This document shows positions 1 through 64,000 of a stretch of DNA of 64,000 nucleotides, piece by piece. The stretch covers positions 114,372 through 178,371 of the forward strand of contig JABIVD010000049.1 of NCBI GenBank assembly GCA_018667335.1, in the 5' to 3' direction. Each line of letters starts with the position of its first letter. Within the stretch, counting starts at the first letter, position 1. A program made the translations under genes and the position numbers. The notes under the pieces were generated by a model. It ran no database searches and was not told the origin of the DNA. It was given only the letters and a program-made list of their open reading frames with translations. The DNA is from Rhodospirillaceae bacterium (GTDB taxonomy: Bacteria > Pseudomonadota > Alphaproteobacteria > UBA6615).

Positions 1-566
1 AATGTGCCGAGGCTTCGACTATCAGCAGTTGGCTCGAAATAGCTGTACACCGCCGACAGACCTGTCGAGAGAATGTCTGTCAGGCACGCGCCCAGAAGGG
101 CGCCCGATGCGTCGCGGATCGACATCAACTCGGTGTCGACGACCGAATCCTCGACCATGGCGCGGAAGTCCGAGAACGACATCGCGGCCATCTCGCCACC
201 GCTGTGGCGCGCACGCTGGTACCGGAAGAAGAGATCGTAATGCTCGTCAGTTGCGAGCGCGGCCTCGGTGTTGACGATCAGGTCCGTATTCTTCTTCCAG
301 ACGCGCTGTTGCGAGCGGGTGGGTGTAAACCTCGCAACCGGGACCCGGATCGGAACGCAGCCATTGCAACCCGGACAAGCAGGCCGATACACGATGTGGT
401 GTGACCGGCGGAATCCGGCCAACGCGAGCTGATCATGAAGGTCTTGCGCCTGTGCGCCGCGCAGTTCGGTAAAGAGGTTCCGCTCGACACGGCCGTCGAG
501 ATACGGACAGGGCATCGGACCCGTCCGGTAGAAAACAAGCGGAGGTTTTGGCGCTTGGGTGGTCAT
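1..566 (-). CDS. bpt: Aspartate/glutamate leucyltransferase, 5' part only (gene runs off the left edge)
   Basis: The reverse strand stays open from an ATG at 566 to the window edge, giving 188 codons with no stop. The translation starts MTTQAPKPPLVFYRTGPMPC and continues with CPYLDGRVERNLF, HDQLALAGFRRSHHIVYRP, the cysteine motif CPGCNGCVPIRV and RSQQRVWKKN. These are the N-terminal signature blocks of the bacterial ATE/Bpt family, which transfers leucine from Leu-tRNA to N-terminal Asp or Glu of proteins so that ClpS/ClpAP can degrade them (N-end rule). The acyltransferase fold follows, with SFSDFRAMVEDS. Family members are about 240-280 residues, so roughly a quarter of the gene lies outside. 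The gene sits head to tail after motB with a 91-base gap. Assignment comes from motif recognition and is firm. Confidence 0.93.
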   Translation of the reverse strand, partial: MTTQAPKPPLVFYRTGPMPCPYLDGRVERNLFTELRGAQAQDLHDQLALAGFRRSHHIVYRPACPGCNGCVPIRVPVARFTPTRSQQRVWKKNTDLIVNTEAALATDEHYDLFFRYQRARHSGGEMAAMSFSDFRAMVEDSVVDTELMSIRDASGALLGACLTDILSTGLSAVYSYFEPTADSRSLGT

Positions 567-657
567 GCACAAATCCGGATGGAAAATCGCGAAACAGTGC
601 GAATTCTAGCGATATCGAACGTGTCGCGCAAAGCGCTCCGCGTGGTGATTGCGGTGG

Positions 658-1800
658 TCAGCCGGAAGTTTGTCGGTCGTCGATCTCGGTCTTCCGGGCC
701 GGCGTGATAGCGCCGGGTTCGTTCTTGTCGTTGACCCCGACGTCGCTGGGCCCGGGGGCGGCAGGCTCTGGTGCCGCCGGTAATGTGCCGCTGCCCAGAT
801 TTTCCACATCGAGTTCGAGGGGGAGTTCGTTCTCGCGCAGAAGGACGATGCTGATGCGACGATTCTGTTCGCTCTCCGGCTCGTTCGGCAGCAAGGGATC
901 GGTGTCGGCGCGCCCCTGGACCAGCGCGATGCGTTTGGAACCGAGGCCGGATTCGATCAGGAGTCGACGCGCGGCGTTCGCCCGGTCGGAACTGAGCTCC
1001 CAGTTGGTATAGCCTTCGGCAGACCGATAGCCGCGCGAGTCCGTGTGCCCGCTGATTGAAATCTTGTTGGACAGCTGATTGACGACCCGTGAGACGAGCT
1101 GGACGAGCTTACGGGTCTCGGCATTTGGCTGCGAGCTGCCCAGCGCGAACATCGAATAGCCGGCCTGGTCAACCAACTGGATACGCAAACCTTCGGGCGT
1201 TTGCTCGATCATCAGGCTGTCTTCCAGCTGGGCAAGTTCGGGAACGGTCTCGATCGCCTGGCGGAGCGCGTCTGCGGCCGCTTCGAACTGGGCCTGTTCG
1301 CGCTTGGCCATCGCTTGTTGTATGGCGGCCTCGTCGACGTTGCCATCGGCGGCCTTGTCGGTCTCACCATTTTCGGCGAACTCGGTAGAGCCGTCCTGGG
1401 CGAATTCAGACTCGCCACCGTCACCGGCCGTAACCTCTTCACCCTCGACACCACCATCGCCGTCTCCTGACGGAAGCGGCGGCAGGGGTACGCTCGCGCC
1501 ATCACTCTCGGCAGCGGCCGAGATCTTGTTGCCATCGATCGCAACGGTCTTGCCGCCGAGAATACCGCCCGAGCCGCTGCCCGGTGACGCGATGGATTCC
1601 GGCGAAAAATAGTCAGCAATGCCCGAGCGCTGTTCCTCGGTCGTTGCGTTCAGCAACCAGAGCAACAGGAAGAACGCCATCATCGCGGTTACAAAATCGG
1701 CGTAGGCAACTTTCCAGGCGCCGCCATGGTGGGCGTGTCCGCCTTTCTTCACCTTCTTGATGATGATGGTTTGCTGGTTTGGATTGCCTGCTTCAGCCAT
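658..1800 (-). CDS. motB: Flagellar stator protein MotB
   Basis: 380 residues. A basic cytoplasmic N-terminus leads into one transmembrane helix (about residues 31-50) that carries the proton-binding Asp35 in the motif VAYADFVTAMMAFFLLLWLL. An acidic, low-complexity linker covers about residues 70-150. The C-terminal OmpA/MotB peptidoglycan-binding domain has ISGHTDSRGY and NWELSSDRANAARR. With MotA it forms the ion-conducting stator that drives flagellar rotation and anchors it to the wall. The Tyr before Asp35 and the overall layout match proton-type MotB. It follows motA after 27 bases, so the pair is almost certainly cotranscribed. The acidic Glu/Asp/Gly linker is longer than in enteric MotB (about 308 residues), a common alphaproteobacterial feature. 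Confidence 0.96.
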   Translation of the reverse strand: MAEAGNPNQQTIIIKKVKKGGHAHHGGAWKVAYADFVTAMMAFFLLLWLLNATTEEQRSGIADYFSPESIASPGSGSGGILGGKTVAIDGNKISAAAESDGASVPLPPLPSGDGDGGVEGEEVTAGDGGESEFAQDGSTEFAENGETDKAADGNVDEAAIQQAMAKREQAQFEAAADALRQAIETVPELAQLEDSLMIEQTPEGLRIQLVDQAGYSMFALGSSQPNAETRKLVQLVSRVVNQLSNKISISGHTDSRGYRSAEGYTNWELSSDRANAARRLLIESGLGSKRIALVQGRADTDPLLPNEPESEQNRRISIVLLRENELPLELDVENLGSGTLPAAPEPAAPGPSDVGVNDKNEPGAITPARKTEIDDRQTSG

Positions 1801-1827
1801 ATCCGCGCTCGCTGTGCCGGCGCCGGA

Positions 1828-2685
1828 CTAGGCGGGCACGTTCTCGGTCGCTTCCTCGAGCTCGGCGAAGGTCGGACGGACGCTGCTGAGCAGCGTCTTG
1901 CGTGCGAATTCGACCGAGACCGCCGGCGCATTGCCCGCGACATGGGCGAGGATGCCGGCCTTGAGGCAGACCAGATATTTGCTGTTGGCTTCCTGCGCCA
2001 TCTTGATGGCACTCGCCAGCGGGCCGACGAAGCCGTAGGCAAGGAGAATGCCGAGGAATGTGCCGACCAGGGCGCCACCGATCAGCTTGCCGAGAATCTC
2101 CGGCGGCTCGGTGATCGAACCCATGGTTTTGATGATGCCCAGCACGGCGGCGACGATACCCAGTGCGGGAAAACCGTCACCGAGGAGCTGCATCGCAGTC
2201 GCGATCTGCTCGTCTTCGAGATGGTGGACGTCGAGCTCTTCATCCATCAGGGCTTCGAGTTCGTGCGGGTTTTCCGAGCCGAGGGTCACGAGGCGCAGAT
2301 AGTCGCAGAAGAATTCGATGCCGTGGTGATTGCTGACGAAACCCGGGAAGTTTGCGAAGAGCTCGCTGTCATGGGGATTCTCGATGTGCTGTTCGAGTGC
2401 GAGGTTCCCCTTCGCCTTGGCCAGCTTGAACGTGACGTACATCATCGACAGGAGTTCGAGATAATCCTGTTTGGTGCTCGAGGGGCCTTTGAGGGCGGTC
2501 TTGAAGCCTTTGCCGGTGGATTTCAGGACGCTCTTCGGGTTGGACGTAATGTAGGCGCCCACACCAGCACCGCCGATGATCACCAGTTCAAAGGGTTGAA
2601 AGAGAACAGCCAGCTTGCCGCCCATGGCGACGTAGCCGCCGAGCACACTACCAAGCACAACCAACCATCCAACTAGTACAAGCAT
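1828..2685 (-). CDS. motA: Flagellar stator protein MotA
   Basis: 285 residues, the usual MotA length. The N-terminus MLVLVGWLVVLGSVLGGYVA is the first membrane helix and is followed by a second (FELVIIGGAGVGAYI). A long cytoplasmic loop comes next, then the diagnostic third and fourth helices around residues 170-220 with GDGFPALGIVAAVLGIIKTM and LIGGALVGTFLGILLAYGFV. The TMG-SITEPPEILG stretch and the Pro-containing helices are those that meet MotB's proton channel. MotA and MotB together convert proton flow to torque on FliG. It is first in a motA-motB pair on the minus strand. No other flagellar structural genes lie beside it, but the chemotaxis genes at 40-53 kb and the FliL-like genes at 25-26 kb fit a motile cell. 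Confidence 0.97.
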   Translation of the reverse strand: MLVLVGWLVVLGSVLGGYVAMGGKLAVLFQPFELVIIGGAGVGAYITSNPKSVLKSTGKGFKTALKGPSSTKQDYLELLSMMYVTFKLAKAKGNLALEQHIENPHDSELFANFPGFVSNHHGIEFFCDYLRLVTLGSENPHELEALMDEELDVHHLEDEQIATAMQLLGDGFPALGIVAAVLGIIKTMGSITEPPEILGKLIGGALVGTFLGILLAYGFVGPLASAIKMAQEANSKYLVCLKAGILAHVAGNAPAVSVEFARKTLLSSVRPTFAELEEATENVPA

Positions 2686-2757
2686 CGCATCACTGGCCCA
2701 ATGAGAGCGGGGAAATCCGCTGGACCTAGATTGACGAGGATAGGTTAAGAAGCGGTT

Positions 2758-2788
2758 TAGGTCCGGCTCTAGGTCCGGCTCTAGGTCC
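2758..2788. repeat. Short tandem repeat, 12-base unit
   Basis: The unit TAGGTCCGGCTC occurs twice in perfect tandem and is followed by a partial third copy (TAGGTCC). The array covers the last codons and the TAG stop of the threonine dehydratase gene and the start of the gap before motA. It could have arisen by slippage. No function is evident. Confidence 0.8.
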
Positions 2789-4016
2789 TGTGGGTTCCGG
2801 GGGGGGCGGCGACGTCGCTCAACAGGCGCGTGGGCAGGCCGGCCTCTTCCAGTTTGGCCACGATTTCCGCGGCGTGCGCGGCATTTCGCGTCTCGACCAC
2901 CGCGTCGAGATCGGTTTCCTTCACCGGCACATCAAAGAACATCCTTTGATGCACGATTTCGACAATATTTCCACCGGCATCGCCGATCAGCTGACTCACC
3001 TGCGCAAGATTGCCGGGCGCATCGGTGATCTGCACGCGCAGACGCACCATCTGGCCACCCCGCACGAGTCCGCGCAGCAGGACGGAGGCGTAGAGACGCA
3101 TGTCGATGTTGCCGCCGCTGACCAGCAGCCCGACACGGCGCCCTGCGAATCGAGGTCGGTCCTGCATCACTGCCGCGAGTGGAACGGCGCCCGCACCTTC
3201 GACGATGACCCCGCCTGTATCAGCCATCAGTTCGACCGCCGCCTCGATTGCGGGTTCGTCCACCGCCACCATGTCGTCCACGAGGTCTTTGACGATTGGC
3301 AAGGTCCGCGCTCCGGGCGTTTTCACGGCGATTCCTTCGGCCAGCGTCGCGCCCGTGCCTTCTATATGTTTGCCGGCGAGCGCGGCCTTCATCGACGCAT
3401 AGAGCTCGGCCTCGACCCCGATAATCTCAACCGACGGCATGCGCGCCTTGAGTGCGATGGCGCAGCCCGCGATCAAGCCGCCGCCGCCGACCGGGATCAG
3501 GACCACGTCCAGGTCCGGCGCATCCTCGGCCATCTCGAGCCCCGCTGTTCCCTGGCCGGCGATGATCTGGTCGTCGTCATAGGGATGCACGAAGGTCAGG
3601 CTCTCGGACGCCGCGAGTTCGGTAGTGTGGCTCTGGGCGGCCGCGAAACTGTCGCCCTCGAGGATGACCCGGGCGCCATATCGTTCCGTGCGGGTCACCT
3701 TGGCGAAGGGCGTTTCACGCGGCATGACGATGGTCGCCGCGATGCCCATCCGTTCGGCAAAGTAGGCGACCCCCTGGGCATGGTTGCCGGCCGAGCAGGC
3801 GATGACGCCGCGGCTGGTTGCGGGGTCGATCACGCCCAGCCGGTTTCGTGCACCGCGCGCCTTGAATGATCCGGTGAGTTGCAGGCTCTCGAGCTTGAGA
3901 TAGATCTCGCACCCCGCCTCACGCGACAGACCGGGTGCCGCGACCGTTGGCGTACGCACGACATCGCCGGCGATCACATCCGCGGCGGCTTCGATATCTG
4001 CGATGGTTACCGTCAT
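2781..4016 (-). CDS. ilvA: Threonine ammonia-lyase (threonine dehydratase) with C-terminal ACT-like domain
   Basis: 411 residues from the ATG at 4016, chosen over a much longer open frame because family homology begins at MTVTIADIEAAADVIAG. It is a fold-type II PLP enzyme: the Schiff-base lysine is in LTGSFKARGARNRL, the phosphate-cradling glycines are in PVGGGGLIAG, and VSGGNID lies near the end of the catalytic part. Residues from about 325 (VRLRVQITDAPGNLAQVSQL) form an ACT-like regulatory domain as in the short, catabolic-type threonine deaminases. It converts L-threonine to 2-oxobutanoate and ammonia, feeding isoleucine synthesis or threonine breakdown. Its ATG overlaps the acylase stop by four bases (ATGA), indicating translational coupling. 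Serine dehydratase activity is also possible. The biosynthetic or catabolic role cannot be fixed from sequence. Confidence 0.9.
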   Translation of the reverse strand: MTVTIADIEAAADVIAGDVVRTPTVAAPGLSREAGCEIYLKLESLQLTGSFKARGARNRLGVIDPATSRGVIACSAGNHAQGVAYFAERMGIAATIVMPRETPFAKVTRTERYGARVILEGDSFAAAQSHTTELAASESLTFVHPYDDDQIIAGQGTAGLEMAEDAPDLDVVLIPVGGGGLIAGCAIALKARMPSVEIIGVEAELYASMKAALAGKHIEGTGATLAEGIAVKTPGARTLPIVKDLVDDMVAVDEPAIEAAVELMADTGGVIVEGAGAVPLAAVMQDRPRFAGRRVGLLVSGGNIDMRLYASVLLRGLVRGGQMVRLRVQITDAPGNLAQVSQLIGDAGGNIVEIVHQRMFFDVPVKETDLDAVVETRNAAHAAEIVAKLEEAGLPTRLLSDVAAPPGTHRT

Positions 4017-6397
4017 GGCGTCAGCTTGAGCTCGGATGTAGCAGCGCGCCGGACTTCGTCGCGCGTGCCATTTAACACGATGTAGCGACCATCCCGCCAT
4101 GCCGGCGCCAGGTCGCCAAAATGGGGTGATGCGATATGCCCCGACTGGCCCGGCGCGATCATGAACCGCGCCTCGCCGGGGTTGGCCATATCGAAGATCG
4201 CGCGCAGGCCGGGACCGTGCACATGGGGAAACAGCCCGTTTCCCGGCGAAGCATAGGTGCCCCGGTTGATCGTGTGATTTCCCCCGCCCGTCGAAACGCG
4301 CGGTGCGAACAGGCCGGAAAAGGGGCCGGCAAACCGCAGCAGGATGTGTTTGAAGGCGGCTCTGTGTGCGTCTCCCCAGCGCCACTTCTGCCGGTCGGTC
4401 CCGTGTTTGTCGCCGATATCGTCCAACGCCGTGATGAGCGCGTTGACGGCGATCGTCTCGCAGGCTTCGGCGTTCGGGGTCCTGGCGTCATCGCACCAGC
4501 TACGCCGTTGCGTCAGCATGTTCGTGAGGGCCCGAACCGGAACACCGCGATACGCCGTTGCCAGTTCACCAAGTTCGTCGTCGATCAGGCGGGCGCGCAA
4601 GGCGTTGGACCATGCCGCGTAGACGAGGGGCTCACGCCGGTCGGCCGACATGGCACCGTCCCATTGTTTGAGCGCCGCAACAGCCGGTGTTGTGGCGTCG
4701 TCCGGGCGCAGGCTGTCGAACATGGCCTGTGCGAGGGACTGCGCACCCAGGGACACGACATCATTCTGGATTGCGGCGAAACTGTCGGACGTGTGAACGG
4801 GTGTTTGCGCCAGGAGATCGACGATCCGTTGTGCGCGGAAACCCTCCGGCCAGTCATTGGCGATCGTGTGCGGATAGTCGCGCGCGGCCACGCGGTTGTT
4901 CGCATTCACGACGATGCCGGATTCCGGATTCTGGCTTTGCGGCAGGTCGTCGAACGGGACGAAGCCTAACCAGTCATGCTCGCCGGTCCAGCCGACGTGG
5001 GGGCGGTTGCCCGGCCCGCCGGGTCGAATGGGAAGACGGCCCGCGCTCACGAAGCCAAATGTCCCGTCGCGATGGGCGTAGGCGATGTTCTGCATCGGCG
5101 CATGAAACCCGCGAATCGCTGCGAGGAATTCGGCCACCGTATGTGCAGCATTTATCCCGTGGACTGCGTCGGCGGTGGCATCATCCTCGCGCAAGGCCGC
5201 GAAGGCGAGCGACACCACCGTGTCCGCTCCCGCAACCGATCGCGCTCCGGGAGAGATGTCCGAGATGACAGGGCCATGGCGCGTGGTCCGCACAGTCAGG
5301 AGCTCGGGTGCGGCCCGGCCGCGAACCCGAATGGTCTCGACGCGGGTCTCGAACGGTAGGCTGCCGCCCGGTGTCAGGTACCGGTTCGGGTCGGCGGGGT
5401 TGAGCCGTTCGATAAACAGGTCTTGCGTGTCCGCATGGGTCGTCGTTAGGCCCCAGGCGAGGTGGCTGTTCTGTCCAATCATGAAAAATGGCTGGCCGGG
5501 CAGGGCCGCACCTGAAGCCGAAAAGTCCGGCGCCACGATCCGGGCGAGGTGCCACATGCCCGGCGCGTTCAGGCCAAGATGGGGGTCGTTGGCCAGGAGG
5601 GGCTTGCCCGATTGGCTGCGCGATCCGCCGACCACCCATTCGTTCGAGGCGCTGGCGGCCGGGAAAAAATCGGGAATCGCGGCGGCCAGGTCGGTGAGTT
5701 GCGCACGCGTCTCTGGAGACATCGCCAATGTTGTCGGGCTGCTGTCGGGCTCGTCGGGCCAAAGGTCGCGAATTTGCTCGGCGCTGAGCGTTCCCGACAA
5801 TTGCGCCTTCAGGATTTCGGTGCGCCAGTCACCAGCCAGCAGAATCGCCATCAGGCGAACCCAGGCGGCGCTGTCTGCCGGGCGCCAAGGCTCCGGTTCG
5901 ATGCCCAGCACGATCATCTCGGCGGGGCGGCGGGTGTCGGGGCTCGTGAGCCAGGCATTGACCCCTTGTGAATAGGCCTCGACCACAGCGCGGGCTTCCG
6001 GTGACAGCGATCCGACGGAGGCCTCGGCCAGCTTGTAGATGCCGAGGGTTCGCATGAACCTGTCGCCAGGCAGCCCCAATGGCCCAATGACCTCCGACAG
6101 CCGTCCAGCGGCGGTGCGACGGGTGAACTCCATCTGGAAGAAGCGATCCTGTGCGTGCACGAAGCCGAGCGCGCGATAGGCATCGAGCTGGCTGTCGGCG
6201 AAAATATGTGGCACCGCATGCGTGTCGCGAAGGATGGTCACAGGCCCGTCGAGCCCGGCCAGTTGCGCATCGCCGCCCGTGTCTGTTTGGGCGGTTGCGA
6301 AGATCAGCACTACGATTGCGCCGGCCAGCACCACCAGCCCGGCCGGCAGTGCAATCAGCGCCGCGACGGCACCAGCGATCCCGTAGATGTTCCGCAT
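4013..6397 (-). CDS. Penicillin acylase family protein (Ntn hydrolase)
   Basis: 794 residues. One N-terminal hydrophobic segment (about 8-35) acts as signal or anchor, so the enzyme should work in the periplasm. The alpha-chain part has GPVTILRDTHAVPHIFA and GFVHAQDRFFQMEFTRR, typical of the family. The self-cleavage site that exposes the nucleophile serine is at about Ser251 in ASASNEWVVGG. Downstream NDPHLGLNAPGMWH and the late HTINRGTY and APGQSGHI motifs complete the beta chain. Family members hydrolyse amide bonds of acyl side chains, including beta-lactams, acyl-homoserine lactones or acyl-amino acids. The natural substrate here is unknown, and quorum-signal degradation is one option. 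Four-base overlap with the dehydratase downstream and close spacing to the GNAT gene upstream suggest one transcript. Confidence 0.9.
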   Translation of the reverse strand: MRNIYGIAGAVAALIALPAGLVVLAGAIVVLIFATAQTDTGGDAQLAGLDGPVTILRDTHAVPHIFADSQLDAYRALGFVHAQDRFFQMEFTRRTAAGRLSEVIGPLGLPGDRFMRTLGIYKLAEASVGSLSPEARAVVEAYSQGVNAWLTSPDTRRPAEMIVLGIEPEPWRPADSAAWVRLMAILLAGDWRTEILKAQLSGTLSAEQIRDLWPDEPDSSPTTLAMSPETRAQLTDLAAAIPDFFPAASASNEWVVGGSRSQSGKPLLANDPHLGLNAPGMWHLARIVAPDFSASGAALPGQPFFMIGQNSHLAWGLTTTHADTQDLFIERLNPADPNRYLTPGGSLPFETRVETIRVRGRAAPELLTVRTTRHGPVISDISPGARSVAGADTVVSLAFAALREDDATADAVHGINAAHTVAEFLAAIRGFHAPMQNIAYAHRDGTFGFVSAGRLPIRPGGPGNRPHVGWTGEHDWLGFVPFDDLPQSQNPESGIVVNANNRVAARDYPHTIANDWPEGFRAQRIVDLLAQTPVHTSDSFAAIQNDVVSLGAQSLAQAMFDSLRPDDATTPAVAALKQWDGAMSADRREPLVYAAWSNALRARLIDDELGELATAYRGVPVRALTNMLTQRRSWCDDARTPNAEACETIAVNALITALDDIGDKHGTDRQKWRWGDAHRAAFKHILLRFAGPFSGLFAPRVSTGGGNHTINRGTYASPGNGLFPHVHGPGLRAIFDMANPGEARFMIAPGQSGHIASPHFGDLAPAWRDGRYIVLNGTRDEVRRAATSELKLTP

Positions 6398-6406
6398 CGG
6401 CGTGGC

Positions 6407-6856
6407 CTAGATATCGACCTGATAGGTCTTCCAGGGCGTGACATGGGCAACCCGGTCATAGAACCCCCGGCCGCGGTAATTGTCTTCGGCGGTGAACCAG
6501 CGTAGCCAGGACCAGCCCCGGCTGCGACCGATCTCTGCGATGGCGTTGATCAGCGCGTCGGCCGCGCCGCTGCCGCGCGCGTCTTCCGATACAAACAGAT
6601 CGTCGAGGAAGCCGGCCTCGGTGCCGGACAATGGTCGGGCGAGGCTGCGGAAATGCGCGAGACCGATTGGCTGGCCGCTCGCATCGCGCGCGAGAAGGCA
6701 TTCGGTCTGCTGGGCGGGGTCATGTATCCAGCCCCAGACGCGTTCGATGACATCCGGATCGTCGGGCATTTCGTAAAAACGCCTGTATCCCTGAAACAAA
6801 GTTGCCCACGCAGCCTTGTCTTCGGGTGCTGGTGGTTCGATTTGAATGGTCGCCAT
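6407..6856 (-). CDS. GNAT family N-acetyltransferase
   Basis: 149 residues from the ATG at 6856 (MATIQIEPPAPEDKAAW). Longer in-frame starts add 22 residues that look non-coding. The acetyl-CoA binding motif A is FLDDLFVSEDARGSGAADAL, followed by WSWLRWFTAEDNYRGRGFYD, the conserved C-terminal Tyr-containing motif B region. Such proteins acetylate small amines, amino acids or protein N-termini; nothing here fixes the substrate. It lies nine bases upstream of the acylase gene on the same strand and is probably the first gene of a GNAT-acylase-dehydratase transcript. It is divergent from the hydrolase gene at 6963, leaving about 100 bases for two promoters. Confidence 0.88.
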   Translation of the reverse strand: MATIQIEPPAPEDKAAWATLFQGYRRFYEMPDDPDVIERVWGWIHDPAQQTECLLARDASGQPIGLAHFRSLARPLSGTEAGFLDDLFVSEDARGSGAADALINAIAEIGRSRGWSWLRWFTAEDNYRGRGFYDRVAHVTPWKTYQVDI

Positions 6857-6962
6857 GAGAGGTCTCGCCGGCCGTTTGATTGTTGGTGACGTGGGTGAGC
6901 GTGCGCTAGGTTCGCGCGCCATTTCGACACCCAGTAGGACACGACGTTAGAGGCATGATGAG

Positions 6963-7802
6963 ATGCGGTCACGGTCTTTCCGAGGATTAAGCCAAAAGGG
7001 CTTCCATCGCCTGCACTACACCGAGTGGGGCGAGCCGGATGCGCCTGTTGTTCTGTGTGTGCATGGGCTGACCCAGACGGCGCGGTCGTTCGACCGGCTG
7101 GCCGAGGTCCTGGCTGCTGATCGGCGTGTGATCTGCCTGGATGTCGTCGGGCGCGGTCGAAGCGGCTGGCTCGCCGACCCCGCGGGTTATGACTTCCCGC
7201 AATATCTTGCCGACGTGAACGCACTAGTGGCCAGGCTCGGGGTGGACCGCGTCGATTTTGTCGGAACCTCGATGGGCGGGCTCATGGGCATGCTCCTTGC
7301 TGCGATGCCGAATACGCCCATTCACAAGCTGGTCGTCAACGATGTGGGGCCGTTCATTCCGAAAGCTGCGCTGGAGTGGATTCGCGACTATGTGGGCACC
7401 GATCCCGAGTTTCCCGATCTGACGGCTCTGGAGGCCTATCTGCGGCAAATCTGGGCACCATTCGGAGACCTGGATGACAGCGAATGGGCGCATCTTGCAG
7501 AAACCTCTGCCCGCAAGGCCGAGGATGGTTCGTTTGCGTTGGCATATGATCCGGCAATCGCCGTGCCAATGAAGGCAGCTCCGGCGACGGACGCGAACCT
7601 TTGGCCTGTGTGGGATGCGATCGCCTGCGACACGCTCGTGGTACGCGGTGCCAAGTCCTTGCTGCTCCCCGCTGACACGGCCCGGCAAATGACCGAGCGC
7701 GGTCCGAAGGCGGCCCTGGTCGAGATCGCCGGTGTCGGGCATGCGCCGACGTTTTCGCGAGCTTCAGAGATCGAGCCGGTTGTGGCGTTCTTGCGCAAAT
7801 GA
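6963..7802 (+). CDS. Alpha/beta hydrolase
   Basis: 279 residues. The oxyanion region is VVLCVHGLTQTARSF, the nucleophile elbow is FVGTSMGGLMGML (Ser in GTSMG), and the catalytic His is in GVGHAPTF near the C-terminus. The acid is likely in the strand before TLVVRGAKSLLL. This is a soluble cytoplasmic esterase/lipase-type hydrolase of broad family; substrate unknown. An AGAGG ribosome-binding site precedes the ATG by about nine bases. It overlaps the next hydrolase gene by four bases (ATGA), so the two are translationally coupled. No neighbour suggests a pathway, so a specific function is not claimed. Confidence 0.9.
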   Translation: MRSRSFRGLSQKGFHRLHYTEWGEPDAPVVLCVHGLTQTARSFDRLAEVLAADRRVICLDVVGRGRSGWLADPAGYDFPQYLADVNALVARLGVDRVDFVGTSMGGLMGMLLAAMPNTPIHKLVVNDVGPFIPKAALEWIRDYVGTDPEFPDLTALEAYLRQIWAPFGDLDDSEWAHLAETSARKAEDGSFALAYDPAIAVPMKAAPATDANLWPVWDAIACDTLVVRGAKSLLLPADTARQMTERGPKAALVEIAGVGHAPTFSRASEIEPVVAFLRK

Positions 7803-8791
7803 TCGAGCGGTTGGCCGGTCTCGCTCCATTTCGCGCCCGCACGCCCTGGTTCGGCGGCGATATGCAGACCCTCCGTAATACGTTCATGCGTGACCATGCG
7901 GATCTCGATCCATGGCCGGGGGAGCGCGTGTTCTTTCGGGCGAGCAATGGCGATCGCCTCAACGGCGTGCTGCATGCTGCTCGCGATGATCGACACGCGC
8001 TGGTCGTTCTCGTGCATGGCCTGACCGGTTGCGAGGACAGCGCCTATGTGCGCGCCAGTGCGCGCCATTTTCTGGAAGCGGGATATGGGGTGCTGCGTTT
8101 GAACCTGCGCGGCGCACAGCCGTCGCGTTCGGACTGCCGCCAGATGTATCACTCCGGGCGGAGCGAGGATTTGGCACTGGTGTTCGCGTACCTGGCCGAA
8201 CAGGGATATGGCGCGGACCGGATGTTCGCGGTCGGATATTCGCTTGGCGGGAACATTCTGCTCAAATATCTGGCGGAAGCCGGACCAGATGCATGCGTGT
8301 CACTTGCTGTCTCGGTTTCCGCGCCGTTGGACCTGTCGGCCGTGTCGCGTCGCCTGGAGGCGCCGCGCAACAGGCTCTATCACCGCTGGCTATTGGACCG
8401 GATGAAGCTGGATTGGGGTGGCGGGCCGCTTGACCTCGGTCCGGCACAGCTTGCAGCGTTGGAACGATCCACGTCGATTCGCGAATTCGATGACGGCGTG
8501 GTGGCACCGAGCAACGGGTACGCGGACGCCGAAGATTATTACGCACATTGCGCGGCGGGGCCGCGTCTCGGCGAGATCGCCGTCCCTACGCTATTGGTTC
8601 ACGCGGCCGACGACCCGTGGATACCGGCCGAGATTTACCGGCGCTATGAAATGACCACGCCATCAATTGTCTCGATCGCGCTGGCGTCGGGTGGGGGGCA
8701 TGTCGGATTTCACGGCAAGGATGGTCGCTGGCATGACAAGGCCGCGCTGGGATTCTTCGCTGACGCCGGTGGTTGCGCTGCCCACCAATAG
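7799..8791 (+). CDS. YheT-type alpha/beta hydrolase
   Basis: 330 residues. The family pattern is that of E. coli YheT and eukaryotic ABHD1/3-like proteins: FGGDMQTLRNTF at the N-terminus (where others have 'GHLQT'), VVLVHGLTGCEDSAYVRAS, LNLRGAQPS, the nucleophile elbow VGYSLGGNILLKYLAE and the late GGHVGFHG containing the catalytic His. The predicted acid is in VHAADDPWIP. Members act on esters, possibly lipids; a physiological substrate is not established for most. The start overlaps the previous hydrolase's stop (ATGA), so the pair is one operon. It converges on the peroxiredoxin gene, with a terminator hairpin between them. Confidence 0.9.
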   Translation: MIERLAGLAPFRARTPWFGGDMQTLRNTFMRDHADLDPWPGERVFFRASNGDRLNGVLHAARDDRHALVVLVHGLTGCEDSAYVRASARHFLEAGYGVLRLNLRGAQPSRSDCRQMYHSGRSEDLALVFAYLAEQGYGADRMFAVGYSLGGNILLKYLAEAGPDACVSLAVSVSAPLDLSAVSRRLEAPRNRLYHRWLLDRMKLDWGGGPLDLGPAQLAALERSTSIREFDDGVVAPSNGYADAEDYYAHCAAGPRLGEIAVPTLLVHAADDPWIPAEIYRRYEMTTPSIVSIALASGGGHVGFHGKDGRWHDKAALGFFADAGGCAAHQ

Positions 8792-8800
8792 AGCCCGCGC

Positions 8801-8832
8801 AAAGAAAAAGGGCGCCCCGACCGGGGACGCCC
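8801..8832 (-). terminator. Rho-independent terminator of the peroxiredoxin gene
   Basis: Read on the minus strand, a GC-rich stem (GGGCGTCCCC paired with GGGGCGCCC, four-base loop) is followed directly by CTTTTTCTTT. It sits 23 bases after the peroxiredoxin stop and between two convergent genes. Confidence 0.85.
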
Positions 8833-8854
8833 CTGAATTCAAACCCGGAATGGG

Positions 8855-9514
8855 CTACTTCGGTTGCGGGACGATCCGCAGATACGGGCGCGGCGCGTTC
8901 CAGCCGTCCGGGTAGGCGGCCTTGGCGTCTTCGTCGGACACGGCCGGCAGGATGATGACGTCTTCGCCATTTTTCCAATTTACCGGCGTTGCCACCTTGT
9001 GATTGGCGGTGAGCTGCAGCGAATCGATGACCCGCAGGATCTCGTCGAAGTTACGACCCGTGCTCATCGGATAGGAGATCATCAGTTTGACCTGCTTGTC
9101 GGGTCCGATGATGTAGACGTTGCGGACGGTCGCGTTCGTGGCCGCGGTGCGGCCTTCGGAGGTGCCTTCCTCGGTCGCGGGCAGCATGCCGTAGGCTTTT
9201 GCTACCGTAAGCTCACTGTCGCCGATCAGCGGGTAGGTGACCTTGGCGCCCTGGGTTTCTTCGATGTCGGCGAGCCATTTTTCATGGTTGTCCACCGGGT
9301 CGACACTCAGGCCGATGATCTTGACGTCGCGCTTGTCGAACTCGGGCTTGAGCTTCGCCATGTAGCCGAGTTCGGTCGTGCAAACCGGGGTGAAATCCTT
9401 GGGATGCGAAAACAACACGCCCCAGCTGTCGCCCAGCCAATCGTGAAAATTGATCGTGCCTTGTGTCGTCTGTGCCTCGAAGTCGGGCGCAGTATTTCCG
9501 ATCTGTACCGTCAT
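8855..9514 (-). CDS. 1-Cys peroxiredoxin (Prx6/AhpC-TSA family)
   Basis: 219 residues from the ATG at 9514, which has a strong GAGGAGAG ribosome-binding site upstream; a longer open frame to 9574 is ignored. The peroxidatic cysteine is Cys45 in HPKDFTPVCTTELG, with the conserved Thr and Pro. The WLGDSWGVLFSHPKD and LSVDPVDNHEKWLADIEE blocks and the C-terminal arm (VATPVNWKNGEDVIILP) are typical of the Prx6-type subgroup of about 215-220 residues. No resolving cysteine is present, so reduction by an external thiol donor is expected. It detoxifies hydrogen peroxide and organic peroxides in the cytoplasm. It is monocistronic, ended by the hairpin at 8801-8832. Confidence 0.95.
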   Translation of the reverse strand: MTVQIGNTAPDFEAQTTQGTINFHDWLGDSWGVLFSHPKDFTPVCTTELGYMAKLKPEFDKRDVKIIGLSVDPVDNHEKWLADIEETQGAKVTYPLIGDSELTVAKAYGMLPATEEGTSEGRTAATNATVRNVYIIGPDKQVKLMISYPMSTGRNFDEILRVIDSLQLTANHKVATPVNWKNGEDVIILPAVSDEDAKAAYPDGWNAPRPYLRIVPQPK

Positions 9515-9690
9515 GTTGGTCTCTCCTCGTTCTTGATCCCCACCGGCGGCCGGGTATCGACCACCGCGTCGCATATTTGCGCAGTCAAAATGACAACCTG
9601 ATGGTTAGTTAGAGCGCAGGGCCACTAATGACAAGATAGATGCGTGAATTGAGAAATTTACGCAGAAATCACGTGAAATTGATGAGACGA

Positions 9691-10338
9691 CTAACCATCC
9701 GTCTCGGGCGGGATTTGTCCTGGCTTTTCTTGACCGGGTTGTTCGTCTTCAAGGATGTCGTGTTCTGTTTGCCAGTGCGCGATGTGCTGCTGGATTGAGG
9801 CCAGGATGTCATTCACGGGGGTATCGAGGCCGTACTGTTGCAGGATCGGTTCCTGGATCGCGAATTCCGCACGCACGAACTGCAACCACTTGAACGGTAT
9901 CGGGGCCGTGGGGCGCACCTTGGGCAGTTCGATGAACTTGAACATCAGGTAGGGCTTTTTGCGGGTGCGGGTGATCGAGGCGACGATGCCACGGCGCACC
10001 TGGCTTGAGTGGGCAATGAACTGAATATTCTCCCAGGGAATCGTGCCGACCAGCCATTCGCGGAAGAAGACGCCATTCTCATCGATCAGCACCTGGGGGC
10101 TGCGGTCGCGCAACCGAAAGACAGTGACGACCGCCCAGATCAGCGCCGCGGCAATCAACACGCCGGCAAATCGCCAGGAATCCTCGATCGGTCCCTCCGC
10201 CGCGAACGGGATGATCAGGCACATGGCCGCCAGGGCCAGGATCGCGAGCAACCGCCAGGAATGTACCTGGCGGTTGTACCGGACGATCAGGGGTTCGGGC
10301 GCCTCGGTTGATGCCGGCGCTTCGTCGTCAGTGGTCAT
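9691..10338 (-). CDS. Membrane protein with PH-like (STM3941-type) layout, function unknown
   Basis: About 215 residues from the ATG at 10338 (MTTDDEAPAS); a start at 10356 is also possible. An acidic, Pro-rich N-terminus is followed by two hydrophobic helices (about residues 30-50 and 57-77, LLAILALAAMCLIIPFA and FAGVLIAAALIWAVVTVF). A soluble domain with LIDENGVFFREWLVGTIPWENIQFI follows, the strand pattern of bacterial PH-like domains fused to paired helices. The C-terminus is charged and disordered (EDEQPGQEKPGQ). The start lies inside the end of hemB with an 11-base overlap, so it is cotranscribed with and coupled to hemB. I do not know a characterised homologue and assign no function. 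Confidence 0.7.
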   Translation of the reverse strand: MTTDDEAPASTEAPEPLIVRYNRQVHSWRLLAILALAAMCLIIPFAAEGPIEDSWRFAGVLIAAALIWAVVTVFRLRDRSPQVLIDENGVFFREWLVGTIPWENIQFIAHSSQVRRGIVASITRTRKKPYLMFKFIELPKVRPTAPIPFKWLQFVRAEFAIQEPILQQYGLDTPVNDILASIQQHIAHWQTEHDILEDEQPGQEKPGQIPPETDG

Positions 10339-11344
10339 TGAGGAGCCGCGCGGCATCGATCGCGAAATAGGTCAGCACGCCGCTGCAACCCGCGCGCTTG
10401 AACGCCATCAGGGTTTCCATCATCACCCGTTCATAGTCGAGAGCGCCGTTGTCGGCTGCGAAGCGCAGCATCGCGTACTCGCCGCTGACATTGTAGGCGA
10501 AGGTCGGGATGCCGAACTGCGACTTCACCCGCTGGATGATATCGAGATAGGGAAGGCCGGGTTTCACCATGATCATGTCGGCGCCTTCGTCGATATCGAG
10601 CGCAACTTCGCGCAGCGCCTCGTCGCTGTTGGCCGGATCCATCTGGTAGGTATCCTTGCTCTCGCCCTTCAGGAACCCGGCGCTGTCGATCGCGTCGCGG
10701 AACGGGCCGTAGAAACCCGATGAGAACTTCGCTGCGTAGGACATCAGCAGCACGCGGTCATATCCGCCCGCGTCGAGCGCCTTGCGCAGCGCGCCGATGC
10801 GCCCATCCATCATGTCCGATGGCGCGATGATGTCGCAGCCGGCTTCCACCTGGACCAACGCCTGGCGGCACAGCGCCTCGATGGTCTCGTCATTGACCAC
10901 ATGGCCGTCGCGTACAATCCCGTCATGGCCGTCCGAGTTGAACGGGTCCAGCGCGACATCGCACATGACGCCGATATCCGGGTGCGCGTCCTTGATCGCC
11001 CGGATCGCCTGGCACATGAGATTGTCAGGGTTCCATGCCTCCGCGCCGTCGGGCGTCTTCAGCTCGGCCGGCGTCGCGGGAAACAGCGCGACGGACGGAA
11101 TGCCCAGCGCCTTGGCCTCGCCGACGGCGGCCGGCAGGCGATCGGGTGAATAGCGGATGACGCCCGGCATGGTCGGGATCTCTTCGGTCCGGTCCTTGCC
11201 GTCACACACGAAGATGGGCCAGATGAAGTCATCCGGGGACAGGTGATTTTCGCGCACCATACGGCGCGTCCAATCCCAGCGTCGGTTTCGACGCATGCGT
11301 GTCTGCGGGAAGACACCAACCGGTGTCGAGGGGCCGCGGGCCAT
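10328..11344 (-). CDS. hemB: Porphobilinogen synthase (delta-aminolevulinic acid dehydratase)
   Basis: 338 residues, normal family length. The N-terminal arm has RMRRNRRWDWTRRMVRE; the body carries DDFIWPIFVCDG and PSDMMDGRIGALRKALD. The two active-site lysines lie in LMSYAAKFSSGFYGPFRDA and the Schiff-base motif DMIMVKPGLPYLDII. It condenses two 5-aminolevulinate molecules to porphobilinogen, an early step of haem synthesis. DVALDPFNSDGHDG replaces the cysteine-rich zinc site of animal enzymes with aspartates, as in the magnesium-type bacterial enzymes. Downstream is the PH-like membrane gene, overlapping by 11 bases. It is divergent from the luciferase-like gene at 11521 across a 176-base gap. 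Confidence 0.97.
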   Translation of the reverse strand: MARGPSTPVGVFPQTRMRRNRRWDWTRRMVRENHLSPDDFIWPIFVCDGKDRTEEIPTMPGVIRYSPDRLPAAVGEAKALGIPSVALFPATPAELKTPDGAEAWNPDNLMCQAIRAIKDAHPDIGVMCDVALDPFNSDGHDGIVRDGHVVNDETIEALCRQALVQVEAGCDIIAPSDMMDGRIGALRKALDAGGYDRVLLMSYAAKFSSGFYGPFRDAIDSAGFLKGESKDTYQMDPANSDEALREVALDIDEGADMIMVKPGLPYLDIIQRVKSQFGIPTFAYNVSGEYAMLRFAADNGALDYERVMMETLMAFKRAGCSGVLTYFAIDAARLLNDH

Positions 11345-11520
11345 GACCGCTCCTGAGCAATGTCTGAAAGGGCCGGAAACATAGCCGCAACCGGCCGCAG
11401 GACCAAGCCCCGCACACTTTCCCTGGCGAGCTATCTGCGCCTATAGTTTTGGAAGGGATTTATGTGGTTTTCAGGAGTAACCCGCGCTCGGGTGAGCGCA
11501 ACAAGATTTGGGGGCAGAAC

Positions 11521-12762
11521 ATGGCGAAGCCGAAAGTCATTGTGAACATGTATCCGGTGTTGCCGGCCACGGGTGAGGCGGACCGCGCCGCCAAGCGGCC
11601 GATCGGGCGAAATTCCGAGATCTACAACACTGTGCTGCACGAGATGGTCGACATCGTCAAAGCGGCCGATGAACTTGGCGTCTGGGGCGTCAGCACCATC
11701 GAACATCACCTGCATTCCGAAGGCTACGAGCTGGCGCCCAGTCCGGGGATCGTCAATGCCATGTGGTCCCAGCATGTGAAGAATGCCCGCGTTGGGACGA
11801 TCGGATATGTCGCGGCGACGCGGGATCCGATCCGCATGGCGGAGGAAATGGCGGTCATGGATCACGTGACCCAGGGTAAGTATTTCGCCGGGTTCGCGCG
11901 CGGCTATCAGGCCCGGTGGGCGCATATTCTGGGCCAGTCTGTGGACGCCCAGGCGACGGCGTCCGATGGCAGCGAAGTCGATGAACGCAACCGCGAACTG
12001 TTCGAGGAGCGGGTGCTGCAGGTTGTCGATTGCTGGAAGAACGAGACCGTCGCGTTCGACGGCAAATATTACCAGGCGCCTTATCCCTTCGACACCGGGG
12101 TCGAAAATTTTCCCGCAGCACCGGTCGCACAACGCATGGGCGCGCCGGGCGAAATCGACGCGGACGGCACGACCGTTCGGCGTGTTTCCGTTGTCCCGCA
12201 GCCCTACCAGGACCCGCATCCGCCCGTGTTTGTCGCCGTCAGTTCCAGTCCGGAATCGATCCGCTTCTGTTCGCGCAACGGTTTCTCGCCGGTGTATTTC
12301 ACCCCGCTCGACCACCTGGTCGAACTCGCCAAAGTCTATGTGGATGAGGGCCTCAAGACCGGTCGCGATCTGCAGTTTGGCGCGAACCAGACAATTGTCC
12401 GTTGGCCGCATTTCTCACGCGACAAGGCGCATTTTCGCGAGCAGCTCGCGGCCTACGACGCCGAGTTCTACAAGAACATCTACGGTTCCTTCTTCCCGTT
12501 CCTGGTCGACGGTGTCGACAGCGACGAGGCCATGGTCGATCGGATGGTCGATACGGGTATCTTCATCGGCGGATCGGTGGAGGACACGATCGCCGAGTGG
12601 AAGCACACCTATGAGCGTATCCCGTCGGAGTATATCTGCCTCATCTGGCACTATGCGATGTGCCCGAAGGAGAGGGTGATCGAGGAGCTTGAAATCTTCA
12701 TGGAGAAGGTGCTGCCGGAGCTCGATATTCCCGATTTCGACGAGGTTCAGGCTGCCGAATAG
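11521..12762 (+). CDS. Luciferase-like flavin monooxygenase (LLM class)
   Basis: 413 residues from the ATG at 11521 (MAKPKVIVNMYPV); the in-frame ATG 72 bases upstream is rejected because family similarity starts later. The TIM-barrel LLM fold shows in the strands TIEHHLHSEGYELAPSPGI, TIGYVAATRDPIRMAEEMAVMDHVTQGKYFAGFARGY (written here in part as the flavin-binding block) and QPYQDPHPPVFVAVSSSPES. Family members use FMNH2 from a partner reductase and O2 to oxidise aldehydes, alkanesulfonates, amines or xenobiotics. No flavin reductase is adjacent and the substrate is unknown. It stands alone between divergent hemB and the MarR-family gene 163 bases downstream. Confidence 0.9.
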   Translation: MAKPKVIVNMYPVLPATGEADRAAKRPIGRNSEIYNTVLHEMVDIVKAADELGVWGVSTIEHHLHSEGYELAPSPGIVNAMWSQHVKNARVGTIGYVAATRDPIRMAEEMAVMDHVTQGKYFAGFARGYQARWAHILGQSVDAQATASDGSEVDERNRELFEERVLQVVDCWKNETVAFDGKYYQAPYPFDTGVENFPAAPVAQRMGAPGEIDADGTTVRRVSVVPQPYQDPHPPVFVAVSSSPESIRFCSRNGFSPVYFTPLDHLVELAKVYVDEGLKTGRDLQFGANQTIVRWPHFSRDKAHFREQLAAYDAEFYKNIYGSFFPFLVDGVDSDEAMVDRMVDTGIFIGGSVEDTIAEWKHTYERIPSEYICLIWHYAMCPKERVIEELEIFMEKVLPELDIPDFDEVQAAE

Positions 12763-12925
12763 CGGACTTTTCAGTCGGAATTGCGCGGAATTCAGCTCCG
12801 ATCCACGGCGATTGCCTTTGTTTCATGAAGGATTCAGGGGCCACGCGCGGTTTAAGCCATCCTTAACCTGTGCCTGCGATCCTGAAGGCTCGAAATTTGA
12901 GCTCGGAACGTGGGAGACGCAGGCA

Positions 12926-13411
12926 ATGAAACAGACATATCTAGCGACGATCGTCCTGCTCGAACGGATGCACCGTCAATTTCTTGAGGTGATCAAGTCT
13001 GAGCTCGAAGGTCACGATATTCGCGACATCAACAACGTGCAGGCCCTGATCCTCTACAACATCGGTGGCGACGAGATGACCGTCGGGGAGCTGACCCTGC
13101 GCGGCTATTATCTGGGTTCTAACGTGTCCTACAACGTCAAGAAGATGACCGAGCATGGTTATCTTCATCAGGAACGCTCGTCCCATGACCGACGCTCCGT
13201 GCGCGTGAAATTGACGGAGAAGGGCCTCGAGCTCAGCCGTCTGCTCGAACAGATGTTCGAGCGTCATGTGGAAGCGGTGGCGGACTCGATCGACGAAGAC
13301 AAGCTCGGAGCGGCAAACGAAAGCCTGCGGGACGTGGAGCGGTTCTGGCTCCAGCAGCTGGGTTTTGGCCCGCGTGTTGCGGAGTTCTCCCGGGTCGAGA
13401 CGGCGGCCTAG
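12926..13411 (+). CDS. MarR-type winged-helix regulator, LdtR-like
   Basis: 161 residues from the ATG at 12926 (MKQTYLATIVLLERMHRQF), with GGGAGA upstream. A MarR-like dimerisation helix at each end encloses a winged helix: INNVQALILYNIGG, ELTLRGYYLGSNVSYNVKKM as recognition helix, and HQERSSHDRRSVRVKLTEKG as wing. The sequence resembles the alphaproteobacterial LdtR group, known in Rhizobiales and Liberibacter for control of L,D-transpeptidase and osmotic or envelope stress. Whether it does the same here is inference, since no transpeptidase lies beside it. It is monocistronic and ends at a bidirectional terminator shared with the convergent sigma-factor gene. Confidence 0.85.
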   Translation: MKQTYLATIVLLERMHRQFLEVIKSELEGHDIRDINNVQALILYNIGGDEMTVGELTLRGYYLGSNVSYNVKKMTEHGYLHQERSSHDRRSVRVKLTEKGLELSRLLEQMFERHVEAVADSIDEDKLGAANESLRDVERFWLQQLGFGPRVAEFSRVETAA

Positions 13412-13436
13412 ACGCAAGCCGACATTCCTTAGACAA

Positions 13437-13473
13437 CAAGAAAGGGCGGCTGCATGTGCAGCCGCCCTTTTTC
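13437..13473. terminator. Bidirectional Rho-independent terminator
   Basis: A perfect 11-base stem (GGGCGGCTGCA / TGCAGCCGCCC) with a two-base centre is flanked by AAGAAA on one side and TTTTTCTT on the other. It separates the convergent LdtR-like and RpoH-type genes and should serve both. Confidence 0.93.
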
Positions 13474-13505
13474 TTATCCGGATGTTGCCGGTTTTATCGG
13501 TCGCG

Positions 13506-14399
13506 TCAGGCCTGCAAATCGTTGGACAGCAGCGCCGTTGCATCCTCGCCATGTTCGGCCAACACATGCTTGAGTTTGCCGAGGGCCTTGGCCTCGATCT
13601 GGCGGATGCGCTCCTTGCTGACGCCGAAGCTTTCGCCGATCTCCGACAGGGTGTTCTTCTTTTCCTGCAGGAACCTGCGAACGATGATCTGACGTTCGCG
13701 GTCACCCAGTGTGTCCAGGGCATCCTCGAGCCAGGCCGTGCGGACTTCGCCATCGTGATGCCAGGCCGTGATGTCTTCCGGGTTGGGGCCGCCGTCTTCC
13801 AGCATGTCCTGGAATTCGAAGTCATCCTCGTCGCCATAACTCGCATTCAGCGAGTTGTCGGGGCCACCCAGATGGGCTTCCATGCGCACAACGTCGCGTG
13901 TTTTTACCTGCAGCCGTTCCGCCACGCGCTCGCGGTCCTCGTCGGTCAGCGTGCCGTCGGGGCCGGTGGCGAGCTGGGCGCGGACCTTGCGCAGATTGAA
14001 GAACAGGCGGCGCTGGGCCGGTGTCGTCGCGACGCGCACGATCGACGTGTTGCGCAGGATATGGTCCTGGATGGCGGCCATGCACCACCAGGATGCATAG
14101 GTCGAGAACCGGGCGTTGTGGGACGGGTCAAACCGCTGCGCGGCTTCCATCAGGCCGATATTGCCTTCCTGCACGAGGTCGCCGACCGGCAAACCATAGC
14201 CGCGAAACTTCCAGGCGATCCGCAGCACAAACCGCGCATAGGCCTCGATCAATTCGTGGAGTGCGGACTCGTCCTTCTCCTCGCGCCAGCGGCGGGCCAG
14301 GTCAAACTCGTGCTCCCGTTCCAGTATGGGGGCCTGCATGACGGCGTTGGCGTAGCGTCGGTTTCCACGTTCGATTGCCTGTGATGCGAATGCAGCCAT
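13506..14399 (-). CDS. rpoH: RNA polymerase sigma factor, RpoH (sigma-32) family
   Basis: 297 residues. Region 2 holds RFVLRIAWKFRGYGLPVGDL, QEGNIGLMEAAQRFDP and RFSTYASWWCMAAIQDHIL. The RpoH-box equivalent is QRRLFFNLRK, which identifies the heat-shock sigma group. Region 4 is LGDRERQIIVRRFLQEKKNTL and FGVSKERIRQIEAKALGKLK, the -35 recognition helix. It directs transcription of chaperone and protease genes under heat and other stress. Alphaproteobacteria often carry two rpoH paralogues, so this could be either. No hairpin-type thermosensor was looked for beyond noting an AT-rich leader. It is divergent from the cysteine-rich MarR gene at 14599 across a gap containing a palindromic operator-like element. 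Confidence 0.92.
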   Translation of the reverse strand: MAAFASQAIERGNRRYANAVMQAPILEREHEFDLARRWREEKDESALHELIEAYARFVLRIAWKFRGYGLPVGDLVQEGNIGLMEAAQRFDPSHNARFSTYASWWCMAAIQDHILRNTSIVRVATTPAQRRLFFNLRKVRAQLATGPDGTLTDEDRERVAERLQVKTRDVVRMEAHLGGPDNSLNASYGDEDDFEFQDMLEDGGPNPEDITAWHHDGEVRTAWLEDALDTLGDRERQIIVRRFLQEKKNTLSEIGESFGVSKERIRQIEAKALGKLKHVLAEHGEDATALLSNDLQA

Positions 14400-14466
14400 A
14401 ATATTTCAGTCCTTTGACAACTCGGCGCGGGGGGCTATATCCCGCAAGGATCAACAATTCTATTGG

Positions 14467-14534
14467 TTTCGACTCGATACGAATAAAATATACGCACGAT
14501 CCACTACGGTTACAAGATGATATCGACTCGATAT
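14467..14534. promoter_or_regulatory. Repeated palindromic element, likely operator between rpoH and the cysteine-rich marR gene
   Basis: ATATCGACTCGATAT at 14520-14534 is a perfect inverted repeat around a central C. A second, partly matching copy (TTTCGACTCGATAC) lies at 14467-14480, about 53 bases away, which is five helical turns. Both sit in an AT-rich divergent promoter region, 65-130 bases upstream of the marR start and 68-133 upstream of rpoH. MarR-family dimers bind short palindromes of this kind, so autoregulation by the adjacent protein is the simplest reading. This is inferred. Confidence 0.55.
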
Positions 14535-14598
14535 TATCCAGTTGATATAAGGTTGCACCGAATTCGGGCCGATTACCGCGTAATGAGAACAGGTAAAT

Positions 14599-15192
14599 AT
14601 GTGCGCGCAAGCCACTGATAACATTGATAAAGATGAGCTTTCGCGGCTCCTGGACCGTCTTGGCAGGATGTCACGTGGGTTGCAGTATTGTCATGGCTTG
14701 AACCCCGCCCAGTGGGACTGTTTGCGGTTTATCGGGCAGGCGAATCGCTTTTCGCGGACCCCCGGCGCATTGGCATCCTTTCTCGGGACAACGAAGGGAA
14801 CGGCGAGTCAGACGCTGAATGCACTCGAGAAAAAAGGCTATCTCAGCCGTGTTCCCGATCCCGACGATCGCCGTGTGCGCCATATCGAACTGACGGATCT
14901 CGGCGCGAATTTGCTGTCGGAAGACCCGCTCAACTGCCTCGACAAGGCGATATCCAATCTTTCGCCGGAGACGGTGGACACGATGGCCGCCGGCCTGACA
15001 CGGTTATGTGCGGATATGCAGTCACGGTGCGGCGGGCAGGATCTGGGAATTTGTCAGACCTGCGGCCATCTCGAAGGCACGACGGAGACGGGGAACATGA
15101 TGTGCGGCCTCAAGCAGGCGGAACTCACCTGTGAAGACGCCCGGCGTTTCTGTGTGAATTTCATGCCGGACGCCGACACCGAAAGCTGCTGA
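14599..15192 (+). CDS. MarR-family regulator with cysteine-rich C-terminal tail
   Basis: 197 residues. Residues 10-115 form a MarR winged helix: PAQWDCLRFIGQANRFSRTP, ASFLGTTKGTASQTLNALEK (recognition helix) and LSRVPDPDDRRVRHIELTD (wing). The last 61 residues hold eight cysteines (137, 144, 152, 155, 169, 178, 185, 197), including ICQTCGHL. That spacing suggests a bound metal or Fe-S cluster, or a redox switch. Plain MarR proteins end near residue 150, so the tail is an added module. It probably represses its own promoter through the palindromes at 14467-14534 and might also act on the divergent rpoH gene. The ligand is unknown. It converges on the acyl-CoA dehydrogenase gene with only 21 bases between stops. 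Confidence 0.82.
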   Translation: MCAQATDNIDKDELSRLLDRLGRMSRGLQYCHGLNPAQWDCLRFIGQANRFSRTPGALASFLGTTKGTASQTLNALEKKGYLSRVPDPDDRRVRHIELTDLGANLLSEDPLNCLDKAISNLSPETVDTMAAGLTRLCADMQSRCGGQDLGICQTCGHLEGTTETGNMMCGLKQAELTCEDARRFCVNFMPDADTESC

Positions 15193-15213
15193 AAAGCCTG
15201 GGCCGTCTCCGGG

Positions 15214-16440
15214 TCAGGCTCCGGTAAACGCCTGCAGCCCCGTCTGTGCCCGCCCGAGGATCAGGGCGTGAATATCGTGGGTGCCTTCATAGGTGTTCAC
15301 GGATTCAAGATTCATCACATGCCGGATGACGTGATACTCGTCGGAAATGCCGTTGCCGCCATGCATGTCGCGTGCGACCCGGGCGATATCCAGCGCCTTG
15401 CCGGCATTGTTGCGCTTCATCAGTGAAATCATCTCCGGCGCAGACTTGTCTTCGTCGATCAGGCGGCCGAGGCGCAGGCTTCCGTGCAGGCCCAATGTGA
15501 TCTCGGTCTGCATGTCCGCGAGCTTCTTCTGGATGAGCTGGTTCGCCGCCAACGGGCGCCCGAACTGCTTGCGCTCGAGTGTGTAGTCGCGTGCTGCGTG
15601 CCAACAGGCTTCGGCGGCACCCATGGCACCCCAGGAGATGCCGTAGCGCGCCTTGTTGAGGCAGCCGAACGGGCCGCCGAGGCCGCGGGCTTCGGGCAAC
15701 TTGTTCTCTTCCGGCACGAAGACCTCATCCATGACGACTTCGCCGGTGGCCGACGCGCGAAGGGAGAATTTCCCCTCGATCTTGGGTGTGGAGAGTCCCT
15801 TCATGCCGCGTTCCAGGATGAAGCCGCGAATCACATCCTCGTCGTCCTTTGCCCAGACCACGAACACGTCGGCGATCGGCGCGTTGGATATCCACATCTT
15901 CGCGCCCGACACCGAATAGCCGCCATCCACGGATTTGGCCCGCGTGACCATGCCGCCGGGATCGGAACCATGGTCGGGCTCCGTCAGTCCGAACGCGCCG
16001 ACCCATTCACCGGTCGCCAGCTTCGGGAGATATTTCATACGCTGGTCTTCCGAACCAAATGTGTAGATCGGCCACATGACCAGAGACGACTGCACCGAAA
16101 GTGCGGAGCGATAAGCGGAATCGACCCGCTCGACCTCGCGCGCAATCAGCCCGTAGCAGACATGGTTCACACCCGCGCAGCCATACTTTTCGGGCAGGGT
16201 GGAGCCCAGCATGCCGAGCGCGCCGAATTCGTTCATGATGTCGCGGTCGAAGGTCTCGTTGCGGTTGGCCTCAATGATCCGCGGCAACAGCTTTTCCTGG
16301 CTATAGGCCCGAGCCATGTCGCGCACCATCCGCTCGTCTTCGCTGAGCACATCGTCGAGGAGCAACGCATCATCCCACTGAAAACGCGGCTTGTCGCCGC
16401 TGGCGCGTGTCGGTTTTGCGTTGTCTGACGCGAGACTCAT
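15214..16440 (-). CDS. gcdH: Glutaryl-CoA dehydrogenase
   Basis: 408 residues. It belongs to the acyl-CoA dehydrogenase family, and the motifs [53 protein letters not shown] and the C-terminal [20 protein letters not shown] are those of the glutaryl-CoA subgroup. The catalytic glutamate is in YEGTHDIH, and the arginine that helps decarboxylation lies in the early RSALSVQ block. It oxidises and decarboxylates glutaryl-CoA to crotonyl-CoA with FAD in lysine and tryptophan breakdown, passing electrons to ETF. The usual partner CoA-transferase and LysR regulator are not beside it. Monocistronic as far as can be seen. Confidence 0.95.
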
Positions 16441-16536
16441 GACTTCAACTCCTATTGTGCGGGCGCCATGTAGTCAGCGGTGCGCCGCAATATTCATGTG
16501 ATCGATTTGTTGTCTCAAAATATGAGGCGCAGCGCC

Positions 16537-16920
16537 TCAGTCCCTGACGGTTTCGAAGTCGCCCGGTGATGTGATTTCCAGCAGCTCGCAGTCTTCCGAC
16601 ATCCACAGAGCATCATGGGGCAGACCGTCGGGCTGATAGAAACAATCTCCCTTGGAGACGCTTACCTCGCCTTCACCCTCGAACCAGAATCGTGCCTCGC
16701 CCTGGAGCACGTAGATCATTTGGAATTCCGTCATGTGGGCATGCTTGCCGGTGTGATGATCGGCCGATGCGTCGGCAATGCGAATGACGTGGGCGCTGAA
16801 ATCGCCGTTCGTCGCGTTTCGGATGCCCAGATCGCTGTACTCAAAGTCGCTACGCAGCCCGGTTTTCCATTCGGCGTCGCGCGCATGCTTAACGTTAAAT
16901 TTGTGTTTGCCGGGTTTCAT
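16537..16920 (-). CDS. Small cupin-domain protein
   Basis: 127 residues. A single cupin barrel: motif 1 is HHTGKHAHMTEFQMIYVLQG, with histidines and a glutamate suited to bind a metal, and motif 2 is GDCFYQPDGLPHDALWMSED with a third histidine. The acidic turn EGEGEVSVSKGD lies between them. Cupins of this size include dioxygenases, isomerases and sugar or sensor modules; there is no clue to which. It is divergent from the small gene at 17004 and downstream of nothing on its strand. Family assignment is secure and function open. Confidence 0.85.
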   Translation of the reverse strand: MKPGKHKFNVKHARDAEWKTGLRSDFEYSDLGIRNATNGDFSAHVIRIADASADHHTGKHAHMTEFQMIYVLQGEARFWFEGEGEVSVSKGDCFYQPDGLPHDALWMSEDCELLEITSPGDFETVRD

Positions 16921-17003
16921 GGTCTACCGCCTTTACGAGAATTGTGTCGAGGCGATCATACGACGGTGCTTTGGCGCTGACCATGAGTGAGGAGAGCAAG
17001 CGA

Positions 17004-17249
17004 ATGGCCGGAAAACCTCAACCGAAGTCTCGAAATTTGGGGCTGGGCAATGTGATTTTCGAGTTTTCCGCCATGGGGAACGCCGTGAAAGTCTGTGCGA
17101 TCGATCCTGATTCCGGGCTCGAGGTATCGATTGTCGGGCCGGTGAACGCCGGCGAGGAAGCGTTGCGTCGCACCGCGATGGCGAAGCTGCGCTATATGTT
17201 GGACAAACGTCAGCCGCCGTCGCTGGATCGCCGGGGCGTGTTCGCCTGA
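17004..17249 (+). CDS. Small conserved protein, resembles DUF6898
   Basis: 81 residues from the ATG at 17004, chosen because GAGGAGAG ends seven bases upstream; in-frame ATGs at 16983 and 16944 lack such a site. Beta-rich: NVIFEFSAMGNAVKVCAIDP, SGLEVSIVGPVNAGEEAL, then a helix RRTAMAKLRYMLDKR. This pattern (G-V-I-F-E-F, V-A-I-D-P-x-T/S-G-x-E) is found in small proteins of Rhodospirillales that I associate with DUF6898. No function is known. It converges on mucR with 25 bases between the stops. Confidence 0.65.
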   Translation: MAGKPQPKSRNLGLGNVIFEFSAMGNAVKVCAIDPDSGLEVSIVGPVNAGEEALRRTAMAKLRYMLDKRQPPSLDRRGVFA

Positions 17250-17274
17250 TCAGGTTTTCTGATGGGCCGCGCCG

Positions 17275-17691
17275 CTAGCGCGCGCGCTTGCCGAGGCCAA
17301 TCTGCTTGGCGAATGCCGAACGCTGTTTGGCGTAGTTTGGTGCCACCATCGGGTAGTCCGCCGCGAGGCCCCATTTGGCCCGGTACTCTTCCGGCGTCAG
17401 ATTGTAGGCGGTGCGAAGATAGCGTTTGAGCATCTTCAGCTTCTTGCCGTCTTCCAGGCAAATAATGTGGTCGGGGGTGATCGAGCGCTTAACGGGGACG
17501 GCAGGTTTTTGTTTTGTCTGAGCGCTGGCTGCGTCGCCGCCGAGACCTTCGAGGCTGCCGTAGACCGATTGGATCACATCTGAAATCTGGGTTTCCTGAA
17601 TTGGGTTGTTGCCGACATATGCGGACACGACTTGCGTGGTCATCCGCAGAAGGTGATCGCGAGACAAGTTGTCAGGATTGTTATCGGTCAT
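17275..17691 (-). CDS. MucR/Ros family transcriptional regulator with altered zinc-site residues
   Basis: 138 residues. The N-terminal half has the family oligomerisation region (LLRMTTQVVSAYVGNN and QISDVIQSVYGSLEGL), and the C-terminal half is the Ros/MucR DNA-binding domain: IICLEDGKKLKMLKRYLRTA, YNLTPEEYRAKWGL, YPMVAPNYAKQRSAFAK. In Ros the zinc ligands are Cys, Cys, His, His. Here Cys78 and Asp81 stand at the first two, but the two histidine positions are Tyr91 and the Ala95-Tyr96 pair. MucR proteins are H-NS-like silencers binding AT-rich DNA and controlling motility, exopolysaccharide and cell cycle genes. The 358-base AT-richer region upstream would suit autoregulation. Confidence 0.9.
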   Translation of the reverse strand: MTDNNPDNLSRDHLLRMTTQVVSAYVGNNPIQETQISDVIQSVYGSLEGLGGDAASAQTKQKPAVPVKRSITPDHIICLEDGKKLKMLKRYLRTAYNLTPEEYRAKWGLAADYPMVAPNYAKQRSAFAKQIGLGKRAR

Positions 17692-18049
17692 TTTCCCCCC
17701 GGGTCCCGCGACTGCTACGGCGCGCAGTTGGCAATCGTGATCGCACGCAGTCCCAAGCCAGTCAATACGCCTTTCGAATAATCGTCAGTACTTTTCGGCA
17801 ATAGCGAAATGATCAGATGGAACTGGACTAAACTCCGACTTTGAGTTCGTTAACGAAGCCCCACTTTTTGTGTCAAAGACTTCGCCTGCACTAGCAACAA
17901 AATGCTGCAATGCAGAAGAATAAAATCGGTCATTGTCCACACCATTTCACCGCGACAGCTTGTGTATCGCTGGCGGCGAATGACGAGATGTGGTAATTCG
18001 AGCGCGTTCTGATATCCCAACTTCAGCGACGTTCAAACGGACTTGATGC
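17692..18049. other. Intergenic region between divergent mucR and rpiB
   Basis: 358 bases without a credible gene, richer in A+T than its surroundings. It should hold the mucR and rpiB promoters. It contains a short perfect inverted repeat, CTGCAATGCAG near 17908, and runs such as CACTTTTTGTG near 17861. I cannot place -10/-35 boxes with confidence. Confidence 0.6.
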
Positions 18050-18487
18050 ATGAGCGAAGGCACGATCGCAATCGCGGCCGACCACGCGGGATACGCCCTG
18101 AAGGAAGATCTCAAGGCAGACCTTCTGGAACGCGGCGTGACCGTCCTTGATCTTGGCACCGACAGTGATGCCTCCGTCGACTATCCCGATTTCGGGAAAG
18201 CGGTCGGCGAAGCGGTCGCGGCGGGCGAGGCGAACCAGGGCGTCATCATCTGCGGCACCGGCATCGGTATATCCATTGCCGCCAACCGAATTGCCGGTGT
18301 GCGCGCGGCACTCTGCCATGACGCGACGACTGCGCGCCTGGCGCGAGAACACAATGATGCAAATGTCCTGGCTCTGGGCGCCCGCGTGCTTGGGCACGAG
18401 GTCGCGCGGGACTGTCTGCGCGCTTTTCTGGATGCGCAGTACCCCGGCGGTGAACGGCATGATCGGCGGGTTGGAAAACTGGGCTAG
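18050..18487 (+). CDS. rpiB: Ribose 5-phosphate isomerase B
   Basis: 145 residues. Family RpiB/LacAB: the N-terminus [20 protein letters not shown] with the catalytic-site Asp and His, then [13 protein letters not shown], the active-site cysteine in [18 protein letters not shown], and [20 protein letters not shown] with [12 protein letters not shown]. It interconverts ribose 5-phosphate and ribulose 5-phosphate in the pentose phosphate pathway. Ribulose 5-phosphate is also the substrate of the RibB domain encoded 4 kb downstream. The rpiB-glyA-nrdR-rib order is common in alphaproteobacteria. The ribosome-binding site is weak, and an out-of-frame ATG lies just upstream. Confidence 0.96.
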
Positions 18488-18564
18488 CAGATACGGTTTG
18501 GTGTCGAGCGGCGGGGCGCGGCGTACGACGTATACGTAGATGAACGAGTGGCAGAGGAACGAGT

Positions 18565-19878
18565 ATGTCGATGACGAGTGAAACCCCGGACACGGGCAAT
18601 GTGACGGATGGATTTTTCGACCGCGGACTTGCCGAGGCCGATCCGGACATCTTCGACGCGATGCAGCGTGAACTGGGACGCCAACAATCCCAGGTCGAGC
18701 TGATTGCATCCGAGAATATTGTCTCGCGTGCCGTCATCGAGGCGATGGGCTCGGTGCTGACCAACAAATACGCGGAGGGTTATCCCGGGCGCCGCTACTA
18801 CGGCGGCTGTGAATTCGTCGATGTTGCCGAAGAGTTGGCAATCGAACGCGCGACGCGGCTGTTTGGTTGCTCGTTCGCGAATGTGCAGCCCCATTCGGGC
18901 GCCCAGGCGAACCAGGCGGTCTTTTTGGCGTTGTGCAAGCCGGGTGACACCGTGCTCGGCATGTCGTTGGCGGCCGGTGGCCATCTGACCCACGGCGCGG
19001 CACCAAATCTCTCGGGCAAATGGTTCAACGCCATCCAGTATGGCGTACGCCGAGATGATGCGCGGATCGACATGGAAGAGGTCGAGGCGCTGGCCCGTGA
19101 ACACAAGCCGACACTGATCGTCGCCGGCGGTTCGGCCTATCCGCGGGTGATCGATTTCGCGAAATTCCGTGAGATCGCCGACGCGGTGGGGGCCTACCTG
19201 ATGGTGGACATGGCGCATTTCGCCGGGCTGGTTGCCGGTGGCGCCCATCCGAGCCCGTTCCCGCACGCGCACATCGTCACGACCACGACCCACAAGACGC
19301 TCCGCGGTCCGCGCGGTGGCATGATTCTGGCGGATGACGCGGATCTCGGTAAGAAGATCAATTCAGCGGTCTTTCCGGGCTTGCAGGGCGGGCCGTTGAT
19401 GCATGTGATCGCGGCCAAGGCGGTGGCGTTCGGCGAGGCGTTGCAGCCTTCGTTCAAGACCTACGCGCAACGGGTTGTAGAGAATGCGCACACGCTGGCG
19501 GCGACTTTGGTCGAGGGCGGGGTTGATATCGTCTCGGGCGGCACCGATACGCATCTGATGCTGGTGGACCTGCGGCCGAAATCGCTGACCGGAAATGTCA
19601 CCGAGGTCGCACTCGAGCGGGCCAGTCTGACCTGCAACAAGAACGGCATTCCTTTCGACCCGGAGAAACCGATGGTCACGTCGGGCATTCGGCTCGGCAC
19701 CCCGGCCGGCACCACGCGTGGCTTCGGCCCGGCGGAGTTCCGCCAGGTCGGCGAGCTGATCGTGGAGGTGCTCGACAGTTTGAGTGGCAACCCGGATGGT
19801 GATGCGCAGGTCGAGGAATCGGTCCGTCGACGCGTAGAAGAACTATGCGGCCGGTTCCCGATCTATCCGGCCGGCTGA
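18565..19878 (+). CDS. glyA: Serine hydroxymethyltransferase
   Basis: 437 residues. PLP enzyme of fold type [15 protein letters not shown] start ([20 protein letters not shown]), [34 protein letters not shown], the Schiff-base lysine in [11 protein letters not shown], and [11 protein letters not shown]. All substrate and folate-binding motifs are intact. It transfers the serine hydroxymethyl group to tetrahydrofolate, giving glycine and 5,10-methylene-THF. GAGGAACG precedes the ATG. It lies 77 bases after rpiB and 42 bases before nrdR in a plus-strand run. I looked for a glycine riboswitch in the short leader and saw none. Confidence 0.98.
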
Positions 19879-19920
19879 TCAAATCGATACAACAAGAATA
19901 GAGACGCGAGAGGAAACGCA

Positions 19921-20400
19921 ATGCGCTGCCCGTTCTGTGCACACTCCGACACACATGTGAAGGATTCGCGTCCAACCGAGGACAACACCGCGATCCGTCG
20001 CCGACGCGCATGCCCCGATTGTGGCGCGCGCTGGACCACATTCGAGCGGGTCCATCTGCGTGACCTGACCGTGATCAAGAAGAATGGTCAGAGGGTACCC
20101 TTTGATCGCGACAAGCTGGAAAGCTCAATGCGCATATCGCTGCGCAAGCGGCCGGTGGATGCCGATCGCGTGGAACGCGTCATCAGTGGCATTGTCCGGC
20201 GGCTCGAATCTTCGGGTGAGACGGACATTCCCTCCGATGCCATCGGAGAAGCGGTGATGGACGCGTTGGCAAATCTCGATTCCATCGCCTATGTGCGATT
20301 TGCCTCGGTCTACAAAAACTTCCGCGAAGTTCGCGATTTCGAAGATTTTATCGGGAACGAGCATTTGTCAGCTGACGGCGAACCGATCGAAAACGATTGA
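19921..20400 (+). CDS. nrdR: Transcriptional repressor NrdR
   Basis: 159 residues, standard length. The N-terminal zinc ribbon is [18 protein letters not shown] with the second pair of cysteines in [15 protein letters not shown]. An ATP-cone domain follows ([42 protein letters not shown]). NrdR senses ATP/dATP and represses ribonucleotide reductase genes through paired NrdR boxes. No nrd genes lie in the window. The position between glyA and ribD is a conserved alphaproteobacterial arrangement. GAGAGG provides a good ribosome-binding site. Confidence 0.97.
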
Positions 20401-20431
20401 TCGCGGGCGGCATTCGCTCAACCTTAGTCTC

Positions 20432-21556
20432 ATGCACACCGATCAGGATTTCATGGAAACAGCGCTGCGGCTTGCGCGGCGCGCGTTGGGGAATGCCTGG
20501 CCCAACCCGGCAGTCGGCTGCGTCATCGTGTCAGGCGGTCCCGAACGACGTGTGCTGGGGCGCGGCTGGACCCAGCCCGGCGGCCGTCCGCATTCGGAGA
20601 CTGTGGCGCTCGACCAGGCGCGGGCGCGCTTCGGTGCTGCGGCGTTGGTCGGGGCGACGGCCTATGTGACGCTGGAACCATGCAGTCATCTGGGGCGCAC
20701 CCCGCCCTGTGCGGATGCATTGATTGCTGCGCGGGTGGCGCGGGTGGTCGTTGCGTGTGGAGACCCTGATGCACGCGTTGCCGGAAGGGGCATCGTGCGC
20801 CTGCGTAAAGCGGGCATCGAGGTCGATACCGATGTTTGCCGCGAGGCAGCCGAGGATATCAACGTCGGTTTCCTGACCCGCGTCAGAGAGGGTCGGCCGA
20901 TGGTTGCGTTGAAGACGGCGACGACATCGGACGGACGGATCGCGACCCGTACCGGGGCGTCTCAGTGGATCACCGGGGCTGCGGCACGGCGCCATGCGCA
21001 TCTTCTGCGTGCGCAGCATGACGCCATCGCCGTGGGTATCGGGACTGCGCAAGCCGATGACCCGAGCCTGACATGCAGATTGCCCGGTATGGAAGGGCGT
21101 TCGCCGGTGCGTGTGGTGTTCGATTCCCATCTGCGGATATCGCTGGAGTCGGAACTCGTGCGGACGGCGGCCGAAGTTCAAACGTGGGTGCTGTCGGCGG
21201 CCAAGATCGACAAGGAACGGCGGAACGCCCTGGAAGGGGCGGGTGTCATGGTCGTACCCATCGAGGATGTCGTCGACGGGCAGCCCGAGCCGGGTGCCGC
21301 TCTTCGGGCGCTTGGCGCGATGGGGGTCACGCGCCTGATGGTCGAGGGGGGCGCGCGACTGTCGACCGGATTGCTGCGTGCGGGCCTCGTGGATCGCCTT
21401 CTCTGGTTTCGCGCGCCATCCCTGATTGGTGGCGACGGATTGCCGCCGTTCGGTGACCTCGGCGTGGGCGATGTGTCCGAAATGCCGACCTTCAAACCGA
21501 TATCTCTAACGCCGGTCGGTGACGATACGCTGGAAATTTTCGCCCGCGTGCCGTAA
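20432..21556 (+). CDS. ribD: Bifunctional riboflavin deaminase/reductase
   Basis: 374 residues from the ATG at 20432 (MHTDQDFMETALRLARRA); a longer open frame runs into nrdR. The N-terminal deaminase has PNPAVGCVIV, the zinc histidine in RPHSETVALDQ (Ser where most have Ala in HAE) and the cysteines in VTLEPCSHLGRTPPCADALI. The C-terminal reductase (from about residue 150) has RPMVALKTATTSDGRIATRT, QWITGAAARRHAHLLRAQHD, AIAVGIGTAQADDPSLTCR and LMVEGGARLSTGLL. It performs the second and third steps of riboflavin synthesis from the GTP cyclohydrolase product. It starts a ribD-ribE-ribBX-ribH run with gaps of 2-11 bases. Confidence 0.96.
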   Translation: MHTDQDFMETALRLARRALGNAWPNPAVGCVIVSGGPERRVLGRGWTQPGGRPHSETVALDQARARFGAAALVGATAYVTLEPCSHLGRTPPCADALIAARVARVVVACGDPDARVAGRGIVRLRKAGIEVDTDVCREAAEDINVGFLTRVREGRPMVALKTATTSDGRIATRTGASQWITGAAARRHAHLLRAQHDAIAVGIGTAQADDPSLTCRLPGMEGRSPVRVVFDSHLRISLESELVRTAAEVQTWVLSAAKIDKERRNALEGAGVMVVPIEDVVDGQPEPGAALRALGAMGVTRLMVEGGARLSTGLLRAGLVDRLLWFRAPSLIGGDGLPPFGDLGVGDVSEMPTFKPISLTPVGDDTLEIFARVP

Positions 21557-21565
21557 CCAAGCGCG

Positions 21566-22156
21566 ATGTTCACAGGAATTGTCACAGATGTGGGAAGGAT
21601 CGCCGGGATCCAAACCCAAGACGTGGGTCGTCGACTGACCATCGAGACCGCATATGACACGTCGGGTATCGATATCGGCGCTTCGATCGCATGCAACGGC
21701 GCTTGCCTTACCGTGGTTGAAAAGACCGCATCGAGTTTCTCTGCCGACGTATCAGGAGAAACACTCGACAAGACGACAAGCGGCGGCTGGGGTGTCGGCA
21801 CGCGGATCAACCTTGAGCGTGCCCTGCGGGCCGCTGATGAGTTGGGTGGGCATTTGGTGCTTGGCCATGTTGATGGTGTGGGTCAGGCGGTCGCCATCGA
21901 ACGGGAAGGCGACAATCACCGGGTCAGCATCAAGGTGCCCGATGCGTTGAAGCACTATGTTGCGTCAAAGGGCTCGATCACGGTCGATGGTGTCTCACTG
22001 ACTGTGAATGAAGTGGACGACGCGGTGTTCGGGGTGAACATTATCCCCCATACATGGGACAACACGTCCCTGGCCGACATCGTTGTCGGAACGGAAGTGA
22101 ATATCGAAGCGGATGTTATCGCGCGCTATGTCGCGCGTCTTTTGGAACGGGATTGA
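21566..22156 (+). CDS. ribE: Riboflavin synthase
   Basis: 196 residues in the duplicated lumazine-binding fold. First half: MFTGIVTDVGRI, SIACNGACLTVVE, FSADVSGETLDKTT and GGHLVLGHVDGVG. Second half: KGSITVDGVSLTVNEVDD, FGVNIIPHTWDNTSLADIVV and VNIEADVIARYVARLL. Both substrate sites look complete. It dismutates two 6,7-dimethyl-8-ribityllumazine molecules to riboflavin and the diaminouracil precursor, working with lumazine synthase from the ribH gene downstream. Nine bases separate it from ribD and two from ribBX, so all four are one transcript. Confidence 0.97.
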   Translation: MFTGIVTDVGRIAGIQTQDVGRRLTIETAYDTSGIDIGASIACNGACLTVVEKTASSFSADVSGETLDKTTSGGWGVGTRINLERALRAADELGGHLVLGHVDGVGQAVAIEREGDNHRVSIKVPDALKHYVASKGSITVDGVSLTVNEVDDAVFGVNIIPHTWDNTSLADIVVGTEVNIEADVIARYVARLLERD

Positions 22157-22158
22157 AC

Positions 22159-23340
22159 GTGACAGATAAAACCGAGGGCTTGCGCAGTGCCTCCAAGCAG
22201 GATGGACAGCGCGCCGTGGACGATGAACAAATCTTGTCGCCGATCGAGGACATCATCGAGGATGCCCGCAACGGCAAGATGTTTATTCTCATTGATGACG
22301 AGGATCGCGAAAACGAAGGCGACCTCGTTATCCCGGCTCAGATGGCGACGCCGGACGCGATCAATTTCATGGCAACGCACGGACGGGGCCTGATTTGCCT
22401 GACCCTGACCCGTGAGCGAACCCAGCAGCTCGGCTTGCCGATGATGCCCCAGACCCAAGGTCAGCGTCTGGCGACGAACTTCACGGTCTCCATCGAGGCG
22501 GCGGAGGGGGTGACCACGGGTATTTCTGCACCCGACCGGGCGCGAACGGTTACGGTGGCGATCGACCCGCGCTCGACGGAGGCCGATATCATCACGCCGG
22601 GCCACGTGTTTCCGCTGGCGGCGCGTGATGGCGGCGTGCTCGTGCGCGCCGGCCATACGGAAGCCGGCGTCGACATTGCACGACTTGCCGGGCTCAACCC
22701 CTCAGCCGTGATCTGCGAGATCATGAATGACGACGGTACGATGTCGCGGTTGCCGGACCTGATCGGGTTTGCCCAGTTTCACGGCCTCAAGATCGGTGCG
22801 ATTGCCGATCTGATCGCCTATCGCCGACGCAATGACCGGATCGTCGAGCAGTTGATGGAGCATGATTTCCACTCGCGCTTCGGCGGTCATTTCAAGTGGC
22901 ACGTCTATCGCAACACGGTGGAATACGCCGAGCATCTGGCGATCGTGAAAGGGGAGATCGATCCCGACAAGCCGGTGCTCGTGCGCATGCACTCATTCTC
23001 CATCGGCGCCGATGCGATGGGCAGTATCGATGCCCCTGACTCCGGAATTCTCCAGCGGTCGATGGAGCTTATCGGTGAAGCGGGTGCCGGGGTGATCGTC
23101 CTGATCCGGGATACCTCGCCGACATCTTTGTCCGATCGCATTCGTCAGTTCAGCAGTGCGCCGAGAACGCCCGTCAACGAACTGCGCAACTATGGTGTTG
23201 GTGCCCAGATCCTCGTCGATCTGGGGGTCCGTGATATCATTCTGTTGTCGAATTCACAGCGCTCGATCGTGGGCCTCGAAGGCTTCGGCCTCAGGTTGAT
23301 CGAGACCCGTCCGGTGACCGATACCGTATCCGGCGATTGA
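22159..23340 (+). CDS. ribB: RibBX-type protein: DHBP synthase fused to a degenerate GTP cyclohydrolase II domain
   Basis: 393 residues from a GTG at 22159 (VTDKTEGLRSAS), with GGAACGGGA upstream; no better ATG fits the family start. Residues about 30-235 are 3,4-dihydroxy-2-butanone 4-phosphate synthase with the acidic metal site in LIDDEDRENEGDL, ATHGRGLICLTL and VRAGHTEAGVDIARL. It makes the four-carbon precursor from ribulose 5-phosphate. Residues about 240-390 align to GTP cyclohydrolase II but lack the catalytic zinc cysteines: where RibA has a CxTGDxFGSxRCDCG-type motif this has MHSFSIGADAMGSIDAP. The second domain is therefore probably inactive for GTP. Similar RibBX proteins are described in proteobacteria. 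A true ribA must be elsewhere. The frame is intact, so this is divergence and not a recent mutation. Confidence 0.9.
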   Translation: MTDKTEGLRSASKQDGQRAVDDEQILSPIEDIIEDARNGKMFILIDDEDRENEGDLVIPAQMATPDAINFMATHGRGLICLTLTRERTQQLGLPMMPQTQGQRLATNFTVSIEAAEGVTTGISAPDRARTVTVAIDPRSTEADIITPGHVFPLAARDGGVLVRAGHTEAGVDIARLAGLNPSAVICEIMNDDGTMSRLPDLIGFAQFHGLKIGAIADLIAYRRRNDRIVEQLMEHDFHSRFGGHFKWHVYRNTVEYAEHLAIVKGEIDPDKPVLVRMHSFSIGADAMGSIDAPDSGILQRSMELIGEAGAGVIVLIRDTSPTSLSDRIRQFSSAPRTPVNELRNYGVGAQILVDLGVRDIILLSNSQRSIVGLEGFGLRLIETRPVTDTVSGD

Positions 23341-23351
23341 GAAAGAAGGCG

Positions 23352-23816
23352 ATGTCCGACAAACCCCACATCATGATTGCGGTCTCGAAATACTATGAGG
23401 AGATCGCCGACCATCTGCTGACGGGCGCACTCGCCGTGCTCGATGAAGAGGGTGCGTCCCACGAGGTCTACGAAATTCCGGGCGCGTTTGAGATTCCCGC
23501 CGCGATCGCGACAGCCATGCGGTCGCCTGAGTTTTCGGGCGGTCGCCGGCGGTTCGACGGTTACGTGGCGCTGGGCTGCGTGATCCGCGGCGAGACAACC
23601 CATTATGACTATGTGTGCCAGGAAACAGCGCGTGGTTTGCAAGACCTGGCAATCAAGCATTGTCTGGCGCTGGGTTTTGGGGTCCTGACCACGGAGAACA
23701 AAGATCAGGCGATGGCACGAGCGTCCGTTGATCAGGGCAATAAGGGCGCCGATGCGGCGAATGCCTGCCTGCAGATGGTCGCATTCAAGAGCTCATTTCG
23801 AATGTTCCCCCGCTGA
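23352..23816 (+). CDS. ribH: 6,7-Dimethyl-8-ribityllumazine synthase
   Basis: 154 residues from the ATG at 23352, with AGAAGG just upstream. The strands and active-site motifs are in order: IMIAVSKYYEEIADHLLTGA, YEIPGAFEIPAAIATAM, DGYVALGCVIRGETTHYDYV with the catalytic His, FGVLTTENKDQAMARA and GNKGADAANACLQM. It condenses the RibB product with the diaminouracil to give lumazine, the substrate of riboflavin synthase. Its stop shares one base with the nusB start, so translation is coupled, as in many alphaproteobacteria. Confidence 0.97.
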   Translation: MSDKPHIMIAVSKYYEEIADHLLTGALAVLDEEGASHEVYEIPGAFEIPAAIATAMRSPEFSGGRRRFDGYVALGCVIRGETTHYDYVCQETARGLQDLAIKHCLALGFGVLTTENKDQAMARASVDQGNKGADAANACLQMVAFKSSFRMFPR

Positions 23817-24463
23817 TGGCTGGTGATAGCGAGGCGACCGCCTCTGCAGGGCGCAAATCAGGCGCGTCGGCGCGCGGCGCGGCGCGGTTGCTGGCCGTGC
23901 AGGCGCTCTACCAGATGGACATACGCGGCGGCACTGCCGAATCCACGGTCATGGAATTCATCGAACACCGCACAGATGCGCCGACATCGGCGGACAGCGA
24001 TGAGGGTTTGGCGGATCCACGCGACGCGGACAAGGCGTTGTTTGCGGATTTGGTGAACGGCGTGGCACGGGACCGCACAGATTTGAACGCGGCGCTCGAT
24101 GGCTGCCTCGATGGTGCCAATACGATGGAGCGGCTGGAGCCGCTGCTACGCGCAATTCTGGGTGCTGGGGCCTACGAACTTCGATCGCGAGACGATATTC
24201 CGGCACGGGTCGCGATCAGCGAATATGTCCGGCTGACCGATGCGTTCTTTGAGGGCAAGGAACCCGGCCTGGTGAACGCCGTGCTTGACCGGCTGGCGCG
24301 CGTTGTACGCAATGCCGAGACCACCAAGCGCAAGCCGGCTGCGGTCGCGGACGAATCCGATGACGAGGCGCCGGCCGAAGATGTCGTCGAAGCTGCAGCC
24401 GAGGAAGATACGGCCGGGGACGATGCGGTCAAGGACGGGACCGACCATGGCGCGCGGGATTGA
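23816..24463 (+). CDS. nusB: Transcription antitermination factor NusB with acidic tail
   Basis: 215 residues, against about 140-165 usually. The core (residues 18-165) has ARGAARLLAVQALYQMDIRG, NTMERLEPLLRAILGAGAYE, IPARVAISEYVRLTDAFF and EPGLVNAVLDRLARVVR, the RNA-binding and NusE-binding surfaces of NusB. It joins antitermination complexes on rRNA operons. Residues after about 170 are an Ala/Glu/Asp-rich, disordered tail (such as DESDDEAPAEDVVEAAAEED) not seen in E. coli NusB. It overlaps ribH by one base and thiL by 17. The tail sequence runs across the thiL ribosome-binding region, which may help coupling. Confidence 0.95.
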   Translation: MAGDSEATASAGRKSGASARGAARLLAVQALYQMDIRGGTAESTVMEFIEHRTDAPTSADSDEGLADPRDADKALFADLVNGVARDRTDLNAALDGCLDGANTMERLEPLLRAILGAGAYELRSRDDIPARVAISEYVRLTDAFFEGKEPGLVNAVLDRLARVVRNAETTKRKPAAVADESDDEAPAEDVVEAAAEEDTAGDDAVKDGTDHGARD

Positions 24464-25460
24464 CGAATTTGATCTGATCCGACGTTACTTGGCACCGCTC
24501 AGTGACGGTGAGCCGGGCGCTCTCGGGCTGCGGGATGATGCCGCCTGGTTGCGCCATGACCCGGGAACGGAGCTCGTTGTATCGGCGGATGCCATCGTCG
24601 CGGGCATTCATTTTCCAACCTCGACTGCACCCGCCGATGTGGCCCGTCGCGCACTGCGCGTAAACCTGTCGGATATCGCCGCCAAAGGCGCACGCGCACG
24701 CTGCTACACGTTGGCCCTGCAACTGCCGGACACAATCGATGAGGATTGGGTTGCGTCGTTTGCGTCCGGTCTTGCCGAGGACCAGGAGACGTATGGTGTT
24801 TCGCTGCTCGGCGGCGACACGACAGGGACTTCGGGCCCGTTATCGTTAAGTATTAGTATATTTGGACAAACTACTGAAAATACTATGATTAAAAGATCGG
24901 CGGCAAGCGTCGAGGATGATGTTTACGTCTCCGGGACCATCGGAGATGCGACGCTTGGACTGGCCTCAATCATGGGCGCAGTGGTTGTCGAGAGCGACGA
25001 AGATCGCGCCTTTCTTGAGGGCCGTTTTCTGCGGCCGGAGCCGCGGGTTTCGGTGGGCCCGGCATTGGTTGGCACGGCCGCCGCGTCGGCGGACATATCC
25101 GACGGCCTTGTGGCAGACCTCGGCCATATTTGCACCGCATCGAACGTCTCGGCGGAAATCGATCTTTCGTCCGTTCCCCTGTCTGACGCGGCCCGACGCT
25201 TGGTAACGGACAATCAACCATTGCGAACTAATCTGCTCACCGGCGGTGACGACTACGAAATCGTTTTCACGGCCCCGGTATCGATGCGCGAGACGGTTGT
25301 CTCGATCGCACCGACAACCGGTGTTTCAATCACACGGATCGGACGCATGATCCCAGTGACCGCCGGTAAGCCGGGTGTCACCGTGCGCGACGAGGCCGGG
25401 AACACAGTGAAGGTGGGCATTGGCGGATACCGACACTTCGGGGAAGGCGAGCCGCGCTGA
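24447..25460 (+). CDS. thiL: Thiamine-monophosphate kinase
   Basis: 337 residues from the ATG at 24447, inside the end of nusB. Motifs follow the ThiL family: GIDEFDLIRRYLAPLS, GLRDDAAWLRHDPGTELVVS, SADAIVAGIHFP, ALRVNLSDIAAKGARA (Mg-ATP binding), VSLLGGDTTGTSGPLSLSI, DISDGLVADLGHIC and LTGGDDYEIVFTA. It phosphorylates thiamine monophosphate to the active cofactor thiamine diphosphate. Codons between 24840 and 24899 are strikingly AT-rich compared with the rest of the gene (listed separately). The 3' end overlaps the first FliL-like gene by 41 bases if that gene starts at its TTG. Confidence 0.95.
   Translation: MARGIDEFDLIRRYLAPLSDGEPGALGLRDDAAWLRHDPGTELVVSADAIVAGIHFPTSTAPADVARRALRVNLSDIAAKGARARCYTLALQLPDTIDEDWVASFASGLAEDQETYGVSLLGGDTTGTSGPLSLSISIFGQTTENTMIKRSAASVEDDVYVSGTIGDATLGLASIMGAVVVESDEDRAFLEGRFLRPEPRVSVGPALVGTAAASADISDGLVADLGHICTASNVSAEIDLSSVPLSDAARRLVTDNQPLRTNLLTGGDDYEIVFTAPVSMRETVVSIAPTTGVSITRIGRMIPVTAGKPGVTVRDEAGNTVKVGIGGYRHFGEGEPR
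24840..24899 (+). other. Anomalous AT-rich codon patch inside thiL
   Basis: About 20 consecutive codons use A or T at nearly every third position (for example TTA, AGT, ATT, ATA, ACT, AAT, AGA), while flanking codons end mostly in G or C. The reading frame and the encoded ThiL motif are kept. The segment contains short complementary arms (AGTAT near 24854 and ATACT near 24881). It may hide a promoter or an RNA structure for the downstream FliL-like genes, or be a patch of foreign origin. Confidence 0.75.
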
Positions 25461-25986
25461 AAACGAGGCCGCGATCCGCGCCATGCGTGCGGGACGAAGC
25501 ACCGACACGTCCACAAGTCCCAAGAAAAGCAAAAAAAAGCTGCTCGTGATCTTGCTGCTCGCCGTTCTGGTCGGCGGCGGTGGTGCTGCATTCAAATTGC
25601 TGATCGCCAAGGATCCTTCGACCGTTGTCGAAGTGCCGGTGCCCGAACCCGAGGTCGTCGAGCCTGTAGAGCTTACCTACATCGACCTCGCCCCGTTGTT
25701 CATCCCGTTCCAGACGGAAAAGGGCGCGCGACATAAGATCGTTGTGATGCTCTCGCTGGAGGTCGGCCGGGCACGCAACGAAGACAAACTTGTGCGGTCT
25801 TTGATGCCGCGGCTTCGCGAATCCTATGTCCGTGCCCTGACGTCACGGCCCTTTCCGGGCGTCGAAGACGGATCGATCGAGACCGTCTATCTGAAGAACC
25901 GAATCCGTGCGGAAAATATCCGATTGCTGGGGCTCGGCGTCGTCAACGATGTCCTCGTGCGCGATATCCGCGTATTGCCGGGCTGA
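25420..25986 (+). CDS. FliL-like single-pass membrane protein 1
   Basis: 188 residues if started at the TTG at 25420, which has AAGGTGG just upstream; an ATG at 25483 would give 167 residues but lacks a ribosome-binding site. A basic N-terminus (SPKKSKKK) precedes one membrane helix (LLVILLLAVLVGGGGAAFKLLI). The remainder is a periplasmic domain (YIDLAPLFIPFQTEKGARHK, NEDKLVRSLMPRLRESYVRA, ENIRLLGLGVVNDVLVRDI) with the helix-strand order of FliL. FliL supports stator function at the flagellar motor. The usual flagellar neighbours are absent here; the gene follows thiL instead, so the FliL assignment is by layout and pattern. Confidence 0.7.
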   Translation: MADTDTSGKASRAENEAAIRAMRAGRSTDTSTSPKKSKKKLLVILLLAVLVGGGGAAFKLLIAKDPSTVVEVPVPEPEVVEPVELTYIDLAPLFIPFQTEKGARHKIVVMLSLEVGRARNEDKLVRSLMPRLRESYVRALTSRPFPGVEDGSIETVYLKNRIRAENIRLLGLGVVNDVLVRDIRVLPG

Positions 25987-25989
25987 CTC

Positions 25990-26448
25990 ATGAAGAAGAT
26001 TCTCATTCTTGTGGTGGTTGTCCTGCTCGCAGGCGGCGGAGGTGCTTTCTTTCTCCTGGGCGGGAAGTCGCCTGAGACGGTGGAGGAGGCCAAGCCGAAG
26101 GATGAAAAGCTGGTGTTCCGCGAGCATCACTATATGCGTCTCGACACAATCACCGTGACCCTGTTCGAAGGTGACGCGGTGGCCGGCCTGTATACCGCCG
26201 CCTTGACGCTCGAACTTGCCACGGCAGCACAGCGGTCCGTTGTGTCTGCGGCGAAATTCCGATTGCGCGACGCCATGCTTCGCGATCTCCACAGTTTGGT
26301 CGCACGCCGCAAGGGTATCGATATTCCGCTGGATTCCGTGAAACGGCGGATGCGGGGTACCGCGATCCGTGAGCTGGGAGCCGATGTTGTGGTCGATCTG
26401 TTTGTCGAAAACGTGCTGCGAAAAGACATCGAACAGAAGGACGGGTGA
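25990..26448 (+). CDS. FliL-like single-pass membrane protein 2
   Basis: 152 residues. MKKILILVVVVLLAGGGGAF is a membrane anchor very like that of the preceding protein. The periplasmic part has MRLDTITVTLFEGDAVAGLY, RSVVSAAKFRLRDAMLRDLH, GIDIPLDSVKRRMRGTAI and DVVVDLFVENVLRKDI. The order of strands and helices resembles FliL and the first protein, but identity is low, so both may be distant paralogues acting as a pair. Only three bases separate the genes, so they are cotranscribed. Function beyond the FliL-like fold is not established. Membership in the FliL superfamily is likely but not certain. Confidence 0.6.
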   Translation: MKKILILVVVVLLAGGGGAFFLLGGKSPETVEEAKPKDEKLVFREHHYMRLDTITVTLFEGDAVAGLYTAALTLELATAAQRSVVSAAKFRLRDAMLRDLHSLVARRKGIDIPLDSVKRRMRGTAIRELGADVVVDLFVENVLRKDIEQKDG

Positions 26449-26492
26449 CGCAAGGCTGCTATTCACAGCAATGACTTGTGTTTTCTGAGGTC

Positions 26493-27704
26493 ATGCAGGA
26501 TGTTCGCCCCATGATGCTCAAACGTAGTTCCCGCAACGTCGCGATTCTCTCGATGTGTCAGGCCTTTGGCCAGACACAGATGATCCTCATCTTCTCCGTC
26601 TCGTCCATCATCGGCGCGACCATCGCGCCGAATCCGGGCTGGGCGACGGTGCCGATCACCTTCCAGTTCGTGGCCATGACCATGTCGACGGTGCCGGCCG
26701 CGTTGTTGATGAAGAAGATCGGGCGGGCCAATGGTTTCATTGCATTTCTGGTCGTCGGATCGACTGGCGCGGCGTTGATGATCTATGCGCTCGTGGATCA
26801 GAGCTTTCTGCTGTTTTGCCTGGGCTCGGCCCTGTTCGGCAGTTCTGCCGGTGCGAACCAGCAGTTCAGATTCGCTGCCGTTGATGCGGCGGATGAACAC
26901 TTCAAATCCCGCGCTGTCAGCCTGGTGCTTGCCGGCGGCGTTTTCGCCGGACTGGTCGGGCCCACCCTGTCCTCCGTCGGCTACGACGTTATTCAGCCGA
27001 TACTCTATGGCGGCGTGTTTGCCATTATTCTGGTCCTGCAGGCGCTGATGATCGTACTGCTGTTCGTCACCGACATTCCGCCGCCGAGCGAACAGGAACG
27101 CAGCGGTCCCACGCGCTCAATGCGCGAGATTGCCTCCCAGCCGGCCTTCATTGTGGCCGTGATGAGCGCGATGATCGGCTACGGCGTCATGAACTTCGTG
27201 ATGCTGTCTACGCCGATCTTCATGCATCTTCATCCGACCCATCCGTTTGGTCAGCTCGACATCAACAATGTCATCATGTGGCATGTGCTGGGCATGTTCG
27301 CGCCGGGCTTCTTCACCGGCTGGCTGATCAAGAAATATGGCGACCTGAATATCATTCTCGCCGGCGCCGTGATCTCGGTGGTCTGTTTGGCGGTGAATTT
27401 CAGCGGCGATTCAATGGTTCATCTGCGCGTCGGCATGGCGCTGGTCGGGCTTGGCTGGAACTTTATGTTCACTGCTGGCACCACCCTTCTGCTCACCACT
27501 TATACGCCGGCGGAAAAAGCGAAGGTGCAGGGCATCAACGACCTGTTTGTGTTCGGCACCGTCGCGGTGTGTTCACTGGCTGCGGGCGTGGTCTATCAGG
27601 CCCTCGGTTTCTTCGCCGTGAACCTGGCATCCGCGCCGCTTCTGGTGCTGGTTGTCATTGCAGTGTTCTGGCTGCGCGGGCATCGCAGGGCGGCCGTAGC
27701 CTGA
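26493..27704 (+). CDS. Major facilitator superfamily transporter
   Basis: 403 residues from the ATG at 26493 ([13 protein letters not shown]) with CTGAGG upstream; a GTG 15 bases earlier is possible. About twelve membrane helices can be traced, for example [59 protein letters not shown] and [21 protein letters not shown] charged cytoplasmic loop after helix 6 ([18 protein letters not shown]) splits the two halves. [11 protein letters not shown] matches the MFS loop 2-3 signature only loosely. The substrate is unknown. It has its own gap on both sides and does not look fused to the FliL-like pair functionally, although the same strand and 44-base gap allow read-through. Confidence 0.87.
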
Positions 27705-27873
27705 TCCTTCGGTTCACTGCCTCAGTCTTAATGCACGTGCGCGGTTGCCATGCAGCCACCTTTTTGGCATGTTCCCGCCGCTTTTACGGGCCCGGGTGAT
27801 TCGGCTCCGCACTGCGGCATTCGCCGTCATCGCCCACGTGGCCCAACAAACTAGAAACCAAAGGATATTCACA

Positions 27874-29997
27874 ATGGCTCCCATCGTCTGGTTCGCCATC
27901 GCATGCGGCGGTTTGGCCGTTCTGTACGGCATCTGGGCATCCCGATCTGTCCTCGCGCACAGCGCGGGTACCGAACGGATGCAGGAGATTTCAGCTGCCA
28001 TCCAGGAAGGTGCGGCGGCCTATCTCAACCGCCAGTACCGTGCCATCGGCATGGTCGGCATCGTAATTGCGGTAATCCTGTTCTTCCTTCTTGGTTGGAC
28101 TGTTGCGCTCGGTTTTGTAATCGGCGCGGTGCTTTCGGGTGTCACCGGCTATATCGGCATGAACATCTCGGTCCGCGCAAATGTGCGCACGACCGAGGCG
28201 GCGCGCAGCAGCCTGGCAGAAGGCCTTTCGGTGGCGTTCCGTTCGGGTGCGGTGACCGGCATGCTGGTCGCGGGGCTCGCCCTGTTGGCCGTTGCCGGCT
28301 ATTTCGGCTTCATGGTGTGGCTGGAGCAGCAGGGGCAAGCGGGCGGTCGTGATCTGATCGATGCGCTGGTTGCGCTCGGCTTTGGTGCGTCGCTGATTTC
28401 GATCTTCGCACGCCTCGGTGGCGGCATCTTCACCAAGGGTGCGGATGTCGGTGCCGATCTCGTCGGCAAGGTCGAAGTGGGTATCCCAGAGGATGACCCC
28501 CGCAACCCGGCTGTGATCGCTGACAATGTCGGCGACAATGTTGGTGACTGTGCCGGCATGGCCGCCGATCTGTTCGAGACCTATGCGGTCTCGATCGTGG
28601 CGACCATGGTGCTGATCTCGATCTTCCTGGCCGGCGATCCGTTGCTGAACTCGATGATGGTCTATCCGCTCGCAATTGGCGGTGTCTGCATCATCGCGTC
28701 GATCATCGGCACGTTCTTCACCCGCCTTGGCAAGAGCCAGAACATCATGGGTGCGCTCTACAAGGGCTTCGTAGCGTCTGCGGTTCTCTCGCTCATCGGC
28801 GTGGCGATCGTCACCGAATGGGTGATCGGCTTCGATGCGCAGGTCGACGTTCCCAAGGGATCTTTCTCGGGCATGGACATCTTCCTGTGCGCCGTGGTTG
28901 GGCTGGTTGTGACCGGCCTGCTGATCTGGGTGACCGAGTACTACACGAGCACCGAGTATCGCCCCGTGCGTTCGATTGCTCAGGCATCGACCACGGGTCA
29001 CGGCACCAACGTGATCCAGGGTCTGGCGATCTCGATGGAGGCCACCGCGGTCCCGGCGCTCATCATCTGCGCCGCGATCATCGTCTCGTTCTCGCTGGCG
29101 GGCCTCCTGGGCATTGCCATTGCGGTGACGGCGATGCTGGCTCTAGCCGGCATGGTTGTCGCACTCGACGCCTACGGTCCGGTGACGGACAACGCAGGCG
29201 GCATTGCCGAGATGGCCGAGCTTGACGAGAATGTCCGCAAGACGACGGATGCGCTCGACGCGGTCGGCAACACGACCAAGGCGGTGACCAAGGGTTATGC
29301 GATCGGCTCCGCCGGTCTCGGCGCTCTGGTGCTGTTCGCGGCCTACACCTCGGATTTGGAGTTCTTCATCTCCACGTCGGCTGAGCATCCGTATTTCGCG
29401 GGTGTTGTGCTCGACTTCTCGCTGACCAATCCCTACGTGGTCGTGGGCCTGTTCGTGGGCGGCATGCTGCCGTTCCTGTTCGGTGCCATGGGCATGACGG
29501 CGGTTGGCCGCGCGGCCGGTTCGGTCGTGGTCGAAGTCCGGCGTCAGTTCAAGGAAATCCCGGGCATCATGGAAGGCACGGGCAAGCCGGAATATGGCAA
29601 GTGTGTCGACCTGCTGACGCGCGCGGCGATCAAGGAGATGATCATCCCCTCGATGCTCCCGGTCCTGTCGCCGATCGTCCTGTTCTTGGTCATCCTGTTG
29701 ATCGCTGGCAAGTCGGCAGCCTTCTCGTCACTGGGCGCAATGCTCCTGGGCGTGATCGTGACCGGACTGTTCGTCGCGATTTCCATGACCGCCGGCGGCG
29801 GCGCATGGGACAACGCCAAGAAGTACATCGAAGACGGCAACCATGGTGGCAAGGGATCCGACGCGCATCACGCGGCGGTGACCGGCGACACGGTTGGCGA
29901 TCCGTACAAGGACACGGCTGGTCCGGCCGTGAACCCGATGATCAAGATCACGAACATCGTGGCGCTCCTGGTGCTTGCCGTGCTGGCAAACCTCTAG
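27874..29997 (+). CDS. hppA: Membrane-bound proton-translocating pyrophosphatase, K+-independent type
   Basis: 707 residues from the ATG at 27874, with AAGGATATT upstream. About 16 membrane helices. The substrate site is in [20 protein letters not shown] and [20 protein letters not shown]; later motifs are [19 protein letters not shown] and [20 protein letters not shown]. The stretch [20 protein letters not shown] has Lys and Thr at the two positions that are Ala and Gly in potassium-dependent enzymes, so this should be the K+-independent H+ pump. It uses cytoplasmic pyrophosphate to pump protons outward, saving energy under low-energy or light-limited conditions. It ends in a strong terminator and is probably monocistronic. 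Confidence 0.97.
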
Positions 29998-30020
29998 GCG
30001 CAACCATCGTTTGTGGAGGA

Positions 30021-30053
30021 CCCCCGGGGCGCATGTCCCGGGGGTTTTCTTTT
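30021..30053 (+). terminator. Rho-independent terminator of hppA
   Basis: CCCCCGGG and CCCGGGGG arms around a loop containing GCATG, followed by TTTTCTTTT, 24 bases after the hppA stop. Confidence 0.92.
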
Positions 30054-30126
30054 GGGCCGGGTTTCTTCGTGGGCCTGGTTATTTTGTGGGGGCGTCGGTT
30101 TGAGACGTTACTGGGGTTTGTGACGT

Positions 30127-30573
30127 TTACTGGCCGCCGCCGGTGCCTGCGAATCGGCCGATATTGCCGAACAGTTGCTGGATCAACGACAGTTCGTTCC
30201 CCGCAGTCGGGGTCACCCGGCTGACCAGTTCCACTTCCCGGCGGTCATTCTCAGTGTAGGTGAAGACATCTTCCACGACTTCACTATCGTCGAAGACGAT
30301 GGCGATAATTTTCCGTTCAATAAGCTCGGGTTCGAAAAACGCGACGGTTTCCGTCCGCTCGGACATGTAGTACCAGACGTTGGTGCGAAAGACGCCTTCG
30401 GTTGACGGGCTTCCCAATGCTTGTTGGACGTCACGGCGGCTGGTCTCGCCAGGTTCGATCGCCGCAAGGGCGTCAGGATCCGGCTCCTGTCCGCGCACAT
30501 TGACAATGGGTGCGCAGGCGCTCAGCGCAGCGAGCAAGACAAGGATGCGACCGTGTCGGACAAACAATTTCAT
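30127..30573 (-). CDS. bamE: Outer membrane protein assembly factor BamE (SmpA/OmlA) lipoprotein
   Basis: 148 residues. A lipoprotein signal peptide ends in the lipobox LSAC (LLAALSACAPIVN), so Cys20 should be lipidated and the protein held at the outer membrane. The SmpA/OmlA domain shows IEPGETSRRDVQQALGSPST, VWYYMSERTETVAFFEPE and IIAIVFDDSEVVEDVFTY. BamE stabilises the BamA-BamD complex that folds beta-barrel proteins. The C-terminal extension (SLIQQLFGNIGRFAGTGGGQ) is usual for alphaproteobacterial members. It is divergent from the chaperone gene at 30692 across 118 bases. Confidence 0.93.
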   Translation of the reverse strand: MKLFVRHGRILVLLAALSACAPIVNVRGQEPDPDALAAIEPGETSRRDVQQALGSPSTEGVFRTNVWYYMSERTETVAFFEPELIERKIIAIVFDDSEVVEDVFTYTENDRREVELVSRVTPTAGNELSLIQQLFGNIGRFAGTGGGQ

Positions 30574-30691
30574 CGGGCAGACAGTTCCGCGGTTCGCGTT
30601 GTTGTGGATCAGATCGGGCAGGACGATGGCACTCGCCGTTTCGCCGTGTCAACCAATCCGGTGAATAGCAAATTTCGATGCGCAAACTGAC

Positions 30692-31258
30692 ATGATGAAC
30701 TGGATTCGAGAACGTAAACAGCGACGGGAACTGGCAACGCGATTGCTGGAGGTCGTGATTGACCAAGCGCGCCGTCCAGCTTTCTATGCGACCTACGGTG
30801 TGCCCGACACCATGCTCGGCCGATACGAGATGGTCTGCCTGCATGCGTATGTGTTGCTGCGCCGGCTGAAACGGATCGGGGGGCAGGGGCCGCGCATTGC
30901 GCAAACGCTGCACGATCAGATTTTCGATGATTTTGATGTTGCGCTGCGCGAAGCGGGGCTCGGCGACATGGGTATTGGCAAACGGATGAAGAAACTGGCA
31001 CGAAATTTACATGGACGGATCTCGGCCTATGAGCGTGGGTTGGCGGCCGGCGATGAAGAGATGGCCGCAGCCCTGCGCCGAAACCTCTACGCGAGCGCAG
31101 AGCCTTCTGACGCCGAGGTGGCGGCGATGATCGCCTATGTCCGCCGGGCACGAGCCGAGGTTGACGCATGCACGCCTGAGACGCTCTGGGAGGCCCGTTC
31201 GGTGTTTCCAGACCCAGAGCCCGGTTCCGGCAATGTGCCCCAGGAAGGTGCGGCATGA
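30692..31258 (+). CDS. Ubiquinol-cytochrome c chaperone family protein (Cbp3/UQCC1-like)
   Basis: 188 residues. The conserved core is RRPAFYATYGVPDTMLGRYE, MVCLHAYVLLRRLKRIGGQG and AQTLHDQIFDDFDVALREAG, followed by GDMGIGKRMKKLARNLHGRI and RRNLYASAEPSDAEVAAMI. This is the family of mitochondrial Cbp3, which assists cytochrome b assembly into the bc1 complex, and bacterial members are found in alphaproteobacteria. An assembly role in the respiratory bc1 complex is inferred from the family. The stop overlaps the start of yceD by four bases (ATGA), as in many relatives. Confidence 0.9.
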   Translation: MMNWIRERKQRRELATRLLEVVIDQARRPAFYATYGVPDTMLGRYEMVCLHAYVLLRRLKRIGGQGPRIAQTLHDQIFDDFDVALREAGLGDMGIGKRMKKLARNLHGRISAYERGLAAGDEEMAAALRRNLYASAEPSDAEVAAMIAYVRRARAEVDACTPETLWEARSVFPDPEPGSGNVPQEGAA

Positions 31259-31770
31259 CCGAGACCGCCGCGCCCGAACTGTTGCGATGCCTCTCGATCG
31301 CAGAATTGTCACCCGCCGAACGCCAGGTCGAGAAAATCCATGTGGAGGCGGTTGAATGCGCAGCGATTGCCAAACGCCTCGACATCCTTTCGATCGAGAG
31401 TTTGTCGGTGCAGCTGGAATTGTTTCGCGATCTCACGGGTGACGTGACCTTGGTCGGCCGGATCGTGGCAGACATCGTCCAGGCCTGCGTCGTTACCCTG
31501 GAGCCGGTCACGCAACATGTGGATGCGCCTCTTTATCAGCGGTTTTCCAGCCGTGCCGAGGAGGAGGAGGGCGAAGACGAAGATCCTGTCGAGCCCATTG
31601 TGGATGATGAAATCGAGGTCGGAGACGTGATCGTGCAGAACCTGTCCCTGGCCCTCGATCCCTATCCCCGCGCGCCGGAAGCAGAGTTTAAAGAGGTCGA
31701 TGACGAGGCCGGAAAACCCACCGGACCGTTCGCGGTGTTGGCCGTGTTGCGCGATGGCGGAGAAAAATAG
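31255..31770 (+). CDS. yceD: YceD/DUF177 family protein
   Basis: 171 residues. The DUF177 region has LDILSIESLSVQLELFRDLT, VRIVADIVQACVVTLEPV in part (GRIVADIVQACVVTLEPVTQ) and a central acidic segment (EEEEGEDEDPVEP), then VGDVIVQNLSLALDPYPRAP and GPFAVLAVLRD. Bacterial and plastid relatives help 23S rRNA accumulation and are nearly always next to rpmF, as here. It is coupled to the chaperone gene by a four-base overlap and lies 127 bases upstream of rpmF. Confidence 0.92.
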   Translation: MTETAAPELLRCLSIAELSPAERQVEKIHVEAVECAAIAKRLDILSIESLSVQLELFRDLTGDVTLVGRIVADIVQACVVTLEPVTQHVDAPLYQRFSSRAEEEEGEDEDPVEPIVDDEIEVGDVIVQNLSLALDPYPRAPEAEFKEVDDEAGKPTGPFAVLAVLRDGGEK

Positions 31771-31897
31771 TTCGTATTGACCAATGTTTTCCGTCAGAAA
31801 ACTTGCGATTCGCTTGCTCAGCGGTGCATTTTTGGATAATTAGCAGCCGCCCCCCGGCATGCTCAGAAATTTCATACTTCCCGCGAAAGGGAATCAG

Positions 31898-32083
31898 ATG
31901 GCTGTACCCAAGAAGAAAATTTCAAAATCCCGACGCGGCATGCGTCGTTCTCACGACTCATTGAAGCAGCAGGCCTATGTTGAGGACGCGACGACGGGTG
32001 AGTTCCATCGCCCCCATCATGTCGACATGAAGACCGGCTTCTACAAGGGTCGCCAGGTCATCGAGGTCAAGGAGAAGATCTAG
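31898..32083 (+). CDS. rpmF: 50S ribosomal protein L32
   Basis: 61 residues from the ATG at 31898; the longer frame from 31859 adds residues unlike L32. [20 protein letters not shown] is the exact family start, followed by [20 protein letters not shown]. Zinc-binding cysteines are absent, as in the common cysteine-free form of alphaproteobacteria. It is a small structural protein of the large subunit. AAAGGGAATC precedes the start. It leads rpmF-plsX-fabH-ihfA-merR, the classic fatty-acid operon order, and a promoter probably lies in the 127-base gap after yceD. Confidence 0.97.
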
Positions 32084-32125
32084 AGGCCAAGCCCGGACTC
32101 CGCGTCCGGCAGGAGAGCGGACCCG

Positions 32126-33175
32126 TTGAGCGAAATCATCACCATCGCCCTGGACGCCATGGGCGGCGACGACGCGCCGCACATTGTTGTTGCGGGCGCA
32201 AATATTGCCCGGCGCCGGCACCCCGATGCCCGCTTCGTGCTGTACGGCGACGAGGCGGATCTCACCGCGCGCGTCGCGAAGCAGCGCGGGCTGTCTGACT
32301 TTGTCGAAATTCGCCATGCGCCCGAGGGCGTTGCCGCGGATGCCAAGCCGTCACAGGTTGTGCGCAGTGGCCAGGAGACGTCCATGTGGCGTGCGATCGC
32401 AGCCGTCAAGGAAGGTCAGGCCGATGGCGTGGTGTCTGCGGGAAACACCGGTGCGTTGCTGGCCATGGCGATGCTCGTGTTGCGGCGTCTCCAGGGGATT
32501 GACCGCCCGGCGATTGCGTCATTCTTTCCGACCTTGCGTGGCGAAACCGTGATGCTCGATCTGGGCGCAAATATCCGCTGCAACGAACGAAACCTGGTCG
32601 AGTTCGCAATCATGGGCGAAGTGTTTGCCCGCACCATTCTCGGCATCGAAAACCCGACCGTAGGCTTGCTGAATGTCGGCGCAGAGGAAACCAAGGGAAA
32701 CGACGCTCTCAAGGATGCCGCGCAACTGCTGCGCGATCTTGACCTTCCCGGTGAGTTCGTCGGCTTCGTCGAGGGAGACGATATACCGGCCGGTGCAGTC
32801 GATGTTGTGGTGACGGACGGATTCACCGGCAACGTCGCCCTTAAAACCGCCGAAGGTACGGCCAAGCTTATCAATGCCTTCGTGCGTGAAACCTTTCGCA
32901 ATTCGTTCTGGGCCAAGATCGGTTATATCTTTGCCAAGCGTTCATTCGACAAGCTGCGGAACCGCAGCGACCCCCGCCGGTATAACGGGGCTATGTTCCT
33001 GGGCCTCAACGGTGTCTGCGTCAAAAGCCATGGCGGCACGGATGCCGTTGGGTTCGCAACCGCCATCGGAGTAGCGATCGATATGGTGAAGTATGGTGGC
33101 AACGCCTCTTTGAAGACGACGGTGGAGCGGCTCGAACTCGAAGCCCTGCGCCCGCAGGCCTCGGCGGCGTTGTGA
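32126..33175 (+). CDS. plsX: Phosphate acyltransferase PlsX
   Basis: 349 residues starting with TTG at 32126 ([19 protein letters not shown]), preceded by AGGAGAG at eight bases, so the non-ATG start is well supported. Motifs: [60 protein letters not shown] and [20 protein letters not shown]. It makes acyl-phosphate from acyl-ACP for the PlsY acyltransferase in phospholipid synthesis and associates with the inner face of the membrane. The stop shares one base with the fabH ATG. Confidence 0.97.
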
Positions 33176-34152
33176 TGGTGCGGCGCTCGATCGTGGCCGG
33201 CATTGGCTCTTATTTGCCGGAGCGGATTGTGACGAATGCCGAGCTCGCCGCGCGTATCGATACGTCGGACGAGTGGATCCAGGAACGCAGCGGCATCCAG
33301 CAACGTCATATTGTCGCCGACGGTGAGATGACATCAGATCTCGCAACCTGCGCGGCACAGCGTGCGCTCGCGGCCGCGGGCATGGAGCCCGATGATATCG
33401 GGATCATCGTTGTCGCGACATCCACACCCGATGAGACATTCCCGGCCACGGCGACGGTGGTCCAGTCGAAGCTCGGCTGTGCCAATGGCTCCATGGGCTT
33501 CGACGTTCAGGCGGTGTGCTCCGGCTTCGTATTCGCCCTGGCGACAGCCGACAATTTCATCAAGGTTGGGCAAGTCGACACCGCCCTAGTCATCGGCGCC
33601 GAAACATTCTCGAAAATTCTCGACTGGGAAGACCGCTCGACCTGCGTGCTGTTCGGCGATGGTGCGGGTGCCGTGGTTCTGAAGGCCGGTGAGGGTGATG
33701 GGTCGAGTGCGGATCGGGGCGTCCTTTCAACCCATCTGCATTCCGACGGACGGTTGCATGATTTGCTGTATGTGGACGGTGGCCCATCGTCCACGGGTCA
33801 GGTCGGGCATTTGCGCATGGAAGGCCGCGAGGTTTTCAAACACGCGGTCACGAAGATGTCGGAAGTGACCATCGAGGCGTTGGAGGCGACGGGTCTCCAT
33901 GCAGACGACATTGACTGGTTTGTACCCCATCAGGCCAACCGGCGGATTATCGACGGCACCGCGCGCAAGCTCGGCATCACCGGGGAACGGGTTGTGGTGA
34001 CGATCGGTCAACATGCCAACACGTCCGCGGCGTCCATTCCTCTCGCGTTGTCCGTTGCGGTTGAGGACAAGCGCATTCAGGAAGGCAATCTGGTGCTTCT
34101 GGAAGCCATGGGCGGCGGTCTGACCTGGGGATCCGGAATCGTACGCTGGTAG
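33175..34152 (+). CDS. fabH: Beta-ketoacyl-ACP synthase III
   Basis: 325 residues from the ATG at 33175, overlapping the plsX stop by one base. The catalytic Cys is in [20 protein letters not shown], His in [20 protein letters not shown] and Asn in [20 protein letters not shown]: the Cys-His-Asn triad of KAS III is complete. The start [20 protein letters not shown] and [19 protein letters not shown] are typical. It condenses acetyl-CoA with malonyl-ACP to begin fatty-acid synthesis. The gene order with plsX before and ihfA after is conserved. Confidence 0.98.
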
Positions 34153-34273
34153 CGCCGCGCTAAATCCGAGATTCAATTTTTTAGATTAACCAATCTGAAC
34201 AATCCTTTGATATTGACGCATTTATGCTGTCGCGGTACCGTCGTGCAAATCAAAAATGGTGGGAGAGCAGGCG

Positions 34274-34642
34274 GTGAATGACACGATCACACGTGCGCAG
34301 TTGACGGAGGCCGTTTACCAGGAGGTGGGGCTTTCGCGGAACGAATCCGCCGACCTCGTGGAATCGGTCCTGGATGAAATGTCGGACTCGCTGATCCGCG
34401 GCGAAATGGTCAAGCTGTCGTCTTTCGGCAGTTTCCAGGTTCGCCAGAAAGGCCAGCGAATGGGGCGCAACCCGAAGACGGGTGAGGAAGTGCCTATCCT
34501 GCCGCGCCGGGTACTGGTGTTTCGACCGAGCCATGTCCTGAAAAAGCGCATCAACGACGACCCGGGCGCAACCCCGGAGCCGATGTCCGCACCGAGCTTC
34601 GCGTCTGAAGGTGCGATTCCGGAACCCGATACCTCGTACTAG
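34274..34642 (+). CDS. ihfA: Integration host factor alpha subunit
   Basis: 122 residues from the GTG at 34274 ([20 protein letters not shown]), with GGGAGA seven bases upstream; an ATG 18 bases earlier has no ribosome-binding site. The HU/IHF fold has [40 protein letters not shown] with the beta-arm [20 protein letters not shown]. The Pro that intercalates into DNA is in the ILPRR stretch. With IhfB it bends DNA at promoters and recombination sites. The tail after about residue 100 ([12 protein letters not shown]) is an extension seen in alphaproteobacterial IhfA. The merR gene follows after eight bases. Confidence 0.95.
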
Positions 34643-34650
34643 CCGCGCGG

Positions 34651-35100
34651 ATGACCGACACAGGAAATCTGTCAGTGCGTCGCAGCAGCAAGTCTGCCGC
34701 TGCATTCCGCACAATCAGCGAGGTCGCATCCGACCTTGATGTGCCGCAACATGTCCTGCGGTTCTGGGAAACCAAATTCACGCAAGTCCGGCCGATGAAG
34801 CGCGGCGGCGGCCGCCGTTACTATCGACCCGAGGACGTGGATCTGCTGCGCTCGATCCGTGCGCTCCTCTACGACGACGGGTACACGATCAAAGGCGTAC
34901 AGAAATTGCTCAGGGAGGGTGGCCTGAAGTCGGTGGCAGCCGACGCGTCGCCGGCGCCCGCCAGCCCCGCACCTGTCTCTGCACCCGCCGCGCCGCAAGC
35001 CGCTGTCGCCGCGGGTATCTCGGTTGACCAGCGCAAGGAATTGACGGCGATCCTCGGCGAACTCGATGCGGTCCGAAAACTTCTCGATTCTGCGAGCTAG
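34651..35100 (+). CDS. MerR-family transcriptional regulator
   Basis: 149 residues. The MerR helix-turn-helix is [20 protein letters not shown] with wing [20 protein letters not shown] and [21 protein letters not shown] Pro/Ala-rich linker ([20 protein letters not shown]) leads to a short C-terminal helix ([18 protein letters not shown]) that should form the dimer coil. No cysteine metal site is present, so it is not a metal sensor of the classical type. This gene is regularly found between ihfA and tRNA-Pro in alphaproteobacteria, and its targets are not known to me. Confidence 0.92.
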
Positions 35101-35148
35101 ACGGGCTTCAAACCCGAAACGTAAGTCTCTATAGTCCCGCCGTTCGGT

Positions 35149-35225
35149 CGGGACGTAGCGCAGTCTGGTAGCGCATCACACTGGGGGTGTGGGGGTCGCA
35201 GGTTCGAATCCTGCCGTCCCGACCA
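35149..35225 (+). tRNA. tRNA-Pro (anticodon GGG)
   Basis: 77 bases including an encoded CCA. The acceptor stem CGGGACG pairs with CGTCCCG. The D arm is GCGC-loop-GCGC; the anticodon arm TCACA/TGTGG has loop CTGGGGG, so the anticodon GGG follows U33. The T arm is GCAGG-TTCGAAT-CCTGC. The first base pair is C1-G72, as expected for proline tRNA. It starts 48 bases after the merR stop, and no integrase or attachment repeat follows it. Confidence 0.97.
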
Positions 35226-35402
35226 ACGATTTTCATGGGTTAGCCGATCGGCTGGCCCAATTTTTTTGCCCGTCTGGAAATCGCTGCAAATTTCTCGCGG
35301 TTTTCTCCGTCGCATCAGAAAGTGGCAGCCGTTATTCGTGTTGCTGCTGTAGATTGTTCCGGAACCTCGACATATTGCTCTGCATCGCCGAATGGAACCT
35401 CC

Positions 35403-36701
35403 ATGCCAGGCCCGGATATTATTACACTCTCTATGACAGAGATCGCCCGGCGGATCGCCGCCGGTGAGACCACTGCCGTCGCCGTTGTCGAGGCGTGTCT
35501 TGCGCGCATCGAAGCGCGCGAGGGCGATCTCCACGCCTGGGCTTTTGTCGATCCTGAGCTGGCACTCGAACAGGCACACGCATGTGACCAGGCAACGCCG
35601 GAGGGTTTGCTCCACGGCGTGCCGCTCGGCATCAAGGATATTATCGACACCCGCGACATGCCGACCGAAATGGGCTCGTCGATCTACGCTGGCCGCCGCC
35701 CGCCAGCCGATGCGGCCTGCGTCGCCCTGGTGCGTGGCGCCGGGGCGGTCATTATGGGCAAGACGGTGACGACCGAGTTTGCTGGCAGTCATCCCGGCCC
35801 GACGACCAACCCTCACAATGCCGCGCACAGCCCTGGCGGGTCGTCGAGCGGCTCGGCAGCTGCCGTCGCCGATTTCATGGTGCCCGCTGCCTTCGGTACC
35901 CAGACCGGCAGTTCGATCCTGCGGCCGTCGGCCTATTGCGGCGTCATCGGCTACAAGCCCACCTTCGGCACCTACAACATCGCGGGTATCAAGGCGGCGG
36001 CGCAAAGTCTCGACACCCTGGGCCTGCATGTGCGCGACCTGGACGATATCCAGCTTCTGACGGCAGTGTTGATCAACCGGCCATTCGAGCCGCTGAAGGC
36101 CCCGGCGGCCCGCCCGAGGATCGGTGTCTGCCGCACCCCCTTGTGGGATGCAGCGCAAGCGGAGACCCGGGCAGCCCTGGATGATGCCGTCTCCCGCCTG
36201 GAGCAGGCCGGTGCCGCGCTGTGCGACGTCACCCTGCCTGCCGCCTTTGCCGGTCTCGAGGAGGCCCGTATTCTCATCAACTGCTATGAGCGCAGCCGGC
36301 ACATGACCAACGAATGGCGCGATCACCGTGGCGCCCTCAGCGACAGGCTCCAGGTGGTCATGCAAACCGGCCTCGATACACCGTATGAAGATTATGTGGC
36401 GGCGATGCGTCTGACCGAGGATTGCCGGCAGCAGAGCGATGTCCCGTTCGACGACCTCGACATCCTGCTCGCGCCCTGCGTCGACGGCGAGGCACCCGAG
36501 GGCCTGGAAAATGGTGGCAACCCGCGTTTTGCGGGATTGTGGACGGCAATCCGGCTGCCCGCTCTCTCCCTGCCGACCCACACGGGCCCGAACGGGATGC
36601 CGATCGGCATCCAGCTGGTCGGCCGCTATCGCGACGATGACCGCCTCCTGAGCGCAGCAAAATGGGTGCTGGAAAAACTCGGAGCACCCTCGATCGGGTG
36701 A
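35403..36701 (+). CDS. Amidase signature family enzyme
   Basis: 432 residues from the ATG at 35403 (MPGPDIITLSMTEIARRIAA); the longer frame reaches back almost to the tRNA. The catalytic Ser-cisSer-Lys triad is visible: Lys in VPLGIKDIIDT, the cis-Ser in the signature SPGGSSSGSAAAVADFM and the nucleophile Ser in FGTQTGSSILRPSAYCGVIG. Family members hydrolyse amides, and GatA belongs here, but the missing GatCB context and sequence details such as HSPGGSSSG argue for a stand-alone amidase. Substrate unknown. It is a single transcription unit between tRNA-Pro and the histidine kinase. Confidence 0.92.
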   Translation: MPGPDIITLSMTEIARRIAAGETTAVAVVEACLARIEAREGDLHAWAFVDPELALEQAHACDQATPEGLLHGVPLGIKDIIDTRDMPTEMGSSIYAGRRPPADAACVALVRGAGAVIMGKTVTTEFAGSHPGPTTNPHNAAHSPGGSSSGSAAAVADFMVPAAFGTQTGSSILRPSAYCGVIGYKPTFGTYNIAGIKAAAQSLDTLGLHVRDLDDIQLLTAVLINRPFEPLKAPAARPRIGVCRTPLWDAAQAETRAALDDAVSRLEQAGAALCDVTLPAAFAGLEEARILINCYERSRHMTNEWRDHRGALSDRLQVVMQTGLDTPYEDYVAAMRLTEDCRQQSDVPFDDLDILLAPCVDGEAPEGLENGGNPRFAGLWTAIRLPALSLPTHTGPNGMPIGIQLVGRYRDDDRLLSAAKWVLEKLGAPSIG

Positions 36702-37022
36702 TGCCGTTCTAGCCGGGCCAATTTTCCACGGGAATTACCGCGACCGGTCTTTGAGCGCCACATCGTTGGCAATACGCGGCGCGGCGGTGTCCCCGAAGGT
36801 TGATTTCCATGAGCGCGTGCGCTGCCAGGGCTTCTACAGAACCGACACCAGATTTGTCTCGACCAACTATCCCATCCTGGTCTTTCCAAAAAACTCCGGT
36901 TGCCACCGAATGCATGGGTATGTCACGCATGGCGCTACCCCAATCCTACTGTTAACCATCCCTAGATGCTTGTTGGGTTAACAAGTTGAATACGAACGTC
37001 CGCTCTAACGAATCATAAAAGC
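36702..37022. other. Intergenic region before the hybrid histidine kinase
   Basis: 321 bases. A 76-codon frame at 36751-36981 shows no domain, ribosome-binding site or codon bias and is not called. The last 100 bases are AT-richer and probably hold the kinase promoter. No repeat or hairpin terminator was recognised after the amidase gene. Confidence 0.6.
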
Positions 37023-39587
37023 ATGACGACAACGTCTCCCGGTACAAGCCTGATCCACGATGCAGACGGTATCGATAGCGATTCCGCCGAAGACCTTGTG
37101 CATCCGGAGCTTGTGTACGAATTCGCCCGGCGTCAGGGGACTGGCTCTGCGGCATCGATCGCAGTGGCATTGATTGCCACGGGCGTTCTATGGGGGCAGT
37201 TGCCGCTCGAAATACTGCTCTCCTGGACCGCACTTCAGGCCGTGCTCGCGATTGCCAGCTGGCTACGTTGGCGCCCGTTTACGGACCGCGACATACTCGA
37301 AAGCAGGTCCCTCCCGACTGCGTTTGAGGCGAGCGTTTGGAAACTGGCGTCCGGCGTCTTGTGGGGCATGACGGTGATTGCCTCACATGTTTATCTGACA
37401 GCGCCATTCGACGCGTTTCCAATCTTGATCATCGCCGGAATGGCCGCCGGTGGGACCAGCACGTTGTCAGCGTTCTGCGAGGCGGGTAACGCATTTGTTG
37501 TGGGTATTTTGGTGCCGACTGCTATCGCGTGCGCCCTGGCCGGGACAATTATCGATCTTTCGTTCGCGGTGCTGGCGCTGCTTTACTTGGCGGCAATGCT
37601 CGCTACAGTCCGGGTCAATCACCGGGCAATCCGGGGCGTGATATCGGCGAGAATACAAACTGAGAAAATGCGCGAAGCCTTCCAGGTGGAGCGGGAGACC
37701 TGGTTGGATGTCTCGAACACGAGCGAAGCATTTGCGATCTTCGACGAAGATGACAAATTGTTTGTCTGGAACGTGGGCTATGCCGAGCTGATGCAAGTGC
37801 CGACCGACCTGTTGCGGCGCGGCGTGACGCGTACGGAAATGATCCGAAAATCGCGTCAGCCTGCCATCGTTTCTGCCGGTGTGGAGACGATTTCCAACTG
37901 GATCACCCACAACAGCCACCTCGCTGCTGACCGGAGCGTTTTAGAGTTTGATGGCGGCGTGTGGATTCGCCGCAGGATGACGAAAACAGACAAAGGCTAT
38001 TTGGCGGTAAGTTTCGTCGACGTTTCTGAGCTCAAGAGTGCGGAACAGGCCCTGGTTGAGAGCGAAGGCCGTTTTCGCGCAATCGTCAACAATCTGCCGG
38101 GCGGAGTTATTCTTAAAGACCGCGACTTGCGCGTCCAATTGGCGGTGGGAGCTATCTACGAAAACGTTCACGCGTTGACGGGCGATGAGCGCATCGGAAA
38201 GACCATATTCGACCTTATGGCCGAAGATGATGCGGCTGCAGTCGATGCGATGGATCGGTTGGTTCTGGCGACAGGGAAGGGTTCGGAGCGTCTCGAGCAC
38301 TATCCCGGGGTAGATGGAACTGCCCTCGATCTCATGAATATACGGTTCCCGATTCTGGATGACGCGGGTGAGATTGTCGGTGTTGGTGCCCTGACACAGG
38401 ACGTCACGGAACAGCGCCGGACGGAAGCCCAACTCCAGCAGTCACAAAAAATGGAGATGGTCGGTCAGCTGACGGGCGGCATCGCGCATGATTTCAACAA
38501 TCTTCTCACCGTTATTCTGGGCAATGCCGAGTTGCTGGCCGATCACGTATCGGCCAATCCGATGGCCGAGAAGTTACTGCGCAATATGCTGCGCGCCGCG
38601 GAACGCGGCGGCGACCTTACGCAGCGGCTGCTCGCATTTTCGCGGCGCCAGAACCTGCAGCCGATTGTCGTCGACGTCAGCAAAACGGTCACCGATGTCA
38701 TGGCGCTGCTCGAGCGGACCCTCGAAGAACGAAACACGCTGCGGTTTATCGACGGCGACACGCTGCCACACGTGCTCATTGACCCGGTTCAACTCGAAAC
38801 TGCATTGATCAACCTGACGGTAAACGCCCGCGACGCGATGCCCGATGGCGGCATGATCACCTATTCGGCGACGGAGATCGTAGTCGAGCCCCGGTCGGAT
38901 CCGGTTGAAGAGGGTGGCGATCTGGCGCCGGGACGTTATGTCGAACTGTCGGTCAGCGACAATGGGGTGGGTATGCCGCCCGAGGTTGTCGAACATATAT
39001 TTGAACCGTTTTTCACCACCAAGGAACAGGGTAAGGGGACAGGTCTGGGCCTCAGTATGGTTTACGGGTTTGCGCGTCAGTCCGGCGGTCATGTTTCGGT
39101 GACGAGCGTCGAGTGGGGCGGAACCGTTGTGAAACTTTTCCTGCCGGTCGCGCCGGAAGCGGCGATGAGCGAGACCGAACAGGACCCAACCGGAGTGGCG
39201 GCCGAGGGCGGGTCCGAGACGGTATTTGTTCTCGAAGATGATGCGGACGTTCGGGCCTTCGTTGCGGCCAGTCTTTCAGCCAAAGGCTATTCGGTCGTTA
39301 CGGCCGGCGACGGCGTCGCGGCGATAGACCAGTTGAACAATGGCCTGGAATTCGATCTTCTTTTGTCCGACGTCGTTCTGCCCCGGGGTGTTACCGGGCC
39401 TGAGTTCGCGCGGCACATGCACGGACGACACCCCGACATACCTGTGTTGTTCATGTCGGGTTACACTGATGATGCGCTGGAAGGCGCGGATTTACCGGAA
39501 ATCGGCTACGATCTGATCCAGAAGCCGTTTTCGCGTGAAACGCTCTATGCGCGGGTGCGCGAATCTCTCGATCGCGTATCTGCGTGA
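37023..39587 (+). CDS. Membrane hybrid histidine kinase (PAS-HisKA-HATPase-REC)
   Basis: 854 residues. Residues about 40-195 hold five or six membrane helices ([71 protein letters not shown] in part). A PAS-like region covers about 225-335 and a second PAS 345-465. The phosphoacceptor His489 is in [20 protein letters not shown], the CckA-style box. The ATPase domain has [33 protein letters not shown] and [21 protein letters not shown] receiver domain with [13 protein letters not shown] and SDVVLP ends the protein. It resembles CckA in the kinase part but not in its sensor. The signal is unknown. A lone receiver follows directly. Confidence 0.93.
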
Positions 39588-39610
39588 GCGAAGCAAAGAG
39601 GCCAAAGCGA

Positions 39611-40012
39611 ATGACCGACACGAAGGCAGACAAGATCAAGGTTTTGGTCATAGACGACGATGATCTGGTGCGCGACACGCTTCAGGCGATATTGGAAAAT
39701 GGTGGCTTTGAAGTGGAGCTTGCCAACGGCGGTCTTGAGCTCGAGCGACGGCTCGAGACGTTTGTCCCTGATGTCCTGATCACGGATATCTTCATGCCGC
39801 GCATGGACGGGATCGAAGTCATTCGCGAAGTTCGGAAGAAATTCCCGGATATCAAGATCATTGCGATGTCGGGCACAGGACATGTGGAGAATTCGGAAGG
39901 TAAACCGATGATGCTGGAGATGGCGAAGGGAATTGGGGCCACGGCCAGCATACAAAAGCCATTCCGGCCGCAGGAAATAACGGACATTGTGACGGAATTG
40001 GCCGGGACGTAG
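39611..40012 (+). CDS. Single-domain response regulator
   Basis: 133 residues from the ATG at 39611, with GAGG nine bases upstream; a GTG overlapping the kinase stop (GTGA) would add nine residues. A CheY-like receiver: VLVIDDDDLVRDTLQAILEN, phospho-acceptor Asp59 in PDVLITDIFMPRMDGIEVIR, IIAMSGTGHVEN with the Ser/Thr switch residue, and IQKPFRPQEI with the conserved Lys. No output domain. It is probably a phospho-relay or competing acceptor for the adjacent hybrid kinase, or a partner of the chemotaxis genes that follow. Ended by a terminator at 40057. Confidence 0.92.
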   Translation: MTDTKADKIKVLVIDDDDLVRDTLQAILENGGFEVELANGGLELERRLETFVPDVLITDIFMPRMDGIEVIREVRKKFPDIKIIAMSGTGHVENSEGKPMMLEMAKGIGATASIQKPFRPQEITDIVTELAGT

Positions 40013-40056
40013 ACCGACGGCTGTCTGCACCAAGACGCCGGTATCTGCCGGTTGGC

Positions 40057-40087
40057 AACGGGTCCTCCATCGAGTGACCCGTTTTTT
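40057..40087 (+). terminator. Rho-independent terminator after the response regulator
   Basis: An eight-base stem (AACGGGTC / GACCCGTT) with an 11-base loop runs into a run of T, 45 bases after the stop codon. Confidence 0.85.
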
Positions 40088-40194
40088 TGTTCCCGCGACG
40101 GACATCGGGGCGTCGAATGCTGGGGGATGTCGAGAAATTGTTAATTTTTCTGCGATACAAATTGGTCCGCAACGGGAAACCATGAGGTTGGGAA

Positions 40195-41193
40195 GTGAGC
40201 GAGACCAAGCAAGCGATTCCGGAAGTTGTTGAACTCAGTCATGCGTTCTTCAAGCCATTTTCGAATCCACATTTTCGGATGTCCGACCCGACCGACGAGA
40301 AGCCGGTATTTTCCGGCCTGCTCGGGGAACAGGTGATTGCGCTTCCACTCAAGGGGATCGCGCGTGAGCTGGGTATCGCGGAGGACTCCAAGGATGGGCT
40401 GATGCTGGATCTCGTTGGACAGGCGTTGCGCTATGTGACGATGTTGCAGATCGGGGATCCGATGCCGGCCGAAATGCTCACCGGCGATGCGTCATGGGAT
40501 CCGGAGGCGCGTCATCGCGACTTCTCTCGCCAGCGCGTGACGATGCAATTGGTATCCTGGCTGTCCGGTCAGGAGACCCTGATTACCGACCCGGTCGAAC
40601 TGCAACAATTGTTCGACGATCCGAACACCAAGAAAAAAATCAACGATGCGTTTGCGGAAGCGGCAAGGGAACTCGAAGTTCAGGACAAGGAACAGGTGAC
40701 GCAGAAGGTCGAGGAGCTGGCCGAGGAGCTGTCATACATCGAGGCCCTGCGCGACCGCTACAAAGACATCTGCGGCCTGCAGGACAAACTCTCGGCCTTC
40801 CGTCAGCAGTTCCGCAATCAGGCCAGCATGCTCGCGGAAATCGAACCGATCGTCCGTTTGATCGAGGTGCCGGTCAAAAACCTCGCATATGACTTCGACG
40901 TGGTTGACGCACAGACCGGCGAGATACTCGCGGTACTCAAGACCCTCGATGCTCAGCGCGAGTATATTCGCGAGCAGCGTGACGAGTTGCATTGCCGGCT
41001 CATGGCCTGGAATGACACCTTGCGAGATTGGGAAAATGTTATTCCTGGGTCCGAACCCTATGGGATGATGGACAAGCTGCGCGACCTTTATCGCTTCCTG
41101 GCACCAAGGTTTATGCCGGTGGATGAATGGGTTTTGTTCCATTCCGGGCAGGATAAGGACAAGGAGAAAATTTCCTCGGCGATGACCTGGTAA
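40195..41193 (+). CDS. Unrecognised helical protein of the chemotaxis cluster
   Basis: 332 residues starting with GTG at 40195 (VSETKQAIPEVVELSHAFFK), with GGTTGGGAA upstream. No signal peptide or membrane helix, so cytoplasmic. The N-terminal half mentions no known motif (FSGLLGEQVIALPLKGIARE, MLDLVGQALRYVTMLQIGDP). Residues about 155-285 are strongly helical and probably coiled-coil (VQDKEQVTQKVEELAEELSY, QDKLSAFRQQFRNQASMLAE, TLDAQREYIREQRDELHCRL). The C-terminus is PRFMPVDEWVLFHSGQDKDK. It faces cheZ-cheY across a bidirectional terminator and precedes no other gene on its strand, which makes a chemotaxis or flagellar role plausible. I do not recognise the family. Confidence 0.75.
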   Translation: MSETKQAIPEVVELSHAFFKPFSNPHFRMSDPTDEKPVFSGLLGEQVIALPLKGIARELGIAEDSKDGLMLDLVGQALRYVTMLQIGDPMPAEMLTGDASWDPEARHRDFSRQRVTMQLVSWLSGQETLITDPVELQQLFDDPNTKKKINDAFAEAARELEVQDKEQVTQKVEELAEELSYIEALRDRYKDICGLQDKLSAFRQQFRNQASMLAEIEPIVRLIEVPVKNLAYDFDVVDAQTGEILAVLKTLDAQREYIREQRDELHCRLMAWNDTLRDWENVIPGSEPYGMMDKLRDLYRFLAPRFMPVDEWVLFHSGQDKDKEKISSAMTW

Positions 41194-41220
41194 GCGAAGC
41201 AAAAGCATTGCTTGCTGGAT

Positions 41221-41258
41221 AAAAAACGCCAGACAACGGAATGTTGTCTGGCGTTTTT
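41221..41258. terminator. Bidirectional Rho-independent terminator
   Basis: A 13-base perfect stem beginning AACGCCAGACAAC with a short GGAAT loop has A-rich and T-rich flanks on either side. It separates the converging unknown gene and cheZ. Confidence 0.95.
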
Positions 41259-41285
41259 CGTGACCGCGAACTGATTTTTTGTTTG

Positions 41286-41795
41286 TTAGTCGAACAAGGC
41301 GTCGATGTCGTCCTGGGAGATGGCCTCATCGGTGAGTGCGGGGCCGTTCAGCAGGGCCTCATCGCCTTCGCGCTCATCCACCCCGTCGTCCGGTTCATCG
41401 AACTCGGGACCGAGGAGGTCCTGCAGGTCCTGCAGATGCGTGTCGACGAGTTCCAGCGTTGTCATCACTTTTGAAATTCGCTGACCGGTGAGATCCTGGA
41501 AAACGCAGGCTTCGAAAATCTTTGAACAGTTCTCCTGCACCAGAGCGGAGTAGCCCGCGTCCGACGCGTCAGCGCTGCTCATGATCTCGGCCGAATCCAT
41601 GATCGTGTTCGAAGCTTCTTCGGTCGCCTTGACGATTTCGTCCATCTCGAGCAAAGCGGCCGAGACATTCTTGGTTTTGAGTTTGGACGGACGCAGGGCG
41701 CCGATCTGCTTGCGCGCGTCGACGATTGTCCGCGCCAGCTCCCATACCTCATCATAGAGTATGTCGGCTGGTCCCTTCTTGACCGCGGGCTCCAT
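41286..41795 (-). CDS. cheZ: Chemotaxis protein CheZ (CheY-P phosphatase)
   Basis: 169 residues, shorter than E. coli CheZ (214). A helical N-terminus (ILYDEVWELARTIVDARKQI) leads to the paired-helix core with the family signature NCSKIFEACVFQDLTGQRIS, where the Gln that removes phosphate from CheY lies in the QDLTGQ block. An acidic linker (GPEFDEPDDGVDEREGDEAL) connects to a C-terminal CheY-binding peptide, SQDDIDALFD, equivalent to the last helix of E. coli CheZ. It overlaps cheY by one base. A dedicated CheZ means CheY-P is cleared enzymatically and not only by a phosphate-sink CheY. Confidence 0.93.
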   Translation of the reverse strand: MEPAVKKGPADILYDEVWELARTIVDARKQIGALRPSKLKTKNVSAALLEMDEIVKATEEASNTIMDSAEIMSSADASDAGYSALVQENCSKIFEACVFQDLTGQRISKVMTTLELVDTHLQDLQDLLGPEFDEPDDGVDEREGDEALLNGPALTDEAISQDDIDALFD

Positions 41796-42184
41796 TAGAA
41801 CTCTCCGATCACGGAGGTCAGTTTCGACCGGAGCGTGGCGGCATTAAAGGGCTTCACGATGTAGTTGTTCACGCCGGCCTGTTTGGCAGCCACGACATTC
41901 TCGGTCTTCGATTCGGCTGTGACCATGATGAAGGGCAACTTCGTGAGTGTGGCATCGGCCCGGACGGTCTTGAGCAGCTCAAGGCCGGTCATCGGCTCCA
42001 TGTTCCAGTCAGAGATGATCAGGTCGTACTTCTTGGAACGGAGGGAATCGAGGGCGGTAACGCCGTCGATCGCTTCATCGATATTCTTGAAGCCCACCTC
42101 GTTCAGAAGGTTGCGGATGATCCGGAGCATCGTCTTGTAGTCGTCGACGATCAGGATGCTCATATCTTTTTTGTTTGCGGTCAT
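41795..42184 (-). CDS. cheY: Chemotaxis response regulator CheY
   Basis: 129 residues. Receiver domain with the acidic pair in MSILIVDDYKTMLRIIRNLL, phospho-acceptor Asp59 in YDLIISDWNMEPMTGLELLK, Thr switch in FIMVTAESKTENVVAAKQAG, aromatic NNYIVKPFN and conserved Lys. The DWNMEPMTGLELL motif and the tight link to cheZ identify the motor-binding CheY. Phosphorylated by CheA, it binds FliM to change rotation. It is upstream of cheZ with a one-base overlap. The 266-base gap to cheA on the opposite side should contain promoters for both. Confidence 0.95.
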   Translation of the reverse strand: MTANKKDMSILIVDDYKTMLRIIRNLLNEVGFKNIDEAIDGVTALDSLRSKKYDLIISDWNMEPMTGLELLKTVRADATLTKLPFIMVTAESKTENVVAAKQAGVNNYIVKPFNAATLRSKLTSVIGEF

Positions 42185-42450
42185 GATTACGCTTTCGTTG
42201 AGTTCGCAGTTGTTCCAAATGCGCGGCGAATGCCATGCGCCTGATCACAGGGATACCCGATGGGAGTAAATGACGGATTAATTTCAAGCCGATTCACCGC
42301 GCCAAAGGGCACGCGTAAAAACTCGCTCAAAGGCCCGTCCAAATTTAAACAATTTTAAGACTTGCAGACGATGATCATCGCTCGAACCGGCCGCGCCCCT
42401 GCCAATGGGCAGATGTGAAGCGCCAAGGAAATAAAAAAGGTACTGGGTCC
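42185..42450. promoter_or_regulatory. Divergent promoter region between cheY and cheA
   Basis: 266 bases with no gene, AT-rich between 42330 and 42365 (AAATTTAAACAATTTTAAGA). It must contain the start signals of cheY-cheZ and cheA-cheW. I could not assign a sigma-28 or sigma-70 box with confidence. Confidence 0.5.
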
Positions 42451-45400
42451 ATGGATGATCTTCTCGCAGAATTTTTGACCGAAGCCACTGAGGGTATTGA
42501 GCTGCTCGATACCGAATTGGTGGATCTCGAACAACGTCCGGACGACCCGGCGTTGATCGGGAACATCTTCCGGGTTCTCCACACGATCAAAGGAACATCC
42601 GGATTCCTCGATTTGCCGCGTCTCGAATCCGTGGCGCATGCCGGCGAGAATGTCCTGGGCAAGTTCCGCGACGGGGAGCTCGAAGTGACCCCTGACGCAG
42701 TCGGCCTCATTCTCGAGGCCATGGACCGGGTCAAGGATCTGGTCTCGTCGATCGGTGAGATGGGTCATGAGCCGGCCGGAGACGATAGCGACCTGATCGG
42801 GCGCCTCGATGCGGGTATGCGCGGTGAGTTTGGCGGCGCAGCGACTGCGCCGGAGCCCGAAGCGGCGCCCGAACCCGAAGCAGCAGCTTCAGAAGAGCAC
42901 GAAGAAGCAGTAGCGTCAGAAGCGGGCGAAGAAGCGCCGGTGGTGGATGACGGCCGGTCGACCTATGAGCGAATTGGCGGGCTGTCGACGATCGATGCGA
43001 TCTGCGACGTGATGTATCGCCATGTTATGGCGGATGAACGCCTGAGCGATATTTATGCCGCCGGCGATGTGGATATCATCCACGGCGTGTTCCAGAACTA
43101 TTTGTGCGAGGCGACGGGCGGCAACAAGTCGGACGACAGCTACACACTGACCGATGCCCACGCGGAGCTGCGTGAGGCGGGCATGAAGGACAAGCATTTC
43201 GATGCAACCTTCGCGCATTTCTCCGTGGCGATGGCCGAACTCGAGATTCCGGGTCAGGATATGGCCGTTCTGGCGGATGCCTTTGACAAGGCACGTGGAC
43301 AGGTTCTGGCCCAGGAATCAGTTGGCGAGGTTCCCGCTGACGAGGCGGAGGTGACCGAGGTCGACGGCGAAATCGTCGAGGACGCCGCTGAGGTCGCCGC
43401 TGAGACCGCTGTTGAGGTTGCGCCGACAGAGGATGCGCCTGCCGAGAAGGAGGCCAAGATAACGCCGACTTCAATCGCCCAGTCGTTGCGTGTGAATGTG
43501 GATGTGCTCGAAAACCTGATGACCGTTGTCAGTGAGCTGGTGCTGACCCGCAACCAGCTGATGCAGATTCTTCGCGAGAGAAACAAGACCGAGTTTGATG
43601 CACCGCTTCAGCGGCTCAACCAGGTGACGTCGGAACTTCAGGAAAGCGTCATGCAGACGCGCATGCAGCCGATCGGCAATGCCTGGAACAAGTTGCCGCG
43701 TATCGTTCGCGACATCTCTCACGAACTGAACAAGAAGATCGAGCTCGATATGTCGGGGGCCGAGACCGAACTCGACCGTCAGGTGCTCGACCAGATCAAG
43801 GATCCGTTGACCCATATGGTTCGCAATTCCGGCGACCATGGGCTGGAGACACCGGAAGAGCGGCTCGCCGCAGGCAAGCCCGAAACCGGCAAGATCAAGC
43901 TCTCGGCCAGTCACGAAGGTGGACATATCATCATCGTGATCGCCGACGACGGGAAGGGCATCCCGGTCGGGAAAATCAAGGCCAAGGCGATCGCCAATGG
44001 TTTGACGACCACGGCCGACGCCGAGAACCTGACCGACCAGCAGATCCTGCAGTTCATCTTCAAGCCCGGTTTTTCGACGGCGGAGAAGGTCACGAATGTC
44101 TCGGGACGCGGCGTCGGTATGGACGTGGTCCGCACCAATATCGCCAAGATCGGCGGGACAGTCGATCTCCACTCCGTTGAGGGCGAGGGATCACGGTTCA
44201 CAATCAAAATTCCGCTGACCCTGGCGATCGTCCAGGCGCTGATCGTTCAGAGTGGTGGCGACCGTTTCGCAATTCCCCAGACGGCTGTCACCGAACTCGT
44301 CCGCACCAGCGAGTCCTCGGGTTATCAGATTGAAAGGGTCAACAACACGGCGGTTCTGCGCCTGCGCAACCGGCTGCTGCCGCTCGTATCGTTGCGCGAG
44401 CTGTTGGAGATCGACGCAAAGGAGGATCAGGGCGAAGAGAGCTATGTCGTTGTCGCGCGCTTCGGATCCTATGCGTTCGGCATCATGGTCGATCAGGTCT
44501 TCGATACCGAGGAGATTGTGGTCAAGCCGGTCGCGCGCGCGCTGCGTGATCTCGCGCTCTTCTCGGGCAATACAATTCTAGGGGACGGCAGCGTCGTGAT
44601 GATTCTCGATCCGAACGGGATCGTAATGGCCAGTGGCAACGATGCCGTTGAACAGTCTGACTCCGAACTCGAGGCGCGCGGTGACGGCAATCAGGCCGAA
44701 ACATCATCACTGCTGCTGTTCCGTTCGGGCGAGGGTGCTCCCAAGGCATTCCCGCTGGAGCTTGTCGCGCGAATCGAGGAGATCGATTTGTCTGGCGTCG
44801 AGACTGCCAATGGCGGTCCGGTGATCCAGTATCGTGAGGGACTGATGCCGTTGGCACTGATCGACGGGGCTGCGCCCCTGGGCTCGGAAGGCCGTCGTCC
44901 TGTGCTCGTTTTCTCCGATCTCGACCGCTCCCTCGGCCTCGTGGTCGACGAAATCGTGGATATCGTCGACCACCGTATCGAGTTCGAAAGTCAGGGCAAT
45001 GCACCGGGAATTCTCGGCAGCACAATTATCGAGGGACAGGCCACCGATCTTCTCGACGCCGGTCATTATCTGAAATCATTCGGTGGCGACTGGCTGTCTC
45101 GATCCAAATCGGACGGGGCCGCTGGCGATGCTGCGAAGCGGAGAATTCTCCTGGTCGAGGACAGTCCGTTTTTCCGGAATCTGCTGACGCCGTTGCTGCA
45201 GTCGGCTGGTTACGACGTCTGTGCGACAGAGAATGCGGATCAGGCCCTGGTGGTTCTGGAAGAGCAGCCGGAATTCGATGTGATCGTGTCCGATATCGAG
45301 ATGCCGGGTATGAGCGGACTGGAATTCGCAACCAAGTTGCGGAGCTCGGAAGCCTGGAAGGACACGCCGCTTCTGGCGCTGTCCAGCCACGATACCCAAC

Positions 45401-45516
45401 AGGATATCGATCGCGGCATTGAGGCCGGTTTCGACGAATATATCGCCAAGGCCGACCATTCCGCTCTGATCGACGTTCTGTCGCGCTCGGCAAACCCCGT
45501 AAAGAATGCCGCCTAG
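42451..45516 (+). CDS. cheA: Chemotaxis histidine kinase CheA with an embedded truncated-haemoglobin domain and C-terminal receiver
   Basis: 1021 residues from the ATG at 42451. Order: HPt domain (1-105) with phospho-His44 in FRVLHTIKGTSGFLDLPRLE; acidic Pro/Ala linker; truncated haemoglobin (about 168-286); second acidic linker; dimerisation helices from about 340 (VNVDVLENLMTVVSELVLTR); ATPase (HMVRNSGDHGLETPEER, IVIADDGKGIPVGKI, SGRGVGMDVVRTN); two CheW-like domains (first from QALIVQSGGDRFAIPQTAVT, second from SLLLFRSGEGAPKAFPLELV); receiver domain (RILLVEDSPFFRNLL, DVIVSDIEMPGMSGLEF). No P2 CheY-binding domain is seen; the globin occupies that place. It phosphorylates CheY and CheB under chemoreceptor control. 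A haem globin inside CheA would allow direct O2 or NO input. Kinase assignment is certain; globin assignment is strong on residue pattern. Confidence 0.95.
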   Translation: MDDLLAEFLTEATEGIELLDTELVDLEQRPDDPALIGNIFRVLHTIKGTSGFLDLPRLESVAHAGENVLGKFRDGELEVTPDAVGLILEAMDRVKDLVSSIGEMGHEPAGDDSDLIGRLDAGMRGEFGGAATAPEPEAAPEPEAAASEEHEEAVASEAGEEAPVVDDGRSTYERIGGLSTIDAICDVMYRHVMADERLSDIYAAGDVDIIHGVFQNYLCEATGGNKSDDSYTLTDAHAELREAGMKDKHFDATFAHFSVAMAELEIPGQDMAVLADAFDKARGQVLAQESVGEVPADEAEVTEVDGEIVEDAAEVAAETAVEVAPTEDAPAEKEAKITPTSIAQSLRVNVDVLENLMTVVSELVLTRNQLMQILRERNKTEFDAPLQRLNQVTSELQESVMQTRMQPIGNAWNKLPRIVRDISHELNKKIELDMSGAETELDRQVLDQIKDPLTHMVRNSGDHGLETPEERLAAGKPETGKIKLSASHEGGHIIIVIADDGKGIPVGKIKAKAIANGLTTTADAENLTDQQILQFIFKPGFSTAEKVTNVSGRGVGMDVVRTNIAKIGGTVDLHSVEGEGSRFTIKIPLTLAIVQALIVQSGGDRFAIPQTAVTELVRTSESSGYQIERVNNTAVLRLRNRLLPLVSLRELLEIDAKEDQGEESYVVVARFGSYAFGIMVDQVFDTEEIVVKPVARALRDLALFSGNTILGDGSVVMILDPNGIVMASGNDAVEQSDSELEARGDGNQAETSSLLLFRSGEGAPKAFPLELVARIEEIDLSGVETANGGPVIQYREGLMPLALIDGAAPLGSEGRRPVLVFSDLDRSLGLVVDEIVDIVDHRIEFESQGNAPGILGSTIIEGQATDLLDAGHYLKSFGGDWLSRSKSDGAAGDAAKRRILLVEDSPFFRNLLTPLLQSAGYDVCATENADQALVVLEEQPEFDVIVSDIEMPGMSGLEFATKLRSSEAWKDTPLLALSSHDTQQDIDRGIEAGFDEYIAKADHSALIDVLSRSANPVKNAA
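42952..43308 (+). other. Group I truncated-haemoglobin domain within CheA
   Basis: Residues about 168-286 align without large gaps to trHbN-type globins. STYERIGGLSTIDAICDVMY matches the A-B helices with Tyr189 at the distal B10 position; VMADERLSDIYA matches the C-CD turn, with Ile201-Tyr202 where the CD1 Phe pair lies; ATGG marks the EF glycines; YTLTDAHAEL places His237 at proximal F8; MKDKHFDATFAHFSVAMAEL is the G helix and IPGQDMAVLADAFDKARGQV the H helix. The haem ligand and distal Tyr are kept; CD1 is Tyr or Ile, not Phe, and E11 is Phe or Gln depending on the alignment. Confidence 0.88.
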
Positions 45517-45543
45517 CGCGGATTTAAAGACAGGAGAGTCCCG

Positions 45544-45999
45544 ATGTCTTCGGAAACAATTGAACTTTGTGAATATGTCACCGTCGTGATCGACGGCCAG
45601 AGCTTCGGGGTACCGGTTCTGCTGGTTCAGGATGTCCTGCGCGAGCAGCCCCTGACCCACATTCCCCTCGCCCCTGCCGAGATCGCGGGGTCATTGAACC
45701 TGCGCGGACGTGTGGTGACCGCGATCGACTTGCGCACGCGCCTCGGTGTGGAACGCCGTGTCGACGATGCCCCGTCGATGAATGTCGTCGTGGAACAGGA
45801 CGGCGAGCTCTACAGCCTGATCGTCGATGCTGTCGGCGATGTGTTGGCGCTCACGATGGAAACATATGAGCCTTCGCCGGTGACCCTCGATCCGCTTTGG
45901 CTGGATCTGACAGCCGGGCTACATCGCCTGGACGATGATTTGATGCTGATTCTCGACATTCGCCAGGTACTCGGAGAGGCGGTCGCTGAAGCGGCTTAA
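45544..45999 (+). CDS. cheW: Chemotaxis coupling protein CheW
   Basis: 151 residues. An SH3-like double barrel: YVTVVIDGQSFGVPVLLVQD, LREQPLTHIPLAPAEIAGSL, NLRGRVVTAIDLRTRLGV (the NLRGxxxPxxDLR-type signature) and YSLIVDAVGDVLALTMETYE, LHRLDDDLMLILDIRQVL. It links CheA to the chemoreceptor tips in the signalling array. It is 27 bases downstream of cheA with AGGAG upstream of the ATG, so the two are cotranscribed. Ended by a bidirectional terminator. Confidence 0.95.
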   Translation: MSSETIELCEYVTVVIDGQSFGVPVLLVQDVLREQPLTHIPLAPAEIAGSLNLRGRVVTAIDLRTRLGVERRVDDAPSMNVVVEQDGELYSLIVDAVGDVLALTMETYEPSPVTLDPLWLDLTAGLHRLDDDLMLILDIRQVLGEAVAEAA

Positions 46000-46024
46000 T
46001 CGAACCTGGTACTGATGGATACAA

Positions 46025-46061
46025 GAAAACCCCGCCCGGCGAACGCCGGGCGGGGTTTTTT
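46025..46061. terminator. Bidirectional Rho-independent terminator
   Basis: An 11-base stem (CCCCGCCCGGC / GCCGGGCGGGG) with a four-base loop is flanked by AAGAAAA and TTTTTTG. It lies between converging cheW and the second cheY. Confidence 0.94.
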
Positions 46062-46082
46062 GTTTGGCTGCGTGAATGCCGT

Positions 46083-46454
46083 TTAAAGCAGGCCGACTTC
46101 TTCCAGCTTGGTGCGCATGATCTCTTCGTCGAATGGCTTCATGATGTATTCGTCCGCACCTTCCATGAGGGCGGTCTGAACGTCTTCGAGATCATTGTTC
46201 GCCGTACAGAACAAAATGGTCGGCGTTGTCCCGCCGGGGACCGTTCGCAATTCACGCATGAAGGTGATGCCGTCGACGCGGGGCATGTTCCAGTCGAGCA
46301 GGATCGCATCCGGCATCTGCGCCTGGCAGGCCACGAGCGCTGTGTCACCGTCATCGGCTTGTTCGGTCTCGAAACCAAGCTTGTTGAGGATGTCGCATGC
46401 CACGTGACGGACGAACTTCGAGTCATCAACGACGAGGAATGATTTGGATGACAT
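46083..46454 (-). CDS. Second CheY-like response regulator
   Basis: 123 residues from the ATG at 46454, with CAAGGAGATC directly upstream. SFLVVDDSKFVRHVACDILN, phospho-acceptor Asp54 in MPDAILLDWNMPRVDGITFM, PTILFCTANNDLEDVQTALM with Thr switch, and GADEYIMKPFDEE with the conserved Lys. It shares the cheY/cheV-style DWNMP motif but lacks an output domain and is transcribed with cheR and cheB. It could act as a phosphate sink, an adaptation regulator, or a second motor CheY. Sequence cannot decide. Confidence 0.93.
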   Translation of the reverse strand: MSSKSFLVVDDSKFVRHVACDILNKLGFETEQADDGDTALVACQAQMPDAILLDWNMPRVDGITFMRELRTVPGGTTPTILFCTANNDLEDVQTALMEGADEYIMKPFDEEIMRTKLEEVGLL

Positions 46455-46487
46455 ATTGATCTCCTTGGGAATCATATGGCGCGGGCC

Positions 46488-47318
46488 CTAGGCGGCCGCT
46501 TCCTTGGGGTGTTGAATTTGGTAGAGGCCCTGTCGGTCTGGATGGCGTTCGTAGGCGTTCGTTAGTCCGATCATGGTTTCGGCGGCGCCGAGCACGAGGA
46601 ACGCATCCTTCTCGCTGGCGCTGACGATGGATTCGAGGACCGTCTGCTTCGTGGACTGATCGAAGTAGATCAGGACGTTGCGGCAAAAAACGATATCGAA
46701 CACGCCCAGGGAACGGGGGTTGTCGAGGAGGTTGAAAAACCGGAAGTCGATCTTCGACTTGATGTCCGGCTTGATGCCCCAATTGTCTCCGTGCTTCTCG
46801 AAATTCTGAATCAGCATCTTTGCCGGCAGACCACGCTGAACTTCGAACTGTGAAAACACGCCTTCCTTTGCGCGGTCGAGAATGGCGTGTGAAATGTCGG
46901 TCGCCACAATCTCGATTTTCCAGCCATCAAATGCGGCGCCCATGTCCTTCAGGATCATCGCCAGTGAATAGGGCTCCTGGCCGCTCGAGCAGGCGGCACA
47001 CCAAATTCTCAATCGCCGCCGGCTGGCACGTGTTTCGAGAATATGGGGCAGCATGACTTCGCGAAACGCGTCGAACGGCTTTTTGTCGCGAAAGAAGAAG
47101 GATTCGTTTGTGGTGAGTGCATCGGTCACTTCGCGCAACAGTTTCTCGTCGCGCGAGGTGCGGATGGCGCGCAGAAGCTCGGGTACGTCTGCATGTTCAT
47201 ACTGTCGCGCGATCGGTGCCAGCCGGTTGTCCACCAAATAGGCTTTCTCGGGGCTGAGGACGATCCCGGATCGGTCCTTGATCAGATCACAGAAATATTC
47301 GAAGTCACCGACGCTCAT
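46488..47318 (-). CDS. cheR: Chemoreceptor methyltransferase CheR
   Basis: 276 residues from the ATG at 47318. N-terminal helical domain: SVGDFEYFCDLIKDRSGIVL, EKLLREVTDALTTNESFFFR. SAM-binding domain: LRIWCAACSSGQEPYSLAMI (motif I), IEIVATDISHAILDRAKEGV, FDIVFCRNVLIYFDQSTKQT, FLVLGAAETMIGLTNAYERH. It methylates receptor glutamates using S-adenosylmethionine to reset sensitivity. Its ATG overlaps the cheB stop by four bases, coupling methylase and esterase synthesis. The second cheY follows after 33 bases. Confidence 0.96.
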   Translation of the reverse strand: MSVGDFEYFCDLIKDRSGIVLSPEKAYLVDNRLAPIARQYEHADVPELLRAIRTSRDEKLLREVTDALTTNESFFFRDKKPFDAFREVMLPHILETRASRRRLRIWCAACSSGQEPYSLAMILKDMGAAFDGWKIEIVATDISHAILDRAKEGVFSQFEVQRGLPAKMLIQNFEKHGDNWGIKPDIKSKIDFRFFNLLDNPRSLGVFDIVFCRNVLIYFDQSTKQTVLESIVSASEKDAFLVLGAAETMIGLTNAYERHPDRQGLYQIQHPKEAAA

Positions 47319-48442
47319 GATGCTGCTCCCCCGACAATACGCATGACAGCGGGCGCGAGGGCATCGATATCCAGAATTTGCCGGCATATCCCGGCCTGAG
47401 CCACGGCCCCCGGCATGCCCCAGACGACACTGGAGGCCTCGTCCTGGGCCAGGACGGTGCCGCCGGCCTCGACCGCCTTCTGGCAGCTGTTTTTGCCGTC
47501 CGATCCCATGCCGGTCAGGATCACGGTCAAAAGGGAGCCGCCATAGATGTCGATCAGGCTCTCCAACATGGGATCCACGGACGGGCGACAGAAATTCACC
47601 TTGGGTGCTTGCGAGAGGCGAATGACGGCGTTCCCGCGAGTCCCCTCGATCAGCATGTGATTGTTACCCGGCGCCAGATAGGCCGTGTTGGCTTCAACCC
47701 GCTGACCGTTGCTGGCCTCCATGACATTGCGGCCCGTGTCGCGCGTCAGATGTTTGGCGAGCAGCGCAGTGAAGGTGGCCGGCATGTGCTGGGTGATGAA
47801 AATGGGAAGCGTCATGGAGGCGTCGATCTTGGACAGGAAACGCGTCAGCGCCTGGGGCCCGCCGGTCGAACTGCCGACGACGAGTACTTCCGGCTTCTTC
47901 ACGGGCCCGGCCTTCAGCACGATCGGTGCGGGCGGCGCGGCGGTTGGCGTCGGCCTGGGGGCGACAACGGCGCCTGCGGGCCGCACCCGCGCTGTGCCGC
48001 CGCCGAGAGCGTGAATCATCTCGATGAGCTCACGCTTGAAGTCATCTGCAGTGCTGAGCCCGGCGCCGGAAGACGGTTTGGCCACGCACTCGGTCGCGCC
48101 GGCGGCGATTGCGCGCAGGCTGGCATCGGCATTTCGTTCCGTCAGGGTCGACGCCATCACGATCTTGACGTCCGGTTTGACTTCCAGAAGCAGGGGGATG
48201 GCCGTCAGGCCATCCATCACCGGCATCTCGATATCCAGGACAATGACATCGACATCGTCGGTCCGTTTGAGCGTTGCGACGGCGGCTTCGCCATTGCCGG
48301 CGGTCGCGACAATCTCGATCCCCGGATCGGGGTCGACGAAACGCCGTATCAGGCCCCGAACCACCGCGGAATCATCGACCAGCATTACCCGGACGGGCGC
48401 GCTGCTGGAGACTGTCGTTTCGACTTCTGCTGTTTGTGTCAT
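47315..48442 (-). CDS. cheB: Chemoreceptor glutamate methylesterase CheB
   Basis: 375 residues. N-terminal receiver: VRVMLVDDSAVVRGLIRRFV, phospho-acceptor Asp70 in DVDVIVLDIEMPVMDGLTAI, IVMASTLTERNADASLRAIA. A Pro-rich linker (APRPTPTAAPPAPIVLKAGP) leads to the esterase domain with the catalytic Ser in EVLVVGSSTGGPQALTRFL, His in FITQHMPATFTALLAKHL and Asp in VILTGMGSDGKNSCQKAVE. It removes methyl groups from receptors when phosphorylated by CheA. First gene of cheB-cheR-cheY2, with a 359-base gap to the chemoreceptor gene on the other strand. Confidence 0.97.
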   Translation of the reverse strand: MTQTAEVETTVSSSAPVRVMLVDDSAVVRGLIRRFVDPDPGIEIVATAGNGEAAVATLKRTDDVDVIVLDIEMPVMDGLTAIPLLLEVKPDVKIVMASTLTERNADASLRAIAAGATECVAKPSSGAGLSTADDFKRELIEMIHALGGGTARVRPAGAVVAPRPTPTAAPPAPIVLKAGPVKKPEVLVVGSSTGGPQALTRFLSKIDASMTLPIFITQHMPATFTALLAKHLTRDTGRNVMEASNGQRVEANTAYLAPGNNHMLIEGTRGNAVIRLSQAPKVNFCRPSVDPMLESLIDIYGGSLLTVILTGMGSDGKNSCQKAVEAGGTVLAQDEASSVVWGMPGAVAQAGICRQILDIDALAPAVMRIVGGAAS

Positions 48443-48801
48443 GCGCCGGACCGAACTCGTTGTGATGTTTTTGGCGCGCTCGTGCGATGAGGGCGCCGTC
48501 GGTCCACAAAACTACAATGCGACCTGTAAACGAGGGATTAAGTCCGCGGACAATTTGGGTTTTGGTGAATTCCGATGCGGCAACGTTGGTCGTGCACAAA
48601 AGTAACAAACCTCATGGCCGACGGTTTTGCGGATTTCATCTGCCTTCGACCGGCAACAAACAAAGAATGCCGGATTTAACAATAAATTGATCTTTTCGAG
48701 GGATTATTCCTCTGCAAACCGCATGAACGCACCGGAAGACCGGAGCCATTGGCGGATATGCGTGCTGCAGAGCCGCCTAACAAGAGAAGGTTAAATTGGT
48801 C
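48443..48801. promoter_or_regulatory. Divergent promoter region between cheB and the first chemoreceptor gene
   Basis: 359 bases without a credible gene. The middle part (48660-48720) is AT-rich with TTAACAATAAATTGATC. It should contain promoters for the cheB operon and for the receptor gene; no box is assigned. Confidence 0.5.
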
Positions 48802-50937
48802 ATGTCGAAATTACTCCATAGCGTCCGCAACAAGATCGTCTTGTTGCTTCTGGTTTTTGGGGCGCTGCCCGCACTCGTGATGTTTGCGATCACATTCAGC
48901 CAGACCCATGCCGTTGAACTGGCACTCGAAGCAGAATATCTGTCCACGGCCCAGGGGGTGACTGACGTCATCGATCGCAACCTGTTCGAACGCTATGGCG
49001 ACGTCCAGGCCTTCGGTCTCAACACCGCGGCTCAGGACTCGCTGAACTGGCGCAGGCCGAGCGCGGACAATCCGCTGATTGGCGCCATGAATGGGTACAT
49101 GACCGGCTACGGACTTTACGACCTTATGTTGCTGGTCGACCTCCGGGGCGATGTTCTCGCCGTCAACTCTGTCGGCCCAACGGGCGACCCGATTGATACG
49201 GACGGATATTATCGACGCTCGTTCGCGGATACGTCATGGTTCAAAAATGCGATCGCCGGGAACTATCTCGAGGGCAGCAATGGCCTCACCGGCACGGTCG
49301 TCGAACAGCCCCATCGCGAAGCCGACATCGCCAACCTGTATGGCACCGACGGCTTTGTGCTGACCTTTGCCGCACCCGTCAAGAATGCGCGCGGCGATAC
49401 GGTCGCGATCTGGGTGAACTTCGCCAACTTTGGCCTGGTCGAGGAAATCGTTTCCTCCTTCTATGAAGTCTTGAAGGGAAACGGAAAGGCAAGCGCCGAA
49501 CTGACGATTCTCGATCCTGAGGGCAGAATCCTCGTCGACTACGATCCGACCACCAAGGGTTATGAAGGTCTCGCCGGTTACAAGCGCGACCCGAAGGTTA
49601 TCGGCGAATTGAACCTGGCCGAGCTTGGCGTTCCTGCCGCGGTCGAGGCGGTCAAGGGCAACTCCGGTTCCATGGTTGCGCACCACGCGCGCAAGGGAAT
49701 CGACCAGGCGACGGGTTTCGCGCACTCCGATGGTGCATACGACTATCCCGGTCTGGGATGGTCGGCGCTGGTGCGCGTGCCAACAGTAGAGGCCTTCACT
49801 CTGTGGTCGAACCTGATGCTCATCCTGGAGTTGAGCATCGCTGCGGCCGTCGTTTTGATTGTCGCAGTCGGTTGGTTCATCGGTCGCAAGGCTGCCGCGC
49901 CGATCGTCGGCATGACTGCTGCAATGCAGGCTCTCGCCAACGGCGACCTTGAGGTCGATATTCCGGGCCGCGAGAGCAAGGACGAGATCGGCTCAATGGC
50001 GGCGACAGTCGAGGTGTTCAAGCAGAACGCCATCGAGCGTGTGTCGCTTGAGGCCGACCAGAAAGCCAAGCAAGAGGCCGAGTCGAAGCGTGCGAGCGTG
50101 ATCGAGGAGATGATTGGCGAGTTCGATGATACAGCCAAGCGTTCGCTGACCAGCGTCAATGCATCGGCCGAGCAGATGAAGTCATCGGCGACGTTGATGA
50201 CATCGACGGCAGACGAGGCAACCCAGCGTTCCTCGTCGGTGGCTGCGGCAGCTGAGGAGGCGACAGCCAACGTCCAGACGGTCGCCACGGCGACGGAAGA
50301 ACTCTCGGCCTCGGTCGAGGAAATCTCCCGTCAGGTTGCTCAGAGCGCCCAGATGGCGCGTTCTGCGGTCGATACGGCCAACGCCACCAACGAGAAGGTC
50401 GAAGGTCTGGCCGAAGCTTCCCAGAAGATCGGTGAGGTTGTCAGTCTGATCAATGACATCGCGGCCCAGACCAACCTTCTGGCGTTGAATGCGACCATCG
50501 AGGCTTCGCGCGCCGGTGAGGCGGGCAAGGGCTTTGCGGTCGTGGCATCCGAGGTGAAGTCACTGGCCACCCAGACGGCCAAGGCGACCGAGGAAATCGG
50601 TGCCCAGATTGCGGCCATTCAGGGCGAGACCCAGGAGGCCGTTGGCGCGATCCAGGAGATCGGCAAATCGATCACCGAGATCTCGGACACGGCGACGGCG
50701 ATTGCCTCGGCTGTCGAGGAGCAGGGTGCGGCGACGCGCGAGATTGCTGAAAACGTACAGCAGGCTGCCACCGGCACTCAGGATGTTTCGTCGAACATCG
50801 TCGAAGTCTCCCGTGGAGCCCAGGAAACGGGTTCATCGGCACAGGAAGTACTCGGTGCCGCCGAAGAGCTCGGGAACCAGTCGGATGAGCTGCAGGCTGC
50901 AGTCTCTACCTTCCTCGATCGGGTGAAGGCCGCCTAG
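48802..50937 (+). CDS. Methyl-accepting chemotaxis protein with a large periplasmic dCache-like sensor
   Basis: 711 residues from the ATG at 48802, with AAGAGAAGG upstream; a TTG two codons earlier is unlikely. A first membrane helix (about 12-32, IVLLLLVFGALPALVMFAIT) is followed by a periplasmic domain of about 300 residues with the dCache layout (GYGLYDLMLLVDLRGDVLAV, SWFKNAIAGNYLEGSNGLTG, ELTILDPEGRILVDYDP). The second helix is LILELSIAAAVVLIVAVGWF. HAMP: MTAAMQALANGDLEVDIPGR. Signalling domain with hairpin tip [20 protein letters not shown]. The ligand is unknown; dCache domains often bind amino acids or other small molecules. The last 280 residues are nearly the same as in the next receptor. 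Confidence 0.94.
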   Translation: MSKLLHSVRNKIVLLLLVFGALPALVMFAITFSQTHAVELALEAEYLSTAQGVTDVIDRNLFERYGDVQAFGLNTAAQDSLNWRRPSADNPLIGAMNGYMTGYGLYDLMLLVDLRGDVLAVNSVGPTGDPIDTDGYYRRSFADTSWFKNAIAGNYLEGSNGLTGTVVEQPHREADIANLYGTDGFVLTFAAPVKNARGDTVAIWVNFANFGLVEEIVSSFYEVLKGNGKASAELTILDPEGRILVDYDPTTKGYEGLAGYKRDPKVIGELNLAELGVPAAVEAVKGNSGSMVAHHARKGIDQATGFAHSDGAYDYPGLGWSALVRVPTVEAFTLWSNLMLILELSIAAAVVLIVAVGWFIGRKAAAPIVGMTAAMQALANGDLEVDIPGRESKDEIGSMAATVEVFKQNAIERVSLEADQKAKQEAESKRASVIEEMIGEFDDTAKRSLTSVNASAEQMKSSATLMTSTADEATQRSSSVAAAAEEATANVQTVATATEELSASVEEISRQVAQSAQMARSAVDTANATNEKVEGLAEASQKIGEVVSLINDIAAQTNLLALNATIEASRAGEAGKGFAVVASEVKSLATQTAKATEEIGAQIAAIQGETQEAVGAIQEIGKSITEISDTATAIASAVEEQGAATREIAENVQQAATGTQDVSSNIVEVSRGAQETGSSAQEVLGAAEELGNQSDELQAAVSTFLDRVKAA

Positions 50938-50957
50938 GTCTCTCAACATGAAAACGG

Positions 50958-50985
50958 AAAGCCCCGCTTCGGCGGGGCTTTTTTT
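50958..50985 (+). terminator. Rho-independent terminator after the first chemoreceptor gene
   Basis: AAGCCCCGCTTCGGCGGGGC is followed by a run of seven T, 20 bases after the stop. The same hairpin follows the second receptor gene. Confidence 0.95.
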
Positions 50986-51153
50986 GTCGGTTGGTAGCTA
51001 TCGGGAGTGAACGATCCCGCGATTCGATCACGGTATTTCTGCGTGTTAATCGGACAGAAAGATTTTTGCTCTATTTCTACACATTACCGTGACTTGCGTT
51101 GGTTATTGATTTGATCGCCGGTCAACAGCACCCTCAAAGCCGGGATACGAACA

Positions 51154-52902
51154 ATGAACAGATTTGGAAACAGCATCGCGTGGCGATTGATCTTGCCGAT
51201 CCCCGTGGTCCTCGTCGTCATGATCGCCGTCGCATGGTATTTCCTGCCGCGGGCAATCGCGGACAACGTTCGTGAAAGCGCCGTTCAGTCGGCTGTGCAG
51301 ACCGTCAATCAGTTCAAGACGCTGCGCGGCTACTATACGAAGAACATCATCAAGAAGGTCTTGGCCGACGGTTCGCTGAAGCCAAGCATTGATCATGCGG
51401 GCAAGCCGGGGACCGTGCCGCTGCCGGCGACCCTGATCCATGATCTGGGCGCGCTTTTCAAGGATCAGGCCACGCGCTTGAACCTGTATAGCGGCTTCCC
51501 GTTTCCCAACCGCGCCAGCCGCGTCCTTGATCCGTTTCAGCAAGAAGCCTGGGACACACTGTCGCTGAATCCCGATGAAATCTTCGTTCGCGAAGAGGTC
51601 GTTGATGGTCAGAAGATGGTTCGCGTGGCCGTCGCGGACAAGCTCGTCGCGGAGGGCTGTGTCGCGTGTCACAACGGCCGTGCCGACACTCCGAAGAACG
51701 ATTGGAAGCTTGATGACGTCCGCGGGGTACTCGAAGTCTCCACGGTCATCGAGCCTCAGCTCATCGCCGGCGCAACGCTGAGCCGAAACACCATGTTCGG
51801 TGCGTTTGGAGCCGGCCTGCTGTTGCTCATTGCAGTGGTGCTTGGTGCTCTCAGTATCGTCAAGCCACTCAAAGCCATGACGAATGTGATGAAGCGCCTG
51901 GCATCCGGTGATAACGACGTCGAAATCCCTGCGCGTAACAGCAAGGACGAGATTGGTTCGATGGCGGAAGCGGTCGAGGTGTTTAAACACAACGCCATTG
52001 AACGCGCCGAAATGGAGGTCGAACAGGCCGAAAGACGCGAGACCGACGATCTGAGGACCAAACAGATCGAAGATCTGATCGGTGAATTCGATGGCACCGC
52101 CAAGCAGGCACTGGGGTCGGTTTCGGCCTCTGCGGATCAGATGAAGTCATCGGCGTCTTCGATGACCGTGATGGCGGACGAGGCGAGCCAGCGTTCGTCG
52201 AGTGTCGCGGCAGCGTCCGAACAGGCGACCACGAACGTCCAGACAGTCGCGACGGCCGCCGAAGAAATGTCTGCCTCGGTCGAGGAGATATCGCGTCAGG
52301 TGGCACAAAGCGCGGAGATGGCGACAAACGCCGTCACGCGCGCCAACGCCACCAATGAAAAGGTCGAGGGCCTGGCGGCCGCCGCGCAGAAGATTGGCGA
52401 GGTCGTCAGTCTGATCAATGACATCGCGGCCCAGACCAACCTGTTGGCGCTGAATGCGACCATCGAGGCCTCGCGTGCCGGTGAGGCCGGCAAGGGCTTC
52501 GCGGTTGTGGCGTCGGAGGTGAAGTCTCTGGCAACGCAGACGGCCAAGGCGACCGAAGAGATCGGTGCGCAGATTGCCGCGATCCAGGGCGAGACCGAGG
52601 AAGCGGTTTCGGCGATCCGCGAGATCGGAACGTCGATCACCGAGATCTCGGAGACTGCCACTGCGATCGCATCTGCGGTCGAGGAGCAGGGTGCTGCGAC
52701 GCGAGAAATCGCCGAGAATGTGCAGCAGGCGGCTTCCGGTACGCAGGATGTTTCGTCGAATATCGCCGAAGTGTCGCGCGGTGCCCAGGAGGCGGGATCG
52801 GCATCCCAGGAAGTCCTGACCGCCGCCGAGGAGCTCGGGGTCCAGTCGGACGAGCTGCAGGCGACCGTGTCGTCCTTCCTCGATCGGGTGAAGGCCGCCT
52901 AG
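51154..52902 (+). CDS. Methyl-accepting chemotaxis protein with a periplasmic haem c (CxxCH, Tll0287/DUF3365-like) sensor
   Basis: 582 residues. Membrane helix 1 is about 10-30 ([20 protein letters not shown]). A periplasmic domain of about 180 residues follows, with [60 protein letters not shown] and a haem-attachment motif CVACH at residues 169-173 (51658-51672). This is the DUF3365/Tll0287 pattern, a PAS-like fold that binds haem c. Helix 2 is about 214-236. [24 protein letters not shown]. Signalling tip: [20 protein letters not shown]. The CxxCH faces the periplasm, where cytochrome c maturation works. A redox or gas-sensing receptor is inferred. Confidence 0.93.
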
Positions 52903-52927
52903 TCGGCCACCTACAAACCATGAATTG

Positions 52928-52955
52928 AAAAGCCCCGCTTCGGCGGGGCTTTTTG
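52928..52955 (+). terminator. Rho-independent terminator after the second chemoreceptor gene
   Basis: AAGCCCCGCTTCGGCGGGGC followed by TTTTTG, the same hairpin as at 50958-50985, beginning 26 bases after the stop. Confidence 0.93.
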
Positions 52956-52973
52956 TATGTGGATGGCGACGGG

Positions 52974-53297
52974 TCAGACGTCGAGGGCGATGCGCCCCTT
53001 GTCGGTCAGGCGGCAGACCAGCCAGTCCGGCTTGATCGGGTTATCGAACCATGGTTCGGCGAAGCCCTGCCGGATGCAGGCGCGGACCGTGCGGTCGCTG
53101 AACTTCTGGCCGTCGCGGTCGAACAGGGGAAGCTTGCCGCCCGGCTGTTCCAGCCCACGGGCAAGCCACGCACGCTGGGGGCCGCTTAGATTGCCGCGAG
53201 AGACAGACTTCCGGTCGCCGCGCGTGCGATGTGGCTGCAACGCGACGACATTGCTCTGTGCCGCGTTCTGCGCCGCGAATTTTCTGCTGCCGGCCAT
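52974..53297 (-). CDS. Small hypothetical protein, possible winged-helix C-terminus
   Basis: 107 residues from the ATG at 53297 (MAGSRKFAAQNAAQSNVVAL); an ATG four codons earlier is equally possible. The much longer open frame back to 53771 runs antisense through cutA and a palindromic repeat and is rejected. The N-terminus is basic. The C-terminal part (FDRDGQKFSDRTVRACIRQG, PDWLVCRLTDKGRIALDV) has the helix-plus-strand end 'LTDKG' typical of winged-helix domains such as MarR wings. Whether it binds DNA is unknown. It is head to head with cutA across 99 bases and converges on the chemoreceptor terminator. Confidence 0.6.
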   Translation of the reverse strand: MAGSRKFAAQNAAQSNVVALQPHRTRGDRKSVSRGNLSGPQRAWLARGLEQPGGKLPLFDRDGQKFSDRTVRACIRQGFAEPWFDNPIKPDWLVCRLTDKGRIALDV

Positions 53298-53396
53298 GCC
53301 ATCCCCCATCGGTGCAGCCCGTTTGCGAAGCTGCCGATGCGCCGGATCGTAGTGTACAATGTCGCCCACGCCAAGCATCCGTCCTGAAGGGTCCAA

Positions 53397-53747
53397 ATGT
53401 CCGGAGAAAACCGGCCAATTTCCGCCGCAAGCTTGATCTACGTGACTTGCGGTTCGGTTAACGAGGCGCGCCAGATCGGTGACACGGTCGTGCGCGAGCG
53501 GCTTGCGGCATGCGCGAATATCATCGACGGCATGCAGTCGATCTATTGGTGGGAAGGCGCAGTGCAGGAAGGCGCCGAGACGATCCTCATACTGAAGACC
53601 GCCGTAGCGAATGTCACCGCGTTGAGCGAACGCGTGAAGGCGTTGCACAGTTACGATGTGCCTTGCGTTGCGGAAATTCCGCTCGGCGGCGGCAACGCCG
53701 ATTATTTCGACTGGATCGTCGCGGAGAGCAACGTGAATCCGAGATGA
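53397..53747 (+). CDS. cutA: Divalent-cation tolerance protein CutA
   Basis: 116 residues. The CutA1 fold is seen in SLIYVTCGSVNEARQIGDTV, LAACANIIDGMQSIYWWEGA (the characteristic ACxNI...S.Y.WxG), ETILILKTAVANVTALSERV and HSYDVPCVAEIPLGGGNADY, followed by FDWI. It forms very stable PII-like trimers. Copper tolerance was the first reported role, though the exact function is unclear. The stop codon overlaps the start of a palindromic repeat. It is single in its transcription unit. Confidence 0.95.
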   Translation: MSGENRPISAASLIYVTCGSVNEARQIGDTVVRERLAACANIIDGMQSIYWWEGAVQEGAETILILKTAVANVTALSERVKALHSYDVPCVAEIPLGGGNADYFDWIVAESNVNPR

Positions 53748-53775
53748 GATGCGCGGATCAAGTCCGCGCATGACG
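53746..53775. repeat. Palindromic intergenic repeat, copy 1
   Basis: The stem TGCGCGGA / TCCGCGCA with a TCAAG-type centre is bounded by GAGA and TGACG. It is the same family as copy 2 at 53806-53834, in inverted orientation. It follows cutA immediately and may act as a transcript end or mRNA stabiliser. Confidence 0.8.
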
Positions 53776-53805
53776 TTTGTGGGGTTTTAAAGGCCTAACC
53801 ACCCC

Positions 53806-53834
53806 GTCATGGCCGGGCTTGACCCGGCCATCTC
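53806..53834. repeat. Palindromic intergenic repeat, copy 2
   Basis: TCATGGCCGGGCTTGACCCG and its partner arm form a perfect-stem hairpin (ATGGCCGGG / CCCGGCCAT) around a CTTGA centre, flanked by G and CTC. The reverse complement matches copy 1 in its flanks and centre. This form, with a CCGGG(C/T)TTGACCCGG core, is a widespread alphaproteobacterial intergenic repeat as I recall it. Confidence 0.82.
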
Positions 53835-53923
53835 ATCGCGATCATGCGAGAGTCGCGGGCGCGCCGCGGCTTTGCTATAACCGGGGCAAGCCATCACATT
53901 CACTGGATATGCGGGAAAGACCC

Positions 53924-54415
53924 ATGAGCGACAAGGTTTGGAAGATTTATCTTTCGGGTGAGATTCATTCCGACTGGCGCGAGCAGATCGAGAACGGCTG
54001 CGCCGAGGCGGGCCTGCCGGTCTCCTTCGCAGCCCCGATCACCGTGCATGACAATTCAGACGATTGCGGCGTGGCCGTCTTCGGGTCCGAGCCGGACAAG
54101 TTCTGGCACGACCATAAGGGCGCGATGCTCAACTCCGTGCGCACCTCGACGCTGATCGAGCAGGCCGACGTGGTCGTCGTGCGCTTCGGCGAGAAATACA
54201 AGCAGTGGAACGCAGCCTTCGATGCCGGTTACGCATCAGCACTGGGCAAGCCGATCATCACCCTGCATCCGCCCGAGCATGATCATGCGCTGAAGGAAGT
54301 GGACGCGGCGGCCAAGGGCGTGGCCCGCGAGCCGTTCCAGGTGGTGCAGGCGCTGGCCTATGCCATCAACGGCGGCATGCCGGGCCAGTGGTACAAAGCC
54401 GAGGCTGCCGAGTAG
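53924..54415 (+). CDS. YtoQ family protein
   Basis: 163 residues from the ATG at 53924 (MSDKVWKIYLSGEIHSDWRE); the longer frame starts in the repeat region. Conserved blocks: VWKIYLSGEIHSDWREQI, FAAPITVHDNSDDCGVAVFG, DKFWHDHKGAMLNSVRTSTL, ADVVVVRFGEKYKQWNAAFD and AGYASALGKPIITLHPPEHD. It is related to the nucleoside 2-deoxyribosyltransferase-like fold, where the late Glu/Asp could act on a glycosidic bond, but no activity has been shown to my knowledge. It stands alone, 95 bases upstream of the multicopper oxidase gene. Confidence 0.9.
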   Translation: MSDKVWKIYLSGEIHSDWREQIENGCAEAGLPVSFAAPITVHDNSDDCGVAVFGSEPDKFWHDHKGAMLNSVRTSTLIEQADVVVVRFGEKYKQWNAAFDAGYASALGKPIITLHPPEHDHALKEVDAAAKGVAREPFQVVQALAYAINGGMPGQWYKAEAAE

Positions 54416-54510
54416 GAATTGTTGCGTGCCGATCACGGTTTGAATGCCGCCATCCAGGCCCCAATGTTCCACGCACTGTCGGCGTAACGGGGTTGACGAA
54501 AGGTTCAACC

Positions 54511-56139
54511 ATGCGGCGACGGGGTTTTCTGAAGTTGGGCGCCGGCATTGCGGCGGGCATGCCATCGCTGATGGGTGGCGGTGCCGCCGCGCAACTCGTG
54601 TCTCCCGGCAATCTACCGCCGGATTTGGAAGTCCGCCCCAGCCCGCCGACCACGCCGTTTCTGGCCCCCTTGCAGATTCCCGCGATCAAGCAGCCGATCA
54701 ACGGGGCGGGTCTCGTGCCGGCGCCCGATCCGGCGCGCCATCAGCGCTATGACGAGTTTCCACCGGCCAAATTCTACGAACTCCACGAGCGCGCGTTCCT
54801 GCATACCTACCACCCCGAACTGCCGCCGACGCCCAGTTGGGGCTATGATGGCAGCGTTCCCGGACCCACGTTCCATGCCCGGTATGGCGAGCCGTTCCTG
54901 GTGCGCCGTTTCAATGATTTGCCGGCCGACCATACTGGCTATGGCCTGCCGTCGACGACGATGCATCTTCACAATATGCACGCGGCCTCGGAGAGCGACG
55001 GCTTTCCGATTGATTTCATCGATTCCGGTGAATGGTGGGACCATCACTACTGCATGTTTCCCGCCGGGATGGACCCCCGCGAGAAGCTGACCCTGCTTTG
55101 GTATCACGACCATCGTATGGATTTCACGGCGGCCAATGTTTATGCGGGCCTGACCGGATTCTGTCTGTTCTTCGACGAGCATGACACCGGCGACGAGAAT
55201 GATACGTCGCCACTCGCCTGGCGCCTGCCAAGCGGCAAATACGATGTGCCCCTGATCATCCATGACGTGCTGTTCGATGTGAAAGGCAATGCCGTCTTCG
55301 ACATCTTCAATACGGAAGGCTTCCTCGGCGACAAGATGACCATCAACCGGATCATTCAACCGTATTTGAATGTGGAGCCACGAAAATACCGCTTCCGTCT
55401 CCTGAACGGCGGGCCGTCGCGCTTTTACTCGATGGTTCTGTCAACCGGTCAAAAGTTCGTCGTGCTGTCGAACGACGGCAATATGATGCCCGCACCGGTC
55501 GAGGTCGACCGGCTGCCGATGGCGGTGGCCAACCGGTACGATTTAATCATCGATTTCTCGCGCTACCGACCCGGCGAGCACGTCGATCTGGTCAATATTC
55601 TCGAGCAGTTCGATGGGGGTGGGCCGACCGGCCGAATCCTCGACCCCGGTATGCCGATGATGCGCTTCAATGTGATCGAGGCGACGGGCCCGGACAACAG
55701 CCGCATTCCCGAGCGCATGCGCGAACTGCCGCCGGTGGATCTCTCTGAGGTGCGCGCGCACCGCGAATGGGATTTCGACTACACGGGCGGGATGTGGACC
55801 ATCAACGGCAAGCATGCCGACATGATGAATTCGGATGCCGACATCCAGGAGGGTTCAGCCGAGATCTGGACCCTGAGGAACGCGGGATCGACCTGGTCCC
55901 ATCCGGTGCATATCCATTTCGAGGAGTTCCAGATTCTGGAGATCAACGGCCGGCCCATCGCGCCGGGCAGCTTGCTGAATTCGCGCAAGGACACGTTCTG
56001 GCTCGGTCCGAACCAAACCGCGAAGCTGTTCTTTCGATTCAGGGATTTTCACGGCCGCTACATCCTGCATTGCCACAATGTTGTGCATGAGGATCACGCG
56101 ATGATGCTGCGCTGGGACATTTTGGAAAACTTGGCATGA
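54511..56139 (+). CDS. Multicopper oxidase (laccase/CotA-like), Tat-exported
   Basis: 542 residues from the ATG at 54511 (MRRRGFLKLGAGIAAGMPSL): a twin-arginine signal with RRGFLK and a hydrophobic stretch to about residue 28. All four copper motifs are intact: HLH at 152-154, HDH at 199-201 in LLWYHDHRMDF, HPVHIH at 464-469 and HCHNVVHEDHAM from residue 520, with Met531 as axial type 1 ligand. The protein should fold in the cytoplasm, be exported by Tat and oxidise a substrate (phenol, bilirubin-like pigment, Cu(I), Fe(II) or Mn(II)) with reduction of O2 to water. The substrate is undetermined. Its stop overlaps the following lipoprotein start by four bases. Confidence 0.95.
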   Translation: MRRRGFLKLGAGIAAGMPSLMGGGAAAQLVSPGNLPPDLEVRPSPPTTPFLAPLQIPAIKQPINGAGLVPAPDPARHQRYDEFPPAKFYELHERAFLHTYHPELPPTPSWGYDGSVPGPTFHARYGEPFLVRRFNDLPADHTGYGLPSTTMHLHNMHAASESDGFPIDFIDSGEWWDHHYCMFPAGMDPREKLTLLWYHDHRMDFTAANVYAGLTGFCLFFDEHDTGDENDTSPLAWRLPSGKYDVPLIIHDVLFDVKGNAVFDIFNTEGFLGDKMTINRIIQPYLNVEPRKYRFRLLNGGPSRFYSMVLSTGQKFVVLSNDGNMMPAPVEVDRLPMAVANRYDLIIDFSRYRPGEHVDLVNILEQFDGGGPTGRILDPGMPMMRFNVIEATGPDNSRIPERMRELPPVDLSEVRAHREWDFDYTGGMWTINGKHADMMNSDADIQEGSAEIWTLRNAGSTWSHPVHIHFEEFQILEINGRPIAPGSLLNSRKDTFWLGPNQTAKLFFRFRDFHGRYILHCHNVVHEDHAMMLRWDILENLA

Positions 56140-57761
56140 CCGGGCGCGGCCTCCTCATCGCGGCCCTGCTGCTCGGAGCGTGTTCACCTGATCTGGCCAC
56201 GCTGCGGCCGGATTTTCAGGGCAGCCGGTTTCTGCACCCATACCCGCAACCCGCACCGGGCCGCACGATCCAGTGGAGTTCGCTCGACGGATCGACGACC
56301 TATGCCCACCCGCCACCGTCGCTGTTTGAGCCGTCGAACCCGTTCACGGATCCGCCGGGCAGCAATTTTATACGCAGCGTGAATTCAAACCTGTTTGACG
56401 GCCGGGGGCGCGAGATGCCCAACACGCTGCCCTCGACACCGGACACGCCTTACAACCTCCACGATGGGCCGGTGCAAACCACGGCCATCGACCGCCGCTC
56501 GCCAACCTCGGATATCGATGACGTCCTGCGGACCACGATGGCGTCGGCCGCGCGCGGCACCCTCGATATGGCGCGCGTACAAGAGGCGATCGATATCCTG
56601 GAAGGCAACCCTGTCTTCCCGGAGCGGACCTATAACGGGTTTCCGTTGCTGCACTACGTCTTCGGTACCCAGGTGCGCTCGGTTGACCCGATCCACGATG
56701 CTGCCGGCAATCTCGTGGGCGGGAATGTCGATATTCATCAGCTCTGGTACGATTCCCACATCGAGAGCGACACCGCCTTTATCGACGCCTCCGAGATGTT
56801 CGATGTGCCATGGACGATCACCTATACGGTCGATGTCCTCGCGCAGGGTTCGGATGATTTCGCACCCTTCATGTTCATGGTCGACGACCCGTATCTAAGC
56901 CCGCCCGGGGCCCCGCCACGCCCGCATGCAGCGCTCGATCAGTCGTTTGTTCCGATGCTGGAAGGCACGCGCAACGTCATCAAGATCAAGATGACCAAGG
57001 CCAAATACTGGAACCTGACCTATCACTGGGGATGGCGCGTGCATCCGCCGCGCATCCAGGTGACCGAGAATGCGGTCAAGAGCATCAACGGGCGCAAGCT
57101 GGTCGACTTTGAGCGCCGGGTGTTCGGAGACAATCCGCGGGCGAGCCGGGAAGAACAGCTCGCTGCCATCTCGAAAATCGGGGACCTGGCACCGGCCAAG
57201 CGCATGTGGAATGCGTTTCGTGCCGCGATGGCCAGCGGCTCGGCCGCGGCGGCACTGCCGCACCTCCAGGTGGCGGATGAGGCCTTCTTCGACTGGCAGG
57301 ACCGCACGAAGTTGCCCGCTGGCGTAACCAGCGACCCGGATGCGGATGTGACCCTGCTGTATGCCAACAACACGATCTACGGCGAGATGAAGGGCGGCGG
57401 GATTGCGCGGCTGTCGCAATGGGACGAACGCCCACAGAATGTTGTGGTCTCACTGATCAACGCCGATCATTTCGTACACGGCTACGTCAACGTGGATTTT
57501 GGCGGGCTGCGTGGTTGGGAAAACCAGTATCAGTCGACGGTCGCGGGCGGGGGATCGGGTGCCTGGTTCACGTTCGGCCGCGCCCATTGGTGGGTCAACG
57601 CGGGTGGTCCCTGGGGGCTGATCGATGTGCCGCCCTTCGAGGATGGCGAACCCGGGCGGCACCGGGTCGAACTGGCGTTCGATTTCGAGCCCTCACGGCG
57701 TCTGCGGATGTATCAGTTCGACCCCTATCACCATAACGTCGCAATCTTCTCGGTGCATTGA
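56136..57761 (+). CDS. Large lipoprotein of unknown function, partner of the multicopper oxidase
   Basis: 541 residues. A short lipoprotein signal ends in LLGACSPD, so Cys16 should be lipidated. No known domain is recognised. Two features stand out: a His/Trp/Tyr-rich set of motifs (VDIHQLWYDSHIESD, YWNLTYHWGWRVHPPRIQVT, FGRAHWWVNAGGPWGLIDVP, RMYQFDPYHHNVAIFSVH) that could bind metal, and predicted beta-rich ends. The start overlaps the oxidase stop (ATGA) and the next gene starts two bases after its stop, so it belongs to a four-gene unit with porin and cytochrome c. The role is inferred as envelope-located and linked to the oxidase. Confidence 0.75.
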   Translation: MTGRGLLIAALLLGACSPDLATLRPDFQGSRFLHPYPQPAPGRTIQWSSLDGSTTYAHPPPSLFEPSNPFTDPPGSNFIRSVNSNLFDGRGREMPNTLPSTPDTPYNLHDGPVQTTAIDRRSPTSDIDDVLRTTMASAARGTLDMARVQEAIDILEGNPVFPERTYNGFPLLHYVFGTQVRSVDPIHDAAGNLVGGNVDIHQLWYDSHIESDTAFIDASEMFDVPWTITYTVDVLAQGSDDFAPFMFMVDDPYLSPPGAPPRPHAALDQSFVPMLEGTRNVIKIKMTKAKYWNLTYHWGWRVHPPRIQVTENAVKSINGRKLVDFERRVFGDNPRASREEQLAAISKIGDLAPAKRMWNAFRAAMASGSAAAALPHLQVADEAFFDWQDRTKLPAGVTSDPDADVTLLYANNTIYGEMKGGGIARLSQWDERPQNVVVSLINADHFVHGYVNVDFGGLRGWENQYQSTVAGGGSGAWFTFGRAHWWVNAGGPWGLIDVPPFEDGEPGRHRVELAFDFEPSRRLRMYQFDPYHHNVAIFSVH

Positions 57762-57762
57762 G

Positions 57763-58797
57763 ATGGCGGGCGTGAGGCGAATTCTTGCAATTGGGGTCGC
57801 GGTGGGCATGGCCGCGCTCGCATCGACGCCACCGGTTGCCGCCGAAAACATCTCGATCCCGGGATATGGCGAGCTGACACTGTTTGCTGTCGCCAATGGG
57901 GGCCTGCTGGTCCAGGACGGCGCACTGGGTGCCACGGTCGAGGGCGACACACAGAGCCAGTTCCAGACCGTCAAATCTGTGGTGGGTGTCAACTGGAACT
58001 GGGACATAGGCTACAGCCACAAATTGCTGGCGCATTATGAGTATGGCGGTGAGTTCGCCAAATTCAGCGAGACCATCGACGACGCCAAGCCGTTCCGGTC
58101 GTGGATCGGCGTGTCGAACGCCCTCGGTGCGTTGACCTACGGCAAGCAGCCGACCGGCTACTTCAAGAACTACGGCACGCTGATCGACCGGTCGCAGGAT
58201 TTCTACGCAACCGGTTATACGACCCCCCATGCCGGCGGGATCAAGATCGAATCCGACATCATCAAATACGCCACGTCGTATGGCCGATGGTTGTTCGATG
58301 TGGACTACCGGCCGGCCTTTGTCGGCAATTCCACGGCGGTCGATAGCAGCATCGGCGTTTCGGGACAGTTCCGTCAGTATCTGGGCCGGATCACGTTCGG
58401 CGGCGGCTGGCTGCGCGAGGAACTGCGCGGTGGTGGTGACCGTGACCGGGTTGGCGGCGCGGTGGAGTATCGCAGCGAACAATGGTCGTTGGCCTTCGGC
58501 GCTCATCTGCTGGACGACGCCACTCCACACCGCGCGCGGTCGCTCAATCTGCTTGGGACGTTCCAGCTCACCCAGGACAATGCACTGCATCTCAGTCTGG
58601 CAACGATCGACGACGATGACGTCTACGAATCCTTCCACGGCACGGGGTTCTATCTGGATCAACGGTTCGGCAGCCAGTGGCGTATTTACAGCGAGGGCGC
58701 GCTGACCCGCGCCGAGGCGGCCGGGGGCGGCCCGCACGCCCTCAACACGCAGATTCTGTTCGGCATACGCTATGACTTCGGCAATGTTTTTTATTAG
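57763..58797 (+). CDS. Outer membrane porin-like beta-barrel protein
   Basis: 344 residues from the ATG at 57763 (MAGVRRILAIGVAVGMAALA), with a Sec signal peptide cut near AENISIPGYG. The mature part has repeated alternating strands (GELTLFAVANGGLLVQDGAL, SVVGVNWNWDIGYSHKLLAH, LGALTYGKQPTGYFKNYGTL, FGGGWLREELRGGGDRDRVG) and finishes in DFGNVFY, a C-terminal aromatic residue as used by the Bam machinery. This is a general-porin-type (Porin_4-like) layout. It may form the channel through which the oxidase module reaches its substrate; inferred. It overlaps the cytochrome gene by 14 bases. Confidence 0.82.
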   Translation: MAGVRRILAIGVAVGMAALASTPPVAAENISIPGYGELTLFAVANGGLLVQDGALGATVEGDTQSQFQTVKSVVGVNWNWDIGYSHKLLAHYEYGGEFAKFSETIDDAKPFRSWIGVSNALGALTYGKQPTGYFKNYGTLIDRSQDFYATGYTTPHAGGIKIESDIIKYATSYGRWLFDVDYRPAFVGNSTAVDSSIGVSGQFRQYLGRITFGGGWLREELRGGGDRDRVGGAVEYRSEQWSLAFGAHLLDDATPHRARSLNLLGTFQLTQDNALHLSLATIDDDDVYESFHGTGFYLDQRFGSQWRIYSEGALTRAEAAGGGPHALNTQILFGIRYDFGNVFY

Positions 58798-59419
58798 GCG
58801 CCGCACCCTCGGCGGACTGTCGGTCGGGCTGGCCTTGCTCGCCGGTATGAGCACGTCGTTGGCGCAGGAGTCCCCGTTTACCAACAAGAACACGGCGGGC
58901 TGTTTCAACTGCCATGCAATGGATCCGGCGCAGCTGGCCGCGCCGCGCCACCCGCCGCCCAAGATCGCCGGACAGAATGCCGACTATCTGGCCGCAGCGC
59001 TGCGTGACTATCGCGATGCGGCGCGCAGCCATTATCTCATGAACAGTCCTGCATCGATGATCCCCGAGGACGCGATCCAGGCGTTGACCCTATATATCGC
59101 GGGTCTCGCTGCGGACCAATTGCCCCGGCACGCACGTCCGGCTCCCGACCCGGCCGCGCGCGCACGTGGTGCGCGATTGGCGGCAGAGCGTTGTGGTGAA
59201 TGCCATACGAGTGCCGGTTCTGGCAGTGGCGGGCCGGGAATTCCGAGCCTGAATGGTCAGTATGCGGGATACATCGTGGCCGCCCTGCAGGACTACCGGC
59301 TCGGGGTGCGCCACGACGATCCGATGCAGGACGTCGCAGCGGCTCTGACCGACCGGCAGATGGCCGATCTGGCGCTGTTTTACGAATCGCTGAAGGGCTT
59401 GTTTCCCGCCAGACCCTGA
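58784..59419 (+). CDS. Di-haem cytochrome c (c4/c553-like)
   Basis: 211 residues from the ATG at 58784 (MFFIRRRTLGGLSVGLALLA); a start four codons earlier (58772) is possible. A Sec signal ends near SLAQ. Two CxxCH motifs, CFNCH at 40-44 and CGECH at 137-141, each begin a class I cytochrome domain. Candidate Met ligands are in LMNSPASM and DDPMQD. Two similar halves in tandem are typical of cytochrome c4. It should carry electrons in the periplasm, plausibly between the oxidase module and the respiratory chain. It ends seven bases before the convergent metY stop. Confidence 0.92.
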   Translation: MFFIRRRTLGGLSVGLALLAGMSTSLAQESPFTNKNTAGCFNCHAMDPAQLAAPRHPPPKIAGQNADYLAAALRDYRDAARSHYLMNSPASMIPEDAIQALTLYIAGLAADQLPRHARPAPDPAARARGARLAAERCGECHTSAGSGSGGPGIPSLNGQYAGYIVAALQDYRLGVRHDDPMQDVAAALTDRQMADLALFYESLKGLFPARP

Positions 59420-59425
59420 GTTTGC

Positions 59426-60742
59426 CTAATCCGATGCCTTTTGCTGCGCGTAGCTGAGCGCCTGGTCCAGGTCGGCGATGATGTCTTCCACCGTCTCCAG
59501 ACCGATCGACACACGCACCACATCCGGGCCCGCGCCCGAGGCGATTTGTTGCTCCTCGGTGAGCTGGCGGTGGGTGGTCGAGGCCGGATGGATGATCAGC
59601 GAGCGCGTGTCGCCCAGATTGGCCAGGTGGGACAATAACTCGACGCTCTCGACGGCCCGCACGCCGGCCTCGTAGCCGCCCTTCAGGCCGAAGGTGAAGA
59701 CCGAGCCCGGGCCCTTGGGCAGGTATTTCTTCGCCAGGGCGTGATACGGGCTGGATTTGAGGCCGGCATAGGACACCCACGCCACGGCAGGGTGGCCTTC
59801 GAGGAATTCTGCAACGGCCTGGGCGTTCTGCAGATGCCGGTCCATGCGCACCGGCAGACTCTCGATGCCGGTCAGGATGTTGAAGGCGTTCTGTGGTGCC
59901 AGGGTCGGGCCCAGATCGCGCAGGGCGACAGCCTTGGCCTTGGTCGAGAAGCCGAAGTCGCCGAACGTCTCGTAGAAGGTGAGGCCGTGATAGGCCGGGT
60001 CGGGCTCGGTCATCGACGGGAACTTGTCGTTCTGGGCCCAGTCGAACTGCCCGCTCTCCACCACGACGCCGCCCATCGACGTGCCGTGGCCGCCGAGGAA
60101 CTTGGTCATCGAGTGGATCGAGATGTCCGCGCCCCATTCGAACGGGCGGCAGAGGTAGGGCGTCGCCATCGTGTTGTCGACGATCAGCGGGATGCCGGCG
60201 TCCCTGGCGATCTCGGCGACGGGCTCCAGGTCGACGATGATGCCGCCGGGGTTGGCCAGCACTTCGAGGAAGATCGCCTTGGTCTTGTCGTCGATGGCAT
60301 TGCGAAAATTCTCCGGGTCGGCCGGATCGACGAAGTTCACATGCCAGTCGAACTTCTTGAAGGTGTGGGTGAACTGGGTGATCGAGCCGCCATACAAATT
60401 GCGCGAGGCGACGAAATTGTCACCCGGGTTCATCAGCACGAACATCGCCAGCATCTGTGCGGCATGCCCGCTGGCGCAGGCGACCGCGCCGCGGCCGTCT
60501 TCCAGTGCCGCCACCTTTTCCTCGAGCGCGGAGACCGTCGGGTTGGTCAGGCGCGAGTAGATGTAGCCGAAGGTCTGTAGGTTGAAGAGCGAGGCCGCAT
60601 GGTCGGCGTCGTCGAACACATAGGCGGTCGTCTGATAGATCGGCACATTGCGCGCGCCGGTCTTCTCGTCCGGAGACGCCCCGGCGTGGATCGCCAGTGT
60701 CTCGAAGCCGGGCGGGCGTGGGTCGTTCTTGTTGTCGCTCAT
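59426..60742 (-). CDS. metY: O-acetylhomoserine aminocarboxypropyltransferase
   Basis: 438 residues. A Cys/Met-metabolism PLP enzyme: FETLAIHAGASPDEKTGARN, PIYQTTAYVFDDADHAASLF, GYIYSRLTNPTVSALEEKVA, ASGHAAQMLAMFVLMNPGDN, the Schiff-base lysine in ISIHSMTKFLGGHGTSMGG, and HPASTTHRQLTEEQQIASG. The length (about 430) and the FETLAIHAG start separate it from MetB/MetC (about 390). It makes homocysteine from O-acetylhomoserine and sulfide. Nine bases separate its start from the CoA-binding gene upstream, so the run ech, CoA-binding, CoA-binding, metY is one minus-strand operon. Confidence 0.96.
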   Translation of the reverse strand: MSDNKNDPRPPGFETLAIHAGASPDEKTGARNVPIYQTTAYVFDDADHAASLFNLQTFGYIYSRLTNPTVSALEEKVAALEDGRGAVACASGHAAQMLAMFVLMNPGDNFVASRNLYGGSITQFTHTFKKFDWHVNFVDPADPENFRNAIDDKTKAIFLEVLANPGGIIVDLEPVAEIARDAGIPLIVDNTMATPYLCRPFEWGADISIHSMTKFLGGHGTSMGGVVVESGQFDWAQNDKFPSMTEPDPAYHGLTFYETFGDFGFSTKAKAVALRDLGPTLAPQNAFNILTGIESLPVRMDRHLQNAQAVAEFLEGHPAVAWVSYAGLKSSPYHALAKKYLPKGPGSVFTFGLKGGYEAGVRAVESVELLSHLANLGDTRSLIIHPASTTHRQLTEEQQIASGAGPDVVRVSIGLETVEDIIADLDQALSYAQQKASD

Positions 60743-60751
60743 GATGTCGTC

Positions 60752-61240
60752 CTAGGCCCTGATCCGGCGCGAGCGCCTTGAGGTGATCACCTTGGTGTTG
60801 ATGCCGCTCCAGCCCAGTTCGCCGGAAAGGCGGGCGAATTCGATCTTCGGGCAGCGGTCCATGATCACGGTGATGCCGGCATCCTCGGCCTTCTTCGCCG
60901 CCTCGTCGTGGCGCACGGTCAGCTGCATCCAGATGACCTTCGTGCCCACCTCGATGGCCTCGTCGACCACGGGCGGCACCCGTTCGGACCGCTGGAAGAT
61001 ATCGACCATATCGATCGGGACGGTGATGTCCTTGAGGCTCGCGACCACCTCTTCACCCAGCAGGGTCTCACCCGCAGCACGCGGGTTCACGGGGATCACC
61101 CGGTATCCCTTGTCCTGCATATACTTCATGGCGAAGTAGCTGGGCCGGTTCCAGTTGGTGCTCGCACCGACCATCGCGACGGTGTTCACATCGCGCAGGA
61201 TGCGGCGGATCTGCCAATCGGGATAATAAAGCTCGCTCAT
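60752..61240 (-). CDS. CoA-binding domain protein (YccU family), copy 1
   Basis: 162 residues. A Rossmann fold: IRRILRDVNTVAMVGASTNW, ASTNWNRPSYFAMKYMQDKG, YRVIPVNPRAAGETLLGEEV, SLKDITVPIDMVDIFQRSER, VIWMQLTVRHDEAAKKAEDA and VIMDRCPKIEFARLSGELGW. Proteins of this family bind CoA and sit near CoA ligases or sulfur genes. The C-terminal end after RLSGELGW is longer than in copy 2. The adjacent metY suggests a link to sulfur amino-acid or CoA metabolism. Function is not known. Confidence 0.9.
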   Translation of the reverse strand: MSELYYPDWQIRRILRDVNTVAMVGASTNWNRPSYFAMKYMQDKGYRVIPVNPRAAGETLLGEEVVASLKDITVPIDMVDIFQRSERVPPVVDEAIEVGTKVIWMQLTVRHDEAAKKAEDAGITVIMDRCPKIEFARLSGELGWSGINTKVITSRRSRRIRA

Positions 61241-61264
61241 ATTTCTTGTCTTCGCTCTGGGGGG

Positions 61265-61696
61265 CTAGGCCGTCGCCTGCAGGCGGGGCAGTTCGATGGC
61301 CGGGCAACGGTCCATGATCACGGTCGCGCCGGCGGCCTCGGCCTTGGCCGCGGCCTCCTCGTTGATGACTTTCAGCTGCATCCAGATATAGGGCACGCCC
61401 AGCGCGATCGCTTCGTCGACGACGGGTGCGACCTTCCAGGGCAGGCGGAAGATATCGACCATGTCGATTTTCTCGGGAAGGTCGGTGACGCTGGCGTAGA
61501 CCTTCTCACCGTGGATCTCCTGACCGAGCGCGTCGGGATTGACCGGATAGACCTTGTAGCCCTCGTTCTGCAGGTAGCGCATGACCCGCCAGCTGGCCCG
61601 GGTCTCGCCGCGCGGGCTCGCGCCCACCAGCGCGATGGTCTTCACGTCGCCGAACAGGGTGCGGAGTGTGTCGTCGGTATAGGAAAGATCGCTCAT
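61265..61696 (-). CDS. CoA-binding domain protein (YccU family), copy 2
   Basis: 143 residues. The same fold as the neighbouring gene: LRTLFGDVKTIALVGASPRG, YLQNEGYKVYPVNPDALGQE, EKIDMVDIFRLPWKVAPVVD, PYIWMQLKVINEEAAAKAEA and TVIMDRCPAIELPRLQA. The two proteins are clear paralogues with similar length and matched motifs, so a tandem duplication is likely. Three bases lie between its start (ATG at 61696) and the enoyl-CoA hydratase stop. Possibly the two form a heteromer; untested. Confidence 0.9.
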   Translation of the reverse strand: MSDLSYTDDTLRTLFGDVKTIALVGASPRGETRASWRVMRYLQNEGYKVYPVNPDALGQEIHGEKVYASVTDLPEKIDMVDIFRLPWKVAPVVDEAIALGVPYIWMQLKVINEEAAAKAEAAGATVIMDRCPAIELPRLQATA

Positions 61697-61699
61697 GTT

Positions 61700-62566
61700 T
61701 TAGTCGTCCTCCGAACGCGGGTCTGAGCGGGGGCCCTGGTCCCATTCGGGATCGCGTTTCTCGATGAAGGCGTCGATGCCTTCGGCGGCGTCCCGGTCCA
61801 TCATGTTGCGCGCCATCTCGTCGCCGGCAAACGCATAGGCATCCGTGATGCCCATTTCGAGCTGGCGGTAGAAGGCCTGTTTGCCGAGTGCGAGCGCGTG
61901 GGCGCTCTTGCGTGCGAGCTTGGCGGCCAGCTCTGCGACGTCTTCGTCGAGCCGGTCATCGGGGACGGCCCGGTTGATCAGACCGATCTCCGCCGCGCGC
62001 GGCGCTTCGAGGAAATCGCCGGTCAGCAGCAAATCCATCGCGTGCTTGCGCGGGACGGCACGGCCTACCGCCACGCCGGGTGTCGAGCAGAACAGGCCGA
62101 CATTGATGCCGGAGGTGGCAAGTTTTGCATCGTCTGCGGCGACGGCCAAGTCACAGGTCGCCACCAGCTGGCAGCCGGCAGCGGTGGCCAGCCCGCGCAC
62201 CTTGGCGATGACCGGCTGGGGCAGGCGCAGGACGGACTGCATCATCTTCGAGCAGGTCGCGAACAGCTCCTGCTGGTAGGCGAGGCTGTAATTCGCGCGC
62301 ATCTGCTTGAGATTGTGCCCGGCGCAGAAGGCACGGCCGGCGCCCTCGAGCACGACCACCCGGACACTTCGATCATCGGCTATGTCGTCGAGTTCAAGCT
62401 GCAGGGTCGCGAGCATGCCCTCGGACAGGGCGTTGAGCTCGTCGGGCCGGTTGAGGGATAGCGTGGTAACGCCGTCCGCGCCGTCATTGTCCGTGCGAAT
62501 CACGAAGGGGGCGGTGTTTGCGGTGGGTTTTTCAGCCGGTTTTAGTGGGGTTTCGGTGTCGCTCAT
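61700..62566 (-). CDS. Enoyl-CoA hydratase/isomerase family protein (ECHDC3-like)
   Basis: 288 residues with an N-terminal Pro/Lys/Thr extension (KPAEKPTANTAPFVIRTD). Crotonase fold: VTTLSLNRPDELNALSEGML, VVVLEGAGRAFCAGHNLKQM (oxyanion hole), VIAKVRGLATAAGCQLVATC, LAVAADDAKLATSGINVGLF and CSTPGVAVGRAVPRKHAMDL. In classical hydratases two glutamates are catalytic; here GCQLVATCDLAVA has Gln and TSGINVGLFC lacks the second Glu, as in the ECHDC3-like branch, so standard hydratase activity is doubtful. Substrate unknown. It is the first gene of the metY operon and lies divergent from rplM. Confidence 0.88.
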   Translation of the reverse strand: MSDTETPLKPAEKPTANTAPFVIRTDNDGADGVTTLSLNRPDELNALSEGMLATLQLELDDIADDRSVRVVVLEGAGRAFCAGHNLKQMRANYSLAYQQELFATCSKMMQSVLRLPQPVIAKVRGLATAAGCQLVATCDLAVAADDAKLATSGINVGLFCSTPGVAVGRAVPRKHAMDLLLTGDFLEAPRAAEIGLINRAVPDDRLDEDVAELAAKLARKSAHALALGKQAFYRQLEMGITDAYAFAGDEMARNMMDRDAAEGIDAFIEKRDPEWDQGPRSDPRSEDD

Positions 62567-62856
62567 GACGGTTCCGTTGTGGGTGTTGTGCTGACCATGG
62601 GCCGGTTCGTGGCGTATGACAATGTGCCTCCGGGAGCCGGGCCGTACAAGAGTTTGTAAGCGGCAGGGTATTATAATACCGTTCTCGTAAGCCTATGCAG
62701 AAAAACACATAATTGGGTTTGACTTCACCATTCCTGTGCCATAGAACCCTGACGCCGCTGCCCGAACCATTGTGGTTCCGGTGGCGGCAACTCGTTCGTG
62801 GCGAATACCTGCCGAAACGTTCGAGACAGAGATATCAGGAGAAGGTGGCCAGCGCC
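62567..62856. promoter_or_regulatory. Divergent promoter region for rplM and the enoyl-CoA hydratase operon
   Basis: 290 bases without a gene. The palindrome GGTATTATAATACC is at 62667-62680 and contains TATAAT, a possible -10 box. AGGAGAAGG, the ribosome-binding site of rplM, is at 62837-62845. The ORF to 62713 is an upstream extension of rplM without support. Confidence 0.65.
62667..62680. promoter_or_regulatory. Perfect 14-base palindrome with TATAAT core
   Basis: GGTATTATAATACC is its own reverse complement. It lies about 177 bases upstream of rplM, where a promoter is expected, and can serve as -10 box and as operator. No matching -35 at 17 bases was found, so the promoter reading is tentative. 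Confidence 0.5.
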
Positions 62857-63327
62857 ATGAAGACATATTCAGCGAAACCCAGTGAGGTTGAAGCCAAGTG
62901 GTGGATCATCGATGCCGAAGGCATCGTGCTCGGCCGTATGGCGTCGATCATCGCAATGCGCCTGCGCGGCAAGCATAAGCCGATGTACACGCCGAACATC
63001 GATTGTGGCGACCATGTCGTCGTGATCAACGCCGACAAGGTGCGGCTGACCGGCAAGAAGCGCGAAGACAAGATCTACTACTGGCACACCGGCTATCCGG
63101 GCGGCATCAAGGCCCGCACGGCAGACAAGTATCTCGACAGCCCGCAATCCGATGTGGTTGTCCGCAAGGCGGTCGAGCGGATGCTGCCGAAGACCAAGAT
63201 GGGTCGCGAACAGTATCGCAAGCTCAAGGTATACGCCGGGACCGAGCACCCGCATGAGGCTCAGCAGCCCCAGGCGCTCGATGTCGCTTCCATGAACGAC
63301 AAAAACAAGAGGGGCGGCGCGGCATGA
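62857..63327 (+). CDS. rplM: 50S ribosomal protein L13
   Basis: 156 residues from the ATG at 62857 ([20 protein letters not shown]), with AGGAGAAGG 11 bases upstream; the longer open frame is rejected. Family blocks: [60 protein letters not shown] and [20 protein letters not shown], then [16 protein letters not shown]. It binds 23S rRNA early in large-subunit assembly. It overlaps rpsI by four bases (ATGA), the universal rplM-rpsI pair. Confidence 0.98.
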
Positions 63328-63830
63328 CCGACGAAACCCAGAATACTGAAGTTCCCGCCGCGGGCGAGACCGCTATCGCATCTGCCGCCGCGGCACTCGC
63401 CGAGGCCACCGGCCAGATTCAGGCCGAGCCCAAGATCGACGAGCATGGCCGCACCTATGCGACCGGCAAGCGTAAGGACGCGGTTGCCCGCGTCTGGATC
63501 AAGCCGGGCACAGGCCAGCTCACGGTCAACGGACGGACGGGCGAAGTGTATTTCGCGCGCCCGGTGCTGCGGATGGTCCTGTCCCAGCCGTTCCAGGTCA
63601 CCGACCGGCTCGGTCAGTACGACATCATCTGCACGGTTACCGGCGGCGGGCTTTCGGGCCAGGCCGGCGCGGTGCGCCATGGCATCTCCAAGGCGCTCAT
63701 GCTGCGCGAGCCCGAGCTTCGGCCGATCCTCAAGAAGGTCGGCATGCTCACTCGTGACAGCCGCGTCGTCGAGCGTAAGAAATATGGTCGCGCCAAGGCA
63801 CGACGCAGCTTCCAGTTCTCGAAGCGATAG
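63324..63830 (+). CDS. rpsI: 30S ribosomal protein S9
   Basis: 168 residues, longer than E. coli S9 (130) because of an Ala-rich N-terminal extension (about 40 residues, [20 protein letters not shown]) that is common in alphaproteobacteria. The core: [60 protein letters not shown] and [20 protein letters not shown], ending in FQFSKR, the tail that touches the P-site tRNA. The start overlaps rplM. A terminator follows. Confidence 0.98.
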
Positions 63831-63860
63831 TCTTACAAATACAAATAATCGTTATAAATC

Positions 63861-63892
63861 AAGGGGTTGGATGATTTCCAACCCCTTTTTAT
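63861..63892 (+). terminator. Rho-independent terminator after rpsI
   Basis: GGGGTTGG and CCAACCCC arms with a seven-base loop, followed by TTTTT, about 30 bases after the rpsI stop. Confidence 0.93.
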
Positions 63893-64000
63893 ATGAGGCG
63901 CAAATGAAGCGCACTCACCAAAACCTGCGGGTTTCCTAAAACTAAAACTTGTTGATAAGACGCAAAAGAGACACAATAAGTTTCCAGTTCTTATATTGGA
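63893..64000. other. AT-rich intergenic sequence at the right edge
   Basis: Roughly 108 bases, much richer in A+T than the rest, with no coding frame that I would support. The next gene lies outside the window. Confidence 0.5.

What the first reader, a model, noticed from the sequence alone, without database searches (positions are those of the whole stretch)
42451..45516. CheA kinase carrying a complete truncated-haemoglobin domain in place of P2
Between the HPt domain and the dimerisation helices, residues about 168-286 follow the group I truncated haemoglobin pattern nearly residue by residue. The proximal His (His237) and the B10 Tyr (Tyr189) are present, together with the GG of the EF turn and all helices; only the CD1 aromatic is changed (Tyr or Ile for Phe). 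HPt His44, ATPase boxes, two CheW-like domains and a receiver are all intact, so the fusion should be a functional kinase. Globin-coupled sensors are known on receptors (HemAT type) and on cyclases; I know of no characterised CheA with a globin inside. It would let O2, NO or CO act directly on the kinase, bypassing receptors, and the missing P2 implies CheY is recruited otherwise or slowly.
Basis: partly seen in the sequence, partly recalled or inferred. Interest (0 to 1): 0.93.

Follow-up and report, generated by a model that had tools for sequence, protein, structure and literature searches.

The report
Chemotaxis kinase with built-in haemoglobin
The only chemotaxis kinase (CheA) found in this bacterium's draft genome carries a truncated-haemoglobin domain inside it, which would likely let a gas such as oxygen act on swimming behaviour at the kinase itself rather than through a receptor; globins of two different families sit inside CheA kinases of related bacteria.

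The parts
42451..45516 (+). cheA: P1 (HPt) - linker - trHb - linker - P3 - P4 - P5 (CheW) - second CheW - receiver
42457..42735 (+). HPt (P1), residues 3-95, phospho-acceptor His44
   Evidence: Pfam Hpt 57 bits; His44
42832..42951 (+). Linker 1, residues 128-167, acidic, Ala/Glu/Pro-rich, probably flexible
   Evidence: 28% mean pairwise identity and 30% gaps in 8 relatives; net charge -13 over residues 121-167
42952..43314 (+). Truncated-haemoglobin domain, residues 168-288
   Evidence: Pfam Bac_globin, PDB sequence match, AlphaFold2 plus VIA-align
43015..43017 (+). Tyr189, B10 distal residue
   Evidence: invariant in the 8-member clade
43054..43056 (+). Tyr202 at CD1 (Phe in most other CheA trHbs that keep the proximal His)
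   Evidence: invariant in the 8-member clade
43090..43092 (+). Phe214 at E11 (Gln in 13 of 16 other linker copies that keep the proximal His)
43159..43161 (+). His237, proximal F8 haem ligand (predicted)
43321..43473 (+). Linker 2, residues 291-341, acidic, probably flexible
   Evidence: 33% mean identity and 35% gaps in 8 relatives; net charge -14 over residues 291-342
43480..43659 (+). Dimerisation domain P3, residues 344-403
43801..44220 (+). ATPase domain P4, residues 451-590
44233..44625 (+). First CheW-like domain (P5), residues 595-725; the loop after residue 658 is where four relatives carry a globin
45145..45471 (+). Receiver domain, residues 899-1007
41286..41795 (-). cheZ
   Evidence: PF04344
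41795..42184 (-). cheY (a)
   Evidence: PF00072
45544..45999 (+). cheW
   Evidence: PF01584
46083..46475 (-). cheY (b)
   Evidence: PF00072
46488..47387 (-). cheR (longest ORF; the real start may be further in, a guess)
   Evidence: PF01739, scanned from 47321
47315..48442 (-). cheB
   Evidence: PF01339
48796..50937 (+). Chemoreceptor (HAMP + MCP signal), no globin

Best explanation
This is the only CheA found in the draft genome, it carries a group-I-type truncated-haemoglobin domain in the linker between P1 and P3, and that domain is predicted to bind haem and would likely let O2 (or NO/CO) change kinase activity directly. Shown: the place of the domain and its sequence match, a confident predicted fold, conservation of the two key haem-pocket residues in the clade, gap-free conservation of the domain between fast-changing linkers, and globins of two families in CheA kinases at the same two places. 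Inferred: haem is bound through His237 with Tyr189 (and perhaps Tyr202) over the distal side. Inferred: because both tethers are long, acidic and poorly conserved, the domain does not act like the helical link of a globin-coupled sensor; gas binding would instead change how the globin docks on P1, P4 or the CheW/receptor ring, and so change how often P1 reaches the ATPase site. Inferred: such an input would not be fully reset by CheR/CheB acting on receptors, so it would set a standing bias of the motor according to gas level (a kinesis-like control), on top of ordinary chemotaxis through four receptors.
For: Place and fold. In the genome there is one H-kinase_dim match, four MCP matches, two Bac_globin matches, this CheA and a stand-alone trHb, and no match to the other two globin families, Protoglobin and Globin, so none of the receptors found has a globin that Pfam sees. 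In the window's 8-member clade the globin has 66% mean pairwise identity and no gaps, against 28% and 33% with 30-35% gaps in the flanking linkers, and about the same as the second CheW region (68%). In those eight, 35 of 124 aligned globin columns are invariant, Tyr189 and His237 among them. In CheA trHb copies B10 Tyr goes with F8 His: 25 of 27 copies with His have Tyr (one Phe, one truncated), 0 of 15 without His. An F-family globin (PF00042) in 15 CheA proteins, 14 of 15 with the proximal His, is a separate capture. Some proteins carry a second trHb with the haem residues: beside a copy without them (P0044), or in P5 (L086, whose linker copy has His but not Tyr; L088, whose linker copy has both). 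Kin of both globins sit on chemoreceptors. Precedent for globin control of a histidine kinase: AfGcHK, Fe(II)-O2 active, Fe(II) inactive (PMC8697598, passages read).
Against: The distal pocket is altered (Tyr CD1, Phe E11). The window's model fits solved trHbs less closely than the model of P0007, which lacks the proximal His: to 6cii, TM by target 0.84 at 2.3 A against 0.92 at 1.1 A. In the domain tree the window's clade sits on a long branch in a group of 22 rows, 12 of which are haem-less copies (84/87, few columns). 15 of 42 copies have lost the His yet keep the domain, so it has some use without haem in other lineages, or decays slowly. The B10/F8 link rests on 3 independent contrasts on well-supported branches (5 on all branches), too few for significance. 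One member of the wider 15-row clade, L112, lacks both residues. The flexible linkers give no obvious route for allostery.
Confidence: 0.55

Rival explanations
1. The domain is a protein-docking or spacing module that works without haem, for example holding CheY or CheB near P1 as P2 does elsewhere, and the haem residues are relics.
For: 15 of 42 CheA trHb copies lack the proximal His and keep the domain, one with a good trHb model (P0007); no P2 found in this CheA; flexible linkers; altered E11 and CD1.
Against: Globin-free relatives also show no Pfam P2 and seem to manage without a substitute (10 of 10). Tyr189 and His237 are kept in 8 of 8 clade members where 35 of 124 columns are invariant. 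A second globin family with the proximal His in 14 of 15 was captured separately. P0044 has an intact copy behind a decayed one.
Confidence: 0.25
2. The globin is a tethered enzyme (NO dioxygenase or similar) that clears NO or O2 species near the signalling array rather than a sensor.
For: NO dioxygenation is a common activity of globins (start of the abstract of PMC3820574 seen in a search listing; for trHbN recalled); flexible tethers suit a tethered enzyme.
Against: No reductase among the ten neighbouring gene products scanned; the genome has a separate stand-alone trHb; one enzyme per kinase seems too little to clear NO (inference).
Confidence: 0.1
3. A neutral passenger: a globin-coding piece tolerated by a disordered linker.
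For: The linker varies in length in relatives; presence or kind of globin changes at least 13 times on the CheA tree.
Against: Gap-free conservation about equal to the second CheW region; a whole supported clade of 15 rows keeps it (100/98); the same two places used by two globin families.
Confidence: 0.1

Closest known systems
Globin-coupled sensors: HemAT-type receptors and the histidine kinase AfGcHK
   Same: Globin domain on a chemotaxis receptor or a histidine kinase; O2 control of autophosphorylation in AfGcHK (PMC8697598, passages)
   Different: Those have an N-terminal sensor globin (PMC13401364, passages; Protoglobin PF11563 for HemAT, PMC6194562). Here a T-family globin is internal, between flexible linkers, and the kinase is CheA, which works in receptor arrays.
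Bac_globin-PAS-MCP receptors (C. coralloides Cc_4972; P0049, P0050 here)
   Same: The same globin family and the same signalling system; P0049 is 55% identical to a CheA-borne trHb over the BLASTP match
   Different: There the globin is on the receptor (in silico paper PMC6194562, passages), here on the kinase.
Group I truncated haemoglobins (cyanoglobin, Chlamydomonas THB1, TrHbN)
   Same: 2/2 fold, glycine motifs, F8 His, B10 Tyr
   Different: CD1 Tyr, E11 Phe; embedded in a kinase.
F5-class alphaproteobacterial CheA (two CheW domains and a receiver)
   Same: All core domains and layout (class description in PMC10782961)
   Different: The extra globin. The survey's preprint abstract states that CheA lacks a sensor (input) domain, and neither main text holds the word 'globin'.

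Membership tests
CheA histidine kinase | HPt with phospho-His, P3, ATPase domain, CheW-like P5 | tested here: met
   His44 and ATPase boxes
CheA histidine kinase | P2/CheY-binding domain (optional; missing in over half of CheAs per PMC10782961) | tested here: inconclusive
   No Pfam P2 or CheY-binding match, but Pfam's P2 models miss many
F5-class CheA | Two CheW domains and a C-terminal receiver | tested here: met
   class description from PMC10782961; the class was not assigned by a class tree
Group I truncated haemoglobin | 2/2 globin fold | tested here: met
   predicted model
Group I truncated haemoglobin | Proximal F8 His and B10 Tyr | tested here: met
   His237, Tyr189
Group I truncated haemoglobin | CD1 Phe (recalled as usual) | tested here: not met
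   Tyr202
Group I truncated haemoglobin | Distal E11 Gln (recalled as usual in this group, not strict) | tested here: not met
   Phe214
Group I truncated haemoglobin | Haem binding | not testable with these tools
   needs purified protein
Globin-coupled sensor (HemAT/AfGcHK type) | N-terminal sensor globin (Protoglobin, PF11563) | tested here: not met
   No PF11563 match in the protein or the genome; the domain is PF01152 and internal
Globin-coupled sensor (HemAT/AfGcHK type) | Ligand state of haem controls the output domain | not testable with these tools
   needs kinase assays

The most novel reading that the evidence does not exclude
Alphaproteobacterial chemotaxis kinases have repeatedly become their own gas receptors. 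At least two globin families (T and F) were captured by CheA, at two places (the P1-P3 linker and one P5 loop), sometimes twice in one protein, giving a class of direct-sensing CheA that breaks the rule that CheA has no input domain and that feeds O2 or NO into the array below the level of receptor adaptation.
Probability: 0.5. Interest if true: 0.88.

Novelty: new variant of a known kind. Interest (0 to 1): 0.8.

Why it matters
CheA is described as the histidine kinase without an input domain; sensing is said to come through receptors. A CheA with its own haem globin would let a gas set kinase activity directly, outside receptor methylation, which would make it possible to ask whether a non-adapting input can steer or only bias swimming. 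The family also holds natural controls: related kinases without a globin, with a haem-signature globin, with a globin that has lost the haem residues, and with both.

Tried and rejected
Rejected: 'P2 replaced by globin' (10 of 10 globin-free relatives show no Pfam P2; Pfam's limits noted). Rejected: assembly chimera (same layout in P0001-P0006). Rejected: one ancestral capture of one globin (two globin families). Whether the T-family entered CheA once or several times is not settled: the domain tree has few columns, and the least count of 13 changes on the CheA tree (states T-globin, F-globin, none) does not tell gain from loss.

The whole-phylum match list was cut; of the long-frame hits that I fetched from it two are CheA-trHb of the same class (L108, L109) and two from outside the class have no CheA core (L110, L111). 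Three more hits in frames of 451 to 486 aa (one outside the class) were not fetched. No PF00042 hit of the class sample was fetched.

Rows dropped or chosen: tree, 123 of 129 CheA rows (distant rows and one duplicate left out); tree, 87 of those 123 (36 long-branch, near-identical or short rows left out); tree, 38 rows (first linker copies only, truncated P0058 left out; P0047 and L093 are one protein). The 15-row invariance count was made on haem-signature rows only: L112, which lacks both residues, was left out by my choice, so its 12 of 124 figure is not used as evidence. Partial CheAs L101 and L102 are counted in the 19 genomes but not in the 42 copies. The 42 copies are rows and include the P0047/L093 pair.

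Full report

WHERE IT SITS. The cluster holds cheZ and cheY (divergent), cheA, cheW, then cheY, cheR, cheB and a chemoreceptor. L003, from a related alphaproteobacterial MAG, keeps the order from the unknown 332-aa gene and cheZ through cheB, and L087 and L093 keep the divergent cheY-cheZ beside cheA. In the genome (96% complete) I found one CheA, four chemoreceptors and two Bac_globin genes: this one and a stand-alone trHb on another contig. The other two globin families have no match (Protoglobin; Globin). If this globin senses a gas, it does so on the only chemotaxis kinase found, and none of the receptors found carries a globin that Pfam sees.

IS IT CONSTRAINED? In the window's clade of eight proteins the globin has 66% mean pairwise identity without gaps; the linkers on both sides have 28% and 33% with 30-35% gaps; the second CheW region has 68%. 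35 of 124 globin columns are invariant in the eight, including Tyr189, Tyr202, Tyr217 and His237. This speaks against a passive passenger.

HOW COMMON IS IT? Of 24 genomes of the order, G000 and G001 have a CheA with a trHb; a third CheA of this type (G010) is cut by a contig end before this region, and 21 have no CheA match at E up to 1e-80. Of 385 genomes sampled across the class, 19 have a CheA with a trHb: G000, G001, G060, G082, G104, G110, G114, G118, G145, G187, G218, G248, G284, G313, G320, G326, G360, G390, G397 (checked with a CheA-core profile; trHbs in short frames at contig ends were not checked, so this is a lower bound). Ten of the 19 have at least one copy with the proximal His (G000, G001, G082, G104, G114, G118, G145, G218, G248, G326) and nine have none. 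In 398 genomes of the phylum the CheA-trHb proteins that I checked all came from the same class; the match list was cut. A search of 5.8 billion proteins with the domain region of this protein found 7 relatives, all CheA with Bac_globin; a search with another CheA-trHb found 17, of which 10 were CheA, 6 chemoreceptors and 1 another protein.

A SECOND GLOBIN FAMILY. L005 carries in the same linker an F-family globin (PF00042) instead (family named). A search with it found 34 proteins: 15 CheA with this globin, 2 CheA without it, 15 MCP-domain proteins with one or three such globins, and 2 others (globin copies counted). The proximal His is kept in 14 of the 15 CheA (P0018 has Tyr). In the 385-genome sample no PF00042 hit lay in a frame longer than 776 aa and none was fetched, so this kind looks rarer.

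TWO PLACES. Four CheAs carry a globin not only or not at all in the linker but in one loop of P5, after the position of window residue 658: L086 and L088 with T-family globins, P0021 and P0037 with F-family ones. L086 and L088 have a linker copy as well. P0044 has two trHbs in tandem in the linker, the first without and the second with the haem residues.

HAEM OR NOT? Of 42 trHb copies in CheA proteins, 27 have the proximal His (25 of these also B10 Tyr, one Phe, one truncated) and 15 lack it, none of them with B10 Tyr. On the CheA-core tree (87 rows) the window falls in a clade of 15 (100/98), all with a linker trHb and 14 of 15 with both haem residues (L112 has neither); presence or kind of globin changes at least 13 times and the proximal His at least 6 times (5 times in the 38-row tree). 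The co-loss looks like loss of haem together with loss of the distal tyrosine, but only 3 to 5 contrasts are independent, so this is a pattern, not a test. A copy without the His (P0007) still gives a trHb model (pLDDT 82.8), and that model fits solved trHbs more closely than the window's does (6cii: 1.1 A against 2.3 A). In the domain tree the window's clade lies on a long branch among mostly haem-less copies, with modest support. So the domain can be kept without haem, and the window's pocket is unusual; I put haem binding here at about 0.7 (judgement).

HOW IT MAY WORK. Globin-coupled sensors have an N-terminal globin joined to the output part. Here the globin hangs between two acidic, fast-changing linkers. 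A docking mechanism fits this better: ligand binding changes how the globin contacts P1, P4 or the P5/CheW ring, and thereby the kinase rate. This step is inference. Since receptor methylation acts upstream, such an input would not be fully adapted and would set a standing motor bias; that too is inference.

P2. Ten globin-free relatives have no P2 in Pfam either, and the 13 globin-free linkers printed are mostly Ala/Pro/Glu-rich. The survey PMC10782961 (passages and section 11 read) reports that over half of CheAs lack P2, and that Pfam misses many P2 domains, so absence is likely rather than proven.

LITERATURE. In that survey and its preprint (PMC10542144) the word 'globin' does not occur in the main text, and the preprint's abstract says CheA lacks a sensor (input) domain; supplements and figures were not seen. 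Bac_globin on chemoreceptors is known in silico (PMC6194562, passages). The 2026 aerotaxis review PMC13401364 discusses globins on receptors in the 12 of 22 passages shown. Ten searches listed no paper whose title or shown abstract describes a CheA with a globin; subscription papers are largely not held.

VERDICT. The architecture is real, constrained and recurrent; direct gas control of the kinase is the best explanation and is untested.

Noticed in passing
window 40195-41193 (+): A 332-aa protein without any Pfam match beside cheZ; L003 keeps a homologue (50% identity) at the same place.
   Followed up: no
window 41286-41795 (-): cheZ stands beside a single CheA with a receiver domain; PMC10782961 reports that 93% of genomes with one receiver-bearing CheA lack a chemosensory phosphatase.
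   Followed up: no
window about 52306-52791 (+): A second chemoreceptor lies downstream of the cluster (G000:C37:166677-167162).
   Followed up: no
G000:C13:42305-42634 (L001): A stand-alone trHb with F8 His and B10 Tyr in the same genome; a near relative is in G023 (L115).
   Followed up: partly
P0008-P0012: MCP-domain proteins with three F-family globins each.
   Followed up: no
P0042, P0014, P0039: Other globin fusions: two trHbs in a protein with PF13435 and PF22113; a cryptophyte protein with several globins; a PF00211 protein with a C-terminal F-globin.
   Followed up: no
L101 and L112 (G248): One genome bin holds a haem-signature CheA-trHb and a haem-less one; the bin is 10% contaminated, so they may come from two organisms.
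   Followed up: no
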